From positions 1,736,001 to 1,800,000 of the forward strand of contig NZ_CP119802.1 in NCBI RefSeq assembly GCF_029338355.1: a DNA stretch of 64,000 nucleotides, written 5' to 3'. Within the stretch, counting starts at the first letter, position 1. Each line of letters begins with the position of its first letter. Positions 1 through 64,000 of this stretch are shown one piece after another. The DNA comes from Halosegnis marinus (GTDB lineage Archaea; Halobacteriota; Halobacteria; Halobacteriales; Haloarculaceae). The position numbers were made by a program, and so were the translations under genes. The notes below the pieces were generated by a model. The model was not told where the DNA came from, ran no database searches, and worked only from the letters and a program-made list of their open reading frames with translations.

Positions 1-184
1 TCGGCGAATCCGTGTTCGTGATGGCGACGGCCGTGTTCTGTCGCGCCAGCGCCCGCTCGTCGTTCGCCGAGAGCGCGTCCGACCGCCGCTCCGTGAAGCG
101 GTCGACGGCGGGGTAGAGGGTCGCGGCGCTCACCAACAGCCCGATGAACACGACCGCGGTCGCCCCGCTCACGCTGAAGCCCAT
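1..184 (-). CDS. arlF: Archaellum stator/assembly protein ArlF (FlaF), N-terminal part
   Basis: The minus-strand frame opens with ATG at 184 and runs off the left edge, giving about 61 residues. It begins MGFSVSGATAVVFIGLLVSA, a hydrophobic N-terminal segment followed by a polar alpha-helical stretch, as in haloarchaeal FlaF/ArlF. ArlF is known to anchor the archaellum motor in the pseudoperiplasm by binding the S-layer. It lies five bases after the stop of arlCE, so the two are almost certainly cotranscribed, with arlG-H-I-J expected to follow outside the window. Identification rests on the N-terminus and on gene order; the C-terminal part is not visible. Confidence 0.82.
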   Translation of the reverse strand, partial: MGFSVSGATAVVFIGLLVSAATLYPAVDRFTERRSDALSANDERALARQNTAVAITNTDSP

Positions 185-189
185 TCAGT

Positions 190-996
190 TCAGATGTCGT
201 CGAGTTCGCCCAGCACCGTGAGGTAGCGGTGGGAGGTGGTGTGTTCGTGCGCGGTCGGCTCGCGCGGCTGCATCGGGTCGACGAACACGTCGAGCGACGG
301 GCCGCCGATGACGCTCACGAGCCGCTCCTTCACCGAGGCGGAGATCCACCCCGTCTGTTCGTAGTGGTCGACCGCGCGGAGCGCGCCCGCGGGCCCGGAG
401 CGCTCCATCAGCGCGGCCAGCCACTCCATCACCAACACGTCGCCGGCGTACCCCTCCGGCACCGCCGTCAGCATCGGCTCGCGTTCCGGCGGTTCCGTCG
501 CCGCCGGCCCGCCGTCTGCGGCTGTCGGCTCGGGTTCGGGCTCCTCGCCCGGCGCGTAGTCGTCGAACAGGTCGTCGTCCATCGCCGCGTCGTCGGCCCC
601 CTCGTCGGTCGGCTCCGCCTCGTCGTAGAGGTCGTCGAACGAGACGACGTCCTCGTCGTCCGCCGGCACCGACGCGTCGGGTGTCGTCTCTCCCGACCCG
701 TGGCCTTCGACGAACGGGTTGTCCTCGGCGACGAGCCGGTCGTACACGCCGGTGAGCCGGCGCACCGTCTCGTGCATCTCGTCCATCGACTCGGTCATCT
801 CCTCCTGCGAGCTCCGGATGGCCCGCACCGTCGACTCCGTCGAGTCGATATCCTCCTCCAGCTCGTCGATGCGAACGCCGAGCTCCGTCGTGTCCGGCCC
901 CCGCTGTTCCGCGGGCTCCGTCTCCGGCGGCTCCGGCGTCGCCTCGTCCGCCTCGCCGTCCTGTGCGTCGTCGTCGTCCGTGTTGCGTCCGAACAT
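190..996 (-). CDS. arlCE: Archaellum accessory protein ArlCE (FlaC-FlaD/E fusion)
   Basis: This 268-residue acidic protein has a heptad-rich coiled-coil segment at about residues 38-95, resembling the FlaC domain. A long Asp/Glu/Pro-rich linker follows, then a C-terminal FlaD/E-type domain at about residues 180-265 with VLVMEWLAALMERSG and a final YLTVLGEL. Haloarchaea are known to carry fused FlaC/E proteins of this layout, which form part of the cytosolic ring around ArlH/ArlI and couple to the chemotaxis adaptor CheF. It is transcribed divergently from the archaellin genes and is followed closely by arlF. The ATG at 996 is the only good start. Confidence 0.85.
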   Translation of the reverse strand: MFGRNTDDDDAQDGEADEATPEPPETEPAEQRGPDTTELGVRIDELEEDIDSTESTVRAIRSSQEEMTESMDEMHETVRRLTGVYDRLVAEDNPFVEGHGSGETTPDASVPADDEDVVSFDDLYDEAEPTDEGADDAAMDDDLFDDYAPGEEPEPEPTAADGGPAATEPPEREPMLTAVPEGYAGDVLVMEWLAALMERSGPAGALRAVDHYEQTGWISASVKERLVSVIGGPSLDVFVDPMQPREPTAHEHTTSHRYLTVLGELDDI

Positions 997-1215
997 GAGT
1001 GGATGTTCACGCGCGTGCCCCGTGCGCGCCGTGTCTTACCCACACGTCGGGCCCTCGGACACATAGGTCGGCAGTCGGTTTCGGCGGGCGTTTCGAGTCT
1101 CGATTCGAGCCCCGACTCCGCGGCCGAAAGCGTTCGCCGGTCTAAGTGGGTATCGTCCGTCGTCGGGAGTGGGAAGAACCCAACCGCCCGCTCGGGGTGG
1201 GAACACAGACAACCC

Positions 1216-1797
1216 ATGAAACTACCAACAACCGACGATTCCGACCGCGGGCAGGTCGGCATCGGCACGCTGATCATCTTCATCGCGCTGGTGCTGGTCG
1301 CCGCGGTCGCCGCGGGTGTGCTCGTCAACACGGCCGGCGAGCTCCAGTCGCGGGCTTCGGACACGGGCAGCGACGCACAGGCACAGGTCTCCAATCAGAT
1401 CGACGTCGTCTCAGCGACGGGCGCGGACGACAAGGACGACGGGCTGGTCAATAACCTCACGCTGGTCGTGAAGAAGTCGCCGGGCTCGGACCCGATCGAC
1501 CTCTCGGAGGCGACCATCCAGTACACGAGCGGCCAGACAGCGACGACGCTCCAGTACGGCGCTACCGCCAACGCGACGCACTTCAGCACGGCTCTCATCG
1601 AAGGTGACGACGCGACCATCCTCGACTCGAACGGCGAGCGCGTGGAGATAGCAGTCAGTCCGGCGCTCATCGAGACTGCCGACGGACTTTCGGCCGGCGA
1701 CGACGTCTCGCTCGAGATCGTCGACCAGTCGGGTGCATCGACGGTGTACGGCGTCAACGTTCCGGACGTTATCACGGGAACCTTCGTGGAGGTCTGA
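1216..1797 (+). CDS. Archaellin (archaeal flagellin), first tandem copy
   Basis: This 193-residue major filament protein has a short charged leader ending in DRG, followed by QVGIGTLIIFIALVLVAA, the class III prepilin signature. Processing by the archaellin peptidase (ArlK/PibD) is expected between Gly12 and Gln13, leaving the hydrophobic helix as the filament core. The rest is a Thr/Ser/Asp-rich beta domain with an N-glycosylation-type sequon (NLT). The open frame extends far upstream, but the leader peptide fixes the start at ATG 1216. Its TGA is followed at once by the ATG of a second archaellin, so the two form one operon. Residues 11-67 are identical to the second copy. Confidence 0.93.
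   Translation: MKLPTTDDSDRGQVGIGTLIIFIALVLVAAVAAGVLVNTAGELQSRASDTGSDAQAQVSNQIDVVSATGADDKDDGLVNNLTLVVKKSPGSDPIDLSEATIQYTSGQTATTLQYGATANATHFSTALIEGDDATILDSNGERVEIAVSPALIETADGLSAGDDVSLEIVDQSGASTVYGVNVPDVITGTFVEV
1246..1416 (+). repeat. Archaellin N-terminal block, repeat copy 1
   Basis: These 57 codons encode a peptide identical to that at 1829-1999. The DNA copies differ at scattered third positions, so they are diverged at synonymous sites but conserved in protein. Confidence 0.9.
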
Positions 1798-1798
1798 G

Positions 1799-2371
1799 AT
1801 GTTCGACAACCTATTCAACGACGAGAACCGCGGACAGGTCGGTATCGGCACGCTGATCATCTTCATCGCGCTGGTGCTGGTCGCCGCGGTGGCGGCCGGC
1901 GTCCTCGTGAACACGGCGGGCGAACTGCAGTCGCGTGCCTCCGACACGGGCAGCGACGCGCAGGCGCAGGTCTCCAACCAGATCGACGTGGTCTCGGCGA
2001 GCGGGGACGCCTCGACCGGCAACGTCAACGAGGTCACGCTGGTCGTGAAGAAGTCGCCGGGCTCCGACCCTATCGACTTAGAGGAGATGACGATCCAGTA
2101 CACGAGTTCGGCGGATTCGGTGACACTGACGAGCTCGGAGTTCGACATCCAGGACCTCAGCGACACGGCGGTGAGCGGTGCCGGCGCGGTGCTGGACGAG
2201 AACGGCGAGCGCCGTCAAATCGTCCTGACGCTTGACGGAACCGACCCGAACCCATCCGCTCTCGGCGAGGGTGAGGACGCGACCCTCCGACTCGTCGACC
2301 AGTCCGGCGCCACGACCGTCTACGGCGTGAACGTTCCGGACGTCCTCTCGACCGACGTCGTTCAGGTCTAA
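1799..2371 (+). CDS. Archaellin (archaeal flagellin), second tandem copy
   Basis: This 190-residue archaellin begins MFDNLFNDENRG and is expected to be cleaved before QVGIGTLIIF, again between residues 12 and 13. The next 55 residues match the upstream archaellin exactly, and the block VVKKSPGSDPIDL is also shared. The outward-facing middle and C-terminal parts differ. The ATG overlaps the vicinity of the preceding stop (TGAGATG), so translation is probably coupled. Paired archaellins are usual in haloarchaea, where they differ in abundance or condition of use. A T-poor, GC-rich spacer of about 130 bases follows before the next gene. Confidence 0.93.
   Translation: MFDNLFNDENRGQVGIGTLIIFIALVLVAAVAAGVLVNTAGELQSRASDTGSDAQAQVSNQIDVVSASGDASTGNVNEVTLVVKKSPGSDPIDLEEMTIQYTSSADSVTLTSSEFDIQDLSDTAVSGAGAVLDENGERRQIVLTLDGTDPNPSALGEGEDATLRLVDQSGATTVYGVNVPDVLSTDVVQV
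1829..1999 (+). repeat. Archaellin N-terminal block, repeat copy 2
   Basis: This is the second copy of the 57-codon block at 1246-1416, in the same orientation 583 bases downstream. The pair is a direct repeat through which the two archaellin genes could recombine. Confidence 0.9.
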
Positions 2372-2502
2372 CTCCGACGACCACCCACTGCGGGCGAACG
2401 GCGACAGCGATCGCCGCCGTCCCGCCGTGTTTCGATACCTGTCCGGGCGACGCCGGGTCGTCCCGGCCGGCGAGGCACGACACCGACACACGAAAACCTC
2501 TC

Positions 2503-2910
2503 ATGACCACCGACGACCCACCTGAGGGCGTTCTCTCGCCCGACGACCTCGATTCGACCGACGACCGACTCCGGGAACTCGACGGCGACCGGTACGTCGT
2601 CACGACCGACGGCGACGACGACGATGTCGACCCGACCGACACCGAGCCGTCGCCGCCTCCCGACGCCGACGACGGGTCCATGGAACAGACGCTCCCGGCC
2701 CCCGACGGGGCCTACGGCGTCGTCGGCCGGGGACGTATCGACGGGGACGAGGTCGCGGTCGCGGTCGAGTCGAACGACGTGGCCGAGACGTTCGAGTCGC
2801 TCGTCCGCTGGTACGCCGGGGCGGTCGCGCCGGACGTCCCACCCGAGGAGGCCGTCGCGGTGTTGCTCGACAACGCCGACATCGCCGTCGACGCGGAGGT
2901 GTCGCGGTGA
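2503..2910 (+). CDS. DUF7500-type haloarchaeal protein of archaellum region
   Basis: This 135-residue, very acidic protein has two parts. The N-terminal segment reads ILSPDDL-like (VLSPDDLDSTDDRLRELD) and leads into RYVV, and the folded C-terminal half spans about residues 65-130. The pattern matches small haloarchaeal proteins annotated DUF7500 that sit in archaellum and chemotaxis loci; their function is unknown. Its TGA overlaps the GTG of the following response regulator by three bases, which implies coupled translation and a related role. I recognise the family from memory of the N-terminal motif, not from a search. Confidence 0.65.
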   Translation: MTTDDPPEGVLSPDDLDSTDDRLRELDGDRYVVTTDGDDDDVDPTDTEPSPPPDADDGSMEQTLPAPDGAYGVVGRGRIDGDEVAVAVESNDVAETFESLVRWYAGAVAPDVPPEEAVAVLLDNADIAVDAEVSR

Positions 2911-3422
2911 GCGACCGTCCGCTCGTCCTCGTCGCGGACGACGAACCGGCGCTCGCGGAGCTGTACACGGTCTGGCTCGCGGGGTACGAGACGAGGACGG
3001 TCCACGACGGCGACGCGGCCGTCGCGGCGTTCGACGGCACGGTCGATGCGGCCGTGCTCGACCGCCGGATGCCCGGCCGCTCCGGGGCCGAGGTGCTCGA
3101 ACACGTCCGTTCGCGCCGGCCCGCCTGTCCCGTCGCGATGGTGACGGCGACGGACCCGGACCCCGAGGTCGCCGCGCTCGGCTTCGACGAGTACCTGCTC
3201 AAGCCGGCGACGCGCGAGGAGCTGCGCTCGCTCGTCGAGTCGCTGCTCGCGCTCCCGATGCACGACGACGAGCGCCGCCGGTACCGGCGGCTCTCGCGTG
3301 CACTGAGCGTGCTCCGGGAGGCGTGGACGCCGGCGCGGCTCTCGGGGCACGACCTCTACGTCGACCTCCGGGCCGAACTGGAGGCGCTGTCGGCGGAGCT
3401 GGACGGACGAACGGCCGACTGA
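2907..3422 (+). CDS. Response regulator with receiver and HalX domains
   Basis: This 171-residue protein starts at GTG 2907, inside the stop of the preceding gene. Residues 5-115 form a complete receiver: acidic pair in VADDEP, phosphoacceptor Asp in AVLDRRMPG, Thr in VTAT and Lys in YLLKP. The C-terminal part, about residues 118-170, is the alpha-helical HalX domain common in halophilic archaea, so there is no obvious DNA-binding domain. Its place directly after the archaellins and DUF7500 suggests that it links a kinase signal to motility, but no partner kinase is adjacent. Confidence 0.88.
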   Translation: MSDRPLVLVADDEPALAELYTVWLAGYETRTVHDGDAAVAAFDGTVDAAVLDRRMPGRSGAEVLEHVRSRRPACPVAMVTATDPDPEVAALGFDEYLLKPATREELRSLVESLLALPMHDDERRRYRRLSRALSVLREAWTPARLSGHDLYVDLRAELEALSAELDGRTAD

Positions 3423-3438
3423 GAACGCGATCGGACCG

Positions 3439-3945
3439 TTACTCGTCGAGTTCCGCGAGCGCCGCCTGGAAGAAGAGTCCGAGCACGAGGTGCTGTTCCA
3501 TCGCGTCCGCGACGCGGTCGCGCAGTCCCTCGGTGTCAGCCACCCGGTACTCCTTCGTGCGGACGAGCTCCTGGACGCCGAGGAGGTCGGCCTCCTCGAG
3601 GTCGTGGAGCCGGGGATACACCGTCCCCGGGCTGAGCCGCGTGTCGAACACCGTCGCGAGGTCGCCCATCAGCCCCTTGCCGTGGCTGTCGTGCTCGCGG
3701 TGGGCGACGAGCGTCAGCAGTATCTCCTCCAGGTTCCCCTTCACCGTCGATTCGTCGAACCGGAAGCCGGCGCTGCCGACGGCCGAGAGCACGTCGTCGA
3801 GTATCGCCTCCGCCTCCTGGTCGGGGGCGAGACGGACACCGCCGTCCGCCCCGGACCCGAGTTCGTTGCGAAGTTGCTCTACCGTGACCCCACCGTTCGT
3901 CTCCGTCCCCCGGTCGGCGATCCCCGACGTCGGTCGCTTCGTCAT
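3439..3945 (-). CDS. PadR-type winged-helix transcriptional regulator
   Basis: The protein has 168 residues. The first 65 or so are a poorly conserved acidic extension. A winged-helix domain follows at about residues 68-140, with NLEEILLTLVAH and the diagnostic PGTVYPRLHDLEEADLL of PadR-like regulators, where the YPRL helix precedes the wing. A C-terminal helix that probably mediates dimerisation ends the protein. It converges on the HalX regulator gene, 16 bases apart. A TATA-like element (cataaac on the plus strand) lies about 28 bases upstream of the ATG, suggesting a leaderless transcript. Because it borders the archaellum block it may control it, but targets cannot be read from sequence. 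Confidence 0.85.
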   Translation of the reverse strand: MTKRPTSGIADRGTETNGGVTVEQLRNELGSGADGGVRLAPDQEAEAILDDVLSAVGSAGFRFDESTVKGNLEEILLTLVAHREHDSHGKGLMGDLATVFDTRLSPGTVYPRLHDLEEADLLGVQELVRTKEYRVADTEGLRDRVADAMEQHLVLGLFFQAALAELDE

Positions 3946-3969
3946 CGAGTTTACGGACTCACCCTACTA

Positions 3970-3978
3970 ACATAAACC
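3970..3978 (-). promoter_or_regulatory. TATA-like element of PadR-type gene
   Basis: On the minus strand this reads GGTTTATG, centred about 28 bases before the ATG at 3945, which is the spacing expected for a leaderless haloarchaeal transcript. Confidence 0.55.
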
Positions 3979-4024
3979 GGGTCGCGTGTTCTCACGACGT
4001 GAAACCGCTCCGGTGTGTGGGTTC

Positions 4025-4345
4025 TCACGCCCGGCGGACGAACACCGCCTCGGTCGGGTCGGCCGCGACGCCGAGCGCCGCCGCCAGCCGCCGGTGGACC
4101 TCGCGGGCCGCCACCTCCGCGGCCGGCGTCAGCCCGCAGGCGGCCGCGACCGCGTTCCAGCCGTCGACCGGGAGCCGGTGGACGGCGAGGCCGTCGCGGA
4201 CCGTCGCGGCCGAGTCCGCGGGCGGACCGTGCGCGTCAGCGCGAGCGAGCGCCGCGACCAGTCGGCCGCGCGAGACGGGAGCTTCGAGCGCGACCTCGTC
4301 GATGAGGTCGCCGAACAGCTCCTCGACCGCGCCGTACTCGTCCAT
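4025..4345 (-). CDS. Conserved haloarchaeal hypothetical protein
   Basis: A 106-residue protein rich in Ala and Val with acidic helices; no domain is recognised. I choose the internal ATG at 4345 (MDEYGAVEELFGD) over the upstream ATG at 4372, because the stretch 4369-4379 reads as a TATA box at the right distance (about 29 bases) from 4345, and the upstream ATG would lie inside that box. The sequence looks cytosolic, with a predicted helical core and no cysteines apart from one. It is divergent from the membrane protein gene at 4429, so the two share a compact control region. Confidence 0.6.
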   Translation of the reverse strand: MDEYGAVEELFGDLIDEVALEAPVSRGRLVAALARADAHGPPADSAATVRDGLAVHRLPVDGWNAVAAACGLTPAAEVAAREVHRRLAAALGVAADPTEAVFVRRA

Positions 4346-4368
4346 TACAGTACGGACAGCCTTGTGCG

Positions 4369-4379
4369 GCATATATCAT
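4369..4379 (-). promoter_or_regulatory. TATA-like element for the gene starting at 4345
   Basis: The minus strand reads GATATATG here, about 29 bases before the ATG at 4345. It decides the start of that gene. Confidence 0.6.
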
Positions 4380-4398
4380 GTGGCCGTTCGCCACACAG

Positions 4399-4406
4399 GT
4401 TTATCA
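4399..4406 (+). promoter_or_regulatory. TATA-like element for the gene starting at 4429
   Basis: The sequence GTTTATCA is centred 27 bases before the ATG at 4429, consistent with a leaderless transcript. Confidence 0.55.
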
Positions 4407-4428
4407 CCGACGGCGTCCTCCCGACGCC

Positions 4429-4923
4429 ATGACAGCTGTTCAGCCGGCGCTCCAGACGCAGGTCGGCGGCTCGCTCGACGCCGCCGCCGGGCTCGTCGGG
4501 GGTGCCTTCGGCGCGTTCGTCACCACGCTCGTCGTCGGCGCCATTCTGGTCGCGGTCGCGCCCGAGTACCTCGAGCGGATGATGGCCGACGTGCGCGAGG
4601 AGCCGGTCGGCTCGTTCGTTTACGGGCTCGTGTGTCTCCTCCTCGTGCTGCTCGTGACCGTCGTCCTCGTCATCACGGTCATCGGGGTGCTGTTCGCGAT
4701 ACCGTTCGCGCTCGTCGCGGTGCTCGTGTGGGCCGTCGGCGCGGCCATCGCCTACCTCGTCATCGCCGAGCAGCTGGTGAGCCGCGAGGACGGGTGGGGG
4801 AAGCCGCTGCTCGTCGCGGCGGCGCTCAACGGCGCGCTCGCGCTCACCGGGGTCGGCGGACTGGTCTCCTTCTGCGTCGGCGCGGCCGGCTTCGGCGCGG
4901 TCCTCCGCGACCGGCTCGACTGA
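4429..4923 (+). CDS. Small integral membrane protein
   Basis: A 164-residue protein with three or four hydrophobic helices, at about residues 20-45 (glycine- and alanine-rich), 63-85, 86-112 and 128-158. A polar loop, EYLERMMADVREEPVGSF, separates the first helix from the rest. The pattern resembles membrane parts of haloarchaeal bactofilin-like or DUF8173-type proteins, but without the polymer-forming domain, so I leave the function open. The start at ATG 4429 is supported by a TATA-like element 27 bases upstream. It is followed after about 50 bases by a histidine kinase gene on the same strand. Confidence 0.75.
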   Translation: MTAVQPALQTQVGGSLDAAAGLVGGAFGAFVTTLVVGAILVAVAPEYLERMMADVREEPVGSFVYGLVCLLLVLLVTVVLVITVIGVLFAIPFALVAVLVWAVGAAIAYLVIAEQLVSREDGWGKPLLVAAALNGALALTGVGGLVSFCVGAAGFGAVLRDRLD

Positions 4924-4972
4924 CTCGCCGGTGTCCGGTCTTTTTCAGCGATGCCGGACTTGGGTTCGGTAT

Positions 4973-7492
4973 ATGGGGGACGAACACGCGACGGAACGTC
5001 GGTGGGCGGAGCGGTCGTGGGTCGGTGTCTCCGTCCTCGGTCTGCTCGTACTGGTCGTTCCGGCCTACGACATCTGGGACGACCTGACCAACCTCTCGTG
5101 GGACGTCGGGGCGACGCTCGTCGAGAACGCGCCGCTCATCGTGCTCGCGCTCGCGCTCGTCGCGGGCGGCGTCTGGCTCGGACGACAGGAGTGGGCCGCC
5201 GCGTACGGCGCGACCGTCGTCAAGTGGAACCTCGGCGTCGCCGCCGCCGTCGCCGCGCTCTACGCGTTCGTCATCGCGCTCCAGACGTGGGCGATGGGCG
5301 AACTGAAGCCGATGGTGCTCGCGCTCGACGGCGTGCTGTTCGGCTCCGTCCTCGCCTTCGCCGTCGGGCTGTACGACGCCCGGCGGCGGATGACCACCGA
5401 CGAACTCGAGGAGAGCCGCGAGCGCTACCGGACCATCACCGACGACGTCCTCGACGCCTCCGACGTGGCGACGTTCGTCCTCGACGACGAGTTCCGGGTC
5501 GTCTGGGCCAACGAAGCCGCGATGGAGTACTTCGGGCTCGACCGCGAGACGACGGTCGGCCAGTACAAACGCGAACTGATCGCCGACCGCATCGCCGACC
5601 GCATCGACGACAGCGACCGGTTCCGCGAGCGCGTGACGGACACGTACGACGACAACAGCTACACCGAGGAGTTCGAGTGTCACGTCCTGCCCGGCGAGGA
5701 CCGCGAGGAGCGCCACCTCGAACACTGGAGCCAGCCCATCGAGTCCGGGCTGTACGAGGGGGGTAGAATCGAGCAGTACACCGACGTCACCTCGATAAAA
5801 CGGCGGGAGCGCGAGCTGAAGCTTCGCGAGCGCTCGCTCCGGCAGCTGTACGACACCATCTCCGATACGTCCTCGACGTTCGACGACCGCCTCGACGCGC
5901 TGCTCGAAACGGGGTCGGACATGCTCGGCGCGGACGCGGCGGCGTTCCTCCGGCTCCGCGCGGACGGCGACGCGCTCGACGTCCGGGCGGCACACGGGGA
6001 GGCCGACGGCCTCGCGGTCGGCGACACGGTCGACGCCGACTCGTCGCCGTACGCGGCGGTCCTCGACACGGGCGACCCGGTTCGCCTGTCGCTCGACACC
6101 GACGGGTTCGACGCGCCCGACGGCTTCTCCCGGTACGTCGGCGTTCCCGTCGCCGTCGGCGACTCGACCGGGGGCGTGTTGTGTTTCCTCTCGCGGCCCG
6201 GCGACGGCTTCGACGAGTGGCAGACGACGATGGTCGAGCTGATGGGCAACTGGGTCGGCTACGAACTCGACCGCAAGCGCCTCCGCGAGACCCAGCGCCG
6301 ACGGCTCCGCGAACAGGAGGACAAGTTCGAGCAGTTCGTCGAGGCGGTCGACAACTACGCCATCTTCACGCTCGACATCGACGGCCGCGTCACGTCGTGG
6401 AACCCCGGCGCGGAGCTCATCAAGGGGTACCGCGCCGAGGAGATACTCGACGAGCACTTCCGCGTCTTCTACACCGAGGAGGACACCGAGGACGGGCTTC
6501 CCGGGCGGCTCCTCGCGGAGGCCGCGGACGAGGGGGTCGTCCGCCACGAGGGCGAACGCGTCCGCGAGGACGGCTCGACGTTCGTCGCCGACGTGACCAT
6601 CGCGGCCCGGTACGACACCGACGGCAACCACATCGGCTACACGAAGATCGTCCGCGACCTCACCGACCAGCGCGAGTACGAGGAGGCCATCGAGCGCGAG
6701 CGCGAGCGGCTGGAGTTCATGAACCGCATCCTCAGACACAACATCCTCAACGGGCTGAACGTCATCAACATGCGGACGGACTTCCTCGGCCGGACGAGCG
6801 ACGACGAGGAGGTCCTCGACCACGTCGAGACCATCGGCGACCGCGTGGACGACCTCTCGGAGCTCATCGAGACGATGCGGTCGTTCATGGACGCCATCGT
6901 CTCCGACGGGAGCTACCGGGCGGAGCCGACCCCGCTCCGGCCGGAACTCGACACGAAGGTGTCGCTCGCCGCGGAGTCGTACCCGGCCGCCGAGTTCGTG
7001 ACACACGACCTCCCCGACGAGGACACGGCGGTGCTGGCCGACGACCTCGTCGGCGAGGTGTTCGAGAACGTGCTGTCGAACGCCGTCGTCCACAACGACG
7101 CCGACGAGCCGACCGTCGAGGTGTGGGTCTCGGAGACGACGCTCCCCGTGACGGTCGATTCGGCGACGGGCGAGCCGCGGGTCGCACAGCCCGGCGAGCC
7201 GGCGGGCGAGGTCACGGACACGGAGCGGCCCGCCCTCGCCGTCCACATCGCGGACAACGGCCCCGGCGTCCCCGACGAGCAGAAGGACGCCGTCCTCCGG
7301 AAGGGCATCTCGGAGCTGAGCGAGCCGGGCAACGGCTTCGGTCTCTACCTCGTCAAGGAGATGATGGCGGCCTACGACGGGGAGATCAGTGTCCGCGACT
7401 ACGGCGAGGAGACGGGGGGGTCGGCCATCGACCCGGCGGACGGCGGGGCCGTGTTCGACCTCGTCTTCCCCCGCGCTCCGGACGACGCGTAG
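4973..7492 (+). CDS. Membrane sensor histidine kinase (4TM-PAS-GAF-PAS-HisKA-HATPase)
   Basis: An 839-residue kinase. Four hydrophobic segments lie in the first 125 residues. They are followed by a PAS domain (about 145-260), a GAF domain (about 280-435), and a second PAS domain (about 455-570) ending with GYTKIVRDLTDQREYEE. The phosphotransfer helix carries the haloarchaeal RILRHNILNG form of the H box, with His589 as the likely phosphorylated residue. The HATPase domain shows N-box ENVLSNAVVHN, ADNGPGVP and GNGFGLYLVKE. A HalX response regulator follows 80 bases downstream and is the natural partner. The ATG at 4973 is chosen because the membrane segment follows directly. Confidence 0.9.
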   Translation: MGDEHATERRWAERSWVGVSVLGLLVLVVPAYDIWDDLTNLSWDVGATLVENAPLIVLALALVAGGVWLGRQEWAAAYGATVVKWNLGVAAAVAALYAFVIALQTWAMGELKPMVLALDGVLFGSVLAFAVGLYDARRRMTTDELEESRERYRTITDDVLDASDVATFVLDDEFRVVWANEAAMEYFGLDRETTVGQYKRELIADRIADRIDDSDRFRERVTDTYDDNSYTEEFECHVLPGEDREERHLEHWSQPIESGLYEGGRIEQYTDVTSIKRRERELKLRERSLRQLYDTISDTSSTFDDRLDALLETGSDMLGADAAAFLRLRADGDALDVRAAHGEADGLAVGDTVDADSSPYAAVLDTGDPVRLSLDTDGFDAPDGFSRYVGVPVAVGDSTGGVLCFLSRPGDGFDEWQTTMVELMGNWVGYELDRKRLRETQRRRLREQEDKFEQFVEAVDNYAIFTLDIDGRVTSWNPGAELIKGYRAEEILDEHFRVFYTEEDTEDGLPGRLLAEAADEGVVRHEGERVREDGSTFVADVTIAARYDTDGNHIGYTKIVRDLTDQREYEEAIERERERLEFMNRILRHNILNGLNVINMRTDFLGRTSDDEEVLDHVETIGDRVDDLSELIETMRSFMDAIVSDGSYRAEPTPLRPELDTKVSLAAESYPAAEFVTHDLPDEDTAVLADDLVGEVFENVLSNAVVHNDADEPTVEVWVSETTLPVTVDSATGEPRVAQPGEPAGEVTDTERPALAVHIADNGPGVPDEQKDAVLRKGISELSEPGNGFGLYLVKEMMAAYDGEISVRDYGEETGGSAIDPADGGAVFDLVFPRAPDDA

Positions 7493-7537
7493 CGGCCGCG
7501 GGCGATGCTGCCGTTTCTCCACACACTGGCAACGGGT

Positions 7538-7547
7538 CTTTTTATTA
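7538..7547 (+). promoter_or_regulatory. TATA-like element of the HalX regulator gene
   Basis: The T-rich run CTTTTTATTA is centred about 29 bases before the ATG at 7572, giving the regulator its own leaderless promoter separate from the kinase. The T run may also help terminate the kinase transcript. Confidence 0.55.
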
Positions 7548-7571
7548 GCGTCACCCTTCCTTATTGGATAG

Positions 7572-8231
7572 ATGACTCCCCCCGCGGTCGATGACCCCCC
7601 CGACCCGACGCCTCCCCGCCGCCCGGACGGCGGCAGCCCGTCGGACGCGACCGATACCGTCCCCGCGACCGGGACCGTCCTCATCGTCGAGGACGACGAC
7701 GACTTCGCGCAGGCCGCCGAGATGTGGCTGACGGACGCGCTCGGGGTCGAGGTGCTGTTGGCGACCGACGGCGGCGAGGGTATCGAGATGTATGGCCCGG
7801 GGGTGGACGTGGTGCTGCTCGACCGCCGGATGCCGGTGAAGTCGGGCGACGAGGTGCTCGCCTCCATCCGCCGACAGGACGGCGACGCCTGCGTCGCCAT
7901 GATGACCGCCGTCGAGCCGGCGTGGGACACCGTCGGGATGCGCTTCGACGCGTACCTCCGCAAGCCCGTCACGCCCGACGAGATACTCGACGCGGTCGAG
8001 CGGCTGTTCGAGCGGAAGTCCTACCCGCAGGAGGTGCGCGAACTGCTCCAGCTCCGTACGGAACTCGACCTGCTGCGCGACCGCTACGCGTCGGAGGAAC
8101 TCGACGACGACGACCGGTACACCCGGCTCGACGCCGAGTTCGAGCGCGCCTGCGAGGACGCGATGGCGTCGATCGACGGCTTCGACCCCGACGACATCGA
8201 GCGACTCGTCGCCGGGGCCGACGCCGAGTAA
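7572..8231 (+). CDS. Response regulator with receiver and HalX domains
   Basis: This 219-residue protein has a Pro/Asp-rich N-terminal tail of about 35 residues that is absent from the regulator at 2907. A receiver domain spans about 36-150: acidic cluster VEDDDD, phosphoacceptor in VVLLDRRMPVKSG, Thr in MMTAV and Lys in YLRKPV. A HalX domain follows at about 155-210, with QLRTELDLLRDRY and DDRYTRLDAEFE. It lies 80 bases after a membrane histidine kinase on the same strand. No DNA-binding domain is visible, so output is likely through protein contacts. Confidence 0.88.
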   Translation: MTPPAVDDPPDPTPPRRPDGGSPSDATDTVPATGTVLIVEDDDDFAQAAEMWLTDALGVEVLLATDGGEGIEMYGPGVDVVLLDRRMPVKSGDEVLASIRRQDGDACVAMMTAVEPAWDTVGMRFDAYLRKPVTPDEILDAVERLFERKSYPQEVRELLQLRTELDLLRDRYASEELDDDDRYTRLDAEFERACEDAMASIDGFDPDDIERLVAGADAE

Positions 8232-8243
8232 GGCCGGGCGCGG

Positions 8244-10616
8244 TCAGGCGGAGGCGCTGCCGCTCGCGCTCCCGCCGCGTTCGCTGCCGTTCTCGTCCGT
8301 TTCCTCCTCCTCGCCGTCGCCGGCGACCTCGTACTCTATCGCGAGGTCGTCGGGGACGCTGTAGGGCACGCCGTCCGCGTCGACGACCCACGCGATGCCG
8401 ACGTCGGCGGTGTTCGTCCCGCTCCCGGAGTCGCGGTACTCGCTGTCCTCGACGGTGAACGTCGCGGCGACGAAGCTCCCGTTCGGCGCCGACCGGACTT
8501 CGAGCGACTGGGTGGACGCCGTCGCCTCGTCGCTCGACCAGCCCGCGCTGCCGCGGGCGGACCCGTACTCGACCGCGTCGGTGAGGTCGAGCCGCAGCCC
8601 GACCGCCGGGCCGCCGCTCCGGTTCGCGTCGAACCGGAGCGCGCCGATGCCGTTATCGACTCCGGCGAGCGTCAGGTTCGTCGTCGCGGAGCCGTTCTCG
8701 GGCACCGTCAGCGACGTGTCCGCCGCCGTCAGCGACACCAGCCGTTCCTCGCGGACGACGACCAGCACCGTGCTGCCGGCGTCGGTCGCCTCGCCCGTCT
8801 CGGCGCCGTCGACGCGGACCCGGTACAGCCCCGCGTCGAGCGCGCCGGCGTCGACGGTGAGGTTCCGGTCGGCGTCGTCACCGATCTCGACGTGCGTCGG
8901 GGCCTCGGTCCCGCCCCAGCCGTCGTCGCCCGAGAGCGCCTCGCCGGTCGTGCTCGCGTTCACCGTGCCCCCGCGCAGCCGGTAGAGGGACACGTCGGCG
9001 GTGAAGTTCGCGGGCCGCGCCTCCACGCCGAACTCGACGGTCGTGTTCCCCTCGTAGGTGCGCACGACCCGCTCCTCGACGGGCGGCGAGTAGCGGCGCT
9101 CGCTCGACCGGTCGACCAGCCGCACGGACTGCTCGTCGAGGCCGAAGGCGGCCTCGTCGGCCGAGCCGGCGAGGCCCGTCACCTCGCCGTCCTCGACGGT
9201 GAGCCACAGGCCCGCGTCGTTGCGGATCGCGTACTCGCCGCGGGCGAGCGTCGCGGTCTCGAAGACGGCCTCGCCGTCCTCGGCGTCGAGGGTGCGGACG
9301 CGCCGCGGCTCGTCGTAGTCGTCGTACTCGCCGGGCACCTCGTAGAGGCCGTACGTCGCGGAGCCCGACAGTTCGAGGTTCTGCCCGCGGAGGAACGTCG
9401 CGTTCGTGGAGACGCCCGCGTCGGCCCGGAAGGCCGTGTTCTCGGGCGTCGGCACCGCGGCGGTCCGCACGGTCGCCTCGCTCGTCCGGTTCAGGTAACG
9501 GATGCCGTACAGCGCGACCGTGCCGTCGTCGCGGAGCCGCTGTGCCGTCGTCGCGGACACCGTGGTGTCACCCTCGACCGCGCGGCTCGCGTAGTCGCCG
9601 TCCGCCGTGACGTGCGTCAGGCGGGCGCCGCGCTCGCGGAACTCGCCGTCGACGTCGTTGAGGAGCAACAGCCCCTCGTCGGTCGCGACCGCCGCGCGGG
9701 CGTAGGACCGCTGGCTCTCGCCGAAGGTGCGGCTCCAGGCCACGTCGCCCTCCGCGGTGAGCCGCGCCGCCCAGACGCTCGACCGGGCGAACGCCGTCTC
9801 GGCGCTGCCGCCCACGAGCACGCCGCCGTCGTCGGTCGCCGTCGCGCCGGAGACGGTCCGGTCGTCGAACGGTCCGCCGACCGACGCGTTCACCAGCACG
9901 TCGCCGTCGGCGTCGGTGCGGAGGACCCAGCCCTCGCCGTAGCTCACCTCGCCCGCGACGACGAGGCCGCCGTCGTCGGTCCGCGAGACGGACCGCGGGG
10001 TGCCGCCGTCGTAGCGCCGGTCGCTCGTCGTCTCGCCGTTCGGGGAGACGACCCGGATTCGGGTGCCGCGGCGCTCGGCCTCGCGGTCGAGGTAGCCCGT
10101 CGCCACCGTCACGCCGCCCCGCGGCGAGGCGAGGAGGTCACCCGCGCTCGCGTAGCCGGTGACGTTCCCCAGCGACTTCGTCCACATCGTCTCGCCGTCG
10201 GGGGCGACGCGGCGCAGTCGGAGCGTCGGGGGCGTCTCGTAGTCGTAGGGGCTTCCCTGTACCACCCGTTCGAGGACGTACGCGCCCGGCAGCGGCCCGG
10301 ACGCGACCGCCATCCCCGAACTCAGCGTGTCGTTCGAGCCGAACGTCCGCCGCCAGCGGGTCTCGCCGTCGGGGCCGCGGCGCACGAGCGTCGTGTTCCG
10401 GCCCGTGACGGACTCGGCGCCGACGAGGTACTCGCCGCCGTCGCCCGCCGTCGCCACGCCGGTCACGGCCGCGAACCCGGCCAGCGTCTCGTTCGTGTTC
10501 GATGCGTCGTGCCCGTCCGCGGCCGGCGTGCCCGCGGCGGCGACGCCCGGAAGCATCGCCATCGGGGCCGCGACCAGCAGGGCCGCGAACAGGAGGGGGA
10601 CCAATCGTCGCGTCAT
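8244..10616 (-). CDS. Secreted multi-domain surface protein (propeller plus beta domains)
   Basis: A 790-residue protein with an N-terminal signal peptide (LVPLLFAALLVAAPMAM, cleavage near VAAAG). Residues about 45-370 hold repeated strands of the type DGGxLVGG and GETRWRRTF, as in PQQ- or kelch-like beta-propellers. A region at about 395-530 resembles the BGTF/DUF7827 beta domains of haloarchaeal surface proteins (LRGQNLELSGSATYGLYEV), and about 650-770 resembles a cohesin-type fold. It ends in an acidic tail with Ser/Ala, without a PGF-CTERM anchor. The ATG lies 115 bases from the divergent Tat lipoprotein gene at 10731. The domain names are tentative. Confidence 0.75.
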   Translation of the reverse strand: MTRRLVPLLFAALLVAAPMAMLPGVAAAGTPAADGHDASNTNETLAGFAAVTGVATAGDGGEYLVGAESVTGRNTTLVRRGPDGETRWRRTFGSNDTLSSGMAVASGPLPGAYVLERVVQGSPYDYETPPTLRLRRVAPDGETMWTKSLGNVTGYASAGDLLASPRGGVTVATGYLDREAERRGTRIRVVSPNGETTSDRRYDGGTPRSVSRTDDGGLVVAGEVSYGEGWVLRTDADGDVLVNASVGGPFDDRTVSGATATDDGGVLVGGSAETAFARSSVWAARLTAEGDVAWSRTFGESQRSYARAAVATDEGLLLLNDVDGEFRERGARLTHVTADGDYASRAVEGDTTVSATTAQRLRDDGTVALYGIRYLNRTSEATVRTAAVPTPENTAFRADAGVSTNATFLRGQNLELSGSATYGLYEVPGEYDDYDEPRRVRTLDAEDGEAVFETATLARGEYAIRNDAGLWLTVEDGEVTGLAGSADEAAFGLDEQSVRLVDRSSERRYSPPVEERVVRTYEGNTTVEFGVEARPANFTADVSLYRLRGGTVNASTTGEALSGDDGWGGTEAPTHVEIGDDADRNLTVDAGALDAGLYRVRVDGAETGEATDAGSTVLVVVREERLVSLTAADTSLTVPENGSATTNLTLAGVDNGIGALRFDANRSGGPAVGLRLDLTDAVEYGSARGSAGWSSDEATASTQSLEVRSAPNGSFVAATFTVEDSEYRDSGSGTNTADVGIAWVVDADGVPYSVPDDLAIEYEVAGDGEEEETDENGSERGGSASGSASA

Positions 10617-10730
10617 TCGAACGGAGGTTCAGATTCGCTGCCCCTTTCACTTTCGGTTGGTCAGAGCGGCCTTTGTGTTACGCCGTGGCGCGACCGAAGG
10701 CTCATGCCCACGAGCGCCCGCCCCTGACGT

Positions 10731-11657
10731 ATGGCCCCCACCCGCCGCCGCGCCCTCCACGCGCTCGGTGCCGGTACCGTCGCCGCGCTCGCCGGCTGTA
10801 ACGGCCCGCTCGACGGGACGGCCCCCACGGAGCGGGAGTACACGCTCGACCTGAACCGCATCGACGCCCCGCTCGCAGAACACGTCCTCTTCGAGCCCTC
10901 GACGGGCGACCTGTTCGGCGACCCCCAGCGCGCGGCGCTCGATACCCTCTACGCGGAGGGGAGCGTCACGACAGCCGGCTGGGAACCCCTGCCGGACGGC
11001 GGCTACGTCGAGAACGACGGCCTCTACTACGAATTGGCGACGGCCGTCGTGGACCGGCGGGAGACGGAGCGGACCGTCGTCACGGCGACGGACGTGCCCG
11101 AGGGGGACGTCCCCGAGGACGCCCTCGACCCGGAGTCGCTCCCGCGGCCGAGCAGGCGTGTCGCGCTGATACTCCACTCGGGGGCGCGCTCGGGCTACGA
11201 CCCGCGGACGACCGGCCTGCGCCGCGACGGCCGCTACGTCCTGCGGCTCCCGGCCGAACTCGACGACCCCATCGCGGGCGAACTCGACGGCCGCGTCGTC
11301 GTGCTCGCGCCCGACGGCCCGTGGGCGATTCGGCTCGATATCGGCACCGAACGGGTCACCGAGCCGGTGTACCGGACCGCCCTCCTCCCCGTCGCCGACG
11401 ACGAGGCGGCGTTCCGCGAGGTCGCCCGCGCCGACCGCGTCGATACCTACCTCCCCGAGTACGACCTCGCCGCGGCGTCGCGCGAGGTGCTCGACGAGGC
11501 GACAGCGCGCGGCGAGTACGTCGAGACGGCGCCGCTGTCAGAGGCGTACCGCGCCCTGCTCGACACGCTGCTGTTGGCGGACGACACCGAGAACGGCCTG
11601 CTGCTCGAAACCGACGAGGCGCTGTTCCGCTACGGGCTGTACGTGAACGAGGCCTGA
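10731..11657 (+). CDS. Tat-exported lipoprotein of unknown function
   Basis: This 308-residue protein begins with a twin-arginine signal (TRRRALHALGAGTVAALAGC). The Cys in the AGC lipobox would be lipidated, so the protein is expected outside the membrane, exported folded. The mature part is acidic and mixed alpha/beta, with repeated short helices near the C-terminus, and shows no domain I recognise. It ends next to the convergent alcohol dehydrogenase, whose stop codon starts at the following base. It is divergent from the large secreted protein at 8244-10616. Confidence 0.8.
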   Translation: MAPTRRRALHALGAGTVAALAGCNGPLDGTAPTEREYTLDLNRIDAPLAEHVLFEPSTGDLFGDPQRAALDTLYAEGSVTTAGWEPLPDGGYVENDGLYYELATAVVDRRETERTVVTATDVPEGDVPEDALDPESLPRPSRRVALILHSGARSGYDPRTTGLRRDGRYVLRLPAELDDPIAGELDGRVVVLAPDGPWAIRLDIGTERVTEPVYRTALLPVADDEAAFREVARADRVDTYLPEYDLAAASREVLDEATARGEYVETAPLSEAYRALLDTLLLADDTENGLLLETDEALFRYGLYVNEA

Positions 11658-12977
11658 CTACCAGTTGTACAGCGCGTCCTCGAACACGTCGTAGGCGTCC
11701 GCCTCCGTGACGGGCCGGGGGTTACACCGGAGCAGGCGCTGTTGGGTCTCGACCGTCCGGCTCGCCAGCCAGCCGATGTCGTCCTCGTCGATGCCCGCCA
11801 GTTCCGCCAGCCCGCTCGGCAGGACGTTCAGGTCCTGCTGGAGCCGGACGTACTGCTCCTTCGCGGCATCGGCGGCGGCGCGGTTGCTCATCCCGGCGGT
11901 TTCGACCCCCAGCAGCGAGGCGATTTCGGCGTAGCGGTCCGGGTCGGAGGCGGCGTTGTAGCCGAGCGTGCTCGCCGGGGTGAGGACGCCGATGGTCTCG
12001 CCGTGGTACGTGTGATAGCGGTTTCCCACCGGATAGGCCATCGCGTGCGCGAGGTTCGCGCCCGCGGTCAGTCCGGCGATGGCGCCGAACAGCGCCCCCC
12101 GGAGCATGTTCGTCCGCGCCGCGAGGTCGTCGCCGTTGTGGACCGCCTTCCGGACGTTCGAGGAGAGCAGCGTGATGGCCTCCCGCGAGAACAGCTCCGT
12201 GACGGGCGTGCGCCCGGCGTAGACGGGGCGGTCGGCCGCGTCCTCGGGGCGGAGCATGCTGTCGAACTCGTGGGTCGTGAACCCCTCGATGGCGTGGCCG
12301 AGCGCGTCCATCGCCGTCTTGGCCGTCTGCTCCGCGGGCAGGGTCGTCGTCAGCGTCGGGTCGAGCACGGCGGCGTCGGCGCGGACGTGGTGGCTCGATA
12401 TCCCCTCCTTCGTCTCCTCGCTCGGGACCGAGAGGATGGCGAGCGGCGATATCTCCGAGCCGGTCCCCGCCGTCGTCGGCAGGAGGACGAGCGGCGCGCC
12501 GGACTCGGTCACCGCCTCGCCGCGGCCGGTCGGCTCCGCGATGTAGTCGAGCGGCTCGCCCCCGTTGGCGACGACCGCCCGGGTCGCCTTCGCGGTGTCC
12601 ATCACGCTGCCGCCGCCCACGCCGACGTAGAAGTCGTAGCCGTCCTCGCCGGCCTCGTCTCGGACGAACTCGACACAGCGGTCGATGGCCGCGACGGAGG
12701 GCTCGCGCTCGCACTCGTCGTAGCGGTCGGCGTCGTAGTCCGCCTCGGCGAGCGCCTCGGCCACGCGCTCGGCGTGGCCCACGTCGGCGAGGGTCGGGTC
12801 GGTGACGAGCAGTCCCGTCGCGTCGTCGTCCACCCCGAGGTCGCGGAGCTGGGACCCGAGCTCCTCGACCGCGCCCGCGCCGAAGCGAACGCGCGGCATC
12901 TGGAAGCTCCAGACGCTCTCGGCGAGCAGGTCGTGGTTCGCCGCGGAGACGGACCGGTCGTAGCTCACGGCGACCAC
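11658..12977 (-). CDS. Iron-containing alcohol dehydrogenase family protein
   Basis: This 439-residue enzyme has the full group III dehydrogenase pattern. A Rossmann-like NAD(P) domain shows GVGGGSVMDTAKA and LLPTTAGTGSE. The metal ligands are in DALGHAIEGFTTHEF and in NLAHAMAYPVGNRYHTYHG, which supply the Asp and three His residues for Fe2+ (or Zn2+). The N-terminal motif WSFQMPRVRFGAGAVEELG is typical of the hydroxyacid-oxoacid transhydrogenase (ADHFE1-like) branch, so the substrate could be a hydroxy acid instead of a simple alcohol. The start is GTG at 12977; a second GTG lies three codons later. The upstream region contains a strong hairpin and a direct repeat. Confidence 0.88.
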   Translation of the reverse strand: MVAVSYDRSVSAANHDLLAESVWSFQMPRVRFGAGAVEELGSQLRDLGVDDDATGLLVTDPTLADVGHAERVAEALAEADYDADRYDECEREPSVAAIDRCVEFVRDEAGEDGYDFYVGVGGGSVMDTAKATRAVVANGGEPLDYIAEPTGRGEAVTESGAPLVLLPTTAGTGSEISPLAILSVPSEETKEGISSHHVRADAAVLDPTLTTTLPAEQTAKTAMDALGHAIEGFTTHEFDSMLRPEDAADRPVYAGRTPVTELFSREAITLLSSNVRKAVHNGDDLAARTNMLRGALFGAIAGLTAGANLAHAMAYPVGNRYHTYHGETIGVLTPASTLGYNAASDPDRYAEIASLLGVETAGMSNRAAADAAKEQYVRLQQDLNVLPSGLAELAGIDEDDIGWLASRTVETQQRLLRCNPRPVTEADAYDVFEDALYNW

Positions 12978-13052
12978 CCGTGTGTGTGTCGCATACTCGT
13001 GTGTCAGCGAGGGTCACAATAAGGGTAGCGCGGCCGCTCGACGGGGTAGAGT

Positions 13053-13073
13053 GCCGGGGCGGGCAGCCCCGGC
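13053..13073. terminator. GC-rich hairpin, terminator or leader structure
   Basis: Two perfect 8-base arms (GCCGGGGC and GCCCCGGC) enclose a 5-base loop. It lies between the end of the zinc-ribbon gene (13168) and the start of the alcohol dehydrogenase (12977), both on the minus strand. It could terminate the first or structure the leader of the second. Confidence 0.45.
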
Positions 13074-13167
13074 GGGAACTATGGTACGAGCGGGACGTGT
13101 GGTACAACCGCGCCCGCTCAGCCCGTACTCACTCGCTATCGGTTATATGTTTTCCGGGAGAGGTCAC

Positions 13168-13809
13168 TCAACCGAGGACGCGTTCCCGGTACTGGGCGTC
13201 GGTGAGTTCGCCGTTCGCGTACGCCCGAGCGTCGGCGGCCGCGACCGTCACGCGGGCCTCGCCGCCCGGCGTCTCCATCGTCAGGGTCAGCGACGCGGCC
13301 TCGCCGCCGCTCCCGACGTACTCGGCGTAGGTGCGCGCGACGCTCAGTATCTCCTCGGAGACGGGACCACCCCCGGTCGCCTCGGTTCGGACACGCATGT
13401 CGAGCCCCGTGCCGCCCCACGCCAGCCGCTCGACCTCGTGGGTCGCCGCGACCCGTGTGCGGAACTCGCCGGCGGTGAGCGTCCCGTCGTCGTCCACCGG
13501 CTCTGCCGGTACCGTCCCGAACCGGTACGTGCCGGTCGGGTCGGCCACCACGAGCACGCCGCCGTACGCGAGCGCCGCGAGGACGATACCGAGCACGACG
13601 ACGACGATGCCGGCCGCGACGCCGGGGTTGTCGCGGACGACGGCGAGCGTGCTCCCGCCGCGTATCTCGTCGTCGAAGTCGCTCGCCCGGACCTCCACGC
13701 GCTCGAAGTCGTAGCCGCCGCACCTGTCACACGGCGGCGTGTTCTTCGGCGTCGTCCGGCCGCAGTTCGTACACCGGTACTCCGTGTAGCCGGCCTCGTC
13801 GTCGCTCAC
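13168..13809 (-). CDS. Zinc-ribbon membrane protein
   Basis: A 213-residue protein with an N-terminal zinc ribbon, Cys13-X2-Cys16 and Cys27-X2-Cys30, in the form CTNCGRTTPKNTPPCDRCGG. One transmembrane helix follows at about residues 58-80 (VVVLGIVLAALAYGGVLVV), and then an exposed domain of about 125 residues. I place the start at GTG 13809, because a Shine-Dalgarno sequence GGAGG sits seven bases before it and the ribbon follows at once; the open frame continues upstream without conserved features. It is divergent from the ABC exporter genes. Ribbon-plus-helix proteins of this kind are common in haloarchaea, with no known function. Confidence 0.75.
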   Translation of the reverse strand: MSDDEAGYTEYRCTNCGRTTPKNTPPCDRCGGYDFERVEVRASDFDDEIRGGSTLAVVRDNPGVAAGIVVVVLGIVLAALAYGGVLVVADPTGTYRFGTVPAEPVDDDGTLTAGEFRTRVAATHEVERLAWGGTGLDMRVRTEATGGGPVSEEILSVARTYAEYVGSGGEAASLTLTMETPGGEARVTVAAADARAYANGELTDAQYRERVLG

Positions 13810-13924
13810 GGGGTCCCTCCGCGCATACCGGAGGGAGGTGCCCCGGCTACTTCGCGCTTCGGCTTTCGCCCGCCGGCAGACTCTTGTGGGGTCGCGAACA
13901 TCCCCCGCCAACGCCCTCCTGAAC

Positions 13925-14707
13925 ATGCATTCGATTTCCGCGACCGACCTGACGAAACGCTACGGCGACACCGTCGCCGTGGACGGCCTCGACCTCGCGG
14001 TCCCCGACGGGGTCGTCTACGGCTTCCTCGGCCCGAACGGGGCCGGCAAGTCCACGACGATGCGGATGCTCACCGGCCTCACAGCGCCGACGAGCGGCAC
14101 GGCGACCGTCGGCGGCGCGGACACCCGCGACCGCCCGGCGCTCATCGACACCATCGGCTACCTCCCCGAGGAGCCGCCGCTCCACGACGAACTCACGGGC
14201 CGCGAACAGCTCACCTACGCCGCCGGGCTACGCGACCTCCCCGACGGGGTCGCCCGCGAACGCATCGCCGACCTGCTCGACCGCGTCGACCTCGCGGAGG
14301 ACGCGGATACGCGTATCGACGCCTACTCCAAGGGGATGCGACAGAAGGCCGCCTTCGTGCAGGCGACGCTCCACGACCCGGACGTGCTCTTCCTCGACGA
14401 GCCGACGAGCGGGCTCGACCCCCGGGCGGCCCGCTCCATCCGGGAGTTCATCGACTCGCTCGCCGACGGCGGCACCACGGTGTTCCTCTCGACGCACATC
14501 CTCCCCGTCGTGGACGAACACGCCGACACCGTCGGGGTGCTCTACGACGGGCGGCTGGTTGCCGAGGGCGCGCCCGCGGACCTGAAGCGCCGGGCGGACG
14601 ACGCCGAGCCGGGCGACCGCACCCTGGAGGACGTGTTTCTCGAAGTCACCGCCGAGGACCCGGCGAGCGACGCGGGCGAGCCGACCGACGCGACCGAGGC
14701 GGCCTGA
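13925..14707 (+). CDS. ABC transporter ATP-binding protein
   Basis: A 260-residue ATPase of the ABC-2/CcmA class. Walker A is GPNGAGKST, the Q-loop region reads IGYLPEEPPLHDELTG, the signature is YSKGMRQK, Walker B is VLFLDEPTSGLDP, and the switch His is in LSTH. The start at ATG 13925 precedes the usual opening ATDLTKRYG. The final 30 residues are an acidic tail. The stop shares its last base with the ATG of the permease (TGATG), so the two subunits are translated together. The substrate is unknown; the class includes exporters of drugs, polysaccharides and sodium. Confidence 0.92.
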   Translation: MHSISATDLTKRYGDTVAVDGLDLAVPDGVVYGFLGPNGAGKSTTMRMLTGLTAPTSGTATVGGADTRDRPALIDTIGYLPEEPPLHDELTGREQLTYAAGLRDLPDGVARERIADLLDRVDLAEDADTRIDAYSKGMRQKAAFVQATLHDPDVLFLDEPTSGLDPRAARSIREFIDSLADGGTTVFLSTHILPVVDEHADTVGVLYDGRLVAEGAPADLKRRADDAEPGDRTLEDVFLEVTAEDPASDAGEPTDATEAA

Positions 14708-16425
14708 TGCCGACCGGCCACCTCCGCGGCGGCGTCCGCATCGCCGCTGTCGAGTTCCGCCGCAGCCTCCGCACCGCGACGAACCGCGTCTCGCAGCTGC
14801 TCGGGCTCGGCTTCGGGCTCCTCGTCTTCGGCGGGATGGCCACCGTCGGCGCGTACTTCCTCGTGACGCTCTCGCCCGACCTCTCGGGCCTCGCCGTCGG
14901 CGACGGCATCCGGAGCGCCGTCGCCTTCCAGTGGCTGTTCGCCTCGGCGCTGTTCACCCAGCGGGTCGCGACGGTCCACGCCCGCCCCGACGCCGACGCG
15001 TTCCTGCTCACGACCGTCCGCCCGACCACGGCGCTCGTGGGGCTGATGCTCGCCGAACTCGCCCGCGCGGTCGCCTACCTCGGGGTGCCCGTCCTCGTGC
15101 TCGCGGCCGCGCTCGCCTACACCGCCGGCTCGCCGGCGACGTTCCTCCTGGTCTCGGGCGCCGTGCTCGCCTCGCTCGCGGCGGCGGTCGTCACGGGGCA
15201 CGTCCTCGGGCTGACCGCCAAACTCCTCGTGGCGCGGGTCCCGGCCATCGCCCGGCGCCGGTCGCTGCTCGGCGGGCTGGCGGCCGCCGCCTTCTTCGGC
15301 GGCTACATCGTCCTCCAGTCGGCCGGCATGACGACGAGCGGGCTCGGGGTCGTCCCCGTCGGCTGGCTCGCCGACGTCGCCGTCCTCGCCTCGCCGGTCG
15401 GGAGCTCGCTCCCCCACGCCGTCGCCGGCCTCGCCGTCGTCGTCGCGTGGCTCGTCGCCGGGAGCGCGCTGTGTGCCCGGCTCGCGACCGCCTTCTGGCT
15501 CGGCGACTCCGTCGCCCCCGCGGTCGAGGCCGAGCAAGCGGTCGTCGGCAGCGACGGCGCCGACCCCCTCGCGGCCGCGCTCGGTCGGATTCGCGTTCCG
15601 AGCGTGTGGGGCGAGCCGAGCCGCCGGGTCGCCCAGCGGTCGATACTGCTCGCGAGGCGCGCGCCCGCGAAGCTCACCTACCTGATACTCCCGCTCGCGG
15701 GGCTGTTCCCGACCGCGATACAGGTCGCGCTCGGCGAGGCGAGCGTCCCGACGCGGCTCCTCGCGCCGGGGCTCGCCGTCGCGGTTCCGTGGTTCGCCGC
15801 CGGCGCCTTCGCGCTCAATCCGCTCGGCGACGAGGGACGCGTCCTCCCGCAGACGCTCACCTCGCTCGCGGACGGTCGCGCCTACGTCCGGGGGCTCGCG
15901 CTGCCGCCGCTGCTGTTCGGCCTCCCCGCGGCCCTGCTCGCGCCGGCCGTCGCCCTCGCGACGGGCTACGGGCCGACCGACGCCGTGCTCGTCGCCGCCG
16001 CGGCGCTCGTCGGCGTCGTCGTCGCCGCGTTCGTCGGGCCGACGCTCGGCTTCCTCGTCCCCCGCACCGACGCGGTGCGCGTCGCCCGCGGCCGCGAGGT
16101 GGTGCCGCCGACGCTCACCGCGATGGCGCTTCACACCCTCGTCGTGGTGCTGTTCGTCGCGCTCCCGGCCTTCGCGGCGCTGGCCCCCGACCTCGCCCGC
16201 GCGACCGCCGGCTTCGTCGTGGGCGGCCTGTTCGCGTTCCCCTTCGACCTCGCGGGCGTCATCCCCATCGCGGACGCGCTCCGGTCGGCGGCCCGCGCGG
16301 TCGTCGGCGTCCCGCTCCCGGCGGTGCGGTGGGGCGGCTTCGCCGGCCCGCTCGTCGCCGGCCTCGCCGTCGCCGCGCTCGCGGCCCGCGTCGCCCGCCG
16401 GCGCTTCGAGGGGTACACGCTGTAA
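14707..16425 (+). CDS. ABC transporter permease, large multi-helix type
   Basis: A 572-residue integral membrane protein with about 12-14 hydrophobic helices. It is rich in Ala, Val and Leu, with charged loops around residue 270 (acidic) and 290-310 (RRVAQRSILLARRAPAK). It follows the ATPase with a one-base overlap, and the long hydrophobic pattern without a substrate-binding protein gene nearby fits an ABC-2 exporter. The duplicated appearance of the halves suggests that two six- or seven-helix units are fused. The open frame extends thousands of bases upstream by chance; the ATG at 14707 is fixed by the coupling. Confidence 0.85.
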   Translation: MPTGHLRGGVRIAAVEFRRSLRTATNRVSQLLGLGFGLLVFGGMATVGAYFLVTLSPDLSGLAVGDGIRSAVAFQWLFASALFTQRVATVHARPDADAFLLTTVRPTTALVGLMLAELARAVAYLGVPVLVLAAALAYTAGSPATFLLVSGAVLASLAAAVVTGHVLGLTAKLLVARVPAIARRRSLLGGLAAAAFFGGYIVLQSAGMTTSGLGVVPVGWLADVAVLASPVGSSLPHAVAGLAVVVAWLVAGSALCARLATAFWLGDSVAPAVEAEQAVVGSDGADPLAAALGRIRVPSVWGEPSRRVAQRSILLARRAPAKLTYLILPLAGLFPTAIQVALGEASVPTRLLAPGLAVAVPWFAAGAFALNPLGDEGRVLPQTLTSLADGRAYVRGLALPPLLFGLPAALLAPAVALATGYGPTDAVLVAAAALVGVVVAAFVGPTLGFLVPRTDAVRVARGREVVPPTLTAMALHTLVVVLFVALPAFAALAPDLARATAGFVVGGLFAFPFDLAGVIPIADALRSAARAVVGVPLPAVRWGGFAGPLVAGLAVAALAARVARRRFEGYTL

Positions 16426-16440
16426 CCGCGGATTCGCAAT

Positions 16441-16450
16441 CGTTAAACGG
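16441..16450 (+). promoter_or_regulatory. TATA-like element of tRNA-Pro gene
   Basis: CGTTAAACGG is centred about 29 bases before the first base of the tRNA, the normal spacing for an archaeal promoter. Confidence 0.6.
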
Positions 16451-16473
16451 GGGAAGGGACTCCTATTCGATGC

Positions 16474-16546
16474 GGGCCGGTGGGGTAGCTTGGTATCCTT
16501 CGAGGATCGGGTCCTCGGTACCTCGGTTCAAATCCGGGCCGGCCCA
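16474..16546 (+). tRNA. tRNA-Pro, anticodon CGG
   Basis: This 73-base gene folds as a cloverleaf. The 7-base acceptor stem GGGCCGG pairs with CCGGCCC, with discriminator A. The D arm contains GGTAGC and TTGGT. The anticodon stem CGAGG/CCTCG encloses the loop ATCGGGT, giving anticodon CGG for codon CCG (Pro). The T stem CTCGG/CCGGG encloses TTCAAAT. There is no intron and no encoded CCA. A TATA-like element sits 29 bases upstream and a short T-rich stretch follows. It lies just after the ABC permease gene. Confidence 0.95.
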
Positions 16547-16645
16547 TTTCTGACGACTCCGCCCCACGAGCGTGCCGAGCGACGGCGAGGCCGCGAGCGA
16601 ACGCGCGGCGTCGAACGGACCGGTCCGTTTCCGTTCTCACGCCGC

Positions 16646-16954
16646 TCAGCGGCGCTTGCGCTCCTCGACGTACGCCGCCAGCCCGAACAGATTGACGAGC
16701 GGCATCGCGGCGACGTGGACCCACACCGGGTCGAGGTTCCGCCGACGCACGTCGACGAGTATCCACGCGGGCACGGCGAGTTCGACGAGGACGAACCCGA
16801 GCACGAGCGCCCGAACCGTGCGGGAGTAGCCGGCGAGGAAGCCGCCCGACCCGGCGACGCTCGCGGCGAGCAGGAGGGCCAGCCAGCCGAGGAGGACTAT
16901 CTCGCCGACCGTGGCCCACCACAGGTATCGCTCGGCGGGCGCGTTCGCGTCCAT
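16646..16954 (-). CDS. Small membrane protein
   Basis: A 102-residue protein with three hydrophobic helices, at about residues 10-32, 42-64 and 72-95, and a positively charged C-terminus (EERKRR). A short loop reads DVRRRNLDPVWVHV. I use the ATG at 16954 (MDANAPAERYLWW) because a TATA-like CGTTATCA lies about 27 bases before it; the frame stays open for 19 more codons upstream in low-complexity sequence. The family is unknown. It is divergent from the flavoprotein gene at 17038. Confidence 0.7.
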   Translation of the reverse strand: MDANAPAERYLWWATVGEIVLLGWLALLLAASVAGSGGFLAGYSRTVRALVLGFVLVELAVPAWILVDVRRRNLDPVWVHVAAMPLVNLFGLAAYVEERKRR

Positions 16955-17007
16955 ACCGGGGGGACGGCCCCCTCCGTGATAACGGCGACTCCCTCCCCCG
17001 AACCAAA

Positions 17008-17016
17008 CCATATACC
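17008..17016 (+). promoter_or_regulatory. TATA-like element of flavoprotein gene
   Basis: CCATATACC is centred 26 bases before the ATG at 17038, the leaderless spacing. Confidence 0.55.
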
Positions 17017-17037
17017 GCTCGGGCGACTTCTCCCCCT

Positions 17038-17634
17038 ATGGCAGACGTAGCGGTGGTCGGCGGCGGTCCCGCCGGCCTCTCAGCGGCGTTGTTCACACAG
17101 AAGAACGGCCTCGACACCGTCGTCTTCGACACCGACGGGACGTGGATGCACAAGGCGCACCTGTTCAACTACCCGGGCATCGGCTCGCAGGACGGGACGG
17201 CGTTCCTCGAAACCCTCCGCGAGCAGGTCGACAGCTTCGGCGTCGACCGCCGGCAGGGCGCGGCGGTCACGTCGGTCGAGGAGACGGACGACGGCTTCTC
17301 GGTCGCGACCGACGACGACAGCCTCGACGCCGAGTTCGTCGTGCTCGCGACGGGCGCGAACCGTGACCTCGCGGAGTCGCTCGGCTGTGCGTTCGACGGC
17401 GACCTCGTCGAGGCCGACCTGACGATGGAGACGAGCGTCGAGAACGCCTACGCGACCGGCGCGATGGTCCGGGCCGAGGAGTGGCAGGCCGTCATCTCCG
17501 CCGGCGACGGTGCGGCCGCCGCGCTCAACATCCTCACGAAGGTGAAGGGCGACCACTACCACGACTTCGACGTGCCCGACACCGCCGCACAGGTGTTCGG
17601 CGACCTCGCGGACGAGGACGCGGGCGCGGAGTAG
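17038..17634 (+). CDS. Minimal thioredoxin-reductase-like FAD/NAD(P) protein
   Basis: This protein has only 198 residues. It opens with the FAD-binding Rossmann motif VVGGGPAGLSAALF, then has a second half with VLATGANRDLAESLG and a C-terminal GDGAAAALNIL helix of the type that binds FAD in thioredoxin reductases. The central NADPH-binding domain with the redox CxxC, which makes full thioredoxin reductases about 310 residues, is absent. The same short form is known in haloarchaea, but its reaction is not established. A reductase that takes electrons from a partner protein is one possibility. Confidence 0.8.
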   Translation: MADVAVVGGGPAGLSAALFTQKNGLDTVVFDTDGTWMHKAHLFNYPGIGSQDGTAFLETLREQVDSFGVDRRQGAAVTSVEETDDGFSVATDDDSLDAEFVVLATGANRDLAESLGCAFDGDLVEADLTMETSVENAYATGAMVRAEEWQAVISAGDGAAAALNILTKVKGDHYHDFDVPDTAAQVFGDLADEDAGAE

Positions 17635-17788
17635 CTCGCTTTCCCGGCCGGACCGTGTCGGCGGCCCGGCCAGCATACCTATGCCCCCGCGTGCCGTGGG
17701 TATCGGTGACGATGCGACCCCTTCTCCACCCCCCTGCCCTCCCTCCCGAGCGGTCCGTCGCGGCCGCGACCGGCGGGTCGGTGTCCGG

Positions 17789-18301
17789 GTGACGACGGAC
17801 GGGGGCGACGACCTGTCGGCGCTCGGGCCGTTCCGCGACGCCGCGGACCGCCGGGTCGAACTCCGTCCCTGTGCCGGCCCCGACGACCGCGCGCCGCTCG
17901 CCGCGCTGTACGGCTGTTTCGACGCGGCATCGCGGGCGGGCGGCGTCCCCCCGGCGGCCCCGCCCGCGCTCGACCGGTGGCTCGACGTCGTCCTCCGGTT
18001 CCCCTCGGTCGTCGCGTGGCACGGCACGGACGCCGTCGGGCAGGTCTTCCTCGCGCCGGACGGCGACGGCCACGAGCTCTCGGTGTTCATCGACCCGGCG
18101 TACCACCACGCGGGCGTCGGGGGTCGGCTCGTGGACGCGGCCCTCGCGCTCGCCGCGGCGCGCGGCGGCGGCCGGGTCGGCGTCCTGACGCGCGGGGATA
18201 ACCGCCCGATGCTCGCGCTGGCGCTGGCCCACGGCTTCGTCGTCACCGGCACCGCCGACGGACAGGTGGAACTCGCCCGCGACGTGCCGGCGGCGGAGTA
18301 G
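17789..18301 (+). CDS. GNAT-family N-acetyltransferase
   Basis: A protein of about 170 residues. The acetyl-CoA-binding part is visible as LSVFIDPAYHHAGVGGRLVDAAL, where the Q/R-x-x-G-x-G/A loop is replaced by HAGVGG, followed by VLTRGDNRPMLALALAHGF, typical of the GNAT fold. The acceptor substrate is unknown. The start is uncertain: the frame is open from ATG 17681, but residues before GTG 17789 are Pro/Arg low-complexity sequence, so I favour 17789. It lies downstream of the flavoprotein gene on the same strand, with no clear link. Confidence 0.72.
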   Translation: MTTDGGDDLSALGPFRDAADRRVELRPCAGPDDRAPLAALYGCFDAASRAGGVPPAAPPALDRWLDVVLRFPSVVAWHGTDAVGQVFLAPDGDGHELSVFIDPAYHHAGVGGRLVDAALALAAARGGGRVGVLTRGDNRPMLALALAHGFVVTGTADGQVELARDVPAAE

Positions 18302-18373
18302 CGGTCCCGCCCCCGCGCCCCGAGGGCACGACGGTGCGGCACAGTTATGCACGCTCCGCCGCCATCGTGGGCC

Positions 18374-20134
18374 ATGTCAGCAGCCGCGGACGTCCTCGTC
18401 CTCGGCGGCGAGGAGTGGGTCGGCGACGCGGTGACCGAGCGCCTCGCGGCCACCGACCTCGCCGTCGAGTGCGCGGAGGGACTCGACGCCGAGCAGTCGG
18501 CCGACTGCGTCGTGGTCGGCCACACCCCGGACACCGTCGACTCGGCCCTGGACCTCTGTGCGGACCTCGTCGAGTACGACCCGACGCTCCCGGTCGTCCT
18601 CCTCGGCGAGTCCGCGGACGGGGGGTTCGCCGGCCGCGCCGCCGACGCGGGCGCGGCCGACTGGTTCGCCCGCGACGACCCGCGCCTCGACGTGCTCGCC
18701 TCGCGGCTCTCCGACGCCGTCGAGGGACGACGCGCGGCCCGCTCCGACGCCCCCGACCGCCCGACCGAGAGCGCCATGCTCGACGCCGTCGGCGGCGGGC
18801 CGTACGCCGTCCTCGTCACCGACCCGACCGAGACGATCCACTACGCCGGCGGCGGCGTCGAGGAACTGCTCGGCTACGCGCCCGAGGAACTGGTGGGCGA
18901 GCGCGTCGACACCATCGTCCCGGAGGCGTTCGCGGACGACCACCACGAGGCGATGTCGCGGTACCTCGCGGGCGGCTCGCGCCACCTCGACTGGAACGGC
19001 GTCGGGCTCGTCGTCCAGCACCGCGACGGGAGCACCGTCCCCGTCGAGGTGATGCTCGGCGACGTCGAGGCCGACGAGGGCCACCTGCTCGCGGCCGTCA
19101 TCCGCGAACGGACGGGCTCCACGGACGCGAACGAGCGGTTCCGCAAACACCGCGCCTTCTCGGCGTCCGTCTTCGAGAACGTCGACGACGGCGTGCTCGT
19201 CGCCGACCGCGACGGCGCCGTCCTCGACGCGAACCCGGCCGCGAGCGACACCCTCGGCTACGACTACACCGACCTCGCGGGGAGGGCGGTGTCCGACCTG
19301 CTCGCGGACGACGGCGCGGAGCTGTCGCCGCCGTTCGAGCCGGGCGGCCAGGTGACGACGACGATGCGGACGGCCGACGGCGAGGAGATCGTCGTCGAGG
19401 CGTCGCTGACCGACATCGAGTACGACGGCGAGGACGCGGTCCTGATAACCGGCCGCGACGTGACCGAGCGGGTCGCCCGCGAGGCGGAACTCGAACGCCA
19501 GAACGAGCGGCTGGAGGAGTTCGTCTCCATCGTGAGCCACGACCTTCGCAACCCCCTCAACGCCGCGTCGATGAACGCCGACCTCGTCGCCGAGGGTCAC
19601 GACCGTATCGACGTGGTTCGGGAGGCGCTCGACGACATGGCGACGCTCATCGACGACCTGCTCGAACTCGCGCGCAGCGGGCGCGTCATCGAGGACCCGA
19701 GCCCGTTCTCCCTCGCCGCCGTCGCCGGGAACGCGTGGGACACCATCGAGACGGACGCGCCCGTGACCGTCGAGACCGACGGCGACGCCGAGTTCCGCGG
19801 CGACGCCGGCCGCGTCGAGCAGGCGCTCGGCAACCTCTTCCGCAACAGCATCGAACACGGCTACGACGGCGAGAGCGAGCTGACGGTCCGGGTCGGCGCG
19901 CTCGACGACGAGTCGGGCTTCTACGTCGAGGACGACGGCGTCGGCATCCCCGAGGACGAGCGCGGGGCGGTGTTCGACTACGGCGTCACCACCGAGGAGG
20001 GCGGCACGGGGTACGGGCTCGCCATCGTCTCCGACATCGTCGAAGCCCACGAGTGGACGGTGACGGCGACGGCGAGCGACGCCGGCGGCGCGCGCTTCGA
20101 GGTGCGGACGGAGTCCACGCCCGGGACCGAGTGA
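18374..20134 (+). CDS. Histidine kinase with degenerate receiver, two PAS domains, HisKA and HATPase
   Basis: A 586-residue soluble kinase. Residues 1-120 have a receiver-like pattern but lack the acidic pocket and phosphoacceptor: GG in place of DD, and CVVVGHTPDT where Asp is expected. PAS domains follow at about 138-250 and 258-370. The HisKA helix contains FVSIVSHDLRNPLN with His389, and the HATPase domain shows N-box LFRNSIEHG, VEDDGVGIP and GTGYGLAIVSDIV. The ATG at 18374 is chosen because a TATA-like CAGTTATGC sits upstream and the receiver fold begins there. No receiver partner is adjacent. Confidence 0.88.
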   Translation: MSAAADVLVLGGEEWVGDAVTERLAATDLAVECAEGLDAEQSADCVVVGHTPDTVDSALDLCADLVEYDPTLPVVLLGESADGGFAGRAADAGAADWFARDDPRLDVLASRLSDAVEGRRAARSDAPDRPTESAMLDAVGGGPYAVLVTDPTETIHYAGGGVEELLGYAPEELVGERVDTIVPEAFADDHHEAMSRYLAGGSRHLDWNGVGLVVQHRDGSTVPVEVMLGDVEADEGHLLAAVIRERTGSTDANERFRKHRAFSASVFENVDDGVLVADRDGAVLDANPAASDTLGYDYTDLAGRAVSDLLADDGAELSPPFEPGGQVTTTMRTADGEEIVVEASLTDIEYDGEDAVLITGRDVTERVAREAELERQNERLEEFVSIVSHDLRNPLNAASMNADLVAEGHDRIDVVREALDDMATLIDDLLELARSGRVIEDPSPFSLAAVAGNAWDTIETDAPVTVETDGDAEFRGDAGRVEQALGNLFRNSIEHGYDGESELTVRVGALDDESGFYVEDDGVGIPEDERGAVFDYGVTTEEGGTGYGLAIVSDIVEAHEWTVTATASDAGGARFEVRTESTPGTE

Positions 20135-20167
20135 AAGGGGTATGCCCCTCCGGGCCCTCGCTCGGGC

Positions 20168-20887
20168 ATGACGGGACTCGACTTCGACATCGCCGACGCC
20201 GACGCCGTCGCCGCCGACCGCGACGCCGTCGTGGCGGCGGTTCGCGAGCACGCCGGCCGGATGGCCTACGCGCTCGCCAAACTGGAGGGCGGCGACTACG
20301 GCTCGCGGGAGTTCGACACCGACGACGGCGAGTGGACGCTGAAGTACGAGGCGGGCGACCTCCAGTACCTCCGGTTCTCGCCGCGCTCGGGCCGGGAGAC
20401 GTACGTCGTCTCGACGAAACAGCCGCCCGAACCCGCCGCGCTCGCCGAGGCGATGGGCGACTACGCGGCGTTCGTCGACGCGTTCAACGACCACGTCCGC
20501 TCGCTCGACGGCGTCCTCGACGACGTGTCCACCGACTTCCCGGACGCGGTCTCGACCGAGGACGTGGTCGCGGAGCGCGACCGCATCGTCGGGCGCATCC
20601 GCGACCTCTGTGGCCGGATGGCGGGCGAACTGTACCGGTACGAGATGGACGACTACGGCACCTTCGCCGTCCGCGTGGACGGGACGCGCTGGGAGCTCAA
20701 ACGCGAGGAGTCGCAGGTGTCCTACCTCCGGGTCGGCGGCTCCGGCGGCACCTACCTGCTCTCGCAGTACGGCCCGCCGTCGGCCCCCGACGTGCGCGAG
20801 TTCGCGCCCGACTTCCCGGGCTTCGTCGCCGCGTACAACGACCACGTCGCGGAGCTGGAACTCGACCTCGAACGCATCGACCTCTAG
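20168..20887 (+). CDS. Haloarchaeal protein with two copies of one domain
   Basis: A 239-residue acidic protein built from two repeats of about 105 residues, at about 15-118 and 128-235. Both share the order GRMA, DYG, WxLK, YLR, then Y-V/L-S, a PP turn and an AxNDHV helix near the end. The family is not known to me. The gene starts 33 bases after the histidine kinase stop on the same strand and may be part of that operon. Its stop overlaps the convergent DUF3604 gene by four bases. The repeats are clear in protein but not conserved in DNA, so the duplication is old. Confidence 0.78.
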   Translation: MTGLDFDIADADAVAADRDAVVAAVREHAGRMAYALAKLEGGDYGSREFDTDDGEWTLKYEAGDLQYLRFSPRSGRETYVVSTKQPPEPAALAEAMGDYAAFVDAFNDHVRSLDGVLDDVSTDFPDAVSTEDVVAERDRIVGRIRDLCGRMAGELYRYEMDDYGTFAVRVDGTRWELKREESQVSYLRVGGSGGTYLLSQYGPPSAPDVREFAPDFPGFVAAYNDHVAELELDLERIDL

Positions 20888-22551
20888 GTCCGAACCCAGA
20901 CCGGGCCGAGCCACGCCGCGCCGCCGGGGACGCGCGCGTCCGGACGGGCGGCCTGCCGGACGCGCAGGTAGTAGCAGTCGGCCTCGCCGCCGCGCTCGGC
21001 GTCGTAGTCCGGGCCGCTCACGGGCGCGTCGTCGGTGACCGTCCCCGACACGGAGAACGCGTCGAGCGGCGCATCGGGGTCGCTCGTCCCGCGCTCGACG
21101 TGCCACGGCTCCGTGTTCTTCACCACGGTCACCGCTTCGAGGGGGGCCGTACCGTGGACCTCGTAGGCTATCTCGCGCTCCGCGGTCGGCGCGCCGACGG
21201 TCACCTCGCTGCCGGCCTCGCCGACGCGCGTCCCGTTCACCGAGAGGTCGGCGAGGATGCGGTCGGGCTGGGTCGTCGCGTACACCGCCCGCGACCGGAG
21301 CGCGTCGAACACGCCGGCGCGGGTCCGGTCGGGAGCGCGAAAGGCCGTCAGCCCGCCCGGGTACGACCGCTCGTTCCACACCCGCCAGATGTGGCCCCAG
21401 CCGATACCGTCGCGGTACCACTCGGCGAGCGAGGGGAGGTGCGGCTTCGCGTGGAGCAGCGAGTGGCCCGGGTACGGCCCGTGGTAGTCGGAGCCGCCGA
21501 GCAGGCCGACGCGGTAGCCGAGCGCGAGCGCGTCCTGTGCGTAGTGACCCGCGTCCCCTATCTCACCCTGCCCCATCGCCAGCGGCCGGCGGTTCCCGTC
21601 GCTCGCGGGCCGCTCGCTCGACCCCCACTGGGAGTACACCTCGACGAGCGGCGCGAGGTCGTCGTCGTACTCCGTCGCGGCGAAGTCAAACGGGTACATC
21701 GCCTCCGCGGGGTGGTGGGGTATCGTCACCACGTCGCCGGTGTCGTCGCGCTCGCGCCACGCGCGCAACCGCTCCCACAGTCCCTCGTAGGTGCGCGAGC
21801 CGTCGGCCCGCGAATCGACGAGCGTCCCGTCGGCCGAGTCGAAGTAGACGTTGACGTGGCCGCCGTTGTTCGGCTGTTTCGTCCACTCGTAGCCGAACAG
21901 CGTGACGAACGCGCCCGGCTCGTTGAACGCCTCGGTCGCCCGCCGCATCTCCCCGAAGTAGCGGCGGTGCATCCGCCGGCGCTGGAGCGACGGCGGGACG
22001 AAGAACCCCATCGTGTCGTGGTCGGTGTACGCACAGACGTCGAGCGCCATCACCTCGCGCGCGAAGCGGAAGCCGGTCGCCATCGAGCCCGCGCCGTCGG
22101 AGTACTGCGAGTGGAGGTGGATGTCGCCCCACAGCGTCCGCGTCGCCGGCTCGTCGGCGTGGACGCGAACCGGGTTCGACACGTACCGTTCGCCGCCGTG
22201 CTCGAACACGAGGTACCGGACGCCGGGGGTGGCGAACGTCGCCTCGATGCGCGTGATTCCCTGCTCGGGGTCGCCGGGGCCGACCGGCGGCCCGTCGCCG
22301 TCGAACGTCACGCGGTCGGGGACGGTCGCGTCGGGGTCGGTCGCCGAGACGGCGAGCGCGCCGTCGAACGGGTGGAACCGCTCGTACTCGTCCCACGCCT
22401 GGACGACGACCTCGACGGGCTCGCCGGCGACGGCGTCGGAGGGGGCGACCGGGTGGACGCGGTCGAACGACCCCGAGCGCGAGGCCCACAGCCCGCGCAG
22501 GGAGGGCCGAGAGGTCGCGAACACGCGCAGCGACTCCAGGGGACCGGGCAT
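20884..22551 (-). CDS. DUF3604 (PHP-like) metal-dependent protein
   Basis: A 555-residue protein. A beta-rich N-terminal domain of about 150 residues is followed by a PHP-like fold with metal-binding motifs WGDIHLHSQYSDG, CAYTDHDTMGFF, IPHHPAEAM and LLGGSDYHGPYPGH, which carry the His/Asp ligands. A beta domain ends the protein. The layout matches DUF3604 proteins, which are common in bacteria and some halophiles and lack a demonstrated substrate; hydrolysis of phosphate or sugar esters is likely by analogy. I use ATG 22551 (MPGPLESLRVF); the longer frame upstream overlaps the DUF502 promoter. There is no signal peptide. Confidence 0.82.
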   Translation of the reverse strand: MPGPLESLRVFATSRPSLRGLWASRSGSFDRVHPVAPSDAVAGEPVEVVVQAWDEYERFHPFDGALAVSATDPDATVPDRVTFDGDGPPVGPGDPEQGITRIEATFATPGVRYLVFEHGGERYVSNPVRVHADEPATRTLWGDIHLHSQYSDGAGSMATGFRFAREVMALDVCAYTDHDTMGFFVPPSLQRRRMHRRYFGEMRRATEAFNEPGAFVTLFGYEWTKQPNNGGHVNVYFDSADGTLVDSRADGSRTYEGLWERLRAWRERDDTGDVVTIPHHPAEAMYPFDFAATEYDDDLAPLVEVYSQWGSSERPASDGNRRPLAMGQGEIGDAGHYAQDALALGYRVGLLGGSDYHGPYPGHSLLHAKPHLPSLAEWYRDGIGWGHIWRVWNERSYPGGLTAFRAPDRTRAGVFDALRSRAVYATTQPDRILADLSVNGTRVGEAGSEVTVGAPTAEREIAYEVHGTAPLEAVTVVKNTEPWHVERGTSDPDAPLDAFSVSGTVTDDAPVSGPDYDAERGGEADCYYLRVRQAARPDARVPGGAAWLGPVWVRT

Positions 22552-22619
22552 ACCGGTGGGAGGCCGTCGAGGGTGATAAGCGTCCGCACCCTTTTGTCGC
22601 CGCGCGCGACGGGGACGGT

Positions 22620-23288
22620 ATGGACATCGGCTCGGAGCTGAAAGGGGGATTCCTCGCCGGACTGCTGTTGGTCGCACCGCTCGCCGTCACGGCCGTCGTG
22701 CTCCAGTTCGTGCTGGCGCGGCTGGCGGTCGTGCTGGACCCGGTCGTCAGGGAGACGCGGCTCACGGCGCTCACCGGGAACGTCGAGGTGGCCGCCCAAC
22801 TGGTCGCCCTGCTGCTCGTCGCGCTGTTCGTCACCGCGCTCGGCCTGCTGGCCCAGCGGACGCGCGCCCGCGTCGTCTTCGAGTGGTTCGACCGCTTCGT
22901 CGGCCTCGTCCCGCTCGTCTCCGTCGTGTACACCGGCGTCCGGCAGGTGTCGAACACGTTGGTCTCGCGGGACACCCGCTACCGGAGCGCCGTCATCGTC
23001 GAGTACCCGCGCCCGGAGGTGTACTCGCTCGGCTTCCTCACCGGGGACGCGCCCGAGGCGGCCGCGGACCTCGCGGGCGGGGAGGCGTACACGGTCGTCG
23101 TCCCGCACTCGCCGAACCCGACGGCGGGCCACCTCGTCTTCGTCCCCGCCGACCGCGTCCACGAGACGGACCTCTCCGTGCGCGACGCGCTCCGGATGGT
23201 CGTCACGACCGGCATCGCGGAGTCGGAGTCCGAGATGGCCGCGTACCGCGACTCCGTGGACGAGGGCGACCTCCCCTCGCTCGACTGA
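22620..23288 (+). CDS. DUF502 family membrane protein
   Basis: This 222-residue protein has two long hydrophobic helices, about 12-42 and 58-80, and a basic loop, followed by VPLVSVVYTGVRQVSNTLVS and a soluble beta-rich domain containing VIVEYPRPEVYSLGFLTG and VVPHSPNPTAGHLVFVP. These blocks are the hallmark of DUF502 (LIKE COV in plants), a membrane family of unknown biochemical role. It starts at ATG 22620, 68 bases after the divergent DUF3604 start, and is followed by a Nudix gene on the same strand. Confidence 0.88.
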   Translation: MDIGSELKGGFLAGLLLVAPLAVTAVVLQFVLARLAVVLDPVVRETRLTALTGNVEVAAQLVALLLVALFVTALGLLAQRTRARVVFEWFDRFVGLVPLVSVVYTGVRQVSNTLVSRDTRYRSAVIVEYPRPEVYSLGFLTGDAPEAAADLAGGEAYTVVVPHSPNPTAGHLVFVPADRVHETDLSVRDALRMVVTTGIAESESEMAAYRDSVDEGDLPSLD

Positions 23289-23332
23289 GCCGCGACCGGC
23301 GGGCCTTTGCCGCCGCCGAACGGAGCGCGGCC

Positions 23333-23887
23333 ATGGACGGCCCCGACGACCCCCTCGCGTGGGAGACGCTCGCCTCCGAGACGGACTACTCGTGTCCCGG
23401 CTTCGACGTGCGCCGCGACGACGTGCGCCTGCCGGACGGCACCGAGACCGACTACCACTCGGTCGCGGAGCCGGACGCCGTGGTCGTGCTCCCGTTCACC
23501 GAGGACGGCGACGTGGTCGTCGTCGAGGAGTGGCGACAGGCCGTCGGCCGCGTCAATCTGGGCCTCCCCGCCGGCGGCGTCGAACCGGACGACGACGACC
23601 TCGCGGCCGCCGCCCGCCGCGAACTCGCGGAGGAGACGGGCTACGAGGCCGCCGCGGTCGAGCAGGTCACGAGCGTCGAACCCGCGAACGGCCTGCTCGA
23701 CGCGACCCACCACCACTTCGTCGCGCACGGCTGTACCCCGACGGCGGAGCGCGACCTCGACGGCAACGAGTCCATCCGGACGGCGACCCGCACCTTCGGC
23801 GACCTCCGCGACCGGGCGCTCGCCGGCGACCTGCGCGACGGCCGCGCGGCGCTCGGCGTGTTGCGGCACGCGCTCGCGGCGGAGTGA
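23333..23887 (+). CDS. Nudix hydrolase, ADP-ribose pyrophosphatase-like
   Basis: A 184-residue Nudix enzyme. The Nudix helix is visible as AARRELAEETGYEA, with the REL-EE-G core intact. The upstream strand VVVEEWRQAVGRVNLGLPAGGVE is typical of the ADP-ribose pyrophosphatase branch, which splits ADP-ribose to AMP and ribose 5-phosphate. The spacing from the first conserved Gly to RE is stretched and an Asp-rich turn stands where a Glu is usual, so the specificity is not assured. The ATG at 23333 gives a typical length. It follows the DUF502 gene by 44 bases and precedes trmY by 45. Confidence 0.85.
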   Translation: MDGPDDPLAWETLASETDYSCPGFDVRRDDVRLPDGTETDYHSVAEPDAVVVLPFTEDGDVVVVEEWRQAVGRVNLGLPAGGVEPDDDDLAAAARRELAEETGYEAAAVEQVTSVEPANGLLDATHHHFVAHGCTPTAERDLDGNESIRTATRTFGDLRDRALAGDLRDGRAALGVLRHALAAE

Positions 23888-23932
23888 AACCGACTCCGAC
23901 GCCGCTTTACTCGCCCGCCGCCACGCCCGACC

Positions 23933-24520
23933 ATGCGACAGTTCGTCGTCGTCGGCCACGACGTCCCCACGACCGAGGGGTTCCCCCTCGACGACCTCCC
24001 CTCGGCGGCGGGACGCCTCGACGTGCTCTGCCGGTGTGTCAACAGCGCGCTGTTCCTCTCGCACGGTATCCGCGACGCACGGGTCCACCTCGTGCTCGCC
24101 GACGAGTACACCGTGACGTTCGACGGGGCCACGGCCCGGAACCTCAACCCCGACGAGCGCTCGACGGCCGCCCGCATCCGGAACGCGCTCGCCGAGCGCG
24201 AGAACGCCATCGGCCACATGCCCGCGGAGCCGTCGCCGGGCGTCGAACTCCGGCGGCTGGGGTTCGAGGCGACGCTCGACCGCCTCGACGGCACGCTCGT
24301 CGAACTCCACGAGGAGGGGACGCCGCTCCCCGAGCAGGACCCGCCGACGGACCCGGTGTTCGTCCTCTCGGACCACAACGACTTCACGGGGGAAGAGGCC
24401 GACCTGCTCGCCGCGCGGTCGGACGCCCGGGTCCGGGTCGGTCCCGAACTGCTCCACGCCGACCACACCATAACGGTGGCGCACAACTGGCTCGACACCG
24501 ACGGCTACGCGTCGTACTGA
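23933..24520 (+). CDS. trmY: tRNA (pseudouridine(54)-N(1))-methyltransferase TrmY
   Basis: This 195-residue protein matches archaeal TrmY throughout: [13 protein letters not shown] at the start, [36 protein letters not shown], and [13 protein letters not shown] near the SAM-binding knot. TrmY is a SPOUT-class enzyme that uses S-adenosylmethionine to make m1-pseudouridine at position 54 in the T loop of tRNA, replacing m5U54 in most archaea. The length is normal. It lies 45 bases after the Nudix gene and in a window that also carries archaeosine genes, so tRNA modification genes are unusually dense here. Confidence 0.93.
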
Positions 24521-24558
24521 GCGACAGCTAGTAGCCCGCCGGCGGCGTGTACGGGTGC

Positions 24559-24753
24559 ATGAAGCTCCCTCCACTCGTCGGGGCGCTCGCCGCCGGGGTC
24601 GTCGCCTTCGCCGTCGTCGCCCTCGGCGTGACGGCCGCGCTCGACCCGTACGTGTGGCCCTCGGCGGTCGTCGGGCTGCCGGCGGGGCTCGTCGCCGGCG
24701 CGCTCGCGGCCGTCCTCGTCCGGCACCTGCTCGCGGACGGGTCGGCGGGCTGA
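24559..24753 (+). CDS. Small two-helix membrane protein
   Basis: A 64-residue protein that is almost entirely two hydrophobic helices, at about 5-28 (Ala/Val-rich) and 34-58, joined by a short turn with DPYVWPS, and ending in a small charged tail. The ATG at 24559 (MKLPPL) is preferred over one 12 bases upstream. It follows trmY by 38 bases. The frame has haloarchaeal codon use and a clean helix pattern, but small Ala/Val-rich frames can arise by chance in GC-rich DNA, so I call it with moderate confidence. Confidence 0.6.
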   Translation: MKLPPLVGALAAGVVAFAVVALGVTAALDPYVWPSAVVGLPAGLVAGALAAVLVRHLLADGSAG

Positions 24754-24867
24754 GGTCACCCTTCCACCGCGCCGAACGCCGCGCCGACGAGGGTACACGC
24801 GAGCACGTCGGCGGGGGGTACGTCCACGCCGCCCGCTTCGACCCGCGGACGGAAGAGAACGGATGGC

Positions 24868-25944
24868 TTACCGGGTCAGCGGCGCGCCGAACGACTTCTC
24901 GCGGTCGAGGACGGCCGCCCACGTCGCCTCGCAGTCGCAGGACACCTGCTCGAACACCGAGGGGTCCTGTCGCAGGTCGAAGTCCTTGATGGCCGTCTGG
25001 ACGCGGTCGTCGCAGTCCCCGCAGTTGTGCGGCCCGCGGTCGGAGCCGTGGCCCACGGGGTCGGAGACGACGATGGCGTCCGCGTCCGCGGTCGCTTCGA
25101 GCACCTCGCAGACCGACCAGAGCCACGGCGGGCGGTAGCCGCCCGCGTCGTGGAGCTGTTCGACCATCGTGTACCGCTGGACGTTGGTCGGGTTCATCGA
25201 GACGGTGTGACAGCCGTCAACGTCGGCACACCGGCGGACGCTCGCCTCCATGTCCGCGACGGCCTCCGACTCCGTGAGGAAGGGCGGCTTCATCAGCAGG
25301 TAGGCCTTTACGCCCGCACCGGCCGCCCGCGCCTCCGCGCAGGCGGCCTCGAAGTCGGCGAAGTCGAAGTACTTGTTCACGCAGTCGTGGCGCACGCGGT
25401 CCGTGGCGGTTTCGAGCCCGACGGCCACGTCCGTTTCGAGGCCCTGCTCGGTGAAGTCGGCCAGCTTCTCCCGGTCCACGAAGTCGGGGAGCGACTCGAC
25501 GACGATGCGCTCGCGGTCCGCGAACGTCTCGCCGACGGCCGCGCGCGTCTCCGCGGGCACCTCGCGCTCGTCGAGGAACGACCCGGAGGTGTATATCTTG
25601 ATGAGCTGTGCGGGCTCCTCCGCGTTCTCGGCCTCGTGGTCCAGACAGTGGCGCACCTGCGTCATCAGGTTGTCGTGGCCGACGCTGCCGCCCTCGACGG
25701 ACTCCGCGACGTAGCCGCACATCGTACAGCCGCCGGCGCGCGCCCACCGACAGCCGCCCGTGTTGAGGATGATGGTGAGCGACTGCTTCACGCCGTCCGG
25801 GGTGTTGTCCTCGTCGAGCCACACCCGCGTCGGCTCCGTCGGGTCGTACGTCCGGTCGTTGCGCCCGCGTATCTCGCGCATCACCGCGTTGTGGGCGTCC
25901 ATCCCGCGGCCCGTCTCGTAGAGCTCGGGACTCGGCTGACTCAT
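24868..25944 (-). CDS. Archaeosine biosynthesis radical SAM protein RaSEA
   Basis: A 358-residue radical-SAM protein of the Elp3-like branch. The cluster-binding cysteines are Cys65, Cys73 and Cys76 in GGCRWARAGGCTMCGY, an unusual C-X7-C-X2-C spacing. Other conserved parts are KIYTSGSFLDEREV, VESLPDFV, GLETATDRV and PPWLWSV, with CDCEATW near the end. RaSEA is known to act with ArcS to turn lysine-modified preQ0 at tRNA position 15 into archaeosine. The start at ATG 25944 (MSQPSPELYETGRGM) is chosen over a longer frame. Its partners tgtA and arcS lie about 11 kb downstream in the window. Confidence 0.88.
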   Translation of the reverse strand: MSQPSPELYETGRGMDAHNAVMREIRGRNDRTYDPTEPTRVWLDEDNTPDGVKQSLTIILNTGGCRWARAGGCTMCGYVAESVEGGSVGHDNLMTQVRHCLDHEAENAEEPAQLIKIYTSGSFLDEREVPAETRAAVGETFADRERIVVESLPDFVDREKLADFTEQGLETDVAVGLETATDRVRHDCVNKYFDFADFEAACAEARAAGAGVKAYLLMKPPFLTESEAVADMEASVRRCADVDGCHTVSMNPTNVQRYTMVEQLHDAGGYRPPWLWSVCEVLEATADADAIVVSDPVGHGSDRGPHNCGDCDDRVQTAIKDFDLRQDPSVFEQVSCDCEATWAAVLDREKSFGAPLTR

Positions 25945-26035
25945 TGCCCCGGCTTGCCGGCGCGCCCGGAAAGCGGTGTCGTTCGTTCCGTCGCGACCCC
26001 CGACCGTCACAACGGAGGGGCGTGTAGCCCCGGCT

Positions 26036-26521
26036 ATGACACCCGACACCGAGGACGCGACGACAGTCGAAGTCACCGTCGAACGCCGGCTCGACGCCGG
26101 AGCCGACCGCGTGTGGGAGGCGCTCGCGGACATCGAGGTGACGGAGGCGACGCTGCCGGGGTGTGACGACCTCGACTTCGGCGTCGACCGCGACTACGTG
26201 GAGGCGGGCGACCGGGGCACCGCGACCATCTCCGTCGGCGTCGGCCCCGTCTCGCCGTCGTTCGACACGGACGTGGCCGTCGTCCGGCGCGACTACCCGG
26301 AGATGACGGTCACCGCGGAGGGGGAGGCCGCGGGGTCGTCGTTCGCCACGACCGCGGACCTCTCGGTCGCCGAGGCGGACGAGCGGACGGACGTGACGTG
26401 GCACGCCACGGCCACGGTGTCGGGCCGCGTCGAGGCGTTCGCGGGCGCGCTCCGCCCGCTGGTCGAGTCCGTCGCCGAGCGGTTCTTCGAGCGCCTGGAC
26501 GAGCGATTCACCGCGGCCTGA
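26036..26521 (+). CDS. SRPBCC / CoxG-type domain protein
   Basis: A 161-residue single-domain protein. VEVTVERRLDAGADRVWEALADIEVTEATLPGCDDL is the expected opening of an SRPBCC (START-like, CoxG/carbon monoxide dehydrogenase subunit G) fold, and strands and the long C-terminal helix RPLVESVAERFFERLDERF follow. These proteins bind hydrophobic ligands in a deep cavity; CoxG itself assists membrane attachment of CO dehydrogenase, but no such genes are nearby, so the function is open. The start is ATG 26036. The 3' end overlaps the convergent VanZ gene by 14 bases. Confidence 0.82.
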   Translation: MTPDTEDATTVEVTVERRLDAGADRVWEALADIEVTEATLPGCDDLDFGVDRDYVEAGDRGTATISVGVGPVSPSFDTDVAVVRRDYPEMTVTAEGEAAGSSFATTADLSVAEADERTDVTWHATATVSGRVEAFAGALRPLVESVAERFFERLDERFTAA

Positions 26522-26897
26522 CGCCCAGCCACGGGAGCGTGCCGACGACCGCGCCGACGGCGTTGGCCGCCGCGTCCGCGAGGTCCGCGGTCCGCGCCGC
26601 GAGCGGTGCCTGTATCCCCTCGATAGCGAGCCCGTAGGCAGCGACGAGCGCGACGACGGCGAGCGCCCGGCGGGCGTCGAGGCCCTCCCGGTCGAACGCG
26701 GCGTACGCGGCCGCGGCCCCGAGGAGCGCGTAGCCAGCCGCATGGAGCCACTTGTCCGTCGGAACGCCGAGGAGCGTTCCCGTCGCCCCGTCGCCCGGCG
26801 GCGTGACCACGGAGGCGACGAGCACGGCGAGGGCCGCACACGCGACGAGCGCGTACCGGGCCCGCGGCGGGGCGAGCGGGACGCGAGGGCGGTCCAT
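26508..26897 (-). CDS. VanZ-like membrane protein
   Basis: A 129-residue protein with four hydrophobic helices, at about 14-33, 48-66, 76-92 and 106-122. The conserved VanZ features are DKWLHAAGYALLGA (DKxxHxxxY), GLAIEGIQ and DLADAAANAVGA. The VanZ domain is named for teicoplanin resistance, but in archaea, which lack peptidoglycan, it serves an unknown membrane role. It converges on the SRPBCC gene with a 14-base overlap. The ATG at 26897 faces the AOR gene across 140 bases. Confidence 0.85.
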   Translation of the reverse strand: MDRPRVPLAPPRARYALVACAALAVLVASVVTPPGDGATGTLLGVPTDKWLHAAGYALLGAAAAYAAFDREGLDARRALAVVALVAAYGLAIEGIQAPLAARTADLADAAANAVGAVVGTLPWLGVRPR

Positions 26898-27037
26898 GCG
26901 ACCCGTGGTTCCGTCGGCGACAAAACCGCATCGAAGCGCCCGGATACGGACTCGCGGTACCCCGTAACTGTTGGCGGTTACGCTCCCGTGGCAAGACCTA
27001 CCGCGTCACAGTCCTAATATAAGCTGTACCATTAACC

Positions 27038-28975
27038 ATGACTGATCTTGGAGGGTTCCACGACCACGTCGCCCGCGTCGATCTGACGTCCGGGGACGTG
27101 GCGTACGAGGGTGTGGCACAGGAGGACGCGGAGAAGTACATCGGGGCGCGCGGCCTCGGCGTGAAGTACGTGTTCGAGCAGGGGCCGGACGTGGACCCGA
27201 TGGGGCCGGAGAACCTCCTCGCGTTCATGAACGGCCCGCTCACGGGCACGCAGGTGACGATGTCCGGACGGCTCGCCGTCTGCACGAAGTCGCCGCTGAC
27301 GAACACCGTCACGGACAGCCACATGGGCGGCTGGTCCGCGGCGCGGCTCAAGTGGGCGGGCTTCGACGGCCTGCTCTTCGAGGGGAAGGCGGACTCGCCC
27401 GTCTACGCCGTCGTCGAGGACGGCGAGGTCGAACTCCACGACGCCTCCGACCTCTGGGGCAAGGGCGTCCACGACACGATGGACGCGCTGGAGGAGCGCC
27501 ACGAGGGCGCGTACGGCAAGAACATGTCGACGATGGCCATCGGCGACGCCGCGGAGAACGGCGTCAAGTACGCCTGCATCATCAACGAGGACGACCGCGC
27601 CGCGGGCCGCGGCGGCACGGGCACGGTCATGGGGTCGAAGAACCTCAAGGCCGTGGTCGTCAAGTCCACGACGAAGATGCAGAAACCCGCGGACCCGGAG
27701 ACGTTCCGCGAGGGCCACAAGCAGGCGATGGAGGTCATCACGGAGTCCGAGGTCACCGCCCCGAACGAGGGCGGCCTCTCGCTGTACGGGACGAACGTCC
27801 TGATGAACGCGACCGAGGAGATGTCCGGCCTGCCGGCCCGCAACGCGAAGTACACCTCCACGGGCGACGCGCGCGACGACGGCTGGGGCGGCGACGACTT
27901 CGACTCCGAGAAGGTGTCCGGCGAGAACGTCCGCGAGAACATCCTCGTGGACGAGCCGACCTGTCACTCCTGCCCGGTCGCCTGTAAGAAGGAGGTCGAG
28001 GTGTCGGTGATGCACAAGGGCGAGGAGATGAACGTCCGCACCGAGTCGTACGAGTACGAGTCCGCGTGGGCGCTCGGCCCGAACTCCGGCCACACGGAGC
28101 GCGACGAGATCGCCGTCATGCTCCAGAAGTGCAACGACCACGGCATCGACACCATCGAGGCGGGCAACACGCTCGCGATGGCCATGGAGATGACCGAGGA
28201 GGGCAAGCTCGACGACCTCGGCGAGGGCATCGACTGGGGCGACGCCCACGAGATGATCGACATGCTGACGCGCATCGCGGAGCGCGACGGCGAACTCGCC
28301 ACCCACCTCGGCGAGGGCCCCAACCACATGGCCGAGGAGTTCGACGCCCACGACAACTCGCTGGCCGTCAAGGGCCAGTCCATCGCGGCGTACGACCCCC
28401 GCTGTATGAAGGGGATGGGCATCGCCTTCGCGACCTCGAACCGCGGCGCGTGCCACCTGCGCGCGTACACCCCGGCCGCCGAGATTCTCGGCATCCCGGA
28501 GAAGGTCGACCCCTACGCGTGGGAGGGCAAGGGCGAACTCACCGCCCTCTTCCACGACATGCACGCCGTCTCGGACTCGTTCGACATCTGCAAGTTCAAC
28601 GCCTTCGCGGAGGGCGTCGAGGAGTACGTGCTCCAGTACAACGGCATGACGGGCCGTGACGTCTCCGAGGAGGAGCTGATGGAGGCGGGCGAGCGCATCT
28701 ACAACCTCGAACGCTACTACAACAACCTCGTCGGCTTCGACGGGAGCGACGACACGCTCCCGGCCCGCTTCCTCGACGGCGAGGGCGGCGTCGCCGGCCA
28801 GGGCGCGAGCGAGGGCCAGTTCGTCGAACTCGACGAGATGAAGGCCGAGTACTACGGCGTCCGCGGCTGGGTGGACGGCGTCGTCCCCGACGAGAAGCTC
28901 GACGACCTCGGCATCGACATCGGTCCCGGTACCGGCGTCTCCAGCGGCGACTCGGCGGCCCCGGCGGACGACTGA
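27038..28975 (+). CDS. Tungsten-type aldehyde ferredoxin oxidoreductase
   Basis: A 645-residue AOR-family enzyme. The N-terminal domain has RVDLTSGDVAYEGV and the loop ARGLGVKY. The [4Fe-4S] ligands are Cys309, Cys312, Cys316 (CHSCPVAC) and Cys518 (DICKFNAF). Pterin-contacting motifs are visible as AGRGGTGTVMGSKNLKAV and DPRCMKG. These enzymes oxidise aldehydes or related substrates to acids, passing electrons to ferredoxin, with a tungsto- or molybdo-bispterin cofactor. The substrate cannot be told from sequence. It appears to be a single-gene unit; a T-rich stretch follows the stop. A MoaD-like gene lies 5 kb away. Confidence 0.92.
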   Translation: MTDLGGFHDHVARVDLTSGDVAYEGVAQEDAEKYIGARGLGVKYVFEQGPDVDPMGPENLLAFMNGPLTGTQVTMSGRLAVCTKSPLTNTVTDSHMGGWSAARLKWAGFDGLLFEGKADSPVYAVVEDGEVELHDASDLWGKGVHDTMDALEERHEGAYGKNMSTMAIGDAAENGVKYACIINEDDRAAGRGGTGTVMGSKNLKAVVVKSTTKMQKPADPETFREGHKQAMEVITESEVTAPNEGGLSLYGTNVLMNATEEMSGLPARNAKYTSTGDARDDGWGGDDFDSEKVSGENVRENILVDEPTCHSCPVACKKEVEVSVMHKGEEMNVRTESYEYESAWALGPNSGHTERDEIAVMLQKCNDHGIDTIEAGNTLAMAMEMTEEGKLDDLGEGIDWGDAHEMIDMLTRIAERDGELATHLGEGPNHMAEEFDAHDNSLAVKGQSIAAYDPRCMKGMGIAFATSNRGACHLRAYTPAAEILGIPEKVDPYAWEGKGELTALFHDMHAVSDSFDICKFNAFAEGVEEYVLQYNGMTGRDVSEEELMEAGERIYNLERYYNNLVGFDGSDDTLPARFLDGEGGVAGQGASEGQFVELDEMKAEYYGVRGWVDGVVPDEKLDDLGIDIGPGTGVSSGDSAAPADD

Positions 28976-29065
28976 CCACGGTCCGGTTCCCTTCTTTCGC
29001 GTCGCGCTCGACCCCGTAGCGGCCGTGCCGGGTCGCTTTTCATCCCGACCCGTGTAGCCGGCGGC

Positions 29066-30142
29066 GTGCAAACCCTCGAACTCGCCGTCCGCCTGCTGGC
29101 CGGCGTGGCCCTCATCCTCGCCAACGGCTTCTTCGTCGCCATCGAGTTCGCGCTCACGCGGGCGCGGCAGTTCTCCGAGTCCCAGTTCGTCGGCGGCAAC
29201 CCCAAGCTCGAACGCGCCTGGGAGATGACGAACGACCTCGAGCTGTACCTGACGACGTGCCAGGTCGGGATTACGGCCTCCTCCATCGCGGTCGGTATCG
29301 TCGCCGAGCCGGCGCTGGCGGCCCTCTTCGAGCCGCTGTTCGTCGGCACGACCCTCGCCTCCGTCGGCGCGGGCGCGGTCATCGCCTTCCTCATCATCAA
29401 CCTCGTCCACCTGACGCACGGCGAGCAGACGCCGACCTACCTCGGCGTCGAGCGCTCCCGGTTCGTCTGCCGCTACGGCGCGACCCCGCTCTACTGGTTC
29501 CAGCGGCTCATCTCGCCGCTCATCACGCTGGGCGACGGCGTGGCGAAGTGGACACTGAAGCTGTTCGGCATCGAGATGACCGGCGCGTGGCTCGAAACCG
29601 AGGAGGATGTCATCGAGTCGCGCGCGGACCTCCGGACGCGGCTCTCCAGCGTGCTCGACCGCGGCGACCTCTCCCAGGAGCGGGTCGCCGAGGTGTTGAG
29701 CGCGCTCACGGCGGGCGAGACGCCCGTCTCCTCGGTGATGGTCCCGGCCGAGGACATCGCCTACCTCCGTGTCGGGGAGACGGAGAGGAACCTCGAAACG
29801 CTCTCCGAGCGGACGTTCACGCGCTACCCCCTCGTGGGCGACGCGCCCGAGGACTTCCGCGGCGTCGTCTACGTCCCCTCCATCGTCGAACACCTCGACG
29901 AACTGCGCTCGGGCGACCGCACCTTCGAGGACCTCGCGACGGAACAGATGGTCGTCTCGCCGGAGACGAGCGTCAGCGACGCGGTCGACCAGTTCCAGAC
30001 CCAACACCAGGAGCTCGCGCTCGTGATGGGCGACGGCGAGGTGGTCGGCCTGCTCACGGCGACGGACGCGCTCGAGTCCGTGATGGGCGAGATAGAGGAC
30101 CCCTACGACGTGGCGGGCGACTCGGACCCCGCCGCCGCCTGA
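29066..30142 (+). CDS. CNNM/CBS-pair membrane transporter-like protein
   Basis: A 358-residue protein starting at GTG 29066. An N-terminal membrane domain of about 180 residues (DUF21/CNNM type) shows LILANGFFVAIEFALTRAR and LTTCQVGITASSIAVG with three or four helices. Two CBS motifs follow, with TPVSSVMVPAEDI and a second ATEQMVVSPETSVSDAVD, at about 215-340. The C-terminal CorC/HlyC transporter-associated domain seen in longer relatives is missing. The family moves divalent cations such as Mg2+ or acts in their efflux; direction is not visible here. Confidence 0.85.
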   Translation: MQTLELAVRLLAGVALILANGFFVAIEFALTRARQFSESQFVGGNPKLERAWEMTNDLELYLTTCQVGITASSIAVGIVAEPALAALFEPLFVGTTLASVGAGAVIAFLIINLVHLTHGEQTPTYLGVERSRFVCRYGATPLYWFQRLISPLITLGDGVAKWTLKLFGIEMTGAWLETEEDVIESRADLRTRLSSVLDRGDLSQERVAEVLSALTAGETPVSSVMVPAEDIAYLRVGETERNLETLSERTFTRYPLVGDAPEDFRGVVYVPSIVEHLDELRSGDRTFEDLATEQMVVSPETSVSDAVDQFQTQHQELALVMGDGEVVGLLTATDALESVMGEIEDPYDVAGDSDPAAA

Positions 30143-30174
30143 ACGCTCTTTGTCCCCGGGGTCGTCGCTCCGGT

Positions 30175-31062
30175 ATGAACACCGCCGAGGAGTGGGCCGA
30201 GGCGCAGGGGTTCGAGACGGGCGTGGCGGAGACGTCCGAGGTGTCGCTCCACTACGTCGCGGCCGGCCCCGAGACCGCCCCGATGGTCGTCCTCCTGCAC
30301 GGCTTCCCGGAGTTCTGGTACACGTGGCGCAAGCAGCTCGCGCCGCTGGCCGAGGAGTTCCGCGTCGTCGCGCCGGACCTCCGCGGCTACAACCGCTCCG
30401 ACCGGCCCCGGGGGGTCGAGGCGTACGGTCTCTCGCGGCTCCGAAACGACGTGTACGAGCTCATCCAGTCGTTCGGCCGCGGGAGCGCCCACCTCGTCGG
30501 CCACGACTGGGGCGGGTCGCTCGCGCTCTCCTTCGCCCGGCACCACCCGGCCCACGTCGACCGGCTGGTCGTCGCCAACACGCTCGACCCCGAGCGCCTC
30601 GGCGCACAGATACGGGGGACACAGCTCCTCCGGTCGTGGTACACCGGGCTGTTCCAGCTCCCGCGCGTGCCGGAGGCCGCGCTCTCGGCCGACGACTTCC
30701 GGGCGCTGCGCGCGCTGTTCGACGCGACGGCCACGGAGGACGCCTACACCGACGCGGACCTCGACCGCTACCGGGTCGCGTGGGAGCGCGAGGGGGCGCT
30801 CCGTGCCGGCGTCAACTACTACCGGGCGCTCGGGCGCTCGACGCTCCGTGACGCCCTCTCGCTGCGCGGCCCCGAGCGCATCTACGTCCCGACGCGCGTG
30901 CTGTGGGGACAGGACGACGAGGCCCTGCGGCCCGCCGTCGCCGACGCGCTCTGTGACGGCATCGACGACCCCGACCTGAAGCGGTACGACGACGCCACCC
31001 ACTGGCTCCACGCCGAGCGCCCGGAACGCTTCGTCGAGGACGTGCGGGCGTTCCTCGCGTAG
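30175..31062 (+). CDS. Alpha/beta hydrolase, epoxide-hydrolase-like
   Basis: A 295-residue alpha/beta-fold hydrolase. The oxyanion-hole segment is LLHGFPEFWYTWRKQL, and the nucleophile elbow is VGHDWGGSLAL, with Asp in the Gly-x-Asp-x-Gly position as in epoxide hydrolases and haloalkane dehalogenases. The acid is probably in WGQDDEAL and the catalytic His in DATHWLHAERP. A lid domain occupies about residues 140-215. The start ATG at 30175 gives the normal length. It follows the CNNM gene by 32 bases, perhaps in one transcript, and converges on cytochrome b. Confidence 0.88.
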   Translation: MNTAEEWAEAQGFETGVAETSEVSLHYVAAGPETAPMVVLLHGFPEFWYTWRKQLAPLAEEFRVVAPDLRGYNRSDRPRGVEAYGLSRLRNDVYELIQSFGRGSAHLVGHDWGGSLALSFARHHPAHVDRLVVANTLDPERLGAQIRGTQLLRSWYTGLFQLPRVPEAALSADDFRALRALFDATATEDAYTDADLDRYRVAWEREGALRAGVNYYRALGRSTLRDALSLRGPERIYVPTRVLWGQDDEALRPAVADALCDGIDDPDLKRYDDATHWLHAERPERFVEDVRAFLA

Positions 31063-31065
31063 GTG

Positions 31066-31860
31066 TCAGTGCGGTTCCGCGATGCCCTGCATCCAGACGA
31101 TACCGATGTGAACCGCGATGACCGTCGTGGTGACGAACGGGAAGACGAACACGTGGAGGATGTACATCCGCTGCAGCGTCGCCCCGCTGAGCGAGAAGCC
31201 GCCGAACAGTAGCTGCGCTATCCACTCGCCCGCCACCGGCACCGACAGGAACAGTTCGACGCCGATCTGGCCGGCCCAGAAGGCGAGCTGGTCCCACGGA
31301 AGCAGGTAGCCCGAGTAGCCGAACAGCAACACGAGCGAGATGAGGACGATGCCGATGATCCAGTTGAGTTCGCGCGGTTCCTTGTACGCGCCGGTGAAGT
31401 AGACGCGCAGCATGTGGAGGAACACGGCCGCGACCATCACCTGGGCGGACCAGCGGTGGAGGCTCCGGAGGAAGAAGCCGAACCGGAGCTCCGTCATGAC
31501 GAACGTCACCGAGTTGTACGCGGCAGAGGGGTCGCCCGTCGTGGCCGGCGAGTAGTAGAAGCCGAGCAGCGCGCCCGACACCGCCGCGACGACGTACGCG
31601 ATGACGGAGAAGGAGCCCAGCGCGTAGAGGGGGTACCAGTACCAGAACTTGTTGTCGAGGTCGTACTGTTCGGTGTGGCTCTTCGGCATCTGCATGTTGA
31701 CCTTGTAGTAGAGCCCCTCCAGCAGTTCGAGGTAATCCACCACCCGGAGCCGCCTGTCGAGCCACAGCAGGGCGGTCAGGTAGCCGCGCTCCAGCGGCGT
31801 GAGGTCGCGCTCCCGCATCCACCCCTTGTGGTCGTGCGGGTCCTTCCGTTCGAGGCTCAT
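31066..31860 (-). CDS. Cytochrome b (bc-complex N-terminal type, petB-like)
   Basis: This 264-residue protein has four core membrane helices of the cytochrome b N-terminal domain. Likely heme-ligand histidines are in RSLHRWSAQVMVAAVFLHMLR and in MYILHVFVFPFVTTTVIAVHIG; YSGYLLPWDQLAFWAG is the conserved quinone-site region. It ends GIAEPH, as haloarchaeal petB-like proteins do, so it is full length and not truncated. The usual neighbours (Rieske protein, petD-like subunit, halocyanin) are missing on both sides. The ATG at 31860 overlaps the stop of a 24-codon upstream frame. It is divergent from a regulator gene. Confidence 0.88.
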   Translation of the reverse strand: MSLERKDPHDHKGWMRERDLTPLERGYLTALLWLDRRLRVVDYLELLEGLYYKVNMQMPKSHTEQYDLDNKFWYWYPLYALGSFSVIAYVVAAVSGALLGFYYSPATTGDPSAAYNSVTFVMTELRFGFFLRSLHRWSAQVMVAAVFLHMLRVYFTGAYKEPRELNWIIGIVLISLVLLFGYSGYLLPWDQLAFWAGQIGVELFLSVPVAGEWIAQLLFGGFSLSGATLQRMYILHVFVFPFVTTTVIAVHIGIVWMQGIAEPH

Positions 31861-31931
31861 CGGCGCCCCCGTCGCCGCGCTCGTTCGTCCCGCGCGCTCC
31901 ACCCCCGGCCGCGTCCGTTCGTCGTCGTCAT
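31857..31931 (-). CDS. Possible 24-residue upstream peptide of cytochrome b
   Basis: A short frame, ATG at 31931 to TGA at 31857-31859, encodes a Gly/Arg-rich peptide (MTTTNGRGRGWSARDE followed by an Arg-rich end). Its TGA overlaps the ATG of cytochrome b (ATGA), the same coupling seen between many real genes in the window. A TATA-like GTTATCG lies about 36 bases upstream. The composition could arise by chance in GC-rich DNA, and no homologue is known to me. It may be a leader peptide or nothing. Confidence 0.3.
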   Translation of the reverse strand: MTTTNGRGRGWSARDERARRRGRR

Positions 31932-31978
31932 CGTCACACCGTGTTAGAGATACACACGACGGGCGATAACGATGCTCC

Positions 31979-31993
31979 GTGAAAGGATTTCAC
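31979..31993. promoter_or_regulatory. Palindrome GTGAAA-GGA-TTTCAC, operator candidate
   Basis: A perfect inverted repeat with 6-base arms around a 3-base centre lies between the divergent cytochrome b and regulator genes, beside a TATA-like element for the cytochrome b transcript. It resembles a dimer-binding site. Confidence 0.45.
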
Positions 31994-32046
31994 CGGGTGA
32001 CAGAACGCGCCGAACGCCCGCCTCGGGCCGTCTCGGGCGTTCTCGA

Positions 32047-32067
32047 CGTTTTTTCCTGCAAAAAACG
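32047..32067. promoter_or_regulatory. AT-rich palindrome CGTTTTTT-N5-AAAAAACG
   Basis: Perfect 8-base arms with runs of six T and six A surround a 5-base loop. Such AT runs are rare in this GC-rich window. It lies 73 bases before the regulator ATG and is followed by a direct repeat GCCGGTA at 32067-32073 and 32081-32087. Confidence 0.5.
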
Positions 32068-32139
32068 CCGGTAGTTTCTTGCCGGTACGTGTCGTCCGTC
32101 TAGCGAGTACGGTCGTCCGCCGACCGTGGAGCACGACGC

Positions 32140-32952
32140 ATGTACACCCAGACGCCGCTCGACGACGTGGAGTTCCTCGCCCGGTCCGACCACCGGCTGG
32201 CGGTGTTGCGGACGCTGGGCGACGGCCCCCGGACGCGGCGCGACCTCCACGACCTGACGGGCGTCTCCCAGCCGACGCTGGGGCGCGTCCTCGGCGACTT
32301 CGAGGACCGCAACTGGGCCGAGCGTCGCGGCCGCGAGTACGCGCTCACCGCGCTCGGCGATATCGTCCGCGAGGAGTTCGAGGGGCTGCTCGACACCGTC
32401 GGGACGGTGCGCGCGCTCGGCGACGTCATCCCGCACCTCCCGACGGGGGAGATGGACTTCGACGTGCGCGAGTTCGCCGACGCCCGGGTGACGAAGCCGG
32501 AACCGGGCGACGCCTTCGCCCCGACCGACCGGCTGGGCGAACTCGTCTACGGGGCCGACCGCGTGCGCACCCTGACCGACACGCTCCCCCCGGGGACGGT
32601 CGCCGACCACGAGAACCGGGCCGCGGCGTTCGCCGAGAGCGACCGCTACGCGGAGGGAATCAACGCCGGGGACGTGCTCGACCGGGCGCTCTCGGACCCC
32701 GACACGCGGGCGTTTCTCCGCCCGGCGCTGGAGACGGGCCGGATACGGCTGTTCGCGTACGACGGCGAGATACCCCTCGTGCTCGCCGTCGCGGACGGGA
32801 CGGCCCTGCTCGCGCCCACCGACGAGCGGGGGCTGCCGGTCGCGCTCATCGAGACGGAGAACGAGGCGGTCCGTTCGTGGGTCGTCGGCGTGCTCGACGA
32901 CTACCGCGACCGCTCGACGGAGGTCACGCTCGACGACGTCCCCGCGGCGTAG
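32140..32952 (+). CDS. HTH transcriptional regulator with FilR1-type domain
   Basis: A 270-residue regulator. The N-terminal winged helix-turn-helix (about 5-85) shows ARSDHRLAVLRTLGDGPRTRRDLHD, VSQPTLGRVLGDFEDR and a wing. The remaining 180 residues fit the methanogenesis regulatory protein FilR1 middle domain (PF08350, formerly DUF1724), common in halophilic archaea, which may sense a small ligand. It is divergent from cytochrome b across 280 bases that contain two palindromes and a 7-base direct repeat, so control of the cytochrome gene and of itself is the natural guess. Ligand and target are unproven. Confidence 0.85.
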   Translation: MYTQTPLDDVEFLARSDHRLAVLRTLGDGPRTRRDLHDLTGVSQPTLGRVLGDFEDRNWAERRGREYALTALGDIVREEFEGLLDTVGTVRALGDVIPHLPTGEMDFDVREFADARVTKPEPGDAFAPTDRLGELVYGADRVRTLTDTLPPGTVADHENRAAAFAESDRYAEGINAGDVLDRALSDPDTRAFLRPALETGRIRLFAYDGEIPLVLAVADGTALLAPTDERGLPVALIETENEAVRSWVVGVLDDYRDRSTEVTLDDVPAA

Positions 32953-33768
32953 TCACCGGCGGAACGCCGCGACCACGGCCTCCGGGTCCTCGATGTCGCC
33001 CGCGTCGAACGCCATCGCCGGCTTCCACCCCGCCCGCTCGATACGGAGCGCGCCGTCCGCGAGCGTCACCCCGCGAACGTCGTCGCGGTCCAGCACGGTG
33101 AGCGACTGGACGTTGCCGTACACGAGCGCCTCGTCCGTGAGGTGACACTCCCGGCGGTTCGACCCCTGTGCCGCGAGCGACACCGTCGCGCCGAGCGTTC
33201 CGACCAGCACCGGCGCGCGCCACGCGACGATACCCGCCGCCAGTGCGAGCGTGAGCGCGCCGCTCGCGGCGTAGTAGGCCCGACGGCGGCCCGGCGCGGG
33301 CCGCGCCTCCCACTCGGCGCGTATCGGCGCGTCGAGGTACGCCCGCGCGTCGGCGTTGCGGGCCATCAGTCGCACGACGCCGCCGACCATCGCCAGCGCG
33401 ACGCCCGCGAACGCCGCGAGCAACCCCGCGCCCTCGGGCACGAGGTCCGCGAACAGCGCCGCGAGCGCCCCGACGCCCACGACCGCGCCGAGCACCGTCG
33501 GAAGAAAGGACGCGCCGCTCGCGTACAGTCGCCGGGGACCGAGCGGTCCGGGAAGCCCCCGGAGGCCGACGAGCGCGCCGACGAGCGCGAGCACGCCGAT
33601 GCCGCCGAGCAGGACGGCGACGGCCCCCGTTCGCGTGTCGATACCGCGGACGGCGAGCGCGACCGCGCCGGCCCCGACGACCGCGACCGTGACGTAACAG
33701 GCGGCGACGAACCGATAGGTCGGGCCGGCGTCGGCCGAGGTGGCGGTGGCCGTGGAGGTGGAGGACAT
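32953..33768 (-). CDS. Membrane protein with PH-like C-terminal domain
   Basis: A 271-residue protein. Six or so hydrophobic helices lie between residues 20 and 185 (VTVAVVGAGAVALAV, AVLLGGIGVLALVGALVG, VVGVGALAALFADLV and others). The last 60 residues look like a bacterial PH (YdbT/YcxB-like) domain: ECHLTDEALVYGNVQSLTVLDRDDVRGV. The ATG at 33768 begins MSSTSTATATS; another ATG lies 27 bases upstream, with residues that do not look conserved. Its TAG abuts the convergent regulator gene with no space. The function is not known. Confidence 0.72.
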   Translation of the reverse strand: MSSTSTATATSADAGPTYRFVAACYVTVAVVGAGAVALAVRGIDTRTGAVAVLLGGIGVLALVGALVGLRGLPGPLGPRRLYASGASFLPTVLGAVVGVGALAALFADLVPEGAGLLAAFAGVALAMVGGVVRLMARNADARAYLDAPIRAEWEARPAPGRRRAYYAASGALTLALAAGIVAWRAPVLVGTLGATVSLAAQGSNRRECHLTDEALVYGNVQSLTVLDRDDVRGVTLADGALRIERAGWKPAMAFDAGDIEDPEAVVAAFRR

Positions 33769-33808
33769 ACGCGGCGGTTGTTCGCAGGTCGGCAAAAGGG
33801 TTCCCGCG

Positions 33809-34162
33809 TCAGCGACCGACCACGACGACCTCGCGCAGCTCCAGCGCGGACTCGAACTCGTCGCGGCGCCCCTCGCGGCGGCCGGCCTGCAGGAGGTGGG
33901 CGCGGTGGGCGCGCGCCGCGGCCTCGTGTTCCCGGCGGTTCCAGCCGAACTCGTCGCCGAGGCCGGCCCAGTGGCCCTGCTCGACGAAGAACGCCTCCGC
34001 CGCGTCGCCGTCGAGCGCGCGCTCGTAGCCGCGGCGGTACGCGTCGCGGCGGCCGGCGAGGGTCGCCTGCGCCTCGGCGAGCAGTTCCGGCAGGCGGCTC
34101 GGCCCCACGCTCGCCCGCGCCGCCGCCAGCACGAGCGCGTTCCCCTCGATGGGGTGGCTCAT
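33809..34162 (-). CDS. Conserved haloarchaeal hypothetical protein in MoaD operon
   Basis: A 117-residue, mainly helical protein. The opening MSHPIEGNALVLAAARASVG and the middle [33 protein letters not shown] look conserved, but I do not know the family. The ATG shares the ATGA overlap with the stop of the MoaD C-terminal-domain gene, which itself overlaps the MoaD/SAMP gene, so the three form one coupled operon and this protein is probably part of the same process. No metal-binding motif or membrane segment is visible. Confidence 0.72.
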   Translation of the reverse strand: MSHPIEGNALVLAAARASVGPSRLPELLAEAQATLAGRRDAYRRGYERALDGDAAEAFFVEQGHWAGLGDEFGWNRREHEAAARAHRAHLLQAGRREGRRDEFESALELREVVVVGR

Positions 34163-34413
34163 CCGCCCGCGCGCATCGCCTTCCGCGCGAAGTCCTCGAT
34201 GAGGGGGTCGAGCACCGCCTCCGGCCCGACGAAGACGACCGTCACCTCCGTCAGCGTGATGGAGGCGACGGGGTTCACCTGCTCGGCGGAGAGTTCGGCG
34301 TGCCAGCCGTCCCCCTCGATGCGGTCGTCCGTCTCCCCCTCGCCGCCGAGGTTGCGGAGGTAGTGGGCCGCGAGCCGCTGGCTGATGCCGCGGAAGCGCC
34401 GCTCGCGTCTCAT
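34159..34413 (-). CDS. MoaD-related C-terminal-domain protein (DUF1952-like)
   Basis: An 84-residue protein: RRFRGISQRLAAHYLRNLGGE, then IEGDGWHAELS and VNPVASITLTEVTVVFVG, with a C-terminal helix FARKAMRAGG. The arrangement resembles the small domain found C-terminal to MoaD in some species (PF09189, DUF1952), here as a separate gene. It starts inside the stop codon of the MoaD/SAMP gene (ATGA) and ends inside the start of the next. Physical association with the MoaD-like product is therefore likely; a direct activity is not known. The assignment is from memory of the pattern. Confidence 0.7.
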   Translation of the reverse strand: MRRERRFRGISQRLAAHYLRNLGGEGETDDRIEGDGWHAELSAEQVNPVASITLTEVTVVFVGPEAVLDPLIEDFARKAMRAGG

Positions 34414-34685
34414 CCCCCGGCCACCGGCGGGAAGACGCTCACCGTGTCCTCGGCCCCGACGGGCGTCGCCGGCCCGTCGAGGTGGGCAACCTCGCGGCCG
34501 TTCTTCAGCACGCTCAGTTGCGGGCGTATCTCCCCCTCGTCGTCGAGCAGTTGCCCCGCGAGTTCCGGCCACTCCTCCTCGATGGCGCGCAACACCTCGC
34601 CCACCGTCTCGGCGTCGTAGTCGCGCTCCACGGTCTTCTGCCCCACGGCGGCGCGATACGTGGCGAAGAAGCGCAGTTCGGTCAT
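34410..34685 (-). CDS. MoaD/ThiS-family ubiquitin-like protein (SAMP-type)
   Basis: A 91-residue beta-grasp protein ending in FPPVAGG, with the C-terminal diglycine that is adenylated and thiocarboxylated by an E1-like enzyme. MTELRFFATYRAAVGQKTV, SVLKNGREVAHL and GAEDTVSVFPP are typical of MoaD/SAMP1. In haloarchaea such proteins act as the sulfur donor of molybdopterin synthase or are attached to other proteins as SAMPs. Sequence alone does not separate these roles. ATG 34685 is preferred over an upstream frame because it starts the beta-grasp. The gene heads a three-gene coupled operon. Confidence 0.88.
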   Translation of the reverse strand: MTELRFFATYRAAVGQKTVERDYDAETVGEVLRAIEEEWPELAGQLLDDEGEIRPQLSVLKNGREVAHLDGPATPVGAEDTVSVFPPVAGG

Positions 34686-34770
34686 TACCCCATCCTCGAC
34701 CGGCACCGGATAAAGCCTGTCGGGGAGGCGGGCGCGGTGGGCTTTTGCCCCCGGCCCGCGGCTCCCGGAC

Positions 34771-35571
34771 ATGGACACCACGGTCAGCGTCCTCGACCGC
34801 GGGACGATGCGTATCGACCTGAACTACCCGATAGAGGGCGCGGTCACCGCCACCGACTCGGAGCCGAACCCCGACGCCGTCCGCGCCGACGGTCCCGTGT
34901 TCAACCTCGTCATCGACACGCCCGAACACACCCTCCTGTGGGACACCGGCTCGCACCCCGAGGCCGCCGAGGGCCACTGGTCGGCGGAGACGTACGACAC
35001 GTTCACCCACGCCGACGCCGCGGCCCACCCGCTCCCGGACGCGCTCGCCGACGCCGGCTACGCGCTCGCAGACATCGACGCGGTCGTGCAGTCGCACCTC
35101 CACCTCGACCACGCCGGCGGCCTCCACAACTTCGCCGGGACGGACGTGCCCGTCTTCGTCCACGAGCGGGAACTGAAGGAGGCGTACTTCGCCGCCGCGA
35201 CCGGGCGCGAGGGCGCCTACATCAGGGGCGACTTCGACCACGACCTCGCGTGGGAGCCGCTGTACGGCGACGGCGGCCTCCTCGTCTCGGGCGTCGAGTG
35301 GCTCCACCTCCCCGGTCACACCCCCGGCATGGTCGGTCTGCTCGTCGAGGACGGCGCGGCCGACGGCCGCGACCTGCTCGTCGTCGGCGACCTCGCCTAC
35401 AGCTCGGTCAACTACGAGGAGGGCCACCCGATGGGCCGCGACCTGCTCGACTCCCGGCACGACTGGCGCGAGAGCCTGCGGCGCGCCCGCGACGTCGAGA
35501 AGCGCCGGGACGCGCTCGTCGTCTACGGCCACGACCCCGAACAGGTCGCCGCCCTCCCGGCCCTGCTCTGA
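34771..35571 (+). CDS. MBL-fold hydrolase, lactonase-like
   Basis: This 266-residue metallo-beta-lactamase-fold protein carries the metal motif SHLHLDHAGG, further ligands in LPGHTPGMVG (His) and VVGDLAYSS (Asp), and YGHDPEQV near the end. The subfamily is close to the N-acyl homoserine lactonase branch (AiiA-like), with the conserved tail YGHD. Whether haloarchaea use lactone signals is open, so the substrate is not assigned. It is divergent from the MoaD operon by 85 bases and its TGA is directly followed by the convergent stop of the next gene. Confidence 0.85.
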   Translation: MDTTVSVLDRGTMRIDLNYPIEGAVTATDSEPNPDAVRADGPVFNLVIDTPEHTLLWDTGSHPEAAEGHWSAETYDTFTHADAAAHPLPDALADAGYALADIDAVVQSHLHLDHAGGLHNFAGTDVPVFVHERELKEAYFAAATGREGAYIRGDFDHDLAWEPLYGDGGLLVSGVEWLHLPGHTPGMVGLLVEDGAADGRDLLVVGDLAYSSVNYEEGHPMGRDLLDSRHDWRESLRRARDVEKRRDALVVYGHDPEQVAALPALL

Positions 35572-35958
35572 TTACTTCCCGCGGCCCATCCGGATGCCGT
35601 CGTCCACGATGCGGTGGTTCCGCTCGCGGTCCAGCCGTTCCCCGAGGTCGCCGTGCGCGTACAGTTGGTCGACGAGCGCGACGCAGAAGTTCCGCCACGC
35701 GATGGCGTGGATGGGCGACTGGCCCCACGCGCGGAGTTCGGGGACGAACTCGTCGTAGCGCTCGGCGCGCGACTCCAGGTGCTCGACCACGTCGAGGACG
35801 CCGCTCGCGGCCGCCGCGTCGTCCTCGGCGGCCGCGATGAGCCCGTTCACCCGGCGCTCGTACCCCTCCAGCGCGCGCTCCATGTCCTGCGGCGTGACGC
35901 TCTCCTCGGGCAGCGAGTCGAGGATTCCCCGCGGAATACCGAGATCTACCTCGTCCAT
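35572..35958 (-). CDS. Conserved haloarchaeal hypothetical protein
   Basis: A 128-residue helical, acidic protein starting at ATG 35958. Recognisable blocks are LGIPRGILDSLPEESVTPQDMER and SPIHAIAWRNFCVALVDQLYAHGDL, with Trp/Arg/Asn residues that look conserved. No known domain, membrane segment or metal site is apparent. It sits tail to tail with the MBL gene and upstream, on the same strand, of nothing but a small membrane protein gene 38 bases away. The frame has clean codon bias and a plausible length, so I judge it real. Confidence 0.72.
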   Translation of the reverse strand: MDEVDLGIPRGILDSLPEESVTPQDMERALEGYERRVNGLIAAAEDDAAAASGVLDVVEHLESRAERYDEFVPELRAWGQSPIHAIAWRNFCVALVDQLYAHGDLGERLDRERNHRIVDDGIRMGRGK

Positions 35959-35995
35959 GCGCCGAGATGGCACGGCGGCGACGAAAGGGTTCCGT

Positions 35996-36439
35996 CTACG
36001 CCGTCGCGCGGAGGCGGGCGACGGCCGCGCCCGCGACGACGGCGACGGCGATACTGACGGCGGCGAGCGTCGAATCCACGGCGAACGCCGCCGCCCGGAC
36101 CGCCACCGGCGACGCGGCCGTCACCGAGTCCGGGGAGAACAGCGCCGCGACCAGCCGCCCGACGCCGTAGCCGACGTCCGCGACGACGACCGTCGCGACG
36201 ACGACGAGCGGGAGGCGGTCGGTCAGGTCGAACGCCGCCGCGAACCGCGCCCCGACGGCGACGGGGAGCAGCGGCGACACGACGACGCCGAACGCCTCGA
36301 CGGCGAGGAGGAACGCCGGGGCGACGCCGCGGTCGGAGACGAGGAACGGGAGGTACACCCCCACGCCGGTGTAGAGCCCGGCGAGGAGGGCGGCGACGCC
36401 GACGGCGGCGAACGCGAGGGCGGGCGAGCGGGAGGACAC
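35996..36439 (-). CDS. Small multi-helix membrane protein
   Basis: A 147-residue protein with four or five hydrophobic helices and few polar residues. The start I give is GTG 36439 (VSSRSPALAFAAVG), because the first helix follows at once and the upstream frame would overlap arcS. A Asp/Arg pair in AFDLTDRLPLVVVATVVVADVGYG interrupts the helices. No family is recognised. It lies 40 bases downstream of arcS on the same strand and could be cotranscribed with tgtA-arcS, though its role is unlikely to be in tRNA modification. Confidence 0.65.
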   Translation of the reverse strand: MSSRSPALAFAAVGVAALLAGLYTGVGVYLPFLVSDRGVAPAFLLAVEAFGVVVSPLLPVAVGARFAAAFDLTDRLPLVVVATVVVADVGYGVGRLVAALFSPDSVTAASPVAVRAAAFAVDSTLAAVSIAVAVVAGAAVARLRATA

Positions 36440-36479
36440 ACGGGGGAGAGCGGGGCCCCGACCGTAGGTCTTCGGGCGG

Positions 36480-38237
36480 CTACTCGCGCTCCTCGCAGTG
36501 CCGCACTTCCACCGCGACGCCGCGCGTCGAGCCGGCCATCTCCGGGCCGGACATCTCCGCACGGCCGACGGCGAACGCCTTCGGTCCCTCGATGACGACC
36601 TCGTCGCCGACGCGGATGTCGTCGCTCGCGTCCACGACGCCCGGCGCGAGGACGCTTCCCTGCGGGACGAACGCGTCTATCTCGACGCGCTTCGTCGGGG
36701 CGTCGGACTCGACCCAGTGGCGCGCGCCTTCGAGCGTGAAGGAGAGGGTGCCGTACTGCGCGACGAGGGTGGCCAGCTGTTCGTCCTCGTGGTTGACGCG
36801 GAGTTTGGGGTAGCGCGACCCGGTCTGCACGTCCGCGAACAGGTCGTCGCCGGCCCCGTCGCCGACGAGGTAGTCCGCGACGGCCCGGACGGTGGCGAGT
36901 TCGCGCTCCCGCTTGGAGTAGGCGTCCACGCCGTCGAGCGTCGCGTCGAGGTTGGCGAGCGAGGCGTCGTCGGTCGGGTGCCCCTCGACGGTGTACGTGA
37001 ACTCGACGCCCAGCGACTCCTCGACGCGCTCGCAGATGGGCCGGTAGTCGTCGGGGACGTGCGCGACGAGGTCGGTGTAGGCGTCGCGGTTGCGGTCGAG
37101 GTACCGTTCGAGGACGCGCGCCACGAAGTCGTACTCCCCCTCCGTCCAGTCGCCGGTCACGACCGAGTCGTAGTGCTGGGCCGGATAGGTGAGTTCGAGT
37201 TCGTTCGGCACGACCCCGATGGGCGAGGTCATCGACACCATGTGGCCCCGGTACGAGTTCGCCTGCGAGTAGCGGTAGTGGCTCTGCGACTCGCTGTACG
37301 GCTTGCGCGCCGAACAGGGGACCAGAACGAGGGGGCGGTCCGTCAGCCGCGGCCGGTAGCGCTCCGTCACGCGCTGTGCGAACCGCTGTATCTCCGCGCG
37401 CCGGAGCGTGTCCTCGCTGGCGGCGAGCAGTTCCGCCCGCCGCAGGGTCGGGGTGCGCTCCTCGACGTAGGCGTACTGCCGGTCGAGCCGCCGGAACAGC
37501 GCCGTCGTCCACGCCTCGTGGCGCGCCTGTCCCTCGACGTAGTCGCGCAGGCGGCCGTCGCGGATGCGCTGGCGGACGCGCGCGAGTTCGGCCTCCAGCG
37601 CGTTCACGTTGTGCTCCGCACAGTCCGTGTGGTCGAACTCGTCGCGGGGCGTCCGGCACGCCTCGCAGGCGCAGGGAAGTTCGTCGAGGTCCTCCAGGAA
37701 GTGCTCGCCGTCGCCCGCGAGGTAGAACCCCTGCGTCCCGCGGACGTAGGCGTAGTCCGAGTCGAACAGGTCCACGCCGGCGTACGCCATCGTGGCGACG
37801 TTCGCGGGGGTGGCCGCGCCCGCGACGTACAGCGCGCTGTCGGGCGGGGTGGCCGCCTTCGTCTCCAGCAGCGCGTCCACGAACCCCTCGGCGTAGCCGC
37901 GCAGGCCGGGGCCGCCCGACAGTACGTAGGCGTCGGCCCCGTAGTCGGCGGCCGTCTCGGGCGAGACGACGGCCGCGCTCGGGTAGTCGACGGGGTCGTA
38001 CTCGACCTGGAACGCCTCCTTCACCTCGTCGGCGGTCCCGCTCGGGAACGCGCGGTGCGGGAGGACGGTCAGCACGGAGTCGTCGCCCTCGGGCACCGCG
38101 CGCTCCTCGCGCCACAGGCTGCCGGCGTCGCGGAGAACGTCGTCGACCAGCGCGGGCGTCCGGAGCGGCTCCGACAGGCGGAGCTCCGCCAGCCGCGCCG
38201 GCCCGTCGCGCGCGTGGACCTCGAAACGGTCGGTCAT
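36480..38237 (-). CDS. arcS: Archaeosine synthase ArcS (TgtA2)
   Basis: A 585-residue protein related to the TGT fold but without its catalytic Asp pair. It shows a zinc-type cluster CACEACRTP, and the ArcS-specific motif [14 protein letters not shown] at about residue 306, which is thought to be used in adding lysine to preQ0 at tRNA position 15. A PUA RNA-binding domain occupies about residues 505-580 ([20 protein letters not shown]). ArcS works with the radical-SAM protein RaSEA to make archaeosine. The ATG at 38237 overlaps the stop of tgtA by four bases (ATGA), so the two are translated together. Confidence 0.93.
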
Positions 38238-39754
38238 CGCCCGTCCTCCTCGGTCGCGGGGCTTCCGCCTTGTGACTCGGGGCCCTCCTCCTCGGTCAGG
38301 TCGATGGTGTCGAGGGCCGGCAGGCGAGCGAGCGCGCTCCCCGGCCAGTCGAAGTGCGCGACGGTGAACGCCGTCTCCGAGTTCGCCTCGACCAGCCGCG
38401 CGATACCGTCGGCGGCCGCCTCGTACGCCTCCCGCGAGAGCCGGTCGGGGACCTGTGCCGTCAGGGGGTAGGTGTTCGACAGCGAGCGCGGGAACGGGCC
38501 GAACGGGGGCTTCACGCGCCACGAGGCGTCGAACCGGCTGTTGTTCTCCCCCTCGGTCAGCAGCACCGCGCCGTCGGGGACGTCGAGGCGGTCAAGCCGC
38601 TCGTGGTGGCGACGCACTTCGGGCCGGCGCGCGCTCTCGGCGGAGGTGTGGAAGAAGGAGTCCTTCCGGACGGGGTCCGTCTCGTTCAGCTGGTCGGCGT
38701 GGTCGAGCAGCGCCCGGTAGCCGTCGGCCATCGCCGGGTGCGAGCGGGCGCGCTCCTCGACGAGTTCGAGCAGGTCCCCCCGCCTGATCGCCTGCTTCAC
38801 GCGCCGGAGCTCCTCGTAGGTGACGTGGAGGTTGTGGCGGGCGAGCAGTTCCTCGCGCTCGGCGTCGCCGCGCTCCGCGACCTCGGCGGGCGTGTGCTCG
38901 GTACACACCGGACACGAGCAGGGGAAGTAGTCGAGGTCCGCGAGGTGTTCGGTGCCGCGGACGGTGAGGTAGCGGTCGTCGCGGGCGTACAGCGCGTACG
39001 CGGCCGAGTCGAACAGGTCACAGCCGGCCGCGACGGCGAGCGCGAACATCATCGGGTGGCCCGCGCCGAACAGGTGGACCGGCGCGTCCGCGCCGAGGCC
39101 GCGTTTCGACGCCGCGACCACGTCCACCATGTCGTCGTACCGGTAGTCGTTCAGTAGGGGGACGACCGCCCCGACGGGGAACACGTCGAGGTCGGTCGCG
39201 TCGGCGTGCCGGGCGGCCTGCTCGCGTAAGTCGAGGTGCGTCGAGCCCTGTATCGGTGCGTTGACGAGCATCTCGCCCACGTCCACCTCCTCGGCGGCGG
39301 CGAGCGCCGCCTCCGTCTCCGCGAGGTCGCGCTCGGCCTGCTCGCGCGAGACGTCCGGCGGGGTCGGGATATCGACGGGCGTGCCGATGTCGCTCCCGAT
39401 GTCGTGCTGGAACCGGAGTATCTCCTCCGTGTCCACGTCTATCTCGCCGTACTCGGCCAGCTGGAAGGAGCCGGAGTCGGTCATGATGGCCCCGGAGAAG
39501 TCGTAGAGGTCGTGGAGCCCCTCCGAGAGCGCGCGCTCGCGGTAGTCGTCGGAGCCGTAGAGGATGTAGCCGTTCGTGATGAGTATCTCCGCGCCGAACT
39601 CCCGCTCCAGCTGGCGGGGCTCGACGGTCCGCAGGTGGGGATTGATGACGGGGAGCAGCGCCGGCGTCTCCACGGTGACGCCCGCGCGGGGGACGGTCAG
39701 CTCGCCGATGCGGCCGGCGGCGTCCCAGTCCCGCGTCTCGAAGTGGTCGCGCAT
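38234..39754 (-). CDS. tgtA: tRNA-guanine(15) transglycosylase TgtA (archaeosine)
   Basis: This 506-residue enzyme carries the TIM-barrel catalytic motifs MTDSGSFQ, with Asp93 as the likely general acid/base, and a second conserved Asp in the GAGHP region. The zinc site is CSCPVC followed by a His in HNLHVTYEE. It exchanges guanine 15 in the D loop of tRNA for preQ0, the first committed step toward archaeosine. C-terminal RNA-binding domains are on the separate ArcS gene here. It starts at ATG 39754, has the usual haloarchaeal length and is coupled to arcS. Confidence 0.94.
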
Positions 39755-39798
39755 GGGTGAACTGGAACCGAGCCGCCGGTAAGGGTGTCGTTGTACCG

Positions 39799-40152
39799 CT
39801 ATCGCGTGTCCTCGTCCTCGCCGCTCCCCACGTCGATGCGGGTCGGCTCGTCGTCGGCCTCCTCGCCCGCGCGCCGCTCGCCGCCGAGCACGCGTTCGCG
39901 GATGTCCTCGGCGAACGACTCCACCTGATTCCGGAGCGTGGCGACCTCCTCGCGGAACTCGCCGACGGGTCGCTCCACGTAGTGGACACGCTCGCGGGGA
40001 ATCCGCCGCACCACGTCGCCCTCCTCGTGTTCCTCGGCCTTCAGTATCCAGTGGTCCTGGAAGTACGCGAGGTGCTCGTTCTCGACGCGCTTCTCGACGG
40101 TGCCGTCCGGCGTCTCGTACACGATGGTCGCCGTACCGAGTTCCTCGTCCAT
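39799..40152 (-). CDS. Conserved haloarchaeal hypothetical protein
   Basis: A 117-residue protein with a small beta-rich N-terminal half ([32 protein letters not shown]) followed by a coiled-coil-like segment ([22 protein letters not shown]) and an acidic tail. The first half has the look of a compact sheet that could bind a surface or nucleic acid, and the second half could dimerise. No family is known to me. It lies 44 bases upstream of tgtA on the same strand, so it may be part of the same transcript, but the sequence does not tie it to archaeosine. Confidence 0.72.
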
Positions 40153-40191
40153 ACTGTCGTTTGCCGCTCGACGGGATTATGTCCTGTGGCT

Positions 40192-41289
40192 TCAGAAGTA
40201 CTCGGCCAGCCGGTCGGCCGCCTCCGCGGCCCGGGGCGTGACGAGCGCGAAGCGCATCCACTCCTCGCGCGCGCTCCCGAACGCCTCGCCGGGCATCCCC
40301 GCGACGCCCGCCTCGTCGATGAGCCGCTTCGTGTTGTCGAGCGTGCCCGGGAAGCCGTCGAACCGCGCCAGCACGTAGAACGAGCCGCGCGGCTGGATGT
40401 AGTCGGCTCCGGCGTCGTCCAGCGCCGCACAGAACGCCGAGATGCGCTCCTCCAGCATCTCTCGCGTCCCCGCGTAGTAGGAGTCGGGCGTCTCCCGAAG
40501 CGCCTTCAGCGCCGCGTGCTGGCCCGGCGCGGTGACGGCCACGTTCGTCAGCATGTGGCGGGTGCGCGCCGGGTCCACGAGGTGCTCGGGGAGTATCGCG
40601 TAGCCGACCCTGAGCCCGGTCGTCCCCATCGACTTCGAGAAGGAGTTGGTGACGGCGACGTTGTCGGAGTCGAAGGCGAGCGCCGAGCGGAACTCGCCCG
40701 AGAAGTCGAACTCGTCGTACACCTCGTCGGAGACGAACAGCGCGTCGTGCGCCTCGGCTATCGCCGTCAGTTCCCGCTTGACTTCCTCGCCGTACACGGC
40801 TCCCGTGGGGTTGTTCGGCGAACACGCCACCACGAGCGCGGTGTCGTCGCTGGCGGCCGCGCGCACGTCCGCCGGGTCGAGCGTCCCGTCGTCGGCGACG
40901 GGCACGTAGACGGCCTCCGCGTCGAGCAGTTCCGTCCGGCCCGCGTAGTAGGGGTACACCGGGTCCGTGAGTATCACCTCGTTCCCGGCGTGGGCCTCCA
41001 GGCCGCAGGCCATCGCGAGGTGGTTCGCCTCGCCCGCGCCGTTCGTCACGACGACGCGCTCGACCGGCACGTCGTGGCGCTCGGCGAGTTCCGCGCGGAG
41101 CTCCGCGTTCCCCTCGCTCGGCGGGTACTGGTAGTCGGCGACGGGCGCGTCGGCGAACTCGCGGATGCCGTCGCGGAGCGCGGCCGGCGGCTCCCAGTCG
41201 GGGTTGCCGCTCACCATGTCCACCACGTCGCGGTCGGCGTCGTCGGCGTAGGCCATCACGTGGAAGAAGAGCGGCCTGTCGTCGTCCAT
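40192..41289 (-). CDS. Fold-type I pyridoxal-phosphate aminotransferase
   Basis: A 365-residue PLP enzyme of the class I/II group (AspC/HisC-like). The cofactor Lys is in [16 protein letters not shown], the Asp contacting the ring is in [10 protein letters not shown], and NNPTG is in [14 protein letters not shown]. Substrate-side motifs are AGMPGEAFG and VRxxxA-like MRFALVTP. Substrates could be aspartate, aromatic or branched amino acids; the sequence does not decide. The start is ATG 41289. It follows the small helical protein gene in the same direction 39 bases away, and diverges from the amidase gene. Confidence 0.88.
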
Positions 41290-41375
41290 GTCCCCGCCTA
41301 CGAGCGCTCCGTGTTCGGTGTTGTGTTCCCGGGCGCGTGGCGTGGCTTCAAGCCGCCGCGCCCACAACTGCGACC

Positions 41376-41891
41376 ATGCGCGAGTTCGCGGACGACCCGC
41401 CGGTCGAGGAGCGCGTCGGCGAGGCGCTCCGGCGCGCCGATGCCACCGTCACGACCGCCGAGTCCTGTACGGGCGGGCTCATCGGCTCGCTGTTGACCGA
41501 CGTGCCCGGGTCCTCCGACTACTTCGACCGGGCGCTCGCGACGTACAGCTACGAGTCGAAGATGGAACTCGTCGGCGTCGCGCGCGAGACGCTCGACGAC
41601 CACGGCGCGGTCTCCGAGCCAGTCGCGCGGCAGATGGCCCGCGGCGCGCGCGATACGGCCGGCACGACGTGGGGGCTGTCCACGACGGGTATCGCCGGGC
41701 CCTCGGGCGGCACGCCGGACAAGCCCGTCGGCACGGTGTACGTCGGCGTCGCCTTCCGGGGGGAGTGGGGAACCGGTGACTCCTTCGCGCGGGTCGAGCG
41801 CTACGAGTTCGACGGGTCGCGGACCGAGGTGAAGGAGCGTATCGCGCGCCGCGCGCTCGCGGACCTCCTCGCGGCCGTGGAGTCGGCGTAG
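41376..41891 (+). CDS. CinA C-terminal-type nicotinamide-nucleotide amidase
   Basis: A 171-residue protein equal to the C-terminal half of CinA (PncC). Diagnostic motifs are TAESCTGGLIGSLLTDVPGSS, with the catalytic Ser/Thr region, and TTGIAGPSGGTPDKPVGTVYVG. The enzyme deamidates nicotinamide mononucleotide and is part of NAD salvage. As a stand-alone domain it lacks the CinA N-terminal MoaB-like half. The start ATG at 41376 is preferred because it begins the domain. A short gap of 50 bases separates it from the downstream membrane gene. Confidence 0.88.
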   Translation: MREFADDPPVEERVGEALRRADATVTTAESCTGGLIGSLLTDVPGSSDYFDRALATYSYESKMELVGVARETLDDHGAVSEPVARQMARGARDTAGTTWGLSTTGIAGPSGGTPDKPVGTVYVGVAFRGEWGTGDSFARVERYEFDGSRTEVKERIARRALADLLAAVESA

Positions 41892-41941
41892 GGCGCGGCC
41901 GGGGCCGGGGCCTTTGTAACCCCTCCGTCCGTCGGCCGGGT

Positions 41942-42469
41942 ATGAACAAGGAAGGCCACGTCCTCAACGGAGTGCTGCTCGCCATCGGTCTCGGCTACGT
42001 CCTCGAACCCGCGGGCGACGTGGAGACGTTCCGCACCATCGCCGCGACGCTCGTTCCGGTCACGCTCGGGGCGCTGTTCCCGGACGTGGACACCGCGTTC
42101 GGCAAACACCGCAAGACCCTCCACAACCTCCCGGTGCTCGCTATCTTCCTGGCGTACCCCATCTACTTCGGCAACCTCCAGTACGTCTGGGTCGGCGTCG
42201 TCACCCACTACGTCCTCGACATCGTCGGCTCGAAGCGGGGTATCGCGCTGTTCTACCCGCTCTCGACCAAGGAGTACGGCTTCCCGACGGGCGTGACCAC
42301 GTCCTCGAAGTACGCGAACCTCGTCACCGTCGTCGTGACGGTGCTCGAACTCGCGGTCATCGCCGCGTTCGTCCACGTCGCGCCGGGCGCGCTGGACTCG
42401 ATAATCTCGTCGCTCCCCTTCGACCCCGCCATCAACGCGACGAACACGACGGCGGCGTTCGGTCAGTAA
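41942..42469 (+). CDS. YdjM/DUF457-type membrane-bound metal-dependent hydrolase
   Basis: A 175-residue membrane protein with four hydrophobic helices. The metal motifs of the family are visible: GHVLNGVLLAIG at the start, GALFPDVDTAFGKHRKTLHNLPVL with Asp and His residues, and VTHYVLDIVGSKRG. These YdjM/LexA-regulated proteins are thought to bind metal at the membrane, and their substrate is unknown. It starts at ATG 41942 and its stop overlaps the convergent PHP-type gene by seven bases. Location after the CinA-type amidase gene does not suggest a link. Confidence 0.85.
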   Translation: MNKEGHVLNGVLLAIGLGYVLEPAGDVETFRTIAATLVPVTLGALFPDVDTAFGKHRKTLHNLPVLAIFLAYPIYFGNLQYVWVGVVTHYVLDIVGSKRGIALFYPLSTKEYGFPTGVTTSSKYANLVTVVVTVLELAVIAAFVHVAPGALDSIISSLPFDPAINATNTTAAFGQ

Positions 42470-43212
42470 ACCGCGACGTCGTCGAACCGCCCGTCGTAGG
42501 CGACGTTCGACGGGTGGGTCGGCTCGGTCCCCGACAGGAACAGCCGGTCGGCCTTCTTCCACGTGTTCTCGTACCCGAGGTGGGCGAACTCGACGTGTCG
42601 CCGGAGCGTATGGACCGGGCCGTCGCGGTGGAACACCCGCCGGGGCGCGCCCTCGCGGAACGCCTCGACAACGTCCTCGCGGCAGCGCAGGGGAGCGTCG
42701 AACTCCGTCCACACCTCGCCCACGGTGGAGCGCAGGTGGGCGTACGACGACCCGAACGCCGGCAGCCCCGTCTCCCGGGCCACCTCGCGGGCGCGGTCGT
42801 TGTGGCGCGCGCGGTGTTTCGGATTGTACACCTCGACGGCGTGGAGCGCGTCGCGGTACTCGCGTATCTCCTCGGGGCCGAGCGACACCGTGGCGAACTC
42901 CGGGTGCGGCACGAGTCCGACCCCGTCCTGGCGGCGGAGTTCGGCCATCGCGCCGTCCAGCGTGACGAAGTCGGGTATCGGGTCGGAGAGTCCGACCATC
43001 AGGACGTGTTTGCGGTCGCGCCACGACCCCGTGAACACCTCGCGGCCGGGGACGACGACGAGGTCCTCGTCGGAGAACCGGCGCGCGCGCGCCCGTATCT
43101 CGTCCAGCCGCCGGAAGTGCGGGGCGTAGACCAGCGCGTCGAGGCCGCGCCGCTTGGCCCGCTCGGCGACGCGCTCGTCGAGCACCTTCACGTGGGGGTC
43201 GACGCGGAACAC
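42463..43212 (-). CDS. PHP-domain phosphoesterase-like protein
   Basis: A 249-residue protein starting at GTG 43212. It has PHP-type motifs: RVDPHVKVLDE where the first HxH is reduced to a single His, YAPHFRRLDEIR, VVPGREVFTG, VGLVPHPEFA and FGSSYAHLRSTVG. The set suggests a metal-dependent phosphoesterase or cyclic nucleotide-type hydrolase of the PHP fold, but several canonical His are altered, so the metal site may be incomplete. A TATA-like element on the minus strand, GATATACT at 43234-43241, lies 26 bases before the start and supports leaderless transcription. Confidence 0.82.
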   Translation of the reverse strand: MFRVDPHVKVLDERVAERAKRRGLDALVYAPHFRRLDEIRARARRFSDEDLVVVPGREVFTGSWRDRKHVLMVGLSDPIPDFVTLDGAMAELRRQDGVGLVPHPEFATVSLGPEEIREYRDALHAVEVYNPKHRARHNDRAREVARETGLPAFGSSYAHLRSTVGEVWTEFDAPLRCREDVVEAFREGAPRRVFHRDGPVHTLRRHVEFAHLGYENTWKKADRLFLSGTEPTHPSNVAYDGRFDDVAVY

Positions 43213-43233
43213 ACCGGGGTTGGGGGCGGTCGC

Positions 43234-43241
43234 AGTATATC
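43234..43241 (-). promoter_or_regulatory. TATA-like element of PHP gene
   Basis: GATATACT on the minus strand, centred 26 bases before the GTG at 43212. It supports that GTG as the start. Confidence 0.55.
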
Positions 43242-43322
43242 GGTTCCGCTCCCGGATGGGGGCGATACGGCCCCTGCGTGGCGTCCCGAACCTCTTTACC
43301 CCCCGAACGCCTCGCCCCGCTC

Positions 43323-43640
43323 ATGTGGTCGTGTGCTATCGAGGGCTGCGGGGCGGAGGCCGAGCGGGCCGAGGACCTGCTCGTCCACCAGGCGACCGAA
43401 CACGAGCGCCTCCAGTGTGGCGTCTGCGGCACCGTCCTCCCGGACGGCTACTTCGCCATCCGCCACGCGTTCGACGAACACTCACGCGCCGAGTACGTCC
43501 GCGCGTACGACGCCGACGCCGACGACATCCGGAAACGCGAGTCCGTCCTCGACGCCATCGAGAACGAGGCCGACCTCGACGAGGTCGTCGCCCGCATCAA
43601 CGGCGGCGGCGACGAGGAGCCGACCGGCTCACACGCGTAG
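43323..43640 (+). CDS. DUF7565-type protein with two C2H2-like fingers
   Basis: A 105-residue protein. Cys4, Cys9, His22 and His27 form one zinc-finger-like unit, and Cys32-X2-Cys35, His48 and His53 a second that has the classical C-X2-C-X12-H-X4-H spacing. The remaining 50 residues are helical and acidic (RKRESVLDAIENEADLDEVV). Small haloarchaeal proteins of this kind are annotated DUF7565; their role is unknown, though zinc binding and nucleic-acid or protein contact are likely. Its last 12 bases overlap the convergent MFS transporter gene. Confidence 0.78.
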   Translation: MWSCAIEGCGAEAERAEDLLVHQATEHERLQCGVCGTVLPDGYFAIRHAFDEHSRAEYVRAYDADADDIRKRESVLDAIENEADLDEVVARINGGGDEEPTGSHA

Positions 43641-44813
43641 TCGCAGTCCAGCGCCGACGGCCGCGACGCCCGCGGCCGCGAGCAGCCCCAACCCCGCCGC
43701 GTACGACCCCGTCGCGTCGTACAGCGCCCCCACGACGACCGGCCCGAGGAACCCCCCGACTTCTCCGCCCGCGAACACGACCCCGACGGCGACGCCCGTG
43801 AGCCGCGAGCCGATGCCGTCGAGTTCGGGCGGAATCGCCCGCACGAGCGGCGAGAGCCCGCCGACACCCAGCCCCGCGAACACGACGCCCGCGAGCAGCG
43901 CCGGGCCGAGGCCGCCCGTCACGATACCCGAGACGCCGAGCGTCACCGCCGCGCCGCAGGCGACGACGGCCGCCCGACGCGCCCCGTAGCGGTCCGCGAG
44001 CGCCGGGACGGCCAGCACGCCCGCCGCGTTCGCCGCGACGAGGAGGCTCGTCGTCCGCCCGGCCGCGTCGCTCCCGAGGCCCCGCGCCTCCAGCACCGTC
44101 GGGAGCCACCCCTGGAGCCCGTGGATCACGGAGAGGTAGACGACGCCGAGGACGACGACCAACCGGAGGGGCCGGGAGGCGAAGACGGCCCGGAGGTCCC
44201 GGCCCAGCGAGTCGCGGTCGAAGCGGCCGTCCGTCTCCGCCGTCGGGACCGCGCCGCGGGCGACGAGCGCCCACGCGAGGGCGTAGGCGAGCGCGGCGAC
44301 GCCGCTCCAGAGGAACAGCGCGCGCCAGCCGCCGAGCATCGGGCCGAGGACGGGGCGCCCGAGCGCGTACGCGCTCGCCGTCCCCGCCGACGCGCCGAGC
44401 AGATAGAGGGACGACGGGAGCCCGGCCTCGTCGGCGGGGAACAGCGTCGAGACGAGCTTCGGCAGGCCGAACGTGATGGCCGTCCCGCCGACGCCGAGCA
44501 GCACCGTGGCCCCGAGCAGGGTGGGGAAGCCGGGCGCGAACGCGCGGGCGACCTGCGCGACGCCGACCAGCGCGAGGCCGACGGCGAGGCTCCGGCCCGC
44601 GCCCACGCGGTCCACGGCCAGCCCCGAGAGTATCGACAGCGGGACGTACGTCAGCGGGACGGCCCCGGCGACGAGGCCGGCCTCGGTGCCCGACAGCCCG
44701 AGCTCGGTCCGGATGGTCGGCAGGTAGGCGGGGAGGGTGAACCAACAGAAGGTGAGGCCGGTGTAGGTGAGCGCCGCGACGACGACCAGCGCGAGCGCGC
44801 GGCGGCGGTTCAT
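43629..44813 (-). CDS. Major facilitator superfamily transporter
   Basis: A 394-residue protein with about 12 hydrophobic helices. The MFS cytoplasmic loop 2-3 motif is present in altered form as GLAVDRVGAGRSL, and the second half has the matching ADRYGARRAAV. The first helix runs LALVVVAALTYTGLTFCW. The closest general class is the cyanate/nitrate or drug-type MFS, and the substrate is not readable. The start is ATG 44813. The gene overlaps the convergent DUF7565 gene at its 3' end; no regulator lies beside it. Confidence 0.85.
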   Translation of the reverse strand: MNRRRALALVVVAALTYTGLTFCWFTLPAYLPTIRTELGLSGTEAGLVAGAVPLTYVPLSILSGLAVDRVGAGRSLAVGLALVGVAQVARAFAPGFPTLLGATVLLGVGGTAITFGLPKLVSTLFPADEAGLPSSLYLLGASAGTASAYALGRPVLGPMLGGWRALFLWSGVAALAYALAWALVARGAVPTAETDGRFDRDSLGRDLRAVFASRPLRLVVVLGVVYLSVIHGLQGWLPTVLEARGLGSDAAGRTTSLLVAANAAGVLAVPALADRYGARRAAVVACGAAVTLGVSGIVTGGLGPALLAGVVFAGLGVGGLSPLVRAIPPELDGIGSRLTGVAVGVVFAGGEVGGFLGPVVVGALYDATGSYAAGLGLLAAAGVAAVGAGLRLRV

Positions 44814-44908
44814 ACTCGACGGCGGGCGCGGGTCCGCAAAGAGCGCGGCGGTCGGGGCGACCTACTCGGGAGTCGCTCCGTCGCCGAGCGACCGGAGAAA
44901 CGCGGCCG

Positions 44909-45346
44909 CTACCGCTCCTCGGAGTCCAGCACGCGGATCTGGTCGCCGCGCACGGTCACGGGGATGGGAACGGTCGCCTCGTACAGTTCGACCGTCACCT
45001 GGTCCTTCCCCTCGTCGATGCGCTGGACCTGCGCCTTCTCGCCCTTGAACGGCCCGGCGATGAGCTCCACGATGTCGCCCTCCGCGATGCCCTCCACGTC
45101 CGGCTTCGGCGAGAGGAAGTGCTCCACCTCGGAGATGTCCGACATCCCGGGGACGACGCCCCGGGAGTGGGGTATCTCGTCGAGGATGCGCTCGAAGACC
45201 GCCTCGTCGTCCGCCTCCACCATCACGTAGGACGTGAGGCTGTCGGGAGCGAGCGCGGCGTGAATCGACGGCTCCTCCTTGTCCATGATCATGTCCGCGA
45301 CCGTCCGCTCCTGGGAGGCGGTCGTCTTCACGGCGAAGATGGGCAT
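44909..45346 (-). CDS. spt5: Transcription elongation factor Spt5 (NusG family)
   Basis: This 145-residue protein has an NGN domain (about 1-85; [36 protein letters not shown]) and one KOW domain (about 88-125; [21 protein letters not shown]). With Spt4 it binds RNA polymerase across the cleft and increases processivity. The archaeal length and lack of a bacterial N-terminal extension fit. The ATG shares one base with the TAA of secE (TAATG), so the two form the conserved secE-spt5 operon. A short Arg-rich end follows KOW. Confidence 0.95.
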
Positions 45347-45522
45347 TACGCACCAGCCCCCGGCAGGAAGTTCATGACGACGAAGATGAGGAAGCCGAGC
45401 AGCCCGACCAGGACGACGCCGGCCCCCGCGATGAGGGCCACGCGGGAGAACTCCTCCCACGAGGGCGTGCTGGCGAGCTTCAGCACCCGCACGTAGCTGG
45501 TGAGGTCGTAGGGAACGTCCAT
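45346..45522 (-). CDS. secE: Protein translocase subunit SecE (Sec61 gamma)
   Basis: A 58-residue protein with a polar N-terminus containing the amphipathic helix of Sec61 gamma ([20 protein letters not shown]) and one transmembrane helix at about residues 27-52. It stabilises SecY in the membrane. Although short, it is unmistakable by its motif and by its overlap with spt5. Its own promoter lies upstream at 45544-45552. The next gene upstream is the beta-helix surface protein and not ftsZ1, which is the unusual point in this locus. Confidence 0.93.
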
Positions 45523-45543
45523 GCGGACCTTTTCCCGGTCGGC

Positions 45544-45552
45544 CTTTCTATA
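45544..45552 (-). promoter_or_regulatory. TATA-like element of secE-spt5 operon
   Basis: On the minus strand it reads TATAGAAAG, centred 26 bases before the secE ATG at 45522. It means that secE-spt5 does not depend on readthrough from the beta-helix gene, whose stop lies just beyond. Confidence 0.65.
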
Positions 45553-45564
45553 CCTGTTGGTCCG

Positions 45565-48546
45565 TCAGTACGCCCGCGCGAGCGCCGCACGGTCCTCGAC
45601 GCCCACGCGGAGGCCCACGACCGTCCCGTCGAGGGTTATCATCGTGAACCCCGGGCGGGTGACGGGCAGGTCGACGCGCACCTCGACCGTCTCGTTCACG
45701 CCCACGACGACGGGTTCGACCGGAACCTCGTCGGCGCCGACGACGACGACCGGGGCGTACACGCCCGCGCCGCTGCCGACGTTCGTGACGTTCACGGCGA
45801 GCGTGACGGTCCCGCCCACGGGAGCGGGGTTGCCGACCACGGAGACCGTCGTTTCGAGCCGCGAGGCGTCGACGCCGAGCGCGTAGATGCCCAGTCCGGG
45901 GGCCTCGGCGCTCACGGTAACCGTCTCGTTGGTGGCCGAGACGAGCGTCACCGCCACCTGTTCGAACGTCTCCGCGTCGGGGTCGTAGCGGTACAGCACG
46001 ACCGACGACGCGAGGTCGCGGTCCGCCTCGGCGAGCGCCGGGTACCGCGCCGTGTCGAAGGTGAACTCGACGGTCACCCCGTCCACGTCGTCGCCGTCGA
46101 GCGCGAACAGCGCGCCCGCGACGGCCCCGCTCGGCAGGGCGAGTCGGGCGTCGACCTCGATACCGTCGTCGAGCCCGTCGGCGTCGCTGTCAGCGTCCTT
46201 CGGCGCTTCGGGGTCGGCGAGCAGCGTGTCGAGGTCGCCCGCCTGCCGGAGCCGGAGGTCGTAGTCGTCGTCGCCGGCGGTCACACCGAGGACGTCGAGG
46301 GCGACGCCCGTCTCGTTCGCCGCCTCGACGAACGGGACAAGCACGTCGGTTTGCGAGCCGGCGCGCGGCTCGCGTACCTCGATGTTCACCGTCCCGTCGC
46401 CGACGACCTCGGTGGAGACCGTCGTCGCGGGGCGGGGTCCGACCACGAACCGCTCCGTCAGCGACCCGATGGTGACGTAGTACGACCCGCGCTCGACGAC
46501 GAGGGTCGCGGAGACGTTCCGCGACTCGTCGGGCGCGAGCGTCACTTGGACGTTCTCGACGAGTCGGAAGTCGGCGACGAAGCCGCCGCGGAACTCGCCG
46601 CTACCGTCGCCGACGTTCGTGACCGTCGCGGTCAGCGTCACCTCGTCGCCGTCGGTCGGCGCGTCGGGCGAGACCACGAGGTTCGTCACGACGAACTGCG
46701 CGCCGCCCCGGGCGGCGGCCGGCACCGAGGTGCCGATGTCGAACGGCGTCGTCGCGAACGGGTCGAACCGGACGCTCGACTCGCCGGAGACGATGGTCGC
46801 GGCGCTGTAGCCGGCGAACACCTGTCCGCCGCCGAGGGTCCCGACCACCGCGTCGCCGGTCCCGTTGGCGGCCGTGCCGCTCTCGGGGTCGAGCAACGAG
46901 GCGCTGGAGGGCCCGGACGCGTTGCCCCACCAGTTGTTCCGCGCGTCGACGTACGCCGAGCCGTTGGCGTTACGGACGCCGCCGGCGACGTTGCCCGCGA
47001 TGTTGTTGCCGGATATCGTCACCGACTCCACCGAGGTGGTGTAGTCGAGGTCGATACCGTAGTTCGCGTTGTCGGTGAATGCGTTGCCCGTCACGTCGAG
47101 CGTGAGGTCGTCGCCCTGGGTCGTATCGACGGCGAGGCCGTCGCCGTTGCTGCCGTCGACGACGTTGCCGGCGACGATGGCCGATACCGACTGCTGCGAC
47201 GACACGAGCCGGCCGACGTAGAACTCGATGCCCTCGTCGCCCGCGTTCGCGACGGCGTTGTCGCGCACCTGTATCGTGTCCGTCGTGTTCACGCGGTATA
47301 TCTCGACGTAGATACCCTGGTCCCCGGTGTTCGAGACGGTGTTGTCGCTGACACTGAGACCGCTCACGGTCGTGGTCGAGGAGTCGCCGTACAGCTCGAC
47401 GTAGATACCCGCGTCGTCGGCCGTCGTCACGGTGTTGCCGTCGGCCGTAGCGCCGTCGAGACTCGCGTCGTCGTCGAGGTCGAAGTACAGGTAGAGCCCC
47501 TCGTCGCTGTCGCTCGCGAGGGTGTTACCGTCGACCGAGACGTCGACGACGTCGCCGTTGTCGGCGCTGATGTCCACGTAGACGGCCTCGTAGTAGCTGT
47601 CCACGTCGTTGTTCGAGACAGTGACGCCGGTCACGTCGGCGTCGTAGACCTCGATGTCGAGGTAGATGCCGTAGTCGTCCGACGTGACGTCGTTGTTCGA
47701 GACGGTCACGCCGGAGACCGCGTCGCCGTCGTCGTAGGGCTCGATGTCGATGTAGATACCCTCGTAGTCGGCGGTGACGTCGTTGTTCGTGACCGTCACG
47801 TCGCTCGTCGCGTTGTAGAAGTACGCGTACACGCCGTAGTACTCCGTCAGCATGACGTTGTTCGACACGTCGATGTTCGCGACCGTCCCGTCGATGCTGA
47901 AGTAGACGCTCTCGTCGCCGGCGAGGCCGCCGCTCCCGTCGTCGAACCGGTTGTTCGTGATGGAGAGGTCGGTCACGTCGCCGTCGACGCTGAGGTAGAT
48001 ACCGTACTCCGAGACGAAGTGGTTGTTCGTGATTTCGATGTTCGCGAGGCTTCCGTCGACCCCCTGCCCGATGCCGTCGTCGTCGCCGCCGATGCGGTTG
48101 TCGCGGATGACGACGTTCGAGAGCGTCGCACCGCTCGCGACGTCGAACTTGATGCCCTCGTCGCCGAAATCGTTGAGGACGAAGCCCTCGATGACGGTGC
48201 CGCTCGCGGCGGCGGTCAGGACGAACCCCTCGTCGATGCTCCCCGCGTTCGAGTCCACGAGCGGCGCGTTCGCGCCGGGGCCGAACGAGGAGTCGCCCGT
48301 GTCGCCGCGCAGCGTGAGCCGCTTGTCGATGGTGATGTCGCCCGCGTAGGTGCCCGGCGCGACCAGAATCGTGTCGCCGTCGCTGGCGGCGTTCACGGCC
48401 GCCTGAATCGTCGTGTAGTCCGCGCCGCCGCTGTCGTCGACGGTCAGCGTCGCCGCGCTCGCCGTGCCCACGAGGGCGAACGGTGTCGCCCCGGAGAGCA
48501 CGACCAGTGCGGTGACGACGACGGCCAGATACCCTCGCCCGTTCAT
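45565..48546 (-). CDS. Secreted right-handed beta-helix and CARDB surface protein
   Basis: A 993-residue acidic protein. A signal peptide ends near TASAATL. Residues about 35-70 carry the pectate-lyase-like opening (YTTIQAAVNAASDGDTILVAPGTY), and residues about 115-560 hold about 18-20 right-handed parallel beta-helix rungs with repeated VSNNDV/ITNNRF/GIYLDI patterns, ending RNNWWGN. Two CARDB-type domains follow (about 645-735 and 885-975), separated by a calcium-type DADSDADGLDDG segment. No PGF-CTERM or other anchor is visible. It lies between ftsZ1 and secE, with a TATA-like element (48571-48580) of its own. The activity may be sugar binding or cleavage, or purely structural. Confidence 0.88.
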   Translation of the reverse strand: MNGRGYLAVVVTALVVLSGATPFALVGTASAATLTVDDSGGADYTTIQAAVNAASDGDTILVAPGTYAGDITIDKRLTLRGDTGDSSFGPGANAPLVDSNAGSIDEGFVLTAAASGTVIEGFVLNDFGDEGIKFDVASGATLSNVVIRDNRIGGDDDGIGQGVDGSLANIEITNNHFVSEYGIYLSVDGDVTDLSITNNRFDDGSGGLAGDESVYFSIDGTVANIDVSNNVMLTEYYGVYAYFYNATSDVTVTNNDVTADYEGIYIDIEPYDDGDAVSGVTVSNNDVTSDDYGIYLDIEVYDADVTGVTVSNNDVDSYYEAVYVDISADNGDVVDVSVDGNTLASDSDEGLYLYFDLDDDASLDGATADGNTVTTADDAGIYVELYGDSSTTTVSGLSVSDNTVSNTGDQGIYVEIYRVNTTDTIQVRDNAVANAGDEGIEFYVGRLVSSQQSVSAIVAGNVVDGSNGDGLAVDTTQGDDLTLDVTGNAFTDNANYGIDLDYTTSVESVTISGNNIAGNVAGGVRNANGSAYVDARNNWWGNASGPSSASLLDPESGTAANGTGDAVVGTLGGGQVFAGYSAATIVSGESSVRFDPFATTPFDIGTSVPAAARGGAQFVVTNLVVSPDAPTDGDEVTLTATVTNVGDGSGEFRGGFVADFRLVENVQVTLAPDESRNVSATLVVERGSYYVTIGSLTERFVVGPRPATTVSTEVVGDGTVNIEVREPRAGSQTDVLVPFVEAANETGVALDVLGVTAGDDDYDLRLRQAGDLDTLLADPEAPKDADSDADGLDDGIEVDARLALPSGAVAGALFALDGDDVDGVTVEFTFDTARYPALAEADRDLASSVVLYRYDPDAETFEQVAVTLVSATNETVTVSAEAPGLGIYALGVDASRLETTVSVVGNPAPVGGTVTLAVNVTNVGSGAGVYAPVVVVGADEVPVEPVVVGVNETVEVRVDLPVTRPGFTMITLDGTVVGLRVGVEDRAALARAY

Positions 48547-48570
48547 CGCGCCCCCGTTCGTTCGCCCGTC

Positions 48571-48580
48571 GATACGATAC
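48571..48580 (-). promoter_or_regulatory. TATA-like element of beta-helix gene
   Basis: On the minus strand it reads GTATCGTATC, centred 29 bases before the ATG at 48546. With the terminator-like stretch after ftsZ1, it makes the beta-helix gene a separate unit. Confidence 0.5.
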
Positions 48581-48644
48581 CCCCGCGAAGTCGAATGTTC
48601 ATTGTCTCCCCTGTCGGGACTCCGGTTCGGGGGTTAGGTATGGT

Positions 48645-48716
48645 TCGACTGAAAAACACGAACTGGCGCGGTAGGGGCTTCCTACCGGCAATTTCGGCGG
48701 AAAAGGGGGACCGCGG
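48645..48716 (-). terminator. Terminator-like stretch after ftsZ1
   Basis: Reading the minus strand after the ftsZ1 stop there is a C/T-rich run (CCCCCTTTTCC), a hairpin with arms GGTAGG and CCTACC around 48670-48687, and then GTGTTTTTCAG. Short T runs after a gene are the usual archaeal termination signal. Confidence 0.5.
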
Positions 48717-49904
48717 CTACTGGATGAACTCGGTCTCGTCCTCGGAGGCGGAGCGGTCGCCCGCCGAGCGCGACGACCCCATCGAGCCGCGCTGGACGGC
48801 CTTCTCGCGCTCGGCCTCGCTCTTGCCGTATATCTGCGGCGACTCGACGCCGGTGACGACGATCATCGTCTCCATCTTCCCGTCGAAGTCGGGGTTCACC
48901 GAGGCGCCCCAGATGATGCGCGCGTCGGGGTCGATTCGGTCGTAAATCTCCTCGACGACGCCCTCCGCCTCCTCGATGGACATGTCCGCGCCGCCGACGA
49001 CGTTGACGAGGGCGGAGTTCGCGCCGTCGAACTCCACGTCGAGCAGCGGCGAGCGGAGCGCCGAGCGTATCGAGTCCTGTGCCTTGTTCTCGGAGTCGGA
49101 CTCGCCGAGCCCGATCATGGCGACGCCGCCGTTCTCCATGATGGTCTTCACGTCGGCGAAGTCGACGTTGACGAGGCCGGGCTTGGTGATGAGTTCGGTC
49201 ATCCCCTTCACCGACCGCATCAGCACGCGGTCACAGATCTTGAACGCGTCCTGCAGCGGGAGGTTCGGCGCGTAGTCGAGCAGCCGGTCGTTCGGGATGA
49301 CGATGACCGTGTCCGCGACGGCGCGCAGCCGTTCGAGCCCCGCGTCGGCGTTTGCGCGGCGGCGCTCGCCCTCCGCCGTGAACGGGATGGTGACGATAGC
49401 GATGGTGAGCGCGTCCTGCTCCTGGGCGGCCTGTGCGACGACGGGCGCGGAGCCGGTGCCGGTGCCGCCGCCGAGGCCGGCGGTGATGAACACCATGTCG
49501 GAGTCGTCGATGGACGCCTGGATGTCCTCGATGTTCTCCTGGGCGGCCTCCTCGCCGATCTTCGGGACGGAGCCGGCGCCGCGGCCGCCGGTGCGCTGTC
49601 GGCCGATGAGTATCTTGGTGTCGGCCTCGACCTCGCCGGCGAGGTGCTGGGCGTCGGTGTTCGCCGCGACGAGTTTCGCCCCGTGGATACCCTCCTGTGC
49701 CATCCGGGTCACGGTGTTGCCGCCGGCCCCGCCACAGCCCACGACGGTGATCTTCGTCTCCAGGTCCTTGACGACGCTCGCCAGCTCCTCGTCCGTCATC
49801 GTCCCCGAGGTGTTCGGCGACGTGTCGGCCGCGTCGGCGGGAGCCGGCTGCTCCTCCCGCTCCTCCTCGGCCTCGTCGATGGCGTCGTCGATAATCGAGT
49901 CCAT
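48717..49904 (-). CDS. ftsZ1: Cell division protein FtsZ1
   Basis: A 395-residue tubulin-superfamily GTPase. The GTP-binding signature GGGTGTG lies at residues 145-151, and further conserved segments are [30 protein letters not shown] and [16 protein letters not shown]. An acidic N-terminal tail of about 48 residues and a charged C-terminal tail ending ETEFIQ match haloarchaeal FtsZ1, which assembles the division ring with FtsZ2. The start is ATG 49904, not a TTG two codons earlier. A promoter element lies about 30 bases upstream. It is normally followed by secE-spt5; here a beta-helix gene intervenes. Confidence 0.95.
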
Positions 49905-49928
49905 TTGCAATTGGTTTGCGCCATGCGT

Positions 49929-49938
49929 GTATTGTATC
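49929..49938 (-). promoter_or_regulatory. TATA-like element of ftsZ1
   Basis: On the minus strand GATACAATAC is centred about 30 bases before the ftsZ1 ATG at 49904. Confidence 0.55.
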
Positions 49939-50121
49939 TTTCCCTCGCGTCGTACGCCCGTCGGACGCCACGACGGCCGATTTCGGGCCGAACCGCCGTT
50001 CGGGCGCGCCGGGCGATAAAGCGATAACGACGATACGAAACGTCACGTTCGGCGCCGGTCGCGAGCACGGTCGGTCGGGGCGCCGGCACGCGGTAAGGCG
50101 ACGTATCCGCCGCGTTGCCCG

Positions 50122-50131
50122 TGTATACTAT
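50122..50131 (+). promoter_or_regulatory. TATA-like element of gene at 50161
   Basis: TGTATACTAT lies 30-39 bases before the ATG at 50161; a Shine-Dalgarno-like GGAGG at 50152-50156 follows, so this transcript probably has a short leader. Confidence 0.5.
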
Positions 50132-50160
50132 TGTAGGCCGGCGGCCAACCCGGAGGCGGA

Positions 50161-50448
50161 ATGGACCCGAACAACCCACACGGACGAGCGACCGGCCGAC
50201 AGCCGACACAGGGCTCGTTCACACAGGCCCCGGAACAGCAGGCGGCGGGAACCGGGGAGCCGATGCCGGTCGCGGAGATGAGCGTCTCGACGCCGACGCT
50301 CCGTCGCGTCTCGATGAACTACCCGAACGAACAGCTCCCGCTGGGCGAGAACGACTACGTCCTCGAGAGCGTCTACAACCCACAGCTCGACGCGTGGGAG
50401 GCGCTCGTGCTCGTCCGCCCCGAGGACGACGAGGGGAGCGACGAGTAA
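50161..50448 (+). CDS. Small haloarchaeal protein with Gln/Thr-rich tail, unknown
   Basis: A 95-residue protein. The first 35 residues are disordered (Asn, Gln, Thr, Gly, Pro). The remainder is compact, with STPTLRRVSMNYPNEQLPLGENDYVLESVYNPQLDAWEALVLV, which looks like a small beta domain, and an acidic end. No family is recognised. A TATA-like element and a GGAGG four bases before ATG 50161 support the start. It diverges from ftsZ1 and stands 206 bases before the HalOD1 gene. Confidence 0.68.
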   Translation: MDPNNPHGRATGRQPTQGSFTQAPEQQAAGTGEPMPVAEMSVSTPTLRRVSMNYPNEQLPLGENDYVLESVYNPQLDAWEALVLVRPEDDEGSDE

Positions 50449-50653
50449 GCCCCGGCTTCCGGGGGGCGCCGCCGGCGGCCGGACGGGCGGCCGTGCGTTC
50501 CGCTCGGGCCGCTGTCGGGAACGGCCCGCCCGCGGTTTCGGCCTCCTTCCGTCGCCCGAATCGTGCGTCTCAGGTCTTCTCCGTGCCGAGACAGGTAAGA
50601 GCGACTTAACGTAGGGGAAAGCTTTCAACGGCGTATTCCATACGTCGGGCCGA

Positions 50654-50998
50654 ATGGACGACAGCAGAAACGGGTCGACTCCCGGCCCGTGTCCCCCCAC
50701 GACCGACTACCGCGCGTACCACGACCCGGACGGGACGGCCAAACTCAGCACGGCGGTGACCCACGCGCTCGCCGACGCCATGGAACAGGACGTCACGGAG
50801 GCCGGCTTCGTTCTCTTCGACACCATCGACCCCGACGCGCTCGACCGACTGTTCTCCCCCTCGCACGAGACCGAAACCCCCTCGCTCGGCCACGCCGCGT
50901 TCGTCGTCGACGACTACCGGGTGACGGTGTACAGTACGGGCGAGATCGTCATCACGCCGCCCGGCGGGCCGACGGCCAGCGGGCCGGTCCGGCCCTGA
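50654..50998 (+). CDS. HalOD1 output-domain protein
   Basis: A 114-residue protein. TAKLSTAVTHALADAM, then EAGFVLFDTIDPDALDRLFSP and HAAFVVDDYRVTVYSTGEIVI, match the HalOD1 (halobacterial output domain 1) pattern, a small alpha/beta module found alone or attached to receivers in haloarchaea. Its action is unknown; it is thought to transmit signals downstream of two-component systems. It stands alone here, with no receiver or kinase adjacent. The ATG at 50654 begins a disordered 20-residue lead. Confidence 0.82.
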   Translation: MDDSRNGSTPGPCPPTTDYRAYHDPDGTAKLSTAVTHALADAMEQDVTEAGFVLFDTIDPDALDRLFSPSHETETPSLGHAAFVVDDYRVTVYSTGEIVITPPGGPTASGPVRP

Positions 50999-51183
50999 GC
51001 GTCGGTCCGTCGATGTCGGCGGTACGACGCCGTTTCGTTCCGGCTCCTCCCCGCCTCCGTCCGTCCTGACCGGCTCGCAGTCCCGCGGTAAGCCCTCCCT
51101 TCCCCTTCCTGTCGAATCCGGCCGACGCGACGTGACCGCCCACGGGCCGAAAGGCGGCCGTACTCGCTCGCCCGAGCGGTAGG

Positions 51184-51194
51184 TCGGATATTAC
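51184..51194 (+). promoter_or_regulatory. TATA-like element of Gln-rich protein gene
   Basis: TCGGATATTAC lies about 60-70 bases before the ATG at 51253, implying a leader of about 35-40 bases that contains the hairpin at 51224-51242. Confidence 0.4.
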
Positions 51195-51223
51195 AATGCG
51201 GCCGTGCGGGGACCGGTCAGTCG

Positions 51224-51242
51224 GGCGGTCGCGACGACCGCC
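51224..51242 (+). promoter_or_regulatory. Leader hairpin before Gln-rich protein start
   Basis: Perfect 8-base arms GGCGGTCG and CGACCGCC enclose a 3-base loop (CGA) and end 10 bases before the ATG at 51253. In the transcript this would sit where a ribosome must bind. Confidence 0.45.
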
Positions 51243-51252
51243 ACGTGTACCC

Positions 51253-51795
51253 ATGAGACGATACAGCGCCAGACCACACCGACAGCGGATCGGACGGGCC
51301 CCGGAGACGACGTACGGACAGCAGTCCGTCGTGACCACCGCCGGCGGGGCCGGACAGCCCGCGTACGGACAGGTGTCCACGAACCCGTACGAGCCGCGCG
51401 TCGGGGATAGCCAGTCGATACAGTACGGCCAACAGTCCCCGCAGACACAGGGAGCGTTCCGACAGGAGGCCGCCGCGGGACAGCCGGAACAGCTCCGACA
51501 GCCTCGGCAGGGCGAGCAGTTCCAGCCGTCACAGCCGGCCCGACAGAGCCAGCAGGTCCAGCCGGCCCAGCAGGCACAACAGCTCCCGCAACAGGGCCAA
51601 CAGATACCGCCGGCCCAACAGAGCCAGCAGGTCCAGCCACCGCAGCAGGCACAACAGCTCCCGCAGCAGGCCCCGTCCGGACAGTACTCCCCCACCGAGT
51701 ACGGGCGTCCGTCGGAGGCGGGCGGGCAGCAACTTCAGGGCATCGAACAGCCGTTCGCGCAGGAGCAGCCCGGGACGGGCCGGGGACGACGGTGA
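51253..51795 (+). CDS. Glutamine-rich low-complexity protein
   Basis: A 180-residue protein made almost wholly of Gln, Pro, Ala, Ser and Gly with Tyr, and very little charge until the Arg-rich ends. It begins MRRYSARPHRQRIGR and closes GTGRGRR. Residues 98-122 and 123-147 are tandem repeats of about 25 residues (QSQQVQPAQQAQQLPQQ and QSQQVQPPQQAQQLPQQ). The composition is unlike the acidic haloarchaeal norm and like phase-separating or fibre-forming proteins. It has no signal peptide. The next gene, 70 bases on, also has a Gln-rich tail and starts similarly, so the two may act together. Confidence 0.7.
   Translation: MRRYSARPHRQRIGRAPETTYGQQSVVTTAGGAGQPAYGQVSTNPYEPRVGDSQSIQYGQQSPQTQGAFRQEAAAGQPEQLRQPRQGEQFQPSQPARQSQQVQPAQQAQQLPQQGQQIPPAQQSQQVQPPQQAQQLPQQAPSGQYSPTEYGRPSEAGGQQLQGIEQPFAQEQPGTGRGRR
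51544..51670 (+). repeat. Direct 52-base repeat pair within Gln-rich gene
   Basis: The sequence at 51544-51595 recurs at 51619-51670 with only a few substitutions, at a 75-base (25-codon) period. It is a tandem duplication within the coding frame. Confidence 0.85.
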
Positions 51796-51865
51796 CCGAC
51801 GCCCGACCGAGCGACGGCGACGCGCGAGCGACCGAGCGACGAGGACGCGGACGAGGTATCCGACG

Positions 51866-52357
51866 ATGACACAACCACGACAACAGGCGGGCGGTTACGG
51901 GACGATAGGGCCGATGGAACAACAGCAGGGGACCGTGACGGGACAGGGGTTCCCCGCCCCGGGGCCGGACATCACGCTCGAGGAGGCCATCAGCGAGGAG
52001 ATGCGCGTCGTGCTCCACGACTTCGTGGAGTCGGCGAACGTCGCCGAGTGGTGCGCCGACCGGTGTCTCGACGAGCAGGGCATGGCCGAGTGCGCCCGGC
52101 TCTGTCGGGACGTGGCCGACATCGCTCGGCTCAACGTCGAACTGCTCGCCCGCGACTCGGCGTTCGGCGCCGAGCTCGCCGAGGTGTTCGTCGTCGCGGC
52201 CGAGGCGGCCGCGCGGGAGTGCGCCCGCCACCCGACCAAGCACTGTCAGGAGTGTGCCGAGGTGCTCCCGCGGGCCGCGCGGGCCACCCGGAAGATGCTC
52301 GCTTCGTTCGAACAGGGCGGGCAGATACAGCCGGGACAGGGAATCGGGCAGTTCTGA
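51866..52357 (+). CDS. Cysteine-rich helical-bundle protein (Csp/DUF326-like)
   Basis: A 163-residue protein. Residues 1-32 and 147-163 are Gly/Gln/Pro low-complexity tails. The middle is four helices with seven Cys: 63 and 67, 76 and 80 (both C-X3-C), then 119, 127 and 130, plus His121 and His126. This recalls the four-helix-bundle copper storage protein family (Csp, DUF326), in which Cys line a bundle core and bind Cu(I). Cys are fewer than in canonical Csp1. It starts at ATG 51866, 70 bases after the Gln-rich gene, and both have similar tails, so they may interact. Confidence 0.7.
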   Translation: MTQPRQQAGGYGTIGPMEQQQGTVTGQGFPAPGPDITLEEAISEEMRVVLHDFVESANVAEWCADRCLDEQGMAECARLCRDVADIARLNVELLARDSAFGAELAEVFVVAAEAAARECARHPTKHCQECAEVLPRAARATRKMLASFEQGGQIQPGQGIGQF

Positions 52358-52509
52358 GGCCGGCGCCCGGCCCCCGAGCGGGCCTCGCGTCGCTGTTTTA
52401 TCCCCGATAGACGAGCGGTCGATTCGATGCGAACGCTCTTCCCCGACGTTCCGCCCCCCGGTGCCGTCCGTCCCCGAGCCGACGACCGGGTCGCCGCCGC
52501 GTCCCGGGG

Positions 52510-53856
52510 TCAGGCGTCCGAGCCCCGAGCGACGCCGAGGAGGACGCCGACTGTCCCGACGGTCAGCAGCGCGCCGAGCAGGAACGGCGCCGCCGCCGCG
52601 ACGACGTACAGCGCGGTCATCGCCGGCGGGCCGACGGTGCGTCCGAGCGAGCCGGCGCCCTGGGTGACGCCGAACGCGGTGCCCTGCTGTTCGTCGCTCG
52701 CCGTCCGGGAGACGACGGCCGCGATGCCGACGTTGAGCAGGCTGTTCCCCGTCGAGAGCAGCGCGAGCACGAGGAGGAGGACGATGAGCGCCGGCCCGGC
52801 ACCGAACGGCAGCGCGAGCGTGGGGAGCAGGTCGCCGAGCGGCGCGGCGAACGGCAGCGCCGCGAGCGCGACGGCCAGCATCGCGGCCCCGCCGACGGCC
52901 ATCCGCGCGTCCGCGACTCGTCGGGACACCTGCCGGACGACGACGCCCTGATTGAGCACGCCGAGGACGCCGATGTAGGTGAGCAGCAGCCCGGCACCCG
53001 ACTCGTCGTAGCCGAAGCTGTCGGCGACGAACGGGATGAACGCGACCTGCACGCCCGAGAACGCGACGGAGGCGACGAGGAAGACGACGACGAGCGGCCG
53101 GAGCGCGGCGTCCGCGAGCGCCTCGCGGAACGGGGCGACGATGCCGGGCGGGCCGGCCGTTCCGCGGGTCCGGTTCGGCTCGGGGAGCGCGACGGCCGCG
53201 GCCGCGAGCGCGAGCAGCGAGAAGGCCGCGGCGGCGAAGCTCGGGAGCGAGTAGGCGGTGGTCGGGACGAACGCCGGCAACAGGCCGTCGGCGGCCGCGA
53301 CGACGGGGTCGGAGGCGAACAGCGCGCCCAGCGCCGGCCCGAACACGAAGCCGAGGCCGAACGCCGCGCCCACGAGACCCAGGGCGCCGGCGCGGTCCTC
53401 TCTGGGAGTCACGTCCGCGACGTACGCCTGCGCGGCCGCGATGTTCCCGCCCATCGCCCCGGCGAGGCCGCGCGCGAGAAAGAGGACCGCGAGCGCCGCG
53501 ACGGGGCCGAACGCGCGGTCGGCCGCGCCGCCGAAGCCGAAGACGACCCACGCGACGGCCGCGCCCGCGAGCGACAGCATCAGGACGGGGCGGCGGCCCC
53601 GCTCGTCGGAGAGCCGACCGAGATACGGCGCGGCGAGGAACTGCGTCAGCGAGTAGGAGGCCGCGAGCAGGCCGATGAACACGTCCGAGACGCCGAACGA
53701 CCGCACGTAGAAGGGGAGGACCGGGATGACGATGCCGAAGCCGAGCAGGTCGATGAAGACGACGGCGATGACGGTCGCCAGCGCCCGCCGCCGGCCCGCC
53801 GGGGTCTCCGGCACGCTCCCGCCGCGCATCGACGCCGCCCGGTCGAGCAGACTCAC
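52510..53856 (-). CDS. MFS multidrug/tetracycline-type efflux transporter
   Basis: A 448-residue protein with 12 hydrophobic helices. Motif A is LGRLSDERGRRPVL, the antiporter region contains GAAFGLGFVFGPALGAL, and it begins VIAVVFIDLLGFGIVIPVLPFY as in TetA-like drug/H+ antiporters. A GTG start at 53856 or ATG at 53829 is possible; nothing decides. The substrate is unknown. It is divergent from the methyltransferase at 53931. Confidence 0.86.
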   Translation of the reverse strand: MSLLDRAASMRGGSVPETPAGRRRALATVIAVVFIDLLGFGIVIPVLPFYVRSFGVSDVFIGLLAASYSLTQFLAAPYLGRLSDERGRRPVLMLSLAGAAVAWVVFGFGGAADRAFGPVAALAVLFLARGLAGAMGGNIAAAQAYVADVTPREDRAGALGLVGAAFGLGFVFGPALGALFASDPVVAAADGLLPAFVPTTAYSLPSFAAAAFSLLALAAAAVALPEPNRTRGTAGPPGIVAPFREALADAALRPLVVVFLVASVAFSGVQVAFIPFVADSFGYDESGAGLLLTYIGVLGVLNQGVVVRQVSRRVADARMAVGGAAMLAVALAALPFAAPLGDLLPTLALPFGAGPALIVLLLVLALLSTGNSLLNVGIAAVVSRTASDEQQGTAFGVTQGAGSLGRTVGPPAMTALYVVAAAAPFLLGALLTVGTVGVLLGVARGSDA

Positions 53857-53901
53857 ATCGACCGTCCGCCGGCCGCCCGCTTCAGCGCGTCGGTCGGGGA
53901 G

Positions 53902-53911
53902 CCTATACTCG
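53902..53911 (+). promoter_or_regulatory. TATA-like element of methyltransferase gene
   Basis: CCTATACTCG lies about 25 bases before the ATG at 53931 and fits a leaderless transcript. Confidence 0.55.
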
Positions 53912-53930
53912 CGGGCCGCGTCCGTCGGGT

Positions 53931-54548
53931 ATGGACCCCGACGAGGTGCGCCGGGACTGGGCGGAGCGGTCCGGCGACTACTCGCCCGCGTACTACGCCG
54001 ACATCGGCCCCAACGAGGTGAGCGAGACGCTCGCCGAGGTGCTCGGCCACTACGTCGGCGAGGACGCCGCGATACTCGAACTCGGCTGTGCGTCGGGCCG
54101 CCACCTCGCGTACCTGCGCGACCACGGCTACGGGAACCTCGCCGGCATCGACGTGAACCCCGACTCGTTCGACGTGATGCGGGAGCGGTACCCCGGGCTC
54201 GCGGAGGCGGGCGAGTTCCGCGTCGCCGCCATCGAGGAGTACGTCCCCGACCTGCCGGACGACGCCTTCGACGTCGTCTTCGCCGTCGAGACGCTCCAGC
54301 ACGTGCCGCCCGACAACGAGTGGGTGTTCGACGAGATAGCCCGGGTTACGGGCGACCTCCTCATCACGGCCGAGAACGAGGGGAACGGCCCCCAGCGCGG
54401 CCGCGCCGAGGCTGCCGTCAGCTACGTGGATGACGACTTCCCCCTCTTCCACCGCAACTGGAAGGAGGTGTTCTCGGCGCGCGGGCTGGCACAGCTCATC
54501 CGCGAGCCGACGCCCCGCGACACGATTCGCGTGTTCCGCGCGCCCTAG
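53931..54548 (+). CDS. Class I SAM-dependent methyltransferase
   Basis: A 205-residue protein. The SAM-binding loop is ILELGCASGRHLAYL, the acidic motif II is LAGIDVNPDSFDV, and motif IV-like VVFAVETLQHVPP follows, with DNEWVFDEIARV. The fold is complete and of normal length. The methyl acceptor is unknown. It starts at ATG 53931 with a TATA-like element 25 bases upstream and its stop overlaps the convergent dtdA gene by four bases. Confidence 0.87.
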   Translation: MDPDEVRRDWAERSGDYSPAYYADIGPNEVSETLAEVLGHYVGEDAAILELGCASGRHLAYLRDHGYGNLAGIDVNPDSFDVMRERYPGLAEAGEFRVAAIEEYVPDLPDDAFDVVFAVETLQHVPPDNEWVFDEIARVTGDLLITAENEGNGPQRGRAEAAVSYVDDDFPLFHRNWKEVFSARGLAQLIREPTPRDTIRVFRAP

Positions 54549-55870
54549 TAGGCAAAGCGCAGTTCGCGCTCCTCGTGGACGGCGTGTGGCTCGATGGTCC
54601 GGCCGTCCACCTCGACGGCCTCGCCCGCGGCCAGTTTCCCGAACGCCGGCCCCTCGCCGACCCCGAGCGTCGCGGCCTTCTCCGGGACGAAGGTCTCCTC
54701 GCGGGCGAGGACCGCCCCGTCCGCTATCTCGACCGTGTCGTACTTCGCGCGCAGCACGTCGGCCAGCGCCGCGACGAGGTCGTCGGGAGTCGCCCCCGGC
54801 GCGAGCGCCACCCTGCCGACGGGTCGGGTCCCGCCCTGCTCCGTCTCGAACGCGAGCGCGACTCCGGCGACGGCGTCGCGCGCGGCGCCGGTATCGACGT
54901 TCGCCGCCTCCTCGACCAACTCGGCGGGCAGTTCGGTCGTCGCGAACTCCCCCTCGTACCCCGCCCCGGGGTCGCCGAATCGGAGGCCCTCGTCCACGGG
55001 TGCGAGCGCCGACTCCAGTTCCTCGACCGTCCCGAGCGGGACGCCCGTCGTCTCGCGCGCCCACGTCTCGGAGACGACGCGGTAGCCGAGGTCGTCGATG
55101 ACCTCGCGCAGGACGGGCCGGTCGCCCTCCACGAGCGCGTGCTCGGCCGCGGAGCGCTCGAAGGCGGCGGCGACGACACCGCGTGCCTCGCGCGGGTGGG
55201 CCATGTCCTCTAGCGACCAGTCGGCGAGGACGTGGCCGACGGCCCAGTCCGTCTCGCGGACGACGCGCTCGAACCGCGGGGCGTAGTGACCGCCGCCGAA
55301 CCCCACCAGCTGGCGCTCGCGGTCGGGCGCGACGCCGCGGCAGTCGAGTATCGCCCGCGCGACGGCCGACGCGCCCTCGGGGTCGTCCCACTGTTCGTCG
55401 TCGCTCCCGAGTTCCACGAACAGCGACGGCACGTCGAGGTCCGTCGGCCCGTGGTGGGTACACTCCATCGCGACGCCGTACCCCTCGGGCGCGTGCTCGT
55501 CGAACGCGGAGAGCAGGGCCGAGAGCGCGTTCGGGGCCGCGCGGGCGAACGACTCGGCCTCGCCACCGAACTCCGCGGGGCCGGGGTTGCCGGTCGGGTG
55601 TGCGGTGAGCAGCGGCCCGGTGTCGCCGGAGTGGCGCGACGCGACGAACAGCAGGTCCGGGTCGTCGAACGCCTCCGCCAGCCCCTCGGCGCGGATGTGC
55701 AGTTCGTCGAACGTCCGTAGCTCCGCGCCCCCGGTGCGGTAGTAGGTGCCGCCGCCCGCGGCGTCCGCCCTGTCGGCGTCCTCGTGGTCGGTCCAGTCGC
55801 CGAGCGCGAGCAGTCGCTCGCCGATGTGTTCGGACGCCCGGTCCGCCCGCGAGACGACGACGGCTAGCAT
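54545..55870 (-). CDS. dtdA: D-aminoacyl-tRNA deacylase, archaeal/plant type
   Basis: A 441-residue DTD2/GEK1-type protein, normal in length for halophiles. Motifs are FVASRHSGDTGPLLTAHPTGN, FGGGHYAPRFE (metal/active region), TTGVPLGTVEELE and a C-terminal catalytic FAY end. The enzyme removes D-amino acids mischarged on tRNA. The start is ATG 55870, which begins MLAVVVSRADRASEHI. The gene lies between the methyltransferase (convergent) and the metal ATPase (same strand, 52 bases upstream). Confidence 0.92.
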   Translation of the reverse strand: MLAVVVSRADRASEHIGERLLALGDWTDHEDADRADAAGGGTYYRTGGAELRTFDELHIRAEGLAEAFDDPDLLFVASRHSGDTGPLLTAHPTGNPGPAEFGGEAESFARAAPNALSALLSAFDEHAPEGYGVAMECTHHGPTDLDVPSLFVELGSDDEQWDDPEGASAVARAILDCRGVAPDRERQLVGFGGGHYAPRFERVVRETDWAVGHVLADWSLEDMAHPREARGVVAAAFERSAAEHALVEGDRPVLREVIDDLGYRVVSETWARETTGVPLGTVEELESALAPVDEGLRFGDPGAGYEGEFATTELPAELVEEAANVDTGAARDAVAGVALAFETEQGGTRPVGRVALAPGATPDDLVAALADVLRAKYDTVEIADGAVLAREETFVPEKAATLGVGEGPAFGKLAAGEAVEVDGRTIEPHAVHEERELRFAY

Positions 55871-55922
55871 CGCTTCCGGGTCGGGGGCGGGCCGGCAAAG
55901 CCCCTGCGACCCGCGGCGGCGC

Positions 55923-58103
55923 TCACCGGTAGGCCAGCAGCCGGAGCCCGTTCAGCGAGACGAGGACGGTCGACCCCTCGTGCCCGACGACGGCGAGCGG
56001 AAGCGGGATGCCCCGCAGGAGTATCGCCCCCACCATCAGGGCGATCGCGCCGAACGCGACGGCGAGGTTGACCGTCAGCGTCCGCCGCGTCCGCCGCCCC
56101 AGCCCCAACACGTAGGGTATCTTGCCCAGGTCGTCGCCCATCAACACGACGTCGGCGGTTTCGAGCGCGACGTCCGTCCCGGCGCCGCCCATCGCGATGC
56201 CGAGGTCGGCCGTCGCGAGCGCCGGCGCGTCGTTGACGCCGTCCCCGACCATCGCGACGGTGTCGTACCGCGTCGCCAGCTCCTCGACGGTCGCCACCTT
56301 CTCCTCGGGCAGGAGTTCCGCCCGCACCTCGTCGATGCCGACCGCCTCGCCGATGCGTCGCGCCACCCGCTCGTTGTCGCCGGTCAGCATCAGTATCCGC
56401 TCCACACCCAGCGACCGGAGGTCGGCGACCATCTCGGCGGCCCCGGGCCGCAGGGTGTCGGTGTACGCGAGCCACCCCAGCACGCGCGCGGTACCGTCCG
56501 TCTCGCGCACGACGAGGACGCTCGTCTTCCCCTCCGATTCGAGCGCGGCCAGCCGCTCCAGCCCGCGGTCCAGCCCCTCGACGGTCCCGTCGAGGACCGT
56601 CTCGACGTAGCTCCGGTTCCCGATGTGGACCGTGCCGTCCCCGACCGCCGCCCGGACGCCCTTCCCGGCCACGGCCCGGAAGTCGCGCGCCTCGGGGACG
56701 TCGAGCGCCCGGTCCTCGGCCGCCCGTACCGTCGCCCGCGCGAGGTGGTGTTCGGAGCGGCCCTGGACGGCGGCGGCGAGCGCGAGCAGGTCGCTTTCGC
56801 CCTCCGCCCCGTCGCGGACGAGCACGTCGGTCAGTTCCGTGTCGCCCCGGGTGAGCGTCCCCGTCTTGTCGAACGCCACGGCGTCGACGGTCGCCGCCGC
56901 CTCGACGTGTTCGCCGCCCTTGAACAGGACGCCCTGCCGGCCGCCCGAGGCGATGGCCGACAGCACCGCGGCGGGCGTCGAGATGATGACCGCACACGGG
57001 GAGGCGGCGACCATCAGCGTCATCGCGCGGTAGAACGCCCCCGTGAACTCGCTGCCGAGCGACAGCGGGACGGCGACGGCCGCGACCGTGAGTCCGAACA
57101 CACCGAGCACGTACGGCTGTTCCAGGCGGTCGATGAGCCGCTGGGTCGGGGCCTTCTCGCTCTGCGCGCGCTCGACCATGTGGATGAGCCGCGTGATGGC
57201 CGACTCGTGTGCCCGCCGCGTGGTCTCTATCTCCAGACTCCCGCCCTCGTTGATGGTCCCGGCGAACACCTCGTCGCCGGGCCCCTTCGCGACCGGCATC
57301 GACTCGCCGGTGAGCGACGCCTGGTCCACCGCGCTCTCGCCGGCCACGACGACGCCGTCGAGCGGCACCCTGTCGCCCGGCCGGACGACGAACACGTCGC
57401 CGACCGCCACCTCGTCTATCGGGACGGCCGTCTCCGACCCGTCGCGTATCACTCGCGCGGACTCCGGGCGCATCTCGACGAGCGACTCGATGGCGCGCCG
57501 CGACCGGCCGATGGCGTAGTGCTGGAGCGTGTTCGACAGCGAGAACAGGAACAGCAGCATCGCCCCCTCGAACGGCGCCCCGATGGAGAGCGCGCCGAGC
57601 GCGGCGACGATCATCAGCAGGTCGATGTCGACGGCTCGGTGCCGCAGCGTCTCGACCGCGCCCCGGAGCCCGTACCAGCCGCCGAAGGCGTACGCCGCGC
57701 CGTAGCCCAGCCACGCCAGCGCCCGCGGCCCGTCGAGCCACCCGGTCGCGAGGCCGACACCCATCCCGACGAGCGCGAGCGCGGTGAAGACGACCTCGCG
57801 CCGCAGGTCCGTTCCCGTCCCCGCGTCCGCCCCCTCCGACGCCGGGCCGTCGGTGACGGGCACGTCGTGGTCGCGTACCAGCCGTTCGAGCGCGTCCTCG
57901 GTGACGGCCTCCGCGTCGTAGCTGATGCGGACGGTTCCGGTGCGGAACGACACGTCCGCGTCGTGGACGCCGGGCGTCCCCGCGAGCGCCCGCTCGATGG
58001 AGCGCGCCCCTGCGTCACCGCGCCCGCCCCGGCGCGCGACGGGGATGACACACACCGACGGACGCGCCGGTTCCTCTGGACGCGCGGAGGCGTCGGAACT
58101 CAT
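55923..58103 (-). CDS. Heavy-metal P-type ATPase, P1B-4-like
   Basis: A 726-residue metal pump. It has an N-terminal ferredoxin-like (HMA) fold at about 35-85 that lacks the usual CxxC, about 6-8 membrane helices, an A-domain LTGESMPVAKG, the metal-site motif SPC (about residues 366-368) instead of CPC, phosphorylation motif DKTGT (about 411-415), ATP-binding GDGVNDAPAL, and HEGSTVLVSLN at about 706 in the last helix. SPC plus HEGS/T marks the P1B-4 group, which exports Co2+, Fe2+, Zn2+ or related ions. The start is ATG 58103. Its start overlaps the stop of the universal stress protein gene (ATGA). Confidence 0.9.
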   Translation of the reverse strand: MSSDASARPEEPARPSVCVIPVARRGGRGDAGARSIERALAGTPGVHDADVSFRTGTVRISYDAEAVTEDALERLVRDHDVPVTDGPASEGADAGTGTDLRREVVFTALALVGMGVGLATGWLDGPRALAWLGYGAAYAFGGWYGLRGAVETLRHRAVDIDLLMIVAALGALSIGAPFEGAMLLFLFSLSNTLQHYAIGRSRRAIESLVEMRPESARVIRDGSETAVPIDEVAVGDVFVVRPGDRVPLDGVVVAGESAVDQASLTGESMPVAKGPGDEVFAGTINEGGSLEIETTRRAHESAITRLIHMVERAQSEKAPTQRLIDRLEQPYVLGVFGLTVAAVAVPLSLGSEFTGAFYRAMTLMVAASPCAVIISTPAAVLSAIASGGRQGVLFKGGEHVEAAATVDAVAFDKTGTLTRGDTELTDVLVRDGAEGESDLLALAAAVQGRSEHHLARATVRAAEDRALDVPEARDFRAVAGKGVRAAVGDGTVHIGNRSYVETVLDGTVEGLDRGLERLAALESEGKTSVLVVRETDGTARVLGWLAYTDTLRPGAAEMVADLRSLGVERILMLTGDNERVARRIGEAVGIDEVRAELLPEEKVATVEELATRYDTVAMVGDGVNDAPALATADLGIAMGGAGTDVALETADVVLMGDDLGKIPYVLGLGRRTRRTLTVNLAVAFGAIALMVGAILLRGIPLPLAVVGHEGSTVLVSLNGLRLLAYR

Positions 58104-58528
58104 CGGACGACGGTCACCGGCCGCCGGCCGTCCCGTACCACCCGCTCGGCCACGCTCCCGAGGAGCGCCCGCTCGATGCCCTCGCGCCCGTGGCTCCCCA
58201 GCAGTATCAGGTCGACGTCGTGGTCCTCGGCGTAGTCGAGTATCGCCCGCGCGGGCCGGCCGACCGTCGTCGCCGTCGCGAGTTCGACACCGTGTTCGTC
58301 CGCGATACCCCGCGCCTCCTCGTGAATCTCCGCCGCCCGCTCCCGTGCCCGCTCGTACCAGCCGTCGGCGACGGGAAGCCCCCCGGCCTCCGCGGCGACT
58401 ATCGAATCGACCGGGTCGATGACGTGGAGGGTCGTGACGGACGCCCCCGGGAAGTTCTCGACGGCGTAGCGGACGGCGCGGCGGGCGAGCGGCGAGCCGT
58501 CGACGGGAACGAGAAGGCTGTCCGGCAT
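58100..58528 (-). CDS. Universal stress protein (UspA family)
   Basis: A 142-residue single-domain Usp. SLLVPVDGSPLARRAVRYAV opens the fold and the ATP-binding loop is GSHGREGIERALLGSVAERVV (G-X2-G-X9-G-S/A). Its TGA overlaps the ATG of the metal ATPase, so the two are cotranscribed and translated together, suggesting that the protein serves metal or oxidative stress. A TATA-like element (minus strand CATATGTT around 58548-58558) lies about 25 bases before ATG 58528. Confidence 0.88.
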   Translation of the reverse strand: MPDSLLVPVDGSPLARRAVRYAVENFPGASVTTLHVIDPVDSIVAAEAGGLPVADGWYERARERAAEIHEEARGIADEHGVELATATTVGRPARAILDYAEDHDVDLILLGSHGREGIERALLGSVAERVVRDGRRPVTVVR

Positions 58529-58763
58529 ACCGGTGATGTGCCACGTGAACATATGAGAATACCGCTCGGGGGGCCGGGCCGCTTCGGGACCGCGTCCGTC
58601 GCGGTCGCGCCGCTCGGCAGTCCGGTCGTCGCCCCGGTTCCCGGCCGCTCCCGCCTCCTCCGGGCGGCTTTCGGACGCTCCCTCTCTTCGCCTTTCGCGG
58701 CCGGAACACCGATTTGCTATCGCAGTATATCGTTTATGTTTCCTCGCCTCCCCCGCCGGGCGG

Positions 58764-58773
58764 GCGTATTTTG
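58764..58773 (+). promoter_or_regulatory. TATA-like element of the DUF5788-polX operon
   Basis: GGCGTATTTT lies about 26-35 bases before the ATG at 58799. Confidence 0.45.
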
Positions 58774-58798
58774 GTCCCACGGCCCCTCGCTCCGGCCA

Positions 58799-59236
58799 AT
58801 GAAGGAGTACGAGCGGGAGATACTGCTCGAACGCATCGGGCGGGAGTCGGCCACCGTCGGCGCCGAGATCCCCGAACGCATCGAGGTGCAGGGGGAGGAG
58901 ATCGACCTGCGCTCGTTCGTCTTCGAGATAAAGCGGCGCGACACGGTCCCCGCGGGCGAGCGCGAGCGCGTCGAGCGGGCGAAGAAGAACCTCCGGCGCG
59001 AGCGCCTCCAGCGGAAACAGCGAATCGAGGAGGACGAGGTGAACTTCGAGGAGGGGGAGGCCCTCGCCGCGGCCGTCATCGGCATCGACCGCGCGCTCAA
59101 CGCCCTCGAATCGCTGAACCCCGCGGGCATCGAGACGGAGCGCGACCGCCAGGAGGCGATGGACACCAAGCGGTGGATGAACTTCCTCAAGCAGGCGCTC
59201 GGCGAGGAGAGCGGCTCCCGGCTGGGTGGCCGATGA
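58799..59236 (+). CDS. DUF5788 family protein
   Basis: A 145-residue, charged, mostly helical protein. Blocks such as MKEYEREILLERIGRE, IDLRSFVFEIKRRDTVP, AKKNLRRERLQRKQRI and GIDRALNALESL match the haloarchaeal DUF5788 family that is found beside polX. The abundance of Arg, Lys and Glu suggests that it binds nucleic acid or a large complex, though this is inference. Its stop shares the ATGA overlap with the PolX start, so the two are likely to work in one pathway, perhaps DNA repair. Confidence 0.85.
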   Translation: MKEYEREILLERIGRESATVGAEIPERIEVQGEEIDLRSFVFEIKRRDTVPAGERERVERAKKNLRRERLQRKQRIEEDEVNFEEGEALAAAVIGIDRALNALESLNPAGIETERDRQEAMDTKRWMNFLKQALGEESGSRLGGR

Positions 59237-60963
59237 GCCGGAACGCGGAGGTGGCCGACCGGCTGGACGAGATGGCCGACCGGCTGGAGGCGCTCGGCGT
59301 CGAGTACAAGCCGCGCGCCTACCGGCAGGCGGCCGACAACATCCGCGGGCACACCGTCGCCATCGAGACCCTCGCCGAGCGGGGGCGGGACGCGGTCGAA
59401 GAGATAGACCGGGTCGGGGAGGCCATCGCCGCGAAGGTCGTCGAGTACGTCGAGACCGGGGAGATAGCGGAACTGGAGGAGCTCCGCGACGACCTGCCGG
59501 TCGACATCGGGGCGCTGATGCGGGTCGAGGGGGTCGGTCCCAAGACCGTCGCGGACCTCTACGAGGCGCTCGGGGTCCGCGACCTCGACGACCTCGAAGC
59601 CGCCGCGGAGGCCGGCGAGATACGGGAGGTGAAGGGGTTCGGCCCGAAGACGGAGGAGAACATCCTCGACAACATCGAGTTCGCCCGCGAGAGCCACGAG
59701 CGGGCGCTGTTGGGCGAGGCACAGCCGCTCGCGGAGCGCGTCCTCGACCACCTGCGCGACCACGGGGCCGTGACGGCCGCCGACACCGCCGGTTCCCTTC
59801 GTCGGTGGCGGCCGACGGTCGGCGACGTGGACGTGCTCGTCGCCAGCGACGCGGGCGAGGCGGTCGTGGAGCACTTCACCGAGTTCGACGCGGAGGTCAT
59901 CGAGGCGGGGACCTCGAAGGCGAGCCTCCGGGCCGACGGGATGCGCGTGGACCTCCGGGTGGTCGTGGAGGCGGAGTGGGGCGCCGCGCTCCAGTACTTC
60001 ACGGGGAGCCGCGACCACAACATCGTCCTGCGCAACCGCGCCATCGAGCGCGACCTGAAGGTGAACGAGTACGGCGTCTTCGACGTGTCGGGGGTCGAGG
60101 ACCCCGACGCCGGCCAGCGGGTGGGCGAGCGCGTCGCGGGCGGGACGGAGGCGTCGATGTACGAGGCGCTCGACCTCCCTCTCATTCCTCCCGAACTGCG
60201 CGAGGACCGCGGCGAGGTCGCCGCCGCCGACGCGGGCGACCTCCCCGACCTCGTGGCGCTCGGCGACCTGCGGGGCGACCTCCACACCCACACGGACGCC
60301 TCCGACGGCGACGAGTCGGTCGCGGGGATGCTCGCGGGCGCGGCCGAGTTCGGCCACGACTACCTCGCCGTCACCGACCACGCCACCGGGCCGGGGATGG
60401 TCGGCGGGGTCGGCGTCTCCGATGACGAACTGCTCGCCGTCGCCGAGGAGGTGCGCGCGGCCGACAGCGAGGTCCGGGCGTTCACCGGGGTCGAGGCGAA
60501 CATCGCCGCCGACGGGAGCGTGAGCGTCGCGGACGACGTGCTCGCGGAACTCGACTGCGTCGTCGCCTCCCCGCACGCCGCGCTCGACGGCGACGGCACC
60601 GACCGGCTGGTGGCCGCCGCCGAACACCCCGCGGTGAACGTCCTCGGCCACCCGACCGGCCGCCTGCTCAACCGTCGGGCGGGGCTGGACATCGACATCG
60701 ACGCGGTCGCCGCGGCCGCCGCCGCGAACGACACCGCGCTCGAGATCAACGCCAACCCCCACCGGCTGGACCTCCGGGGCGGCTACGTCAAGGCCGCCGT
60801 CGATGCCGGCGCGACCATCGCCGTGAACACCGACGCCCACCGGCCGGCCGCGTTCGACTACCTCCGGTTCGGCGTCCACACCGCCCGGCGCGGGTGGGCC
60901 GAGGCCGCGGACGTGCTCAACGCGCGCGACGCCGACGGGGTGGCCGACTTCCTCGGCCTGTAG
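59233..60963 (+). CDS. polX: Family X DNA polymerase with PHP domain (PolX)
   Basis: A 576-residue PolX. Order: 8-kDa-like N-terminal domain (about 1-75), helix-hairpin-helix GVGPKTVADLYEALG (about 95-110), nucleotidyltransferase core with GDVDVL (Asp198 and Asp200) and third acid in MRVDLRVV, then a PHP domain with DLHTHTDASDG (His351, His353) and SPHAAL and NTDAHRP. The PHP domain gives 3'-5' exonuclease or AP endonuclease activity in related enzymes. Base-excision repair synthesis is the likely role. It overlaps the DUF5788 gene by four bases. Confidence 0.93.
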   Translation: MSRNAEVADRLDEMADRLEALGVEYKPRAYRQAADNIRGHTVAIETLAERGRDAVEEIDRVGEAIAAKVVEYVETGEIAELEELRDDLPVDIGALMRVEGVGPKTVADLYEALGVRDLDDLEAAAEAGEIREVKGFGPKTEENILDNIEFARESHERALLGEAQPLAERVLDHLRDHGAVTAADTAGSLRRWRPTVGDVDVLVASDAGEAVVEHFTEFDAEVIEAGTSKASLRADGMRVDLRVVVEAEWGAALQYFTGSRDHNIVLRNRAIERDLKVNEYGVFDVSGVEDPDAGQRVGERVAGGTEASMYEALDLPLIPPELREDRGEVAAADAGDLPDLVALGDLRGDLHTHTDASDGDESVAGMLAGAAEFGHDYLAVTDHATGPGMVGGVGVSDDELLAVAEEVRAADSEVRAFTGVEANIAADGSVSVADDVLAELDCVVASPHAALDGDGTDRLVAAAEHPAVNVLGHPTGRLLNRRAGLDIDIDAVAAAAAANDTALEINANPHRLDLRGGYVKAAVDAGATIAVNTDAHRPAAFDYLRFGVHTARRGWAEAADVLNARDADGVADFLGL

Positions 60964-61001
60964 CGGGAAGACCTATGCCCGCGACGCCGCTTCCCCCGAC
61001 G

Positions 61002-61631
61002 ATGCCCTCCAGACGCACGCTCCTGACCGGCGCGGCGGCCGCGGGCGCGACCGCGCTCGCCGGCTGTTCGACCGGCGACGCGCTCGACCCGGCGACGCAG
61101 GGGGACACGCCGACTGCCCCCGAGGACGCGACGGTCGTCGCCACGGCCGAGCGGTCGGTCGACGCCGACCCGCCGAACGGCGCGTTCCGGGTCTCGGCCG
61201 CCGTCCACGAACGCCCGGCCGGCGACCGGACCGAACTCCACCTCCTCACCGACCACCGGCTGATTCCCGGGGAGAACCAGCACGCGAACAACGGCTGGCG
61301 GCTCGCCGAACTCGGCGTCGAACACGTGAGCGACGCGACCACCGTGACCGGCGGGACGAACTTCCGGCGGCCGGACGAGGGGGAGTCAGCGGCGGTGCGC
61401 CTCGGCAGCGAGACGACGCCGTCCGGCCGTCGCTGGACCGTCCGGTTCGGCGACTCGGGGGACGCGACGTGGAGCGTCACCGCCTACACCGTGTCGGAGA
61501 CGGACCGCGACCCCGCCGCGGGCGACCGCCTCGCGGAGGTCCGGACGCACGTTCGGGAGACGAAGCCGTGGAGCACGGCGTCCTACGAGGCGACCCGCCG
61601 GACGAGCCTCGTCTACGGCGAGGACCGCTGA
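61002..61631 (+). CDS. Tat-exported lipoprotein of unknown function
   Basis: A 209-residue protein with a twin-arginine signal and lipobox, MPSRRTLLTGAAAAGATALA followed by GC, so it should be exported folded and lipid-anchored. The mature part is mainly beta, with RWTVRFGDSGDATWSVTAYTV and conserved-looking ENQHANNGWRLAELGVEHV, and no known domain. ATG 61002 is chosen because the Tat motif follows directly; ATG 60975 is in frame but adds residues not typical of a Tat signal. It follows polX by 38 bases and is followed one base later by the Mut7-C gene. Confidence 0.75.
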   Translation: MPSRRTLLTGAAAAGATALAGCSTGDALDPATQGDTPTAPEDATVVATAERSVDADPPNGAFRVSAAVHERPAGDRTELHLLTDHRLIPGENQHANNGWRLAELGVEHVSDATTVTGGTNFRRPDEGESAAVRLGSETTPSGRRWTVRFGDSGDATWSVTAYTVSETDRDPAAGDRLAEVRTHVRETKPWSTASYEATRRTSLVYGEDR

Positions 61632-61632
61632 G

Positions 61633-62100
61633 ATGGCTCCCGAGCGGCCGGACCCGCCGTTCCTGCTCGACGTCATGTGCGGGAAGCTCGCCACCTACCT
61701 CCGCTTCTGCGGGTACGACGCGGCGTACGCGCTCGACAGGGGCGTCGAGGCCGACGACCGCCTGCTCGCACTGGCGCGCGACGAGGGCCGGACGCTCCTC
61801 ACCCGCGACCGGGAACTCGCCGACCGGGCCGGCGAGCGCGGCGTCCTGCTCACCGACAGAGGGGTCGAGGGACAGTTGCGCGAACTCGCCGACGCGGGCC
61901 TCCCCCTCGCCGTCGCCGCGGAGCCGGCACACTGCGGCGCGTGCAACGGCCCCGTCGAGGCCGTCGCCCCCGGGGCCGAGGTCCCCGAGTACGCGCCCGC
62001 CCCCGACGAAACCGAGGCGTGGCGCTGTCGCTCCTGCGGACAGTACTTCTGGAAGGGGTCACACTGGGACCGCGTGGAGGAGACGCTCGCCGGGCTCTAG
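61633..62100 (+). CDS. Mut7-C RNase-domain protein
   Basis: A 155-residue protein. PPFLLDVMCGKLATYLRFCGYDAAY and DDRLLALARDEGRTLLTRDRELADRA match the PIN-like Mut7-C domain, with the acidic residues expected at an RNase active site. A C-terminal zinc ribbon carries Cys101, Cys104, Cys132 and Cys135 (CGAC and CRSC). The family is widespread in archaea with untested RNA cleavage activity. It starts right after the lipoprotein stop and overlaps the convergent DUF7139 gene by four bases. Confidence 0.88.
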   Translation: MAPERPDPPFLLDVMCGKLATYLRFCGYDAAYALDRGVEADDRLLALARDEGRTLLTRDRELADRAGERGVLLTDRGVEGQLRELADAGLPLAVAAEPAHCGACNGPVEAVAPGAEVPEYAPAPDETEAWRCRSCGQYFWKGSHWDRVEETLAGL

Positions 62101-63005
62101 TCGGTGTTGGGCCGCCACTCGGAGCAGGCGTCCATGTCGTCCATGACCTCCTCGTGGAGGCCGCAGTACGGCGCGAGGCCGTCGTCGGTGCGGACGTAGC
62201 TGAACTCGCTGCAGTTGCCGCAGTAGGCGTCGTCGGGGCGCGGGCCGGAGCGCGAGCGGCCCGCGTCCGACTCCGTCGCCCCGCGGTTCGGGCGCGTGGA
62301 GACGCGGTCCGGGCCGGCGGGGGCGGACTCGGTGGAGGAGGAGGTCGTCGGCTCGCTCATCGTCGTCACCTCCGCGCCGCCATCGGAGACGGTGGAGGCG
62401 TCGGGGCCGTTCGTCTGGGTCGGGGTGTTGCCGTCCGGCGTCTCGCCGAGCAGGCCGATGCCGCCGAGCCCCTGCCGGAGGCGGTCGTTCGACACCTCGA
62501 CGACGCGGGTCTTCCCCTCCTTCGTCACCTCGAGGCGGACGGTACCGCCGGGGTCGTTGCGCGCCTTGAAGTTCGCGACGGCGACGAACAGACACCAGAA
62601 CGTCGTGATGACGCCGACGAAGTAGACGGCGGTCACGGGAAGGGTGTAGTCGGTCGGCATCCCGAACCAGTTGCTCGGGTAGACGGCGACGAAGGCGACG
62701 ACGCCGACGAGCGCGACGGCCGCGCCGAGCCACCCGGCCGCGCGGATGCGCCACGACGCCTTCGGGAGGACGGTCATCCCCCCGAGGAAGACGGCGGGCA
62801 GGCCCACGCCGGCGAGGACGCCGGCCAGTTCGCGCGCGCCGAACTTCGAGAGGCCGAGGACGCCGCCGCCGCCGGCGGACGTCCCGACGACGATGCCGAC
62901 GACGGTCAGGACGGCGCCGACCCCGAACAGCCCGACCCCCGCGTACAGCCGGCGGAGGTCGGCCCCGCCGGCGCCTCCCTCGTAGACCTCCGTGAGGCTG
63001 GTCAT
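62097..63005 (-). CDS. DUF7139-type membrane protein with cysteine-rich C-terminus
   Basis: A 302-residue protein. Four hydrophobic helices occupy about 20-140, with WFGMPTDYTLPVTAVYFVG and FWCLFVAVANFKARN as in haloarchaeal DUF7139. A short beta region VRLEVTKEGKTRVVEVSND follows. A Ser/Thr/Pro linker then leads to a cysteine motif AYCGNCSEFSYVRTD, PYCGLH, MDACSEW that may bind metal and recurs at the end of other haloarchaeal proteins. The start is ATG 63005. A TATA-like GTTTTTTG on the minus strand lies about 27 bases before it. Confidence 0.8.
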   Translation of the reverse strand: MTSLTEVYEGGAGGADLRRLYAGVGLFGVGAVLTVVGIVVGTSAGGGGVLGLSKFGARELAGVLAGVGLPAVFLGGMTVLPKASWRIRAAGWLGAAVALVGVVAFVAVYPSNWFGMPTDYTLPVTAVYFVGVITTFWCLFVAVANFKARNDPGGTVRLEVTKEGKTRVVEVSNDRLRQGLGGIGLLGETPDGNTPTQTNGPDASTVSDGGAEVTTMSEPTTSSSTESAPAGPDRVSTRPNRGATESDAGRSRSGPRPDDAYCGNCSEFSYVRTDDGLAPYCGLHEEVMDDMDACSEWRPNTD

Positions 63006-63081
63006 ACTGCCTCTTTCCGCCCTCTCGACAAAAAACTGTGTCAGACGCCCGTCCGACGCGCGGGGAAGTGTATGAAAAAGG

Positions 63082-63090
63082 CCTTAACGG
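63082..63090 (+). promoter_or_regulatory. TATA-like element of nucleotidyltransferase gene
   Basis: CCTTAACGG lies about 26 bases before ATG 63112, in a short A/T-rich stretch with TATGAAAAAG upstream. Confidence 0.5.
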
Positions 63091-63111
63091 CGCCCCGGGT
63101 GGTTCAGAGCC

Positions 63112-64000
63112 ATGAAGGCAGTCGTCCTCGCGGGCGGGTACGCGACCCGTCTGTGGCCCATCACCCGCCACCGCCCGAAGATGCTCCTCCCCGTCGGCGA
63201 CTCGACCGTCATCGACCGCATCTTCGCGGAATTGGAGGCGGACGACCGCATCGACGAGGTGTTCGTCTCCACGAACGAGGCGTTCGCCGAGGAGTTCGAG
63301 GCGTATCTGGCCGACTCCGCGTTCGAGAAGCCCGTCCTCTCGGTCGAGGACACGACGGAGGAGGACGAGAAGTTCGGCGTCGTCGGCGCGCTGGCCCAGC
63401 TGGTCGCGAGGGAGGGAATCGACGACGACCTCGTGGTCGTCGCGGGCGACAACCTCATCGGCTTCGATGTGGCCGACTTCGTGGACTTCTTCGAGGCGAA
63501 GGGCGGGCCGACCCTCGCGGCGTACGACGTGGGCTCGCTCGACAAGGCCTCCTCGTACGGCGTCATCGACACGGAGGGCGACCGCGTCGTCGATTTCCGG
63601 GAGAAGCCGGCCCAGCCGCCGAGCACGCTCGTCTCCATCGCCTGCTACGGCTTCCCCCGCGAGGCGCTCCGCTTCGAGGAGTACCTCGCGGACGGCAACA
63701 ACCCCGACGAGCCGGGGTGGTTCGTCCAGTGGCTCGTCGAACACGACGAGGTGTACGCCTTCCCGTTCGACGAGGCGTGGTTCGACATCGGCACGCCCGA
63801 GTCGTACCTGGAGGCCGTCGCGTGGACGCTCGACGGCGGGACGCTCGTCGCCGACGACGCCGAGGTGTCGGGATCGACGCTCGGGGCGAACGTCCACGTG
63901 ATGTCCGGCGCGCGCGTCGTCGACTCGACGCTGGAGGACACCGTCGTGTTCCCGAACGCGACGGTCGTCGACTGCGAGATACACGACTCCATCGTCGACG
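63112..64000 (+). CDS. Sugar nucleotidyltransferase, cut by window edge
   Basis: The frame runs 296 codons to the right edge without a stop. It begins MKAVVLAGGYATRLWPITRHRPKM, the nucleotide-binding loop (GxxTRLxPxT with a PK) of glucose-1-phosphate thymidylyl- or mannose-1-phosphate guanylyltransferases. VVAGDNLIGF with the metal-binding Asp and FDEAWFDIGTPESYLEAV are also typical. From about residue 240 a left-handed beta-helix starts (VSGSTLGANVHVMSGARV), as in GlmU/acyltransferase tails. Such enzymes supply nucleotide sugars for surface glycans or N-glycosylation. Substrate is not assigned. Confidence 0.86.
   Translation, partial: MKAVVLAGGYATRLWPITRHRPKMLLPVGDSTVIDRIFAELEADDRIDEVFVSTNEAFAEEFEAYLADSAFEKPVLSVEDTTEEDEKFGVVGALAQLVAREGIDDDLVVVAGDNLIGFDVADFVDFFEAKGGPTLAAYDVGSLDKASSYGVIDTEGDRVVDFREKPAQPPSTLVSIACYGFPREALRFEEYLADGNNPDEPGWFVQWLVEHDEVYAFPFDEAWFDIGTPESYLEAVAWTLDGGTLVADDAEVSGSTLGANVHVMSGARVVDSTLEDTVVFPNATVVDCEIHDSIVD

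Follow-up and report, generated by a model that had tools for sequence, protein, structure and literature searches.

Glutamine-rich genes beside cysteine-reduced relatives of the copper-storage proteins in haloarchaea: a possible new architecture within the Csp superfamily

Two adjacent genes on the plus strand of a 64 kb stretch of haloarchaeal DNA, referred to here as the window, raise the question of what a glutamine-rich, low-complexity protein of 180 residues and a cysteine-bearing protein of 163 residues have to do with each other. Both open reading frames (ORFs), at 51253–51795 and 51866–52357, were recovered as first described, the end of one and the start of the other being separated by 70 bp. 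The initial annotation had proposed that the two products co-assemble, perhaps around a store of Cu(I), Fe-S or another soft metal. In the open-access literature, no papers on Gln-rich proteins in haloarchaea were found, nor experiments on any member of the tailed, Cys-reduced class described below.

The two genes and their products

The upstream ORF (51253–51795, +), whose counterparts occur in 11 genera, encodes 49 Gln (27%), 22 Pro (12%), 20 Gly (11%), no Cys, and few charged or aliphatic residues. Its GC content by codon position (0.78/0.52/0.79) is coding-like and resembles that of neighbouring genes, and its start is supported by an N-terminus, MRRYSxRxH, shared with the separate Gln-rich genes of two other genera (loci L120 and L124). 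In a genome-wide tally that relied on a DNA pattern for dense Gln, 9 of the 39 matches in the window's genome fell within this ORF; among the matches inspected, all but the last eight or so, its peak Gln content over 40 residues was 55%, against 35% in the next-best ORF. A TTACAAT box, present once in the window, lies 62 nt upstream of the gene (51191–51197, +). The same box precedes the Gln-rich gene in L120, L121, and L122, where TTACAATAC is found 86–90 nt upstream of the counterpart gene, and it may represent a promoter or an operator.

The downstream ORF (51866–52357, +) encodes seven Cys, and its product was recognized as a Gln-tailed, Cys-reduced homologue of the copper-storage protein (Csp) Csp3 through phmmer, the TIGR04401 profile, and a fold model. 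While a Pfam search yielded no matches, phmmer searches of the PDB with the single sequence retrieved Csp3 from Bacillus subtilis (BsCsp3, 5fig; E 3e-6) and Csp from Streptomyces lividans (E 6e-4), and the NCBIfam family TIGR04401 (Csp1) matched at E 8e-5, scoring 22.8 bits where the family cutoff is 100. Translation and modelling bore out the description of a seven-cysteine helical core with Gln-bearing tails. A four-helix bundle at residues 44–149 (51995–52312, +), with helices at 44–69, 74–95, 99–119, and 125–149 and pLDDT above 90 for most residues, is flanked by an N-terminal Gln/Gly/Pro tail (residues 1–43; 51866–51994, +) and a C-terminal Gln/Gly tail (residues 150–163; 52313–52354, +). 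The C-terminal tail and most of the N-terminal one are predicted to be disordered; pLDDT is mostly below 50 in the tails, in the N-terminal one as far as residue 36. The model, obtained with AlphaFold2 as a single chain without templates, superposes on Csp3 structures with an rmsd of 1.2–1.7 Å and Z of 17–18, compared with 12.6 or less for unrelated four-helix bundles, and its four helices lie within 1.2 Å of those of BsCsp3. The input alignment consisted of bacterial Csp relatives and may bias the model towards the Csp fold, but that alignment played no part in the single-sequence match. The product belongs, as a divergent member, to the cytosolic Csp superfamily. It was the only Csp match in the window's genome, and five sister-species genomes of the same genus gave no match, so the gene is not essential in that genus.

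The cytosolic kinship also bears on where these proteins act. Given that amyloid dyes bind the biofilm matrix of Haloferax volcanii (PMC7582709) and that the Gln-rich composition is like that of prion-like domains, the upstream product might be exported to build an amyloid-like fibre outside the cell or at its surface. This is very improbable: on inspection, neither N-terminus shows a hydrophobic segment or signal peptide (for the Csp-like protein, MTQPRQQAGGYG was examined by eye with a Tat signal peptide in mind), and the partner is related to cytosolic Csp3.

Glutamine-rich segments in the cysteine-reduced class

Csp-like matches are present in 155 of 293 genomes of the order. The loci that were read provided 103 distinct cores, comprising 44 canonical ones with at least 10 Cys, 30 with 6–9, and 29 low-Cys ones with at most 5. 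Gln-rich tails, scored when Gln made up 20% or more of any 40-residue stretch beyond the core, were absent from all 44 canonical proteins and present in 27/30 of the 6–9-Cys class and 27/29 of the low-Cys class, that is, in 54 of the 59 Cys-reduced proteins. Low-complexity Gln-rich sequence had been considered exceptional in haloarchaea; in this Csp-like class it is instead the rule. The three 6–9-Cys proteins with sub-threshold tails (those of the window, L043, and L127) all have a separate Gln-rich gene. In a tree built from a short alignment with weak inner forks, the canonical set and BsCsp3 fall on one side of a branch (support 100/98) and all Cys-reduced proteins on the other, with the window protein pairing with that of L120 in genome G326 (98/97), a sister from another genus to which it is 72% identical. 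Cysteine loss reaches its extreme in a Gln-tailed Csp-like protein of L179 (7800–8846), whose core holds a single Cys, so loss of a Cys-based metal site need not entail loss of the bundle.

To count as a separate Gln-rich gene, an ORF had to lie no more than 1.5 kb away on the Csp strand and to contain 13% Gln or more over its full length and 35% or more over 40 residues. Such a gene accompanies 17 of the 30 members of the 6–9-Cys class (16 detected by scripts with crude gene calls, plus L131, which they missed owing to overlapping ORF calls), and none of the 44 canonical or 29 low-Cys proteins. These proportions differ with Fisher p values of 5e-9 and 6e-7, respectively, uncorrected for the relatedness of the genomes and drawn from loci selected in part for similarity to the window protein or for holding its class. 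The 17 paired loci span 11 genera in three families. The gene is always on the Csp strand; it precedes the Csp gene in the group to which the window protein belongs and follows it in a second one. A motif, RDPxTGxF, occurs nine times in six-frame translations of 1.3 Mb, always within Gln-rich partners, some of which lie upstream and others downstream of the Csp gene.

Coincidental proximity of two unrelated genes could draw on the window's own Gln-rich protein, which lacks RDPxTGxF, is together with that of L043 the least Gln-rich of the partner set, and, used alone as a blast query against 146 genomes, matched only itself. Low complexity makes this protein an unsuitable query, and its counterparts were for that reason located by position. 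Recurrence of the pair in 11 genera contradicts coincidence, as does the 72%-identical sister, which has an upstream Gln-rich gene beginning with MRRYSxRxH and the same gene order despite interposed genes; the idea is scarcely credible. Homologues without a Gln-rich neighbour, which the initial annotation had regarded as an argument for chance, are indeed numerous, including 13/30 of the 6–9-Cys class and all low-Cys proteins within 1.5 kb. However, the Cys-reduced ones nearly all carry the segment fused to the core, which supports the association. As far as sequence comparison can tell, the two neighbouring genes are paired beyond chance, with the Gln-rich segment supplied in cis or in trans. 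The resemblance between tails and partner that had been noted holds for Gln; beyond it, the non-Gln composition of the two does not covary (p 0.35).

In L127 (7372–7756), a Gln-rich ORF of 74 residues and a further stretch of Gln-rich, coding-like sequence immediately precede a Csp that has almost no tail. The sister genes in the same genus (L126 and L049) have the fused tail, and this looks like a recent split or frameshift.

Gene neighbourhood

Two further plus-strand genes precede the pair. The first (50161–50448, +) encodes a 95-residue protein with a Gln-bearing N-terminal tail and a conserved C-terminal domain (STPTLxRVS...LGxxDxVLxSVYNxQLDxWEALVxVxP, with an acidic end) that belongs to no Pfam family; its single-sequence model is three-stranded, of low confidence, and too weak to name the fold. 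Relatives occur in genomes G326 and G369, with a partial match just downstream of the Csp in L043. The second (50654–50998, +) encodes a 114-residue HalOD1-domain protein (Pfam PF18545, E 1e-19), whose G326 counterpart, 66% identical, occupies the equivalent position in the cluster there; more copies lie near the cluster in L124, L133, and L170. The order 95-residue protein–HalOD1–Gln-rich protein–Csp is that of G326 (L120), although there other genes, about 6 kb in all, interrupt the series. In G250, a sister species, the MFS neighbour was the only syntenic element found.

Comparison within the Haloarculaceae, in which loci were partly chosen for the window's class and neighbour counts come from related genomes, revealed 23 further Gln-rich or Gln-tailed ORFs in the 17 loci of the 6–9-Cys class and none in 17 canonical loci. 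Trehalose genes (OtsA/OtsB; 4/17), DUF5789 (8/17), CBS (5/17), and Dps (2/17) genes were likewise found near the former and never near the latter, while BrkB was frequent near both (8/17 and 5/17). The window's own surroundings hold no trehalose, CBS, or Dps gene.

These surroundings are congenial to a hydrophilin-like interpretation, in which the Gln-rich protein and the tails are disordered, hydrophilic chains that hold water and protect proteins when cells dry out or salt shifts, with no specific assembly, and the bundle serves only as an oligomeric carrier. The chains are rich in Gln and Gly and poor in aliphatic residues; trehalose synthesis, DUF5789, BrkB, and Dps genes lie near relatives; and one core has eroded to a single Cys. 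Left unexplained are the specific company that the Gln-rich segment keeps with Csp-derived bundles, the conservation of RDPxTGxF, and the near-invariant Cys at the bundle mouth of the 6–9-Cys class, which make such protectants a rather unlikely account.

Some of the neighbouring CBS, Dps, and phasin-like proteins themselves bear Gln-rich tails. A Dps-type ferritin in L124 (11433–12272), close to the tailed Csp cluster, has them at both ends. CBS-domain proteins with Gln/Pro-rich N-terminal tails are encoded in L121 (5774–6658), L122 (4161–4907), L124 (5548–6552), and L133 (536–1417); in L121 and L122 the gene immediately precedes the Gln-rich one. Phasin-like helical proteins with long Gln/Pro-rich C-terminal tails occur in L120 (10402–11490), L124 (4758–5480), L133 (2895–3614), and L169 (307–1125). 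They gave no Pfam or NCBIfam matches, and their genes adjoin HalOD1 genes in L124, L133, and a plasmid of Halorientalis sp. IM1011. A protein of about 79 residues with a weak DUF7130 match (L043, 4752–4991; also L049, L120, L126, and L127) is encoded immediately before the tailed Csp or with one gene between them, and also near canonical Csp genes in L172–L176.

The Halorientalis plasmid, pHOS100, has the same surroundings, and its tailed Csp is annotated as hypothetical. At L201 (NZ_CP019069.1), a 290-residue partner with 48% Gln (9523–10446) is annotated as a truncated fragment with an antisense ORF over it. Similar Gln-rich genes have probably been missed in other haloarchaeal genomes, which points to an annotation blind spot.

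Cysteine pattern, proposed assembly, and known systems

Alignment to BsCsp3 places the retained Cys 63, 67, 76, 80, 119, 127, and 130 (52052–52255, +) at BsCsp3 positions 22, 26, 38, 42, 81, 89, and 92. They sit at the end of helix 1, the start of helix 2, the end of helix 3, and the start of helix 4, and all cluster at the bundle end marked by the α3-loop-α4 His motif. Of the Csp3 mouth ligands, the Cys at BsCsp3 positions 22, 26, 38, 81, 89, and 92 are retained, along with the equivalents of two of the three His, His84 and His88 (His122 and His126); that of His86 is Thr. Positions 45, 49, 67, 70, 74, 77, 96, 99, and 103 are occupied by residues other than Cys. Throughout the 6–9-Cys class the mouth Cys are near-invariant, and the window protein has lost the buried core Cys; a further tailed class retains 4–5 Cys, little beyond the four of the helix 1–helix 2 hairpin.

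In Csp3, the mouth with its His motif is the site of Cu(I) entry and exit (PMC5171941; PMC10155185; PMC5519932), and in MtCsp3 twelve central sites dominate copper loading while five mouth sites lag (PMC5519932). Against this background, Cu(I) appears to be the best-supported soft metal for the Cys bundle, because the bundle belongs to the copper-storage family; this much of the proposed metal store endures. Bulk storage of copper or another metal is nevertheless unlikely as the unifying function, since the ligands of the core have disappeared and the tails persist where most Cys do not. The CxxxC...CxxxC hairpin (63/67/76/80), which the low-Cys class has for the most part kept, could accommodate other metals, such as Fe-S or Zn. 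A P-type ATPase at 55923–58709 was considered as a copper partner and set aside, its best match being the Zn/Cd subfamily and its position outside the conserved block.

A more modest role in copper handling would have the bundle buffer or pass on a few Cu(I) ions through its mouth ligands, the tails and the partner aiding only solubility or docking at high salt. The Csp fold, the mouth Cys with two of the three His, the known function of the mouth, and the single Csp match in the window's genome are consistent with it. The buried ligands that dominate Cu(I) binding are gone, however, low-Cys relatives with as little as one core Cys are still tailed, and no conserved copper gene was seen beside the class, whose neighbours vary between groups. 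On balance, copper handling is unlikely to be what the pair is for.

The reading tentatively favoured here is that the Gln-rich protein and the Csp-like protein form a two-part module of the haloarchaeal cytosol. Known Csps form tetramers, and a Csp-derived four-helix bundle of this kind would display several disordered Gln-rich tails and thereby act as a multivalent node. The Gln-rich protein, encoded alongside or fused in relatives, would add more cohesive low-complexity chain. Uncharged Gln-rich chains may attract one another even in multimolar KCl, which screens charge-driven assembly; if they do, the two proteins would be expected to gather in one condensate or meshwork of a reversible kind. 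Judging by the genes that surround the pair in relatives, the setting would be desiccation, osmotic, or oxidative stress, and recurrence of such pairs in eleven haloarchaeal genera points to an undescribed assembly that is probably stress-related.

A broader version is rather unlikely, though it extends the same logic. Partners of the RDPxTGxF class would be pure Gln-rich scaffolds of an undescribed cytosolic compartment, a stress body in multimolar salt that gathers Gln-tailed proteins. The Csp fold would have changed its role from storing metal to serving as an assembly node, and this would explain its stepwise loss of Cys. The Csp-derived bundles and the CBS, Dps, phasin-like, and 95-residue proteins are its conjectured clients, and their recruitment is just as uncertain.

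What makes the locus significant is that a copper-storage fold has lost its metal core while gaining Gln-rich tails and a partner, in a cytosol with multimolar salt. If the parts co-assemble, they would offer a naturally occurring test case, from outside the eukaryotes, for condensation that tolerates salt and does not depend on charge. What is claimed is a new architecture in the Csp superfamily; a new kind of assembly may lie behind it.

The chains resemble prion-like domains (yeast Q/N-rich domains and FUS-like YGQQ repeats) in combining Gln with Gly, Ser, and Tyr and having few charged or aliphatic residues. This likeness is set by composition, not sequence homology, and an RNA-binding domain is absent here; amyloid-forming archaeal prion-like domains are attributed to Zajkowski et al., as cited in PMC7582709. 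The window protein resembles exported Csp1 (TIGR04401) as a remote profile match below the family cutoff, but no signal peptide was seen and its Cys are far fewer. Canonical haloarchaeal Csps, annotated as four-helix bundle copper-binding proteins, belong to the same superfamily and share 44–50% identity with its core, whereas they mostly have 15 core Cys (13–17), lack tails, and never had a Gln-rich neighbour. With Csp3 (BsCsp3, MtCsp3, and SlCsp3), the window protein shares the closely superposable four-helix bundle, CxxxC/CxxC motifs, the lack of a visible signal peptide, and, in ECxRHPTKHCQEC, a counterpart of the His-containing α3-loop-α4 motif. It differs from classical Csp3 in having 7 rather than 18–19 Cys, with the buried ligands lost and the mouth retained, and in its disordered Gln-rich tails and Gln-rich partner gene. 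The nonclassical RkCsp3 of Methylocystis sp. Rockwell (16 Cys; PMC10155185) is likewise a variant of Csp3 whose ligand set is not the classical one. There, however, the core is kept and the mouth Cys and His motif are lost, and the window protein is the reverse.
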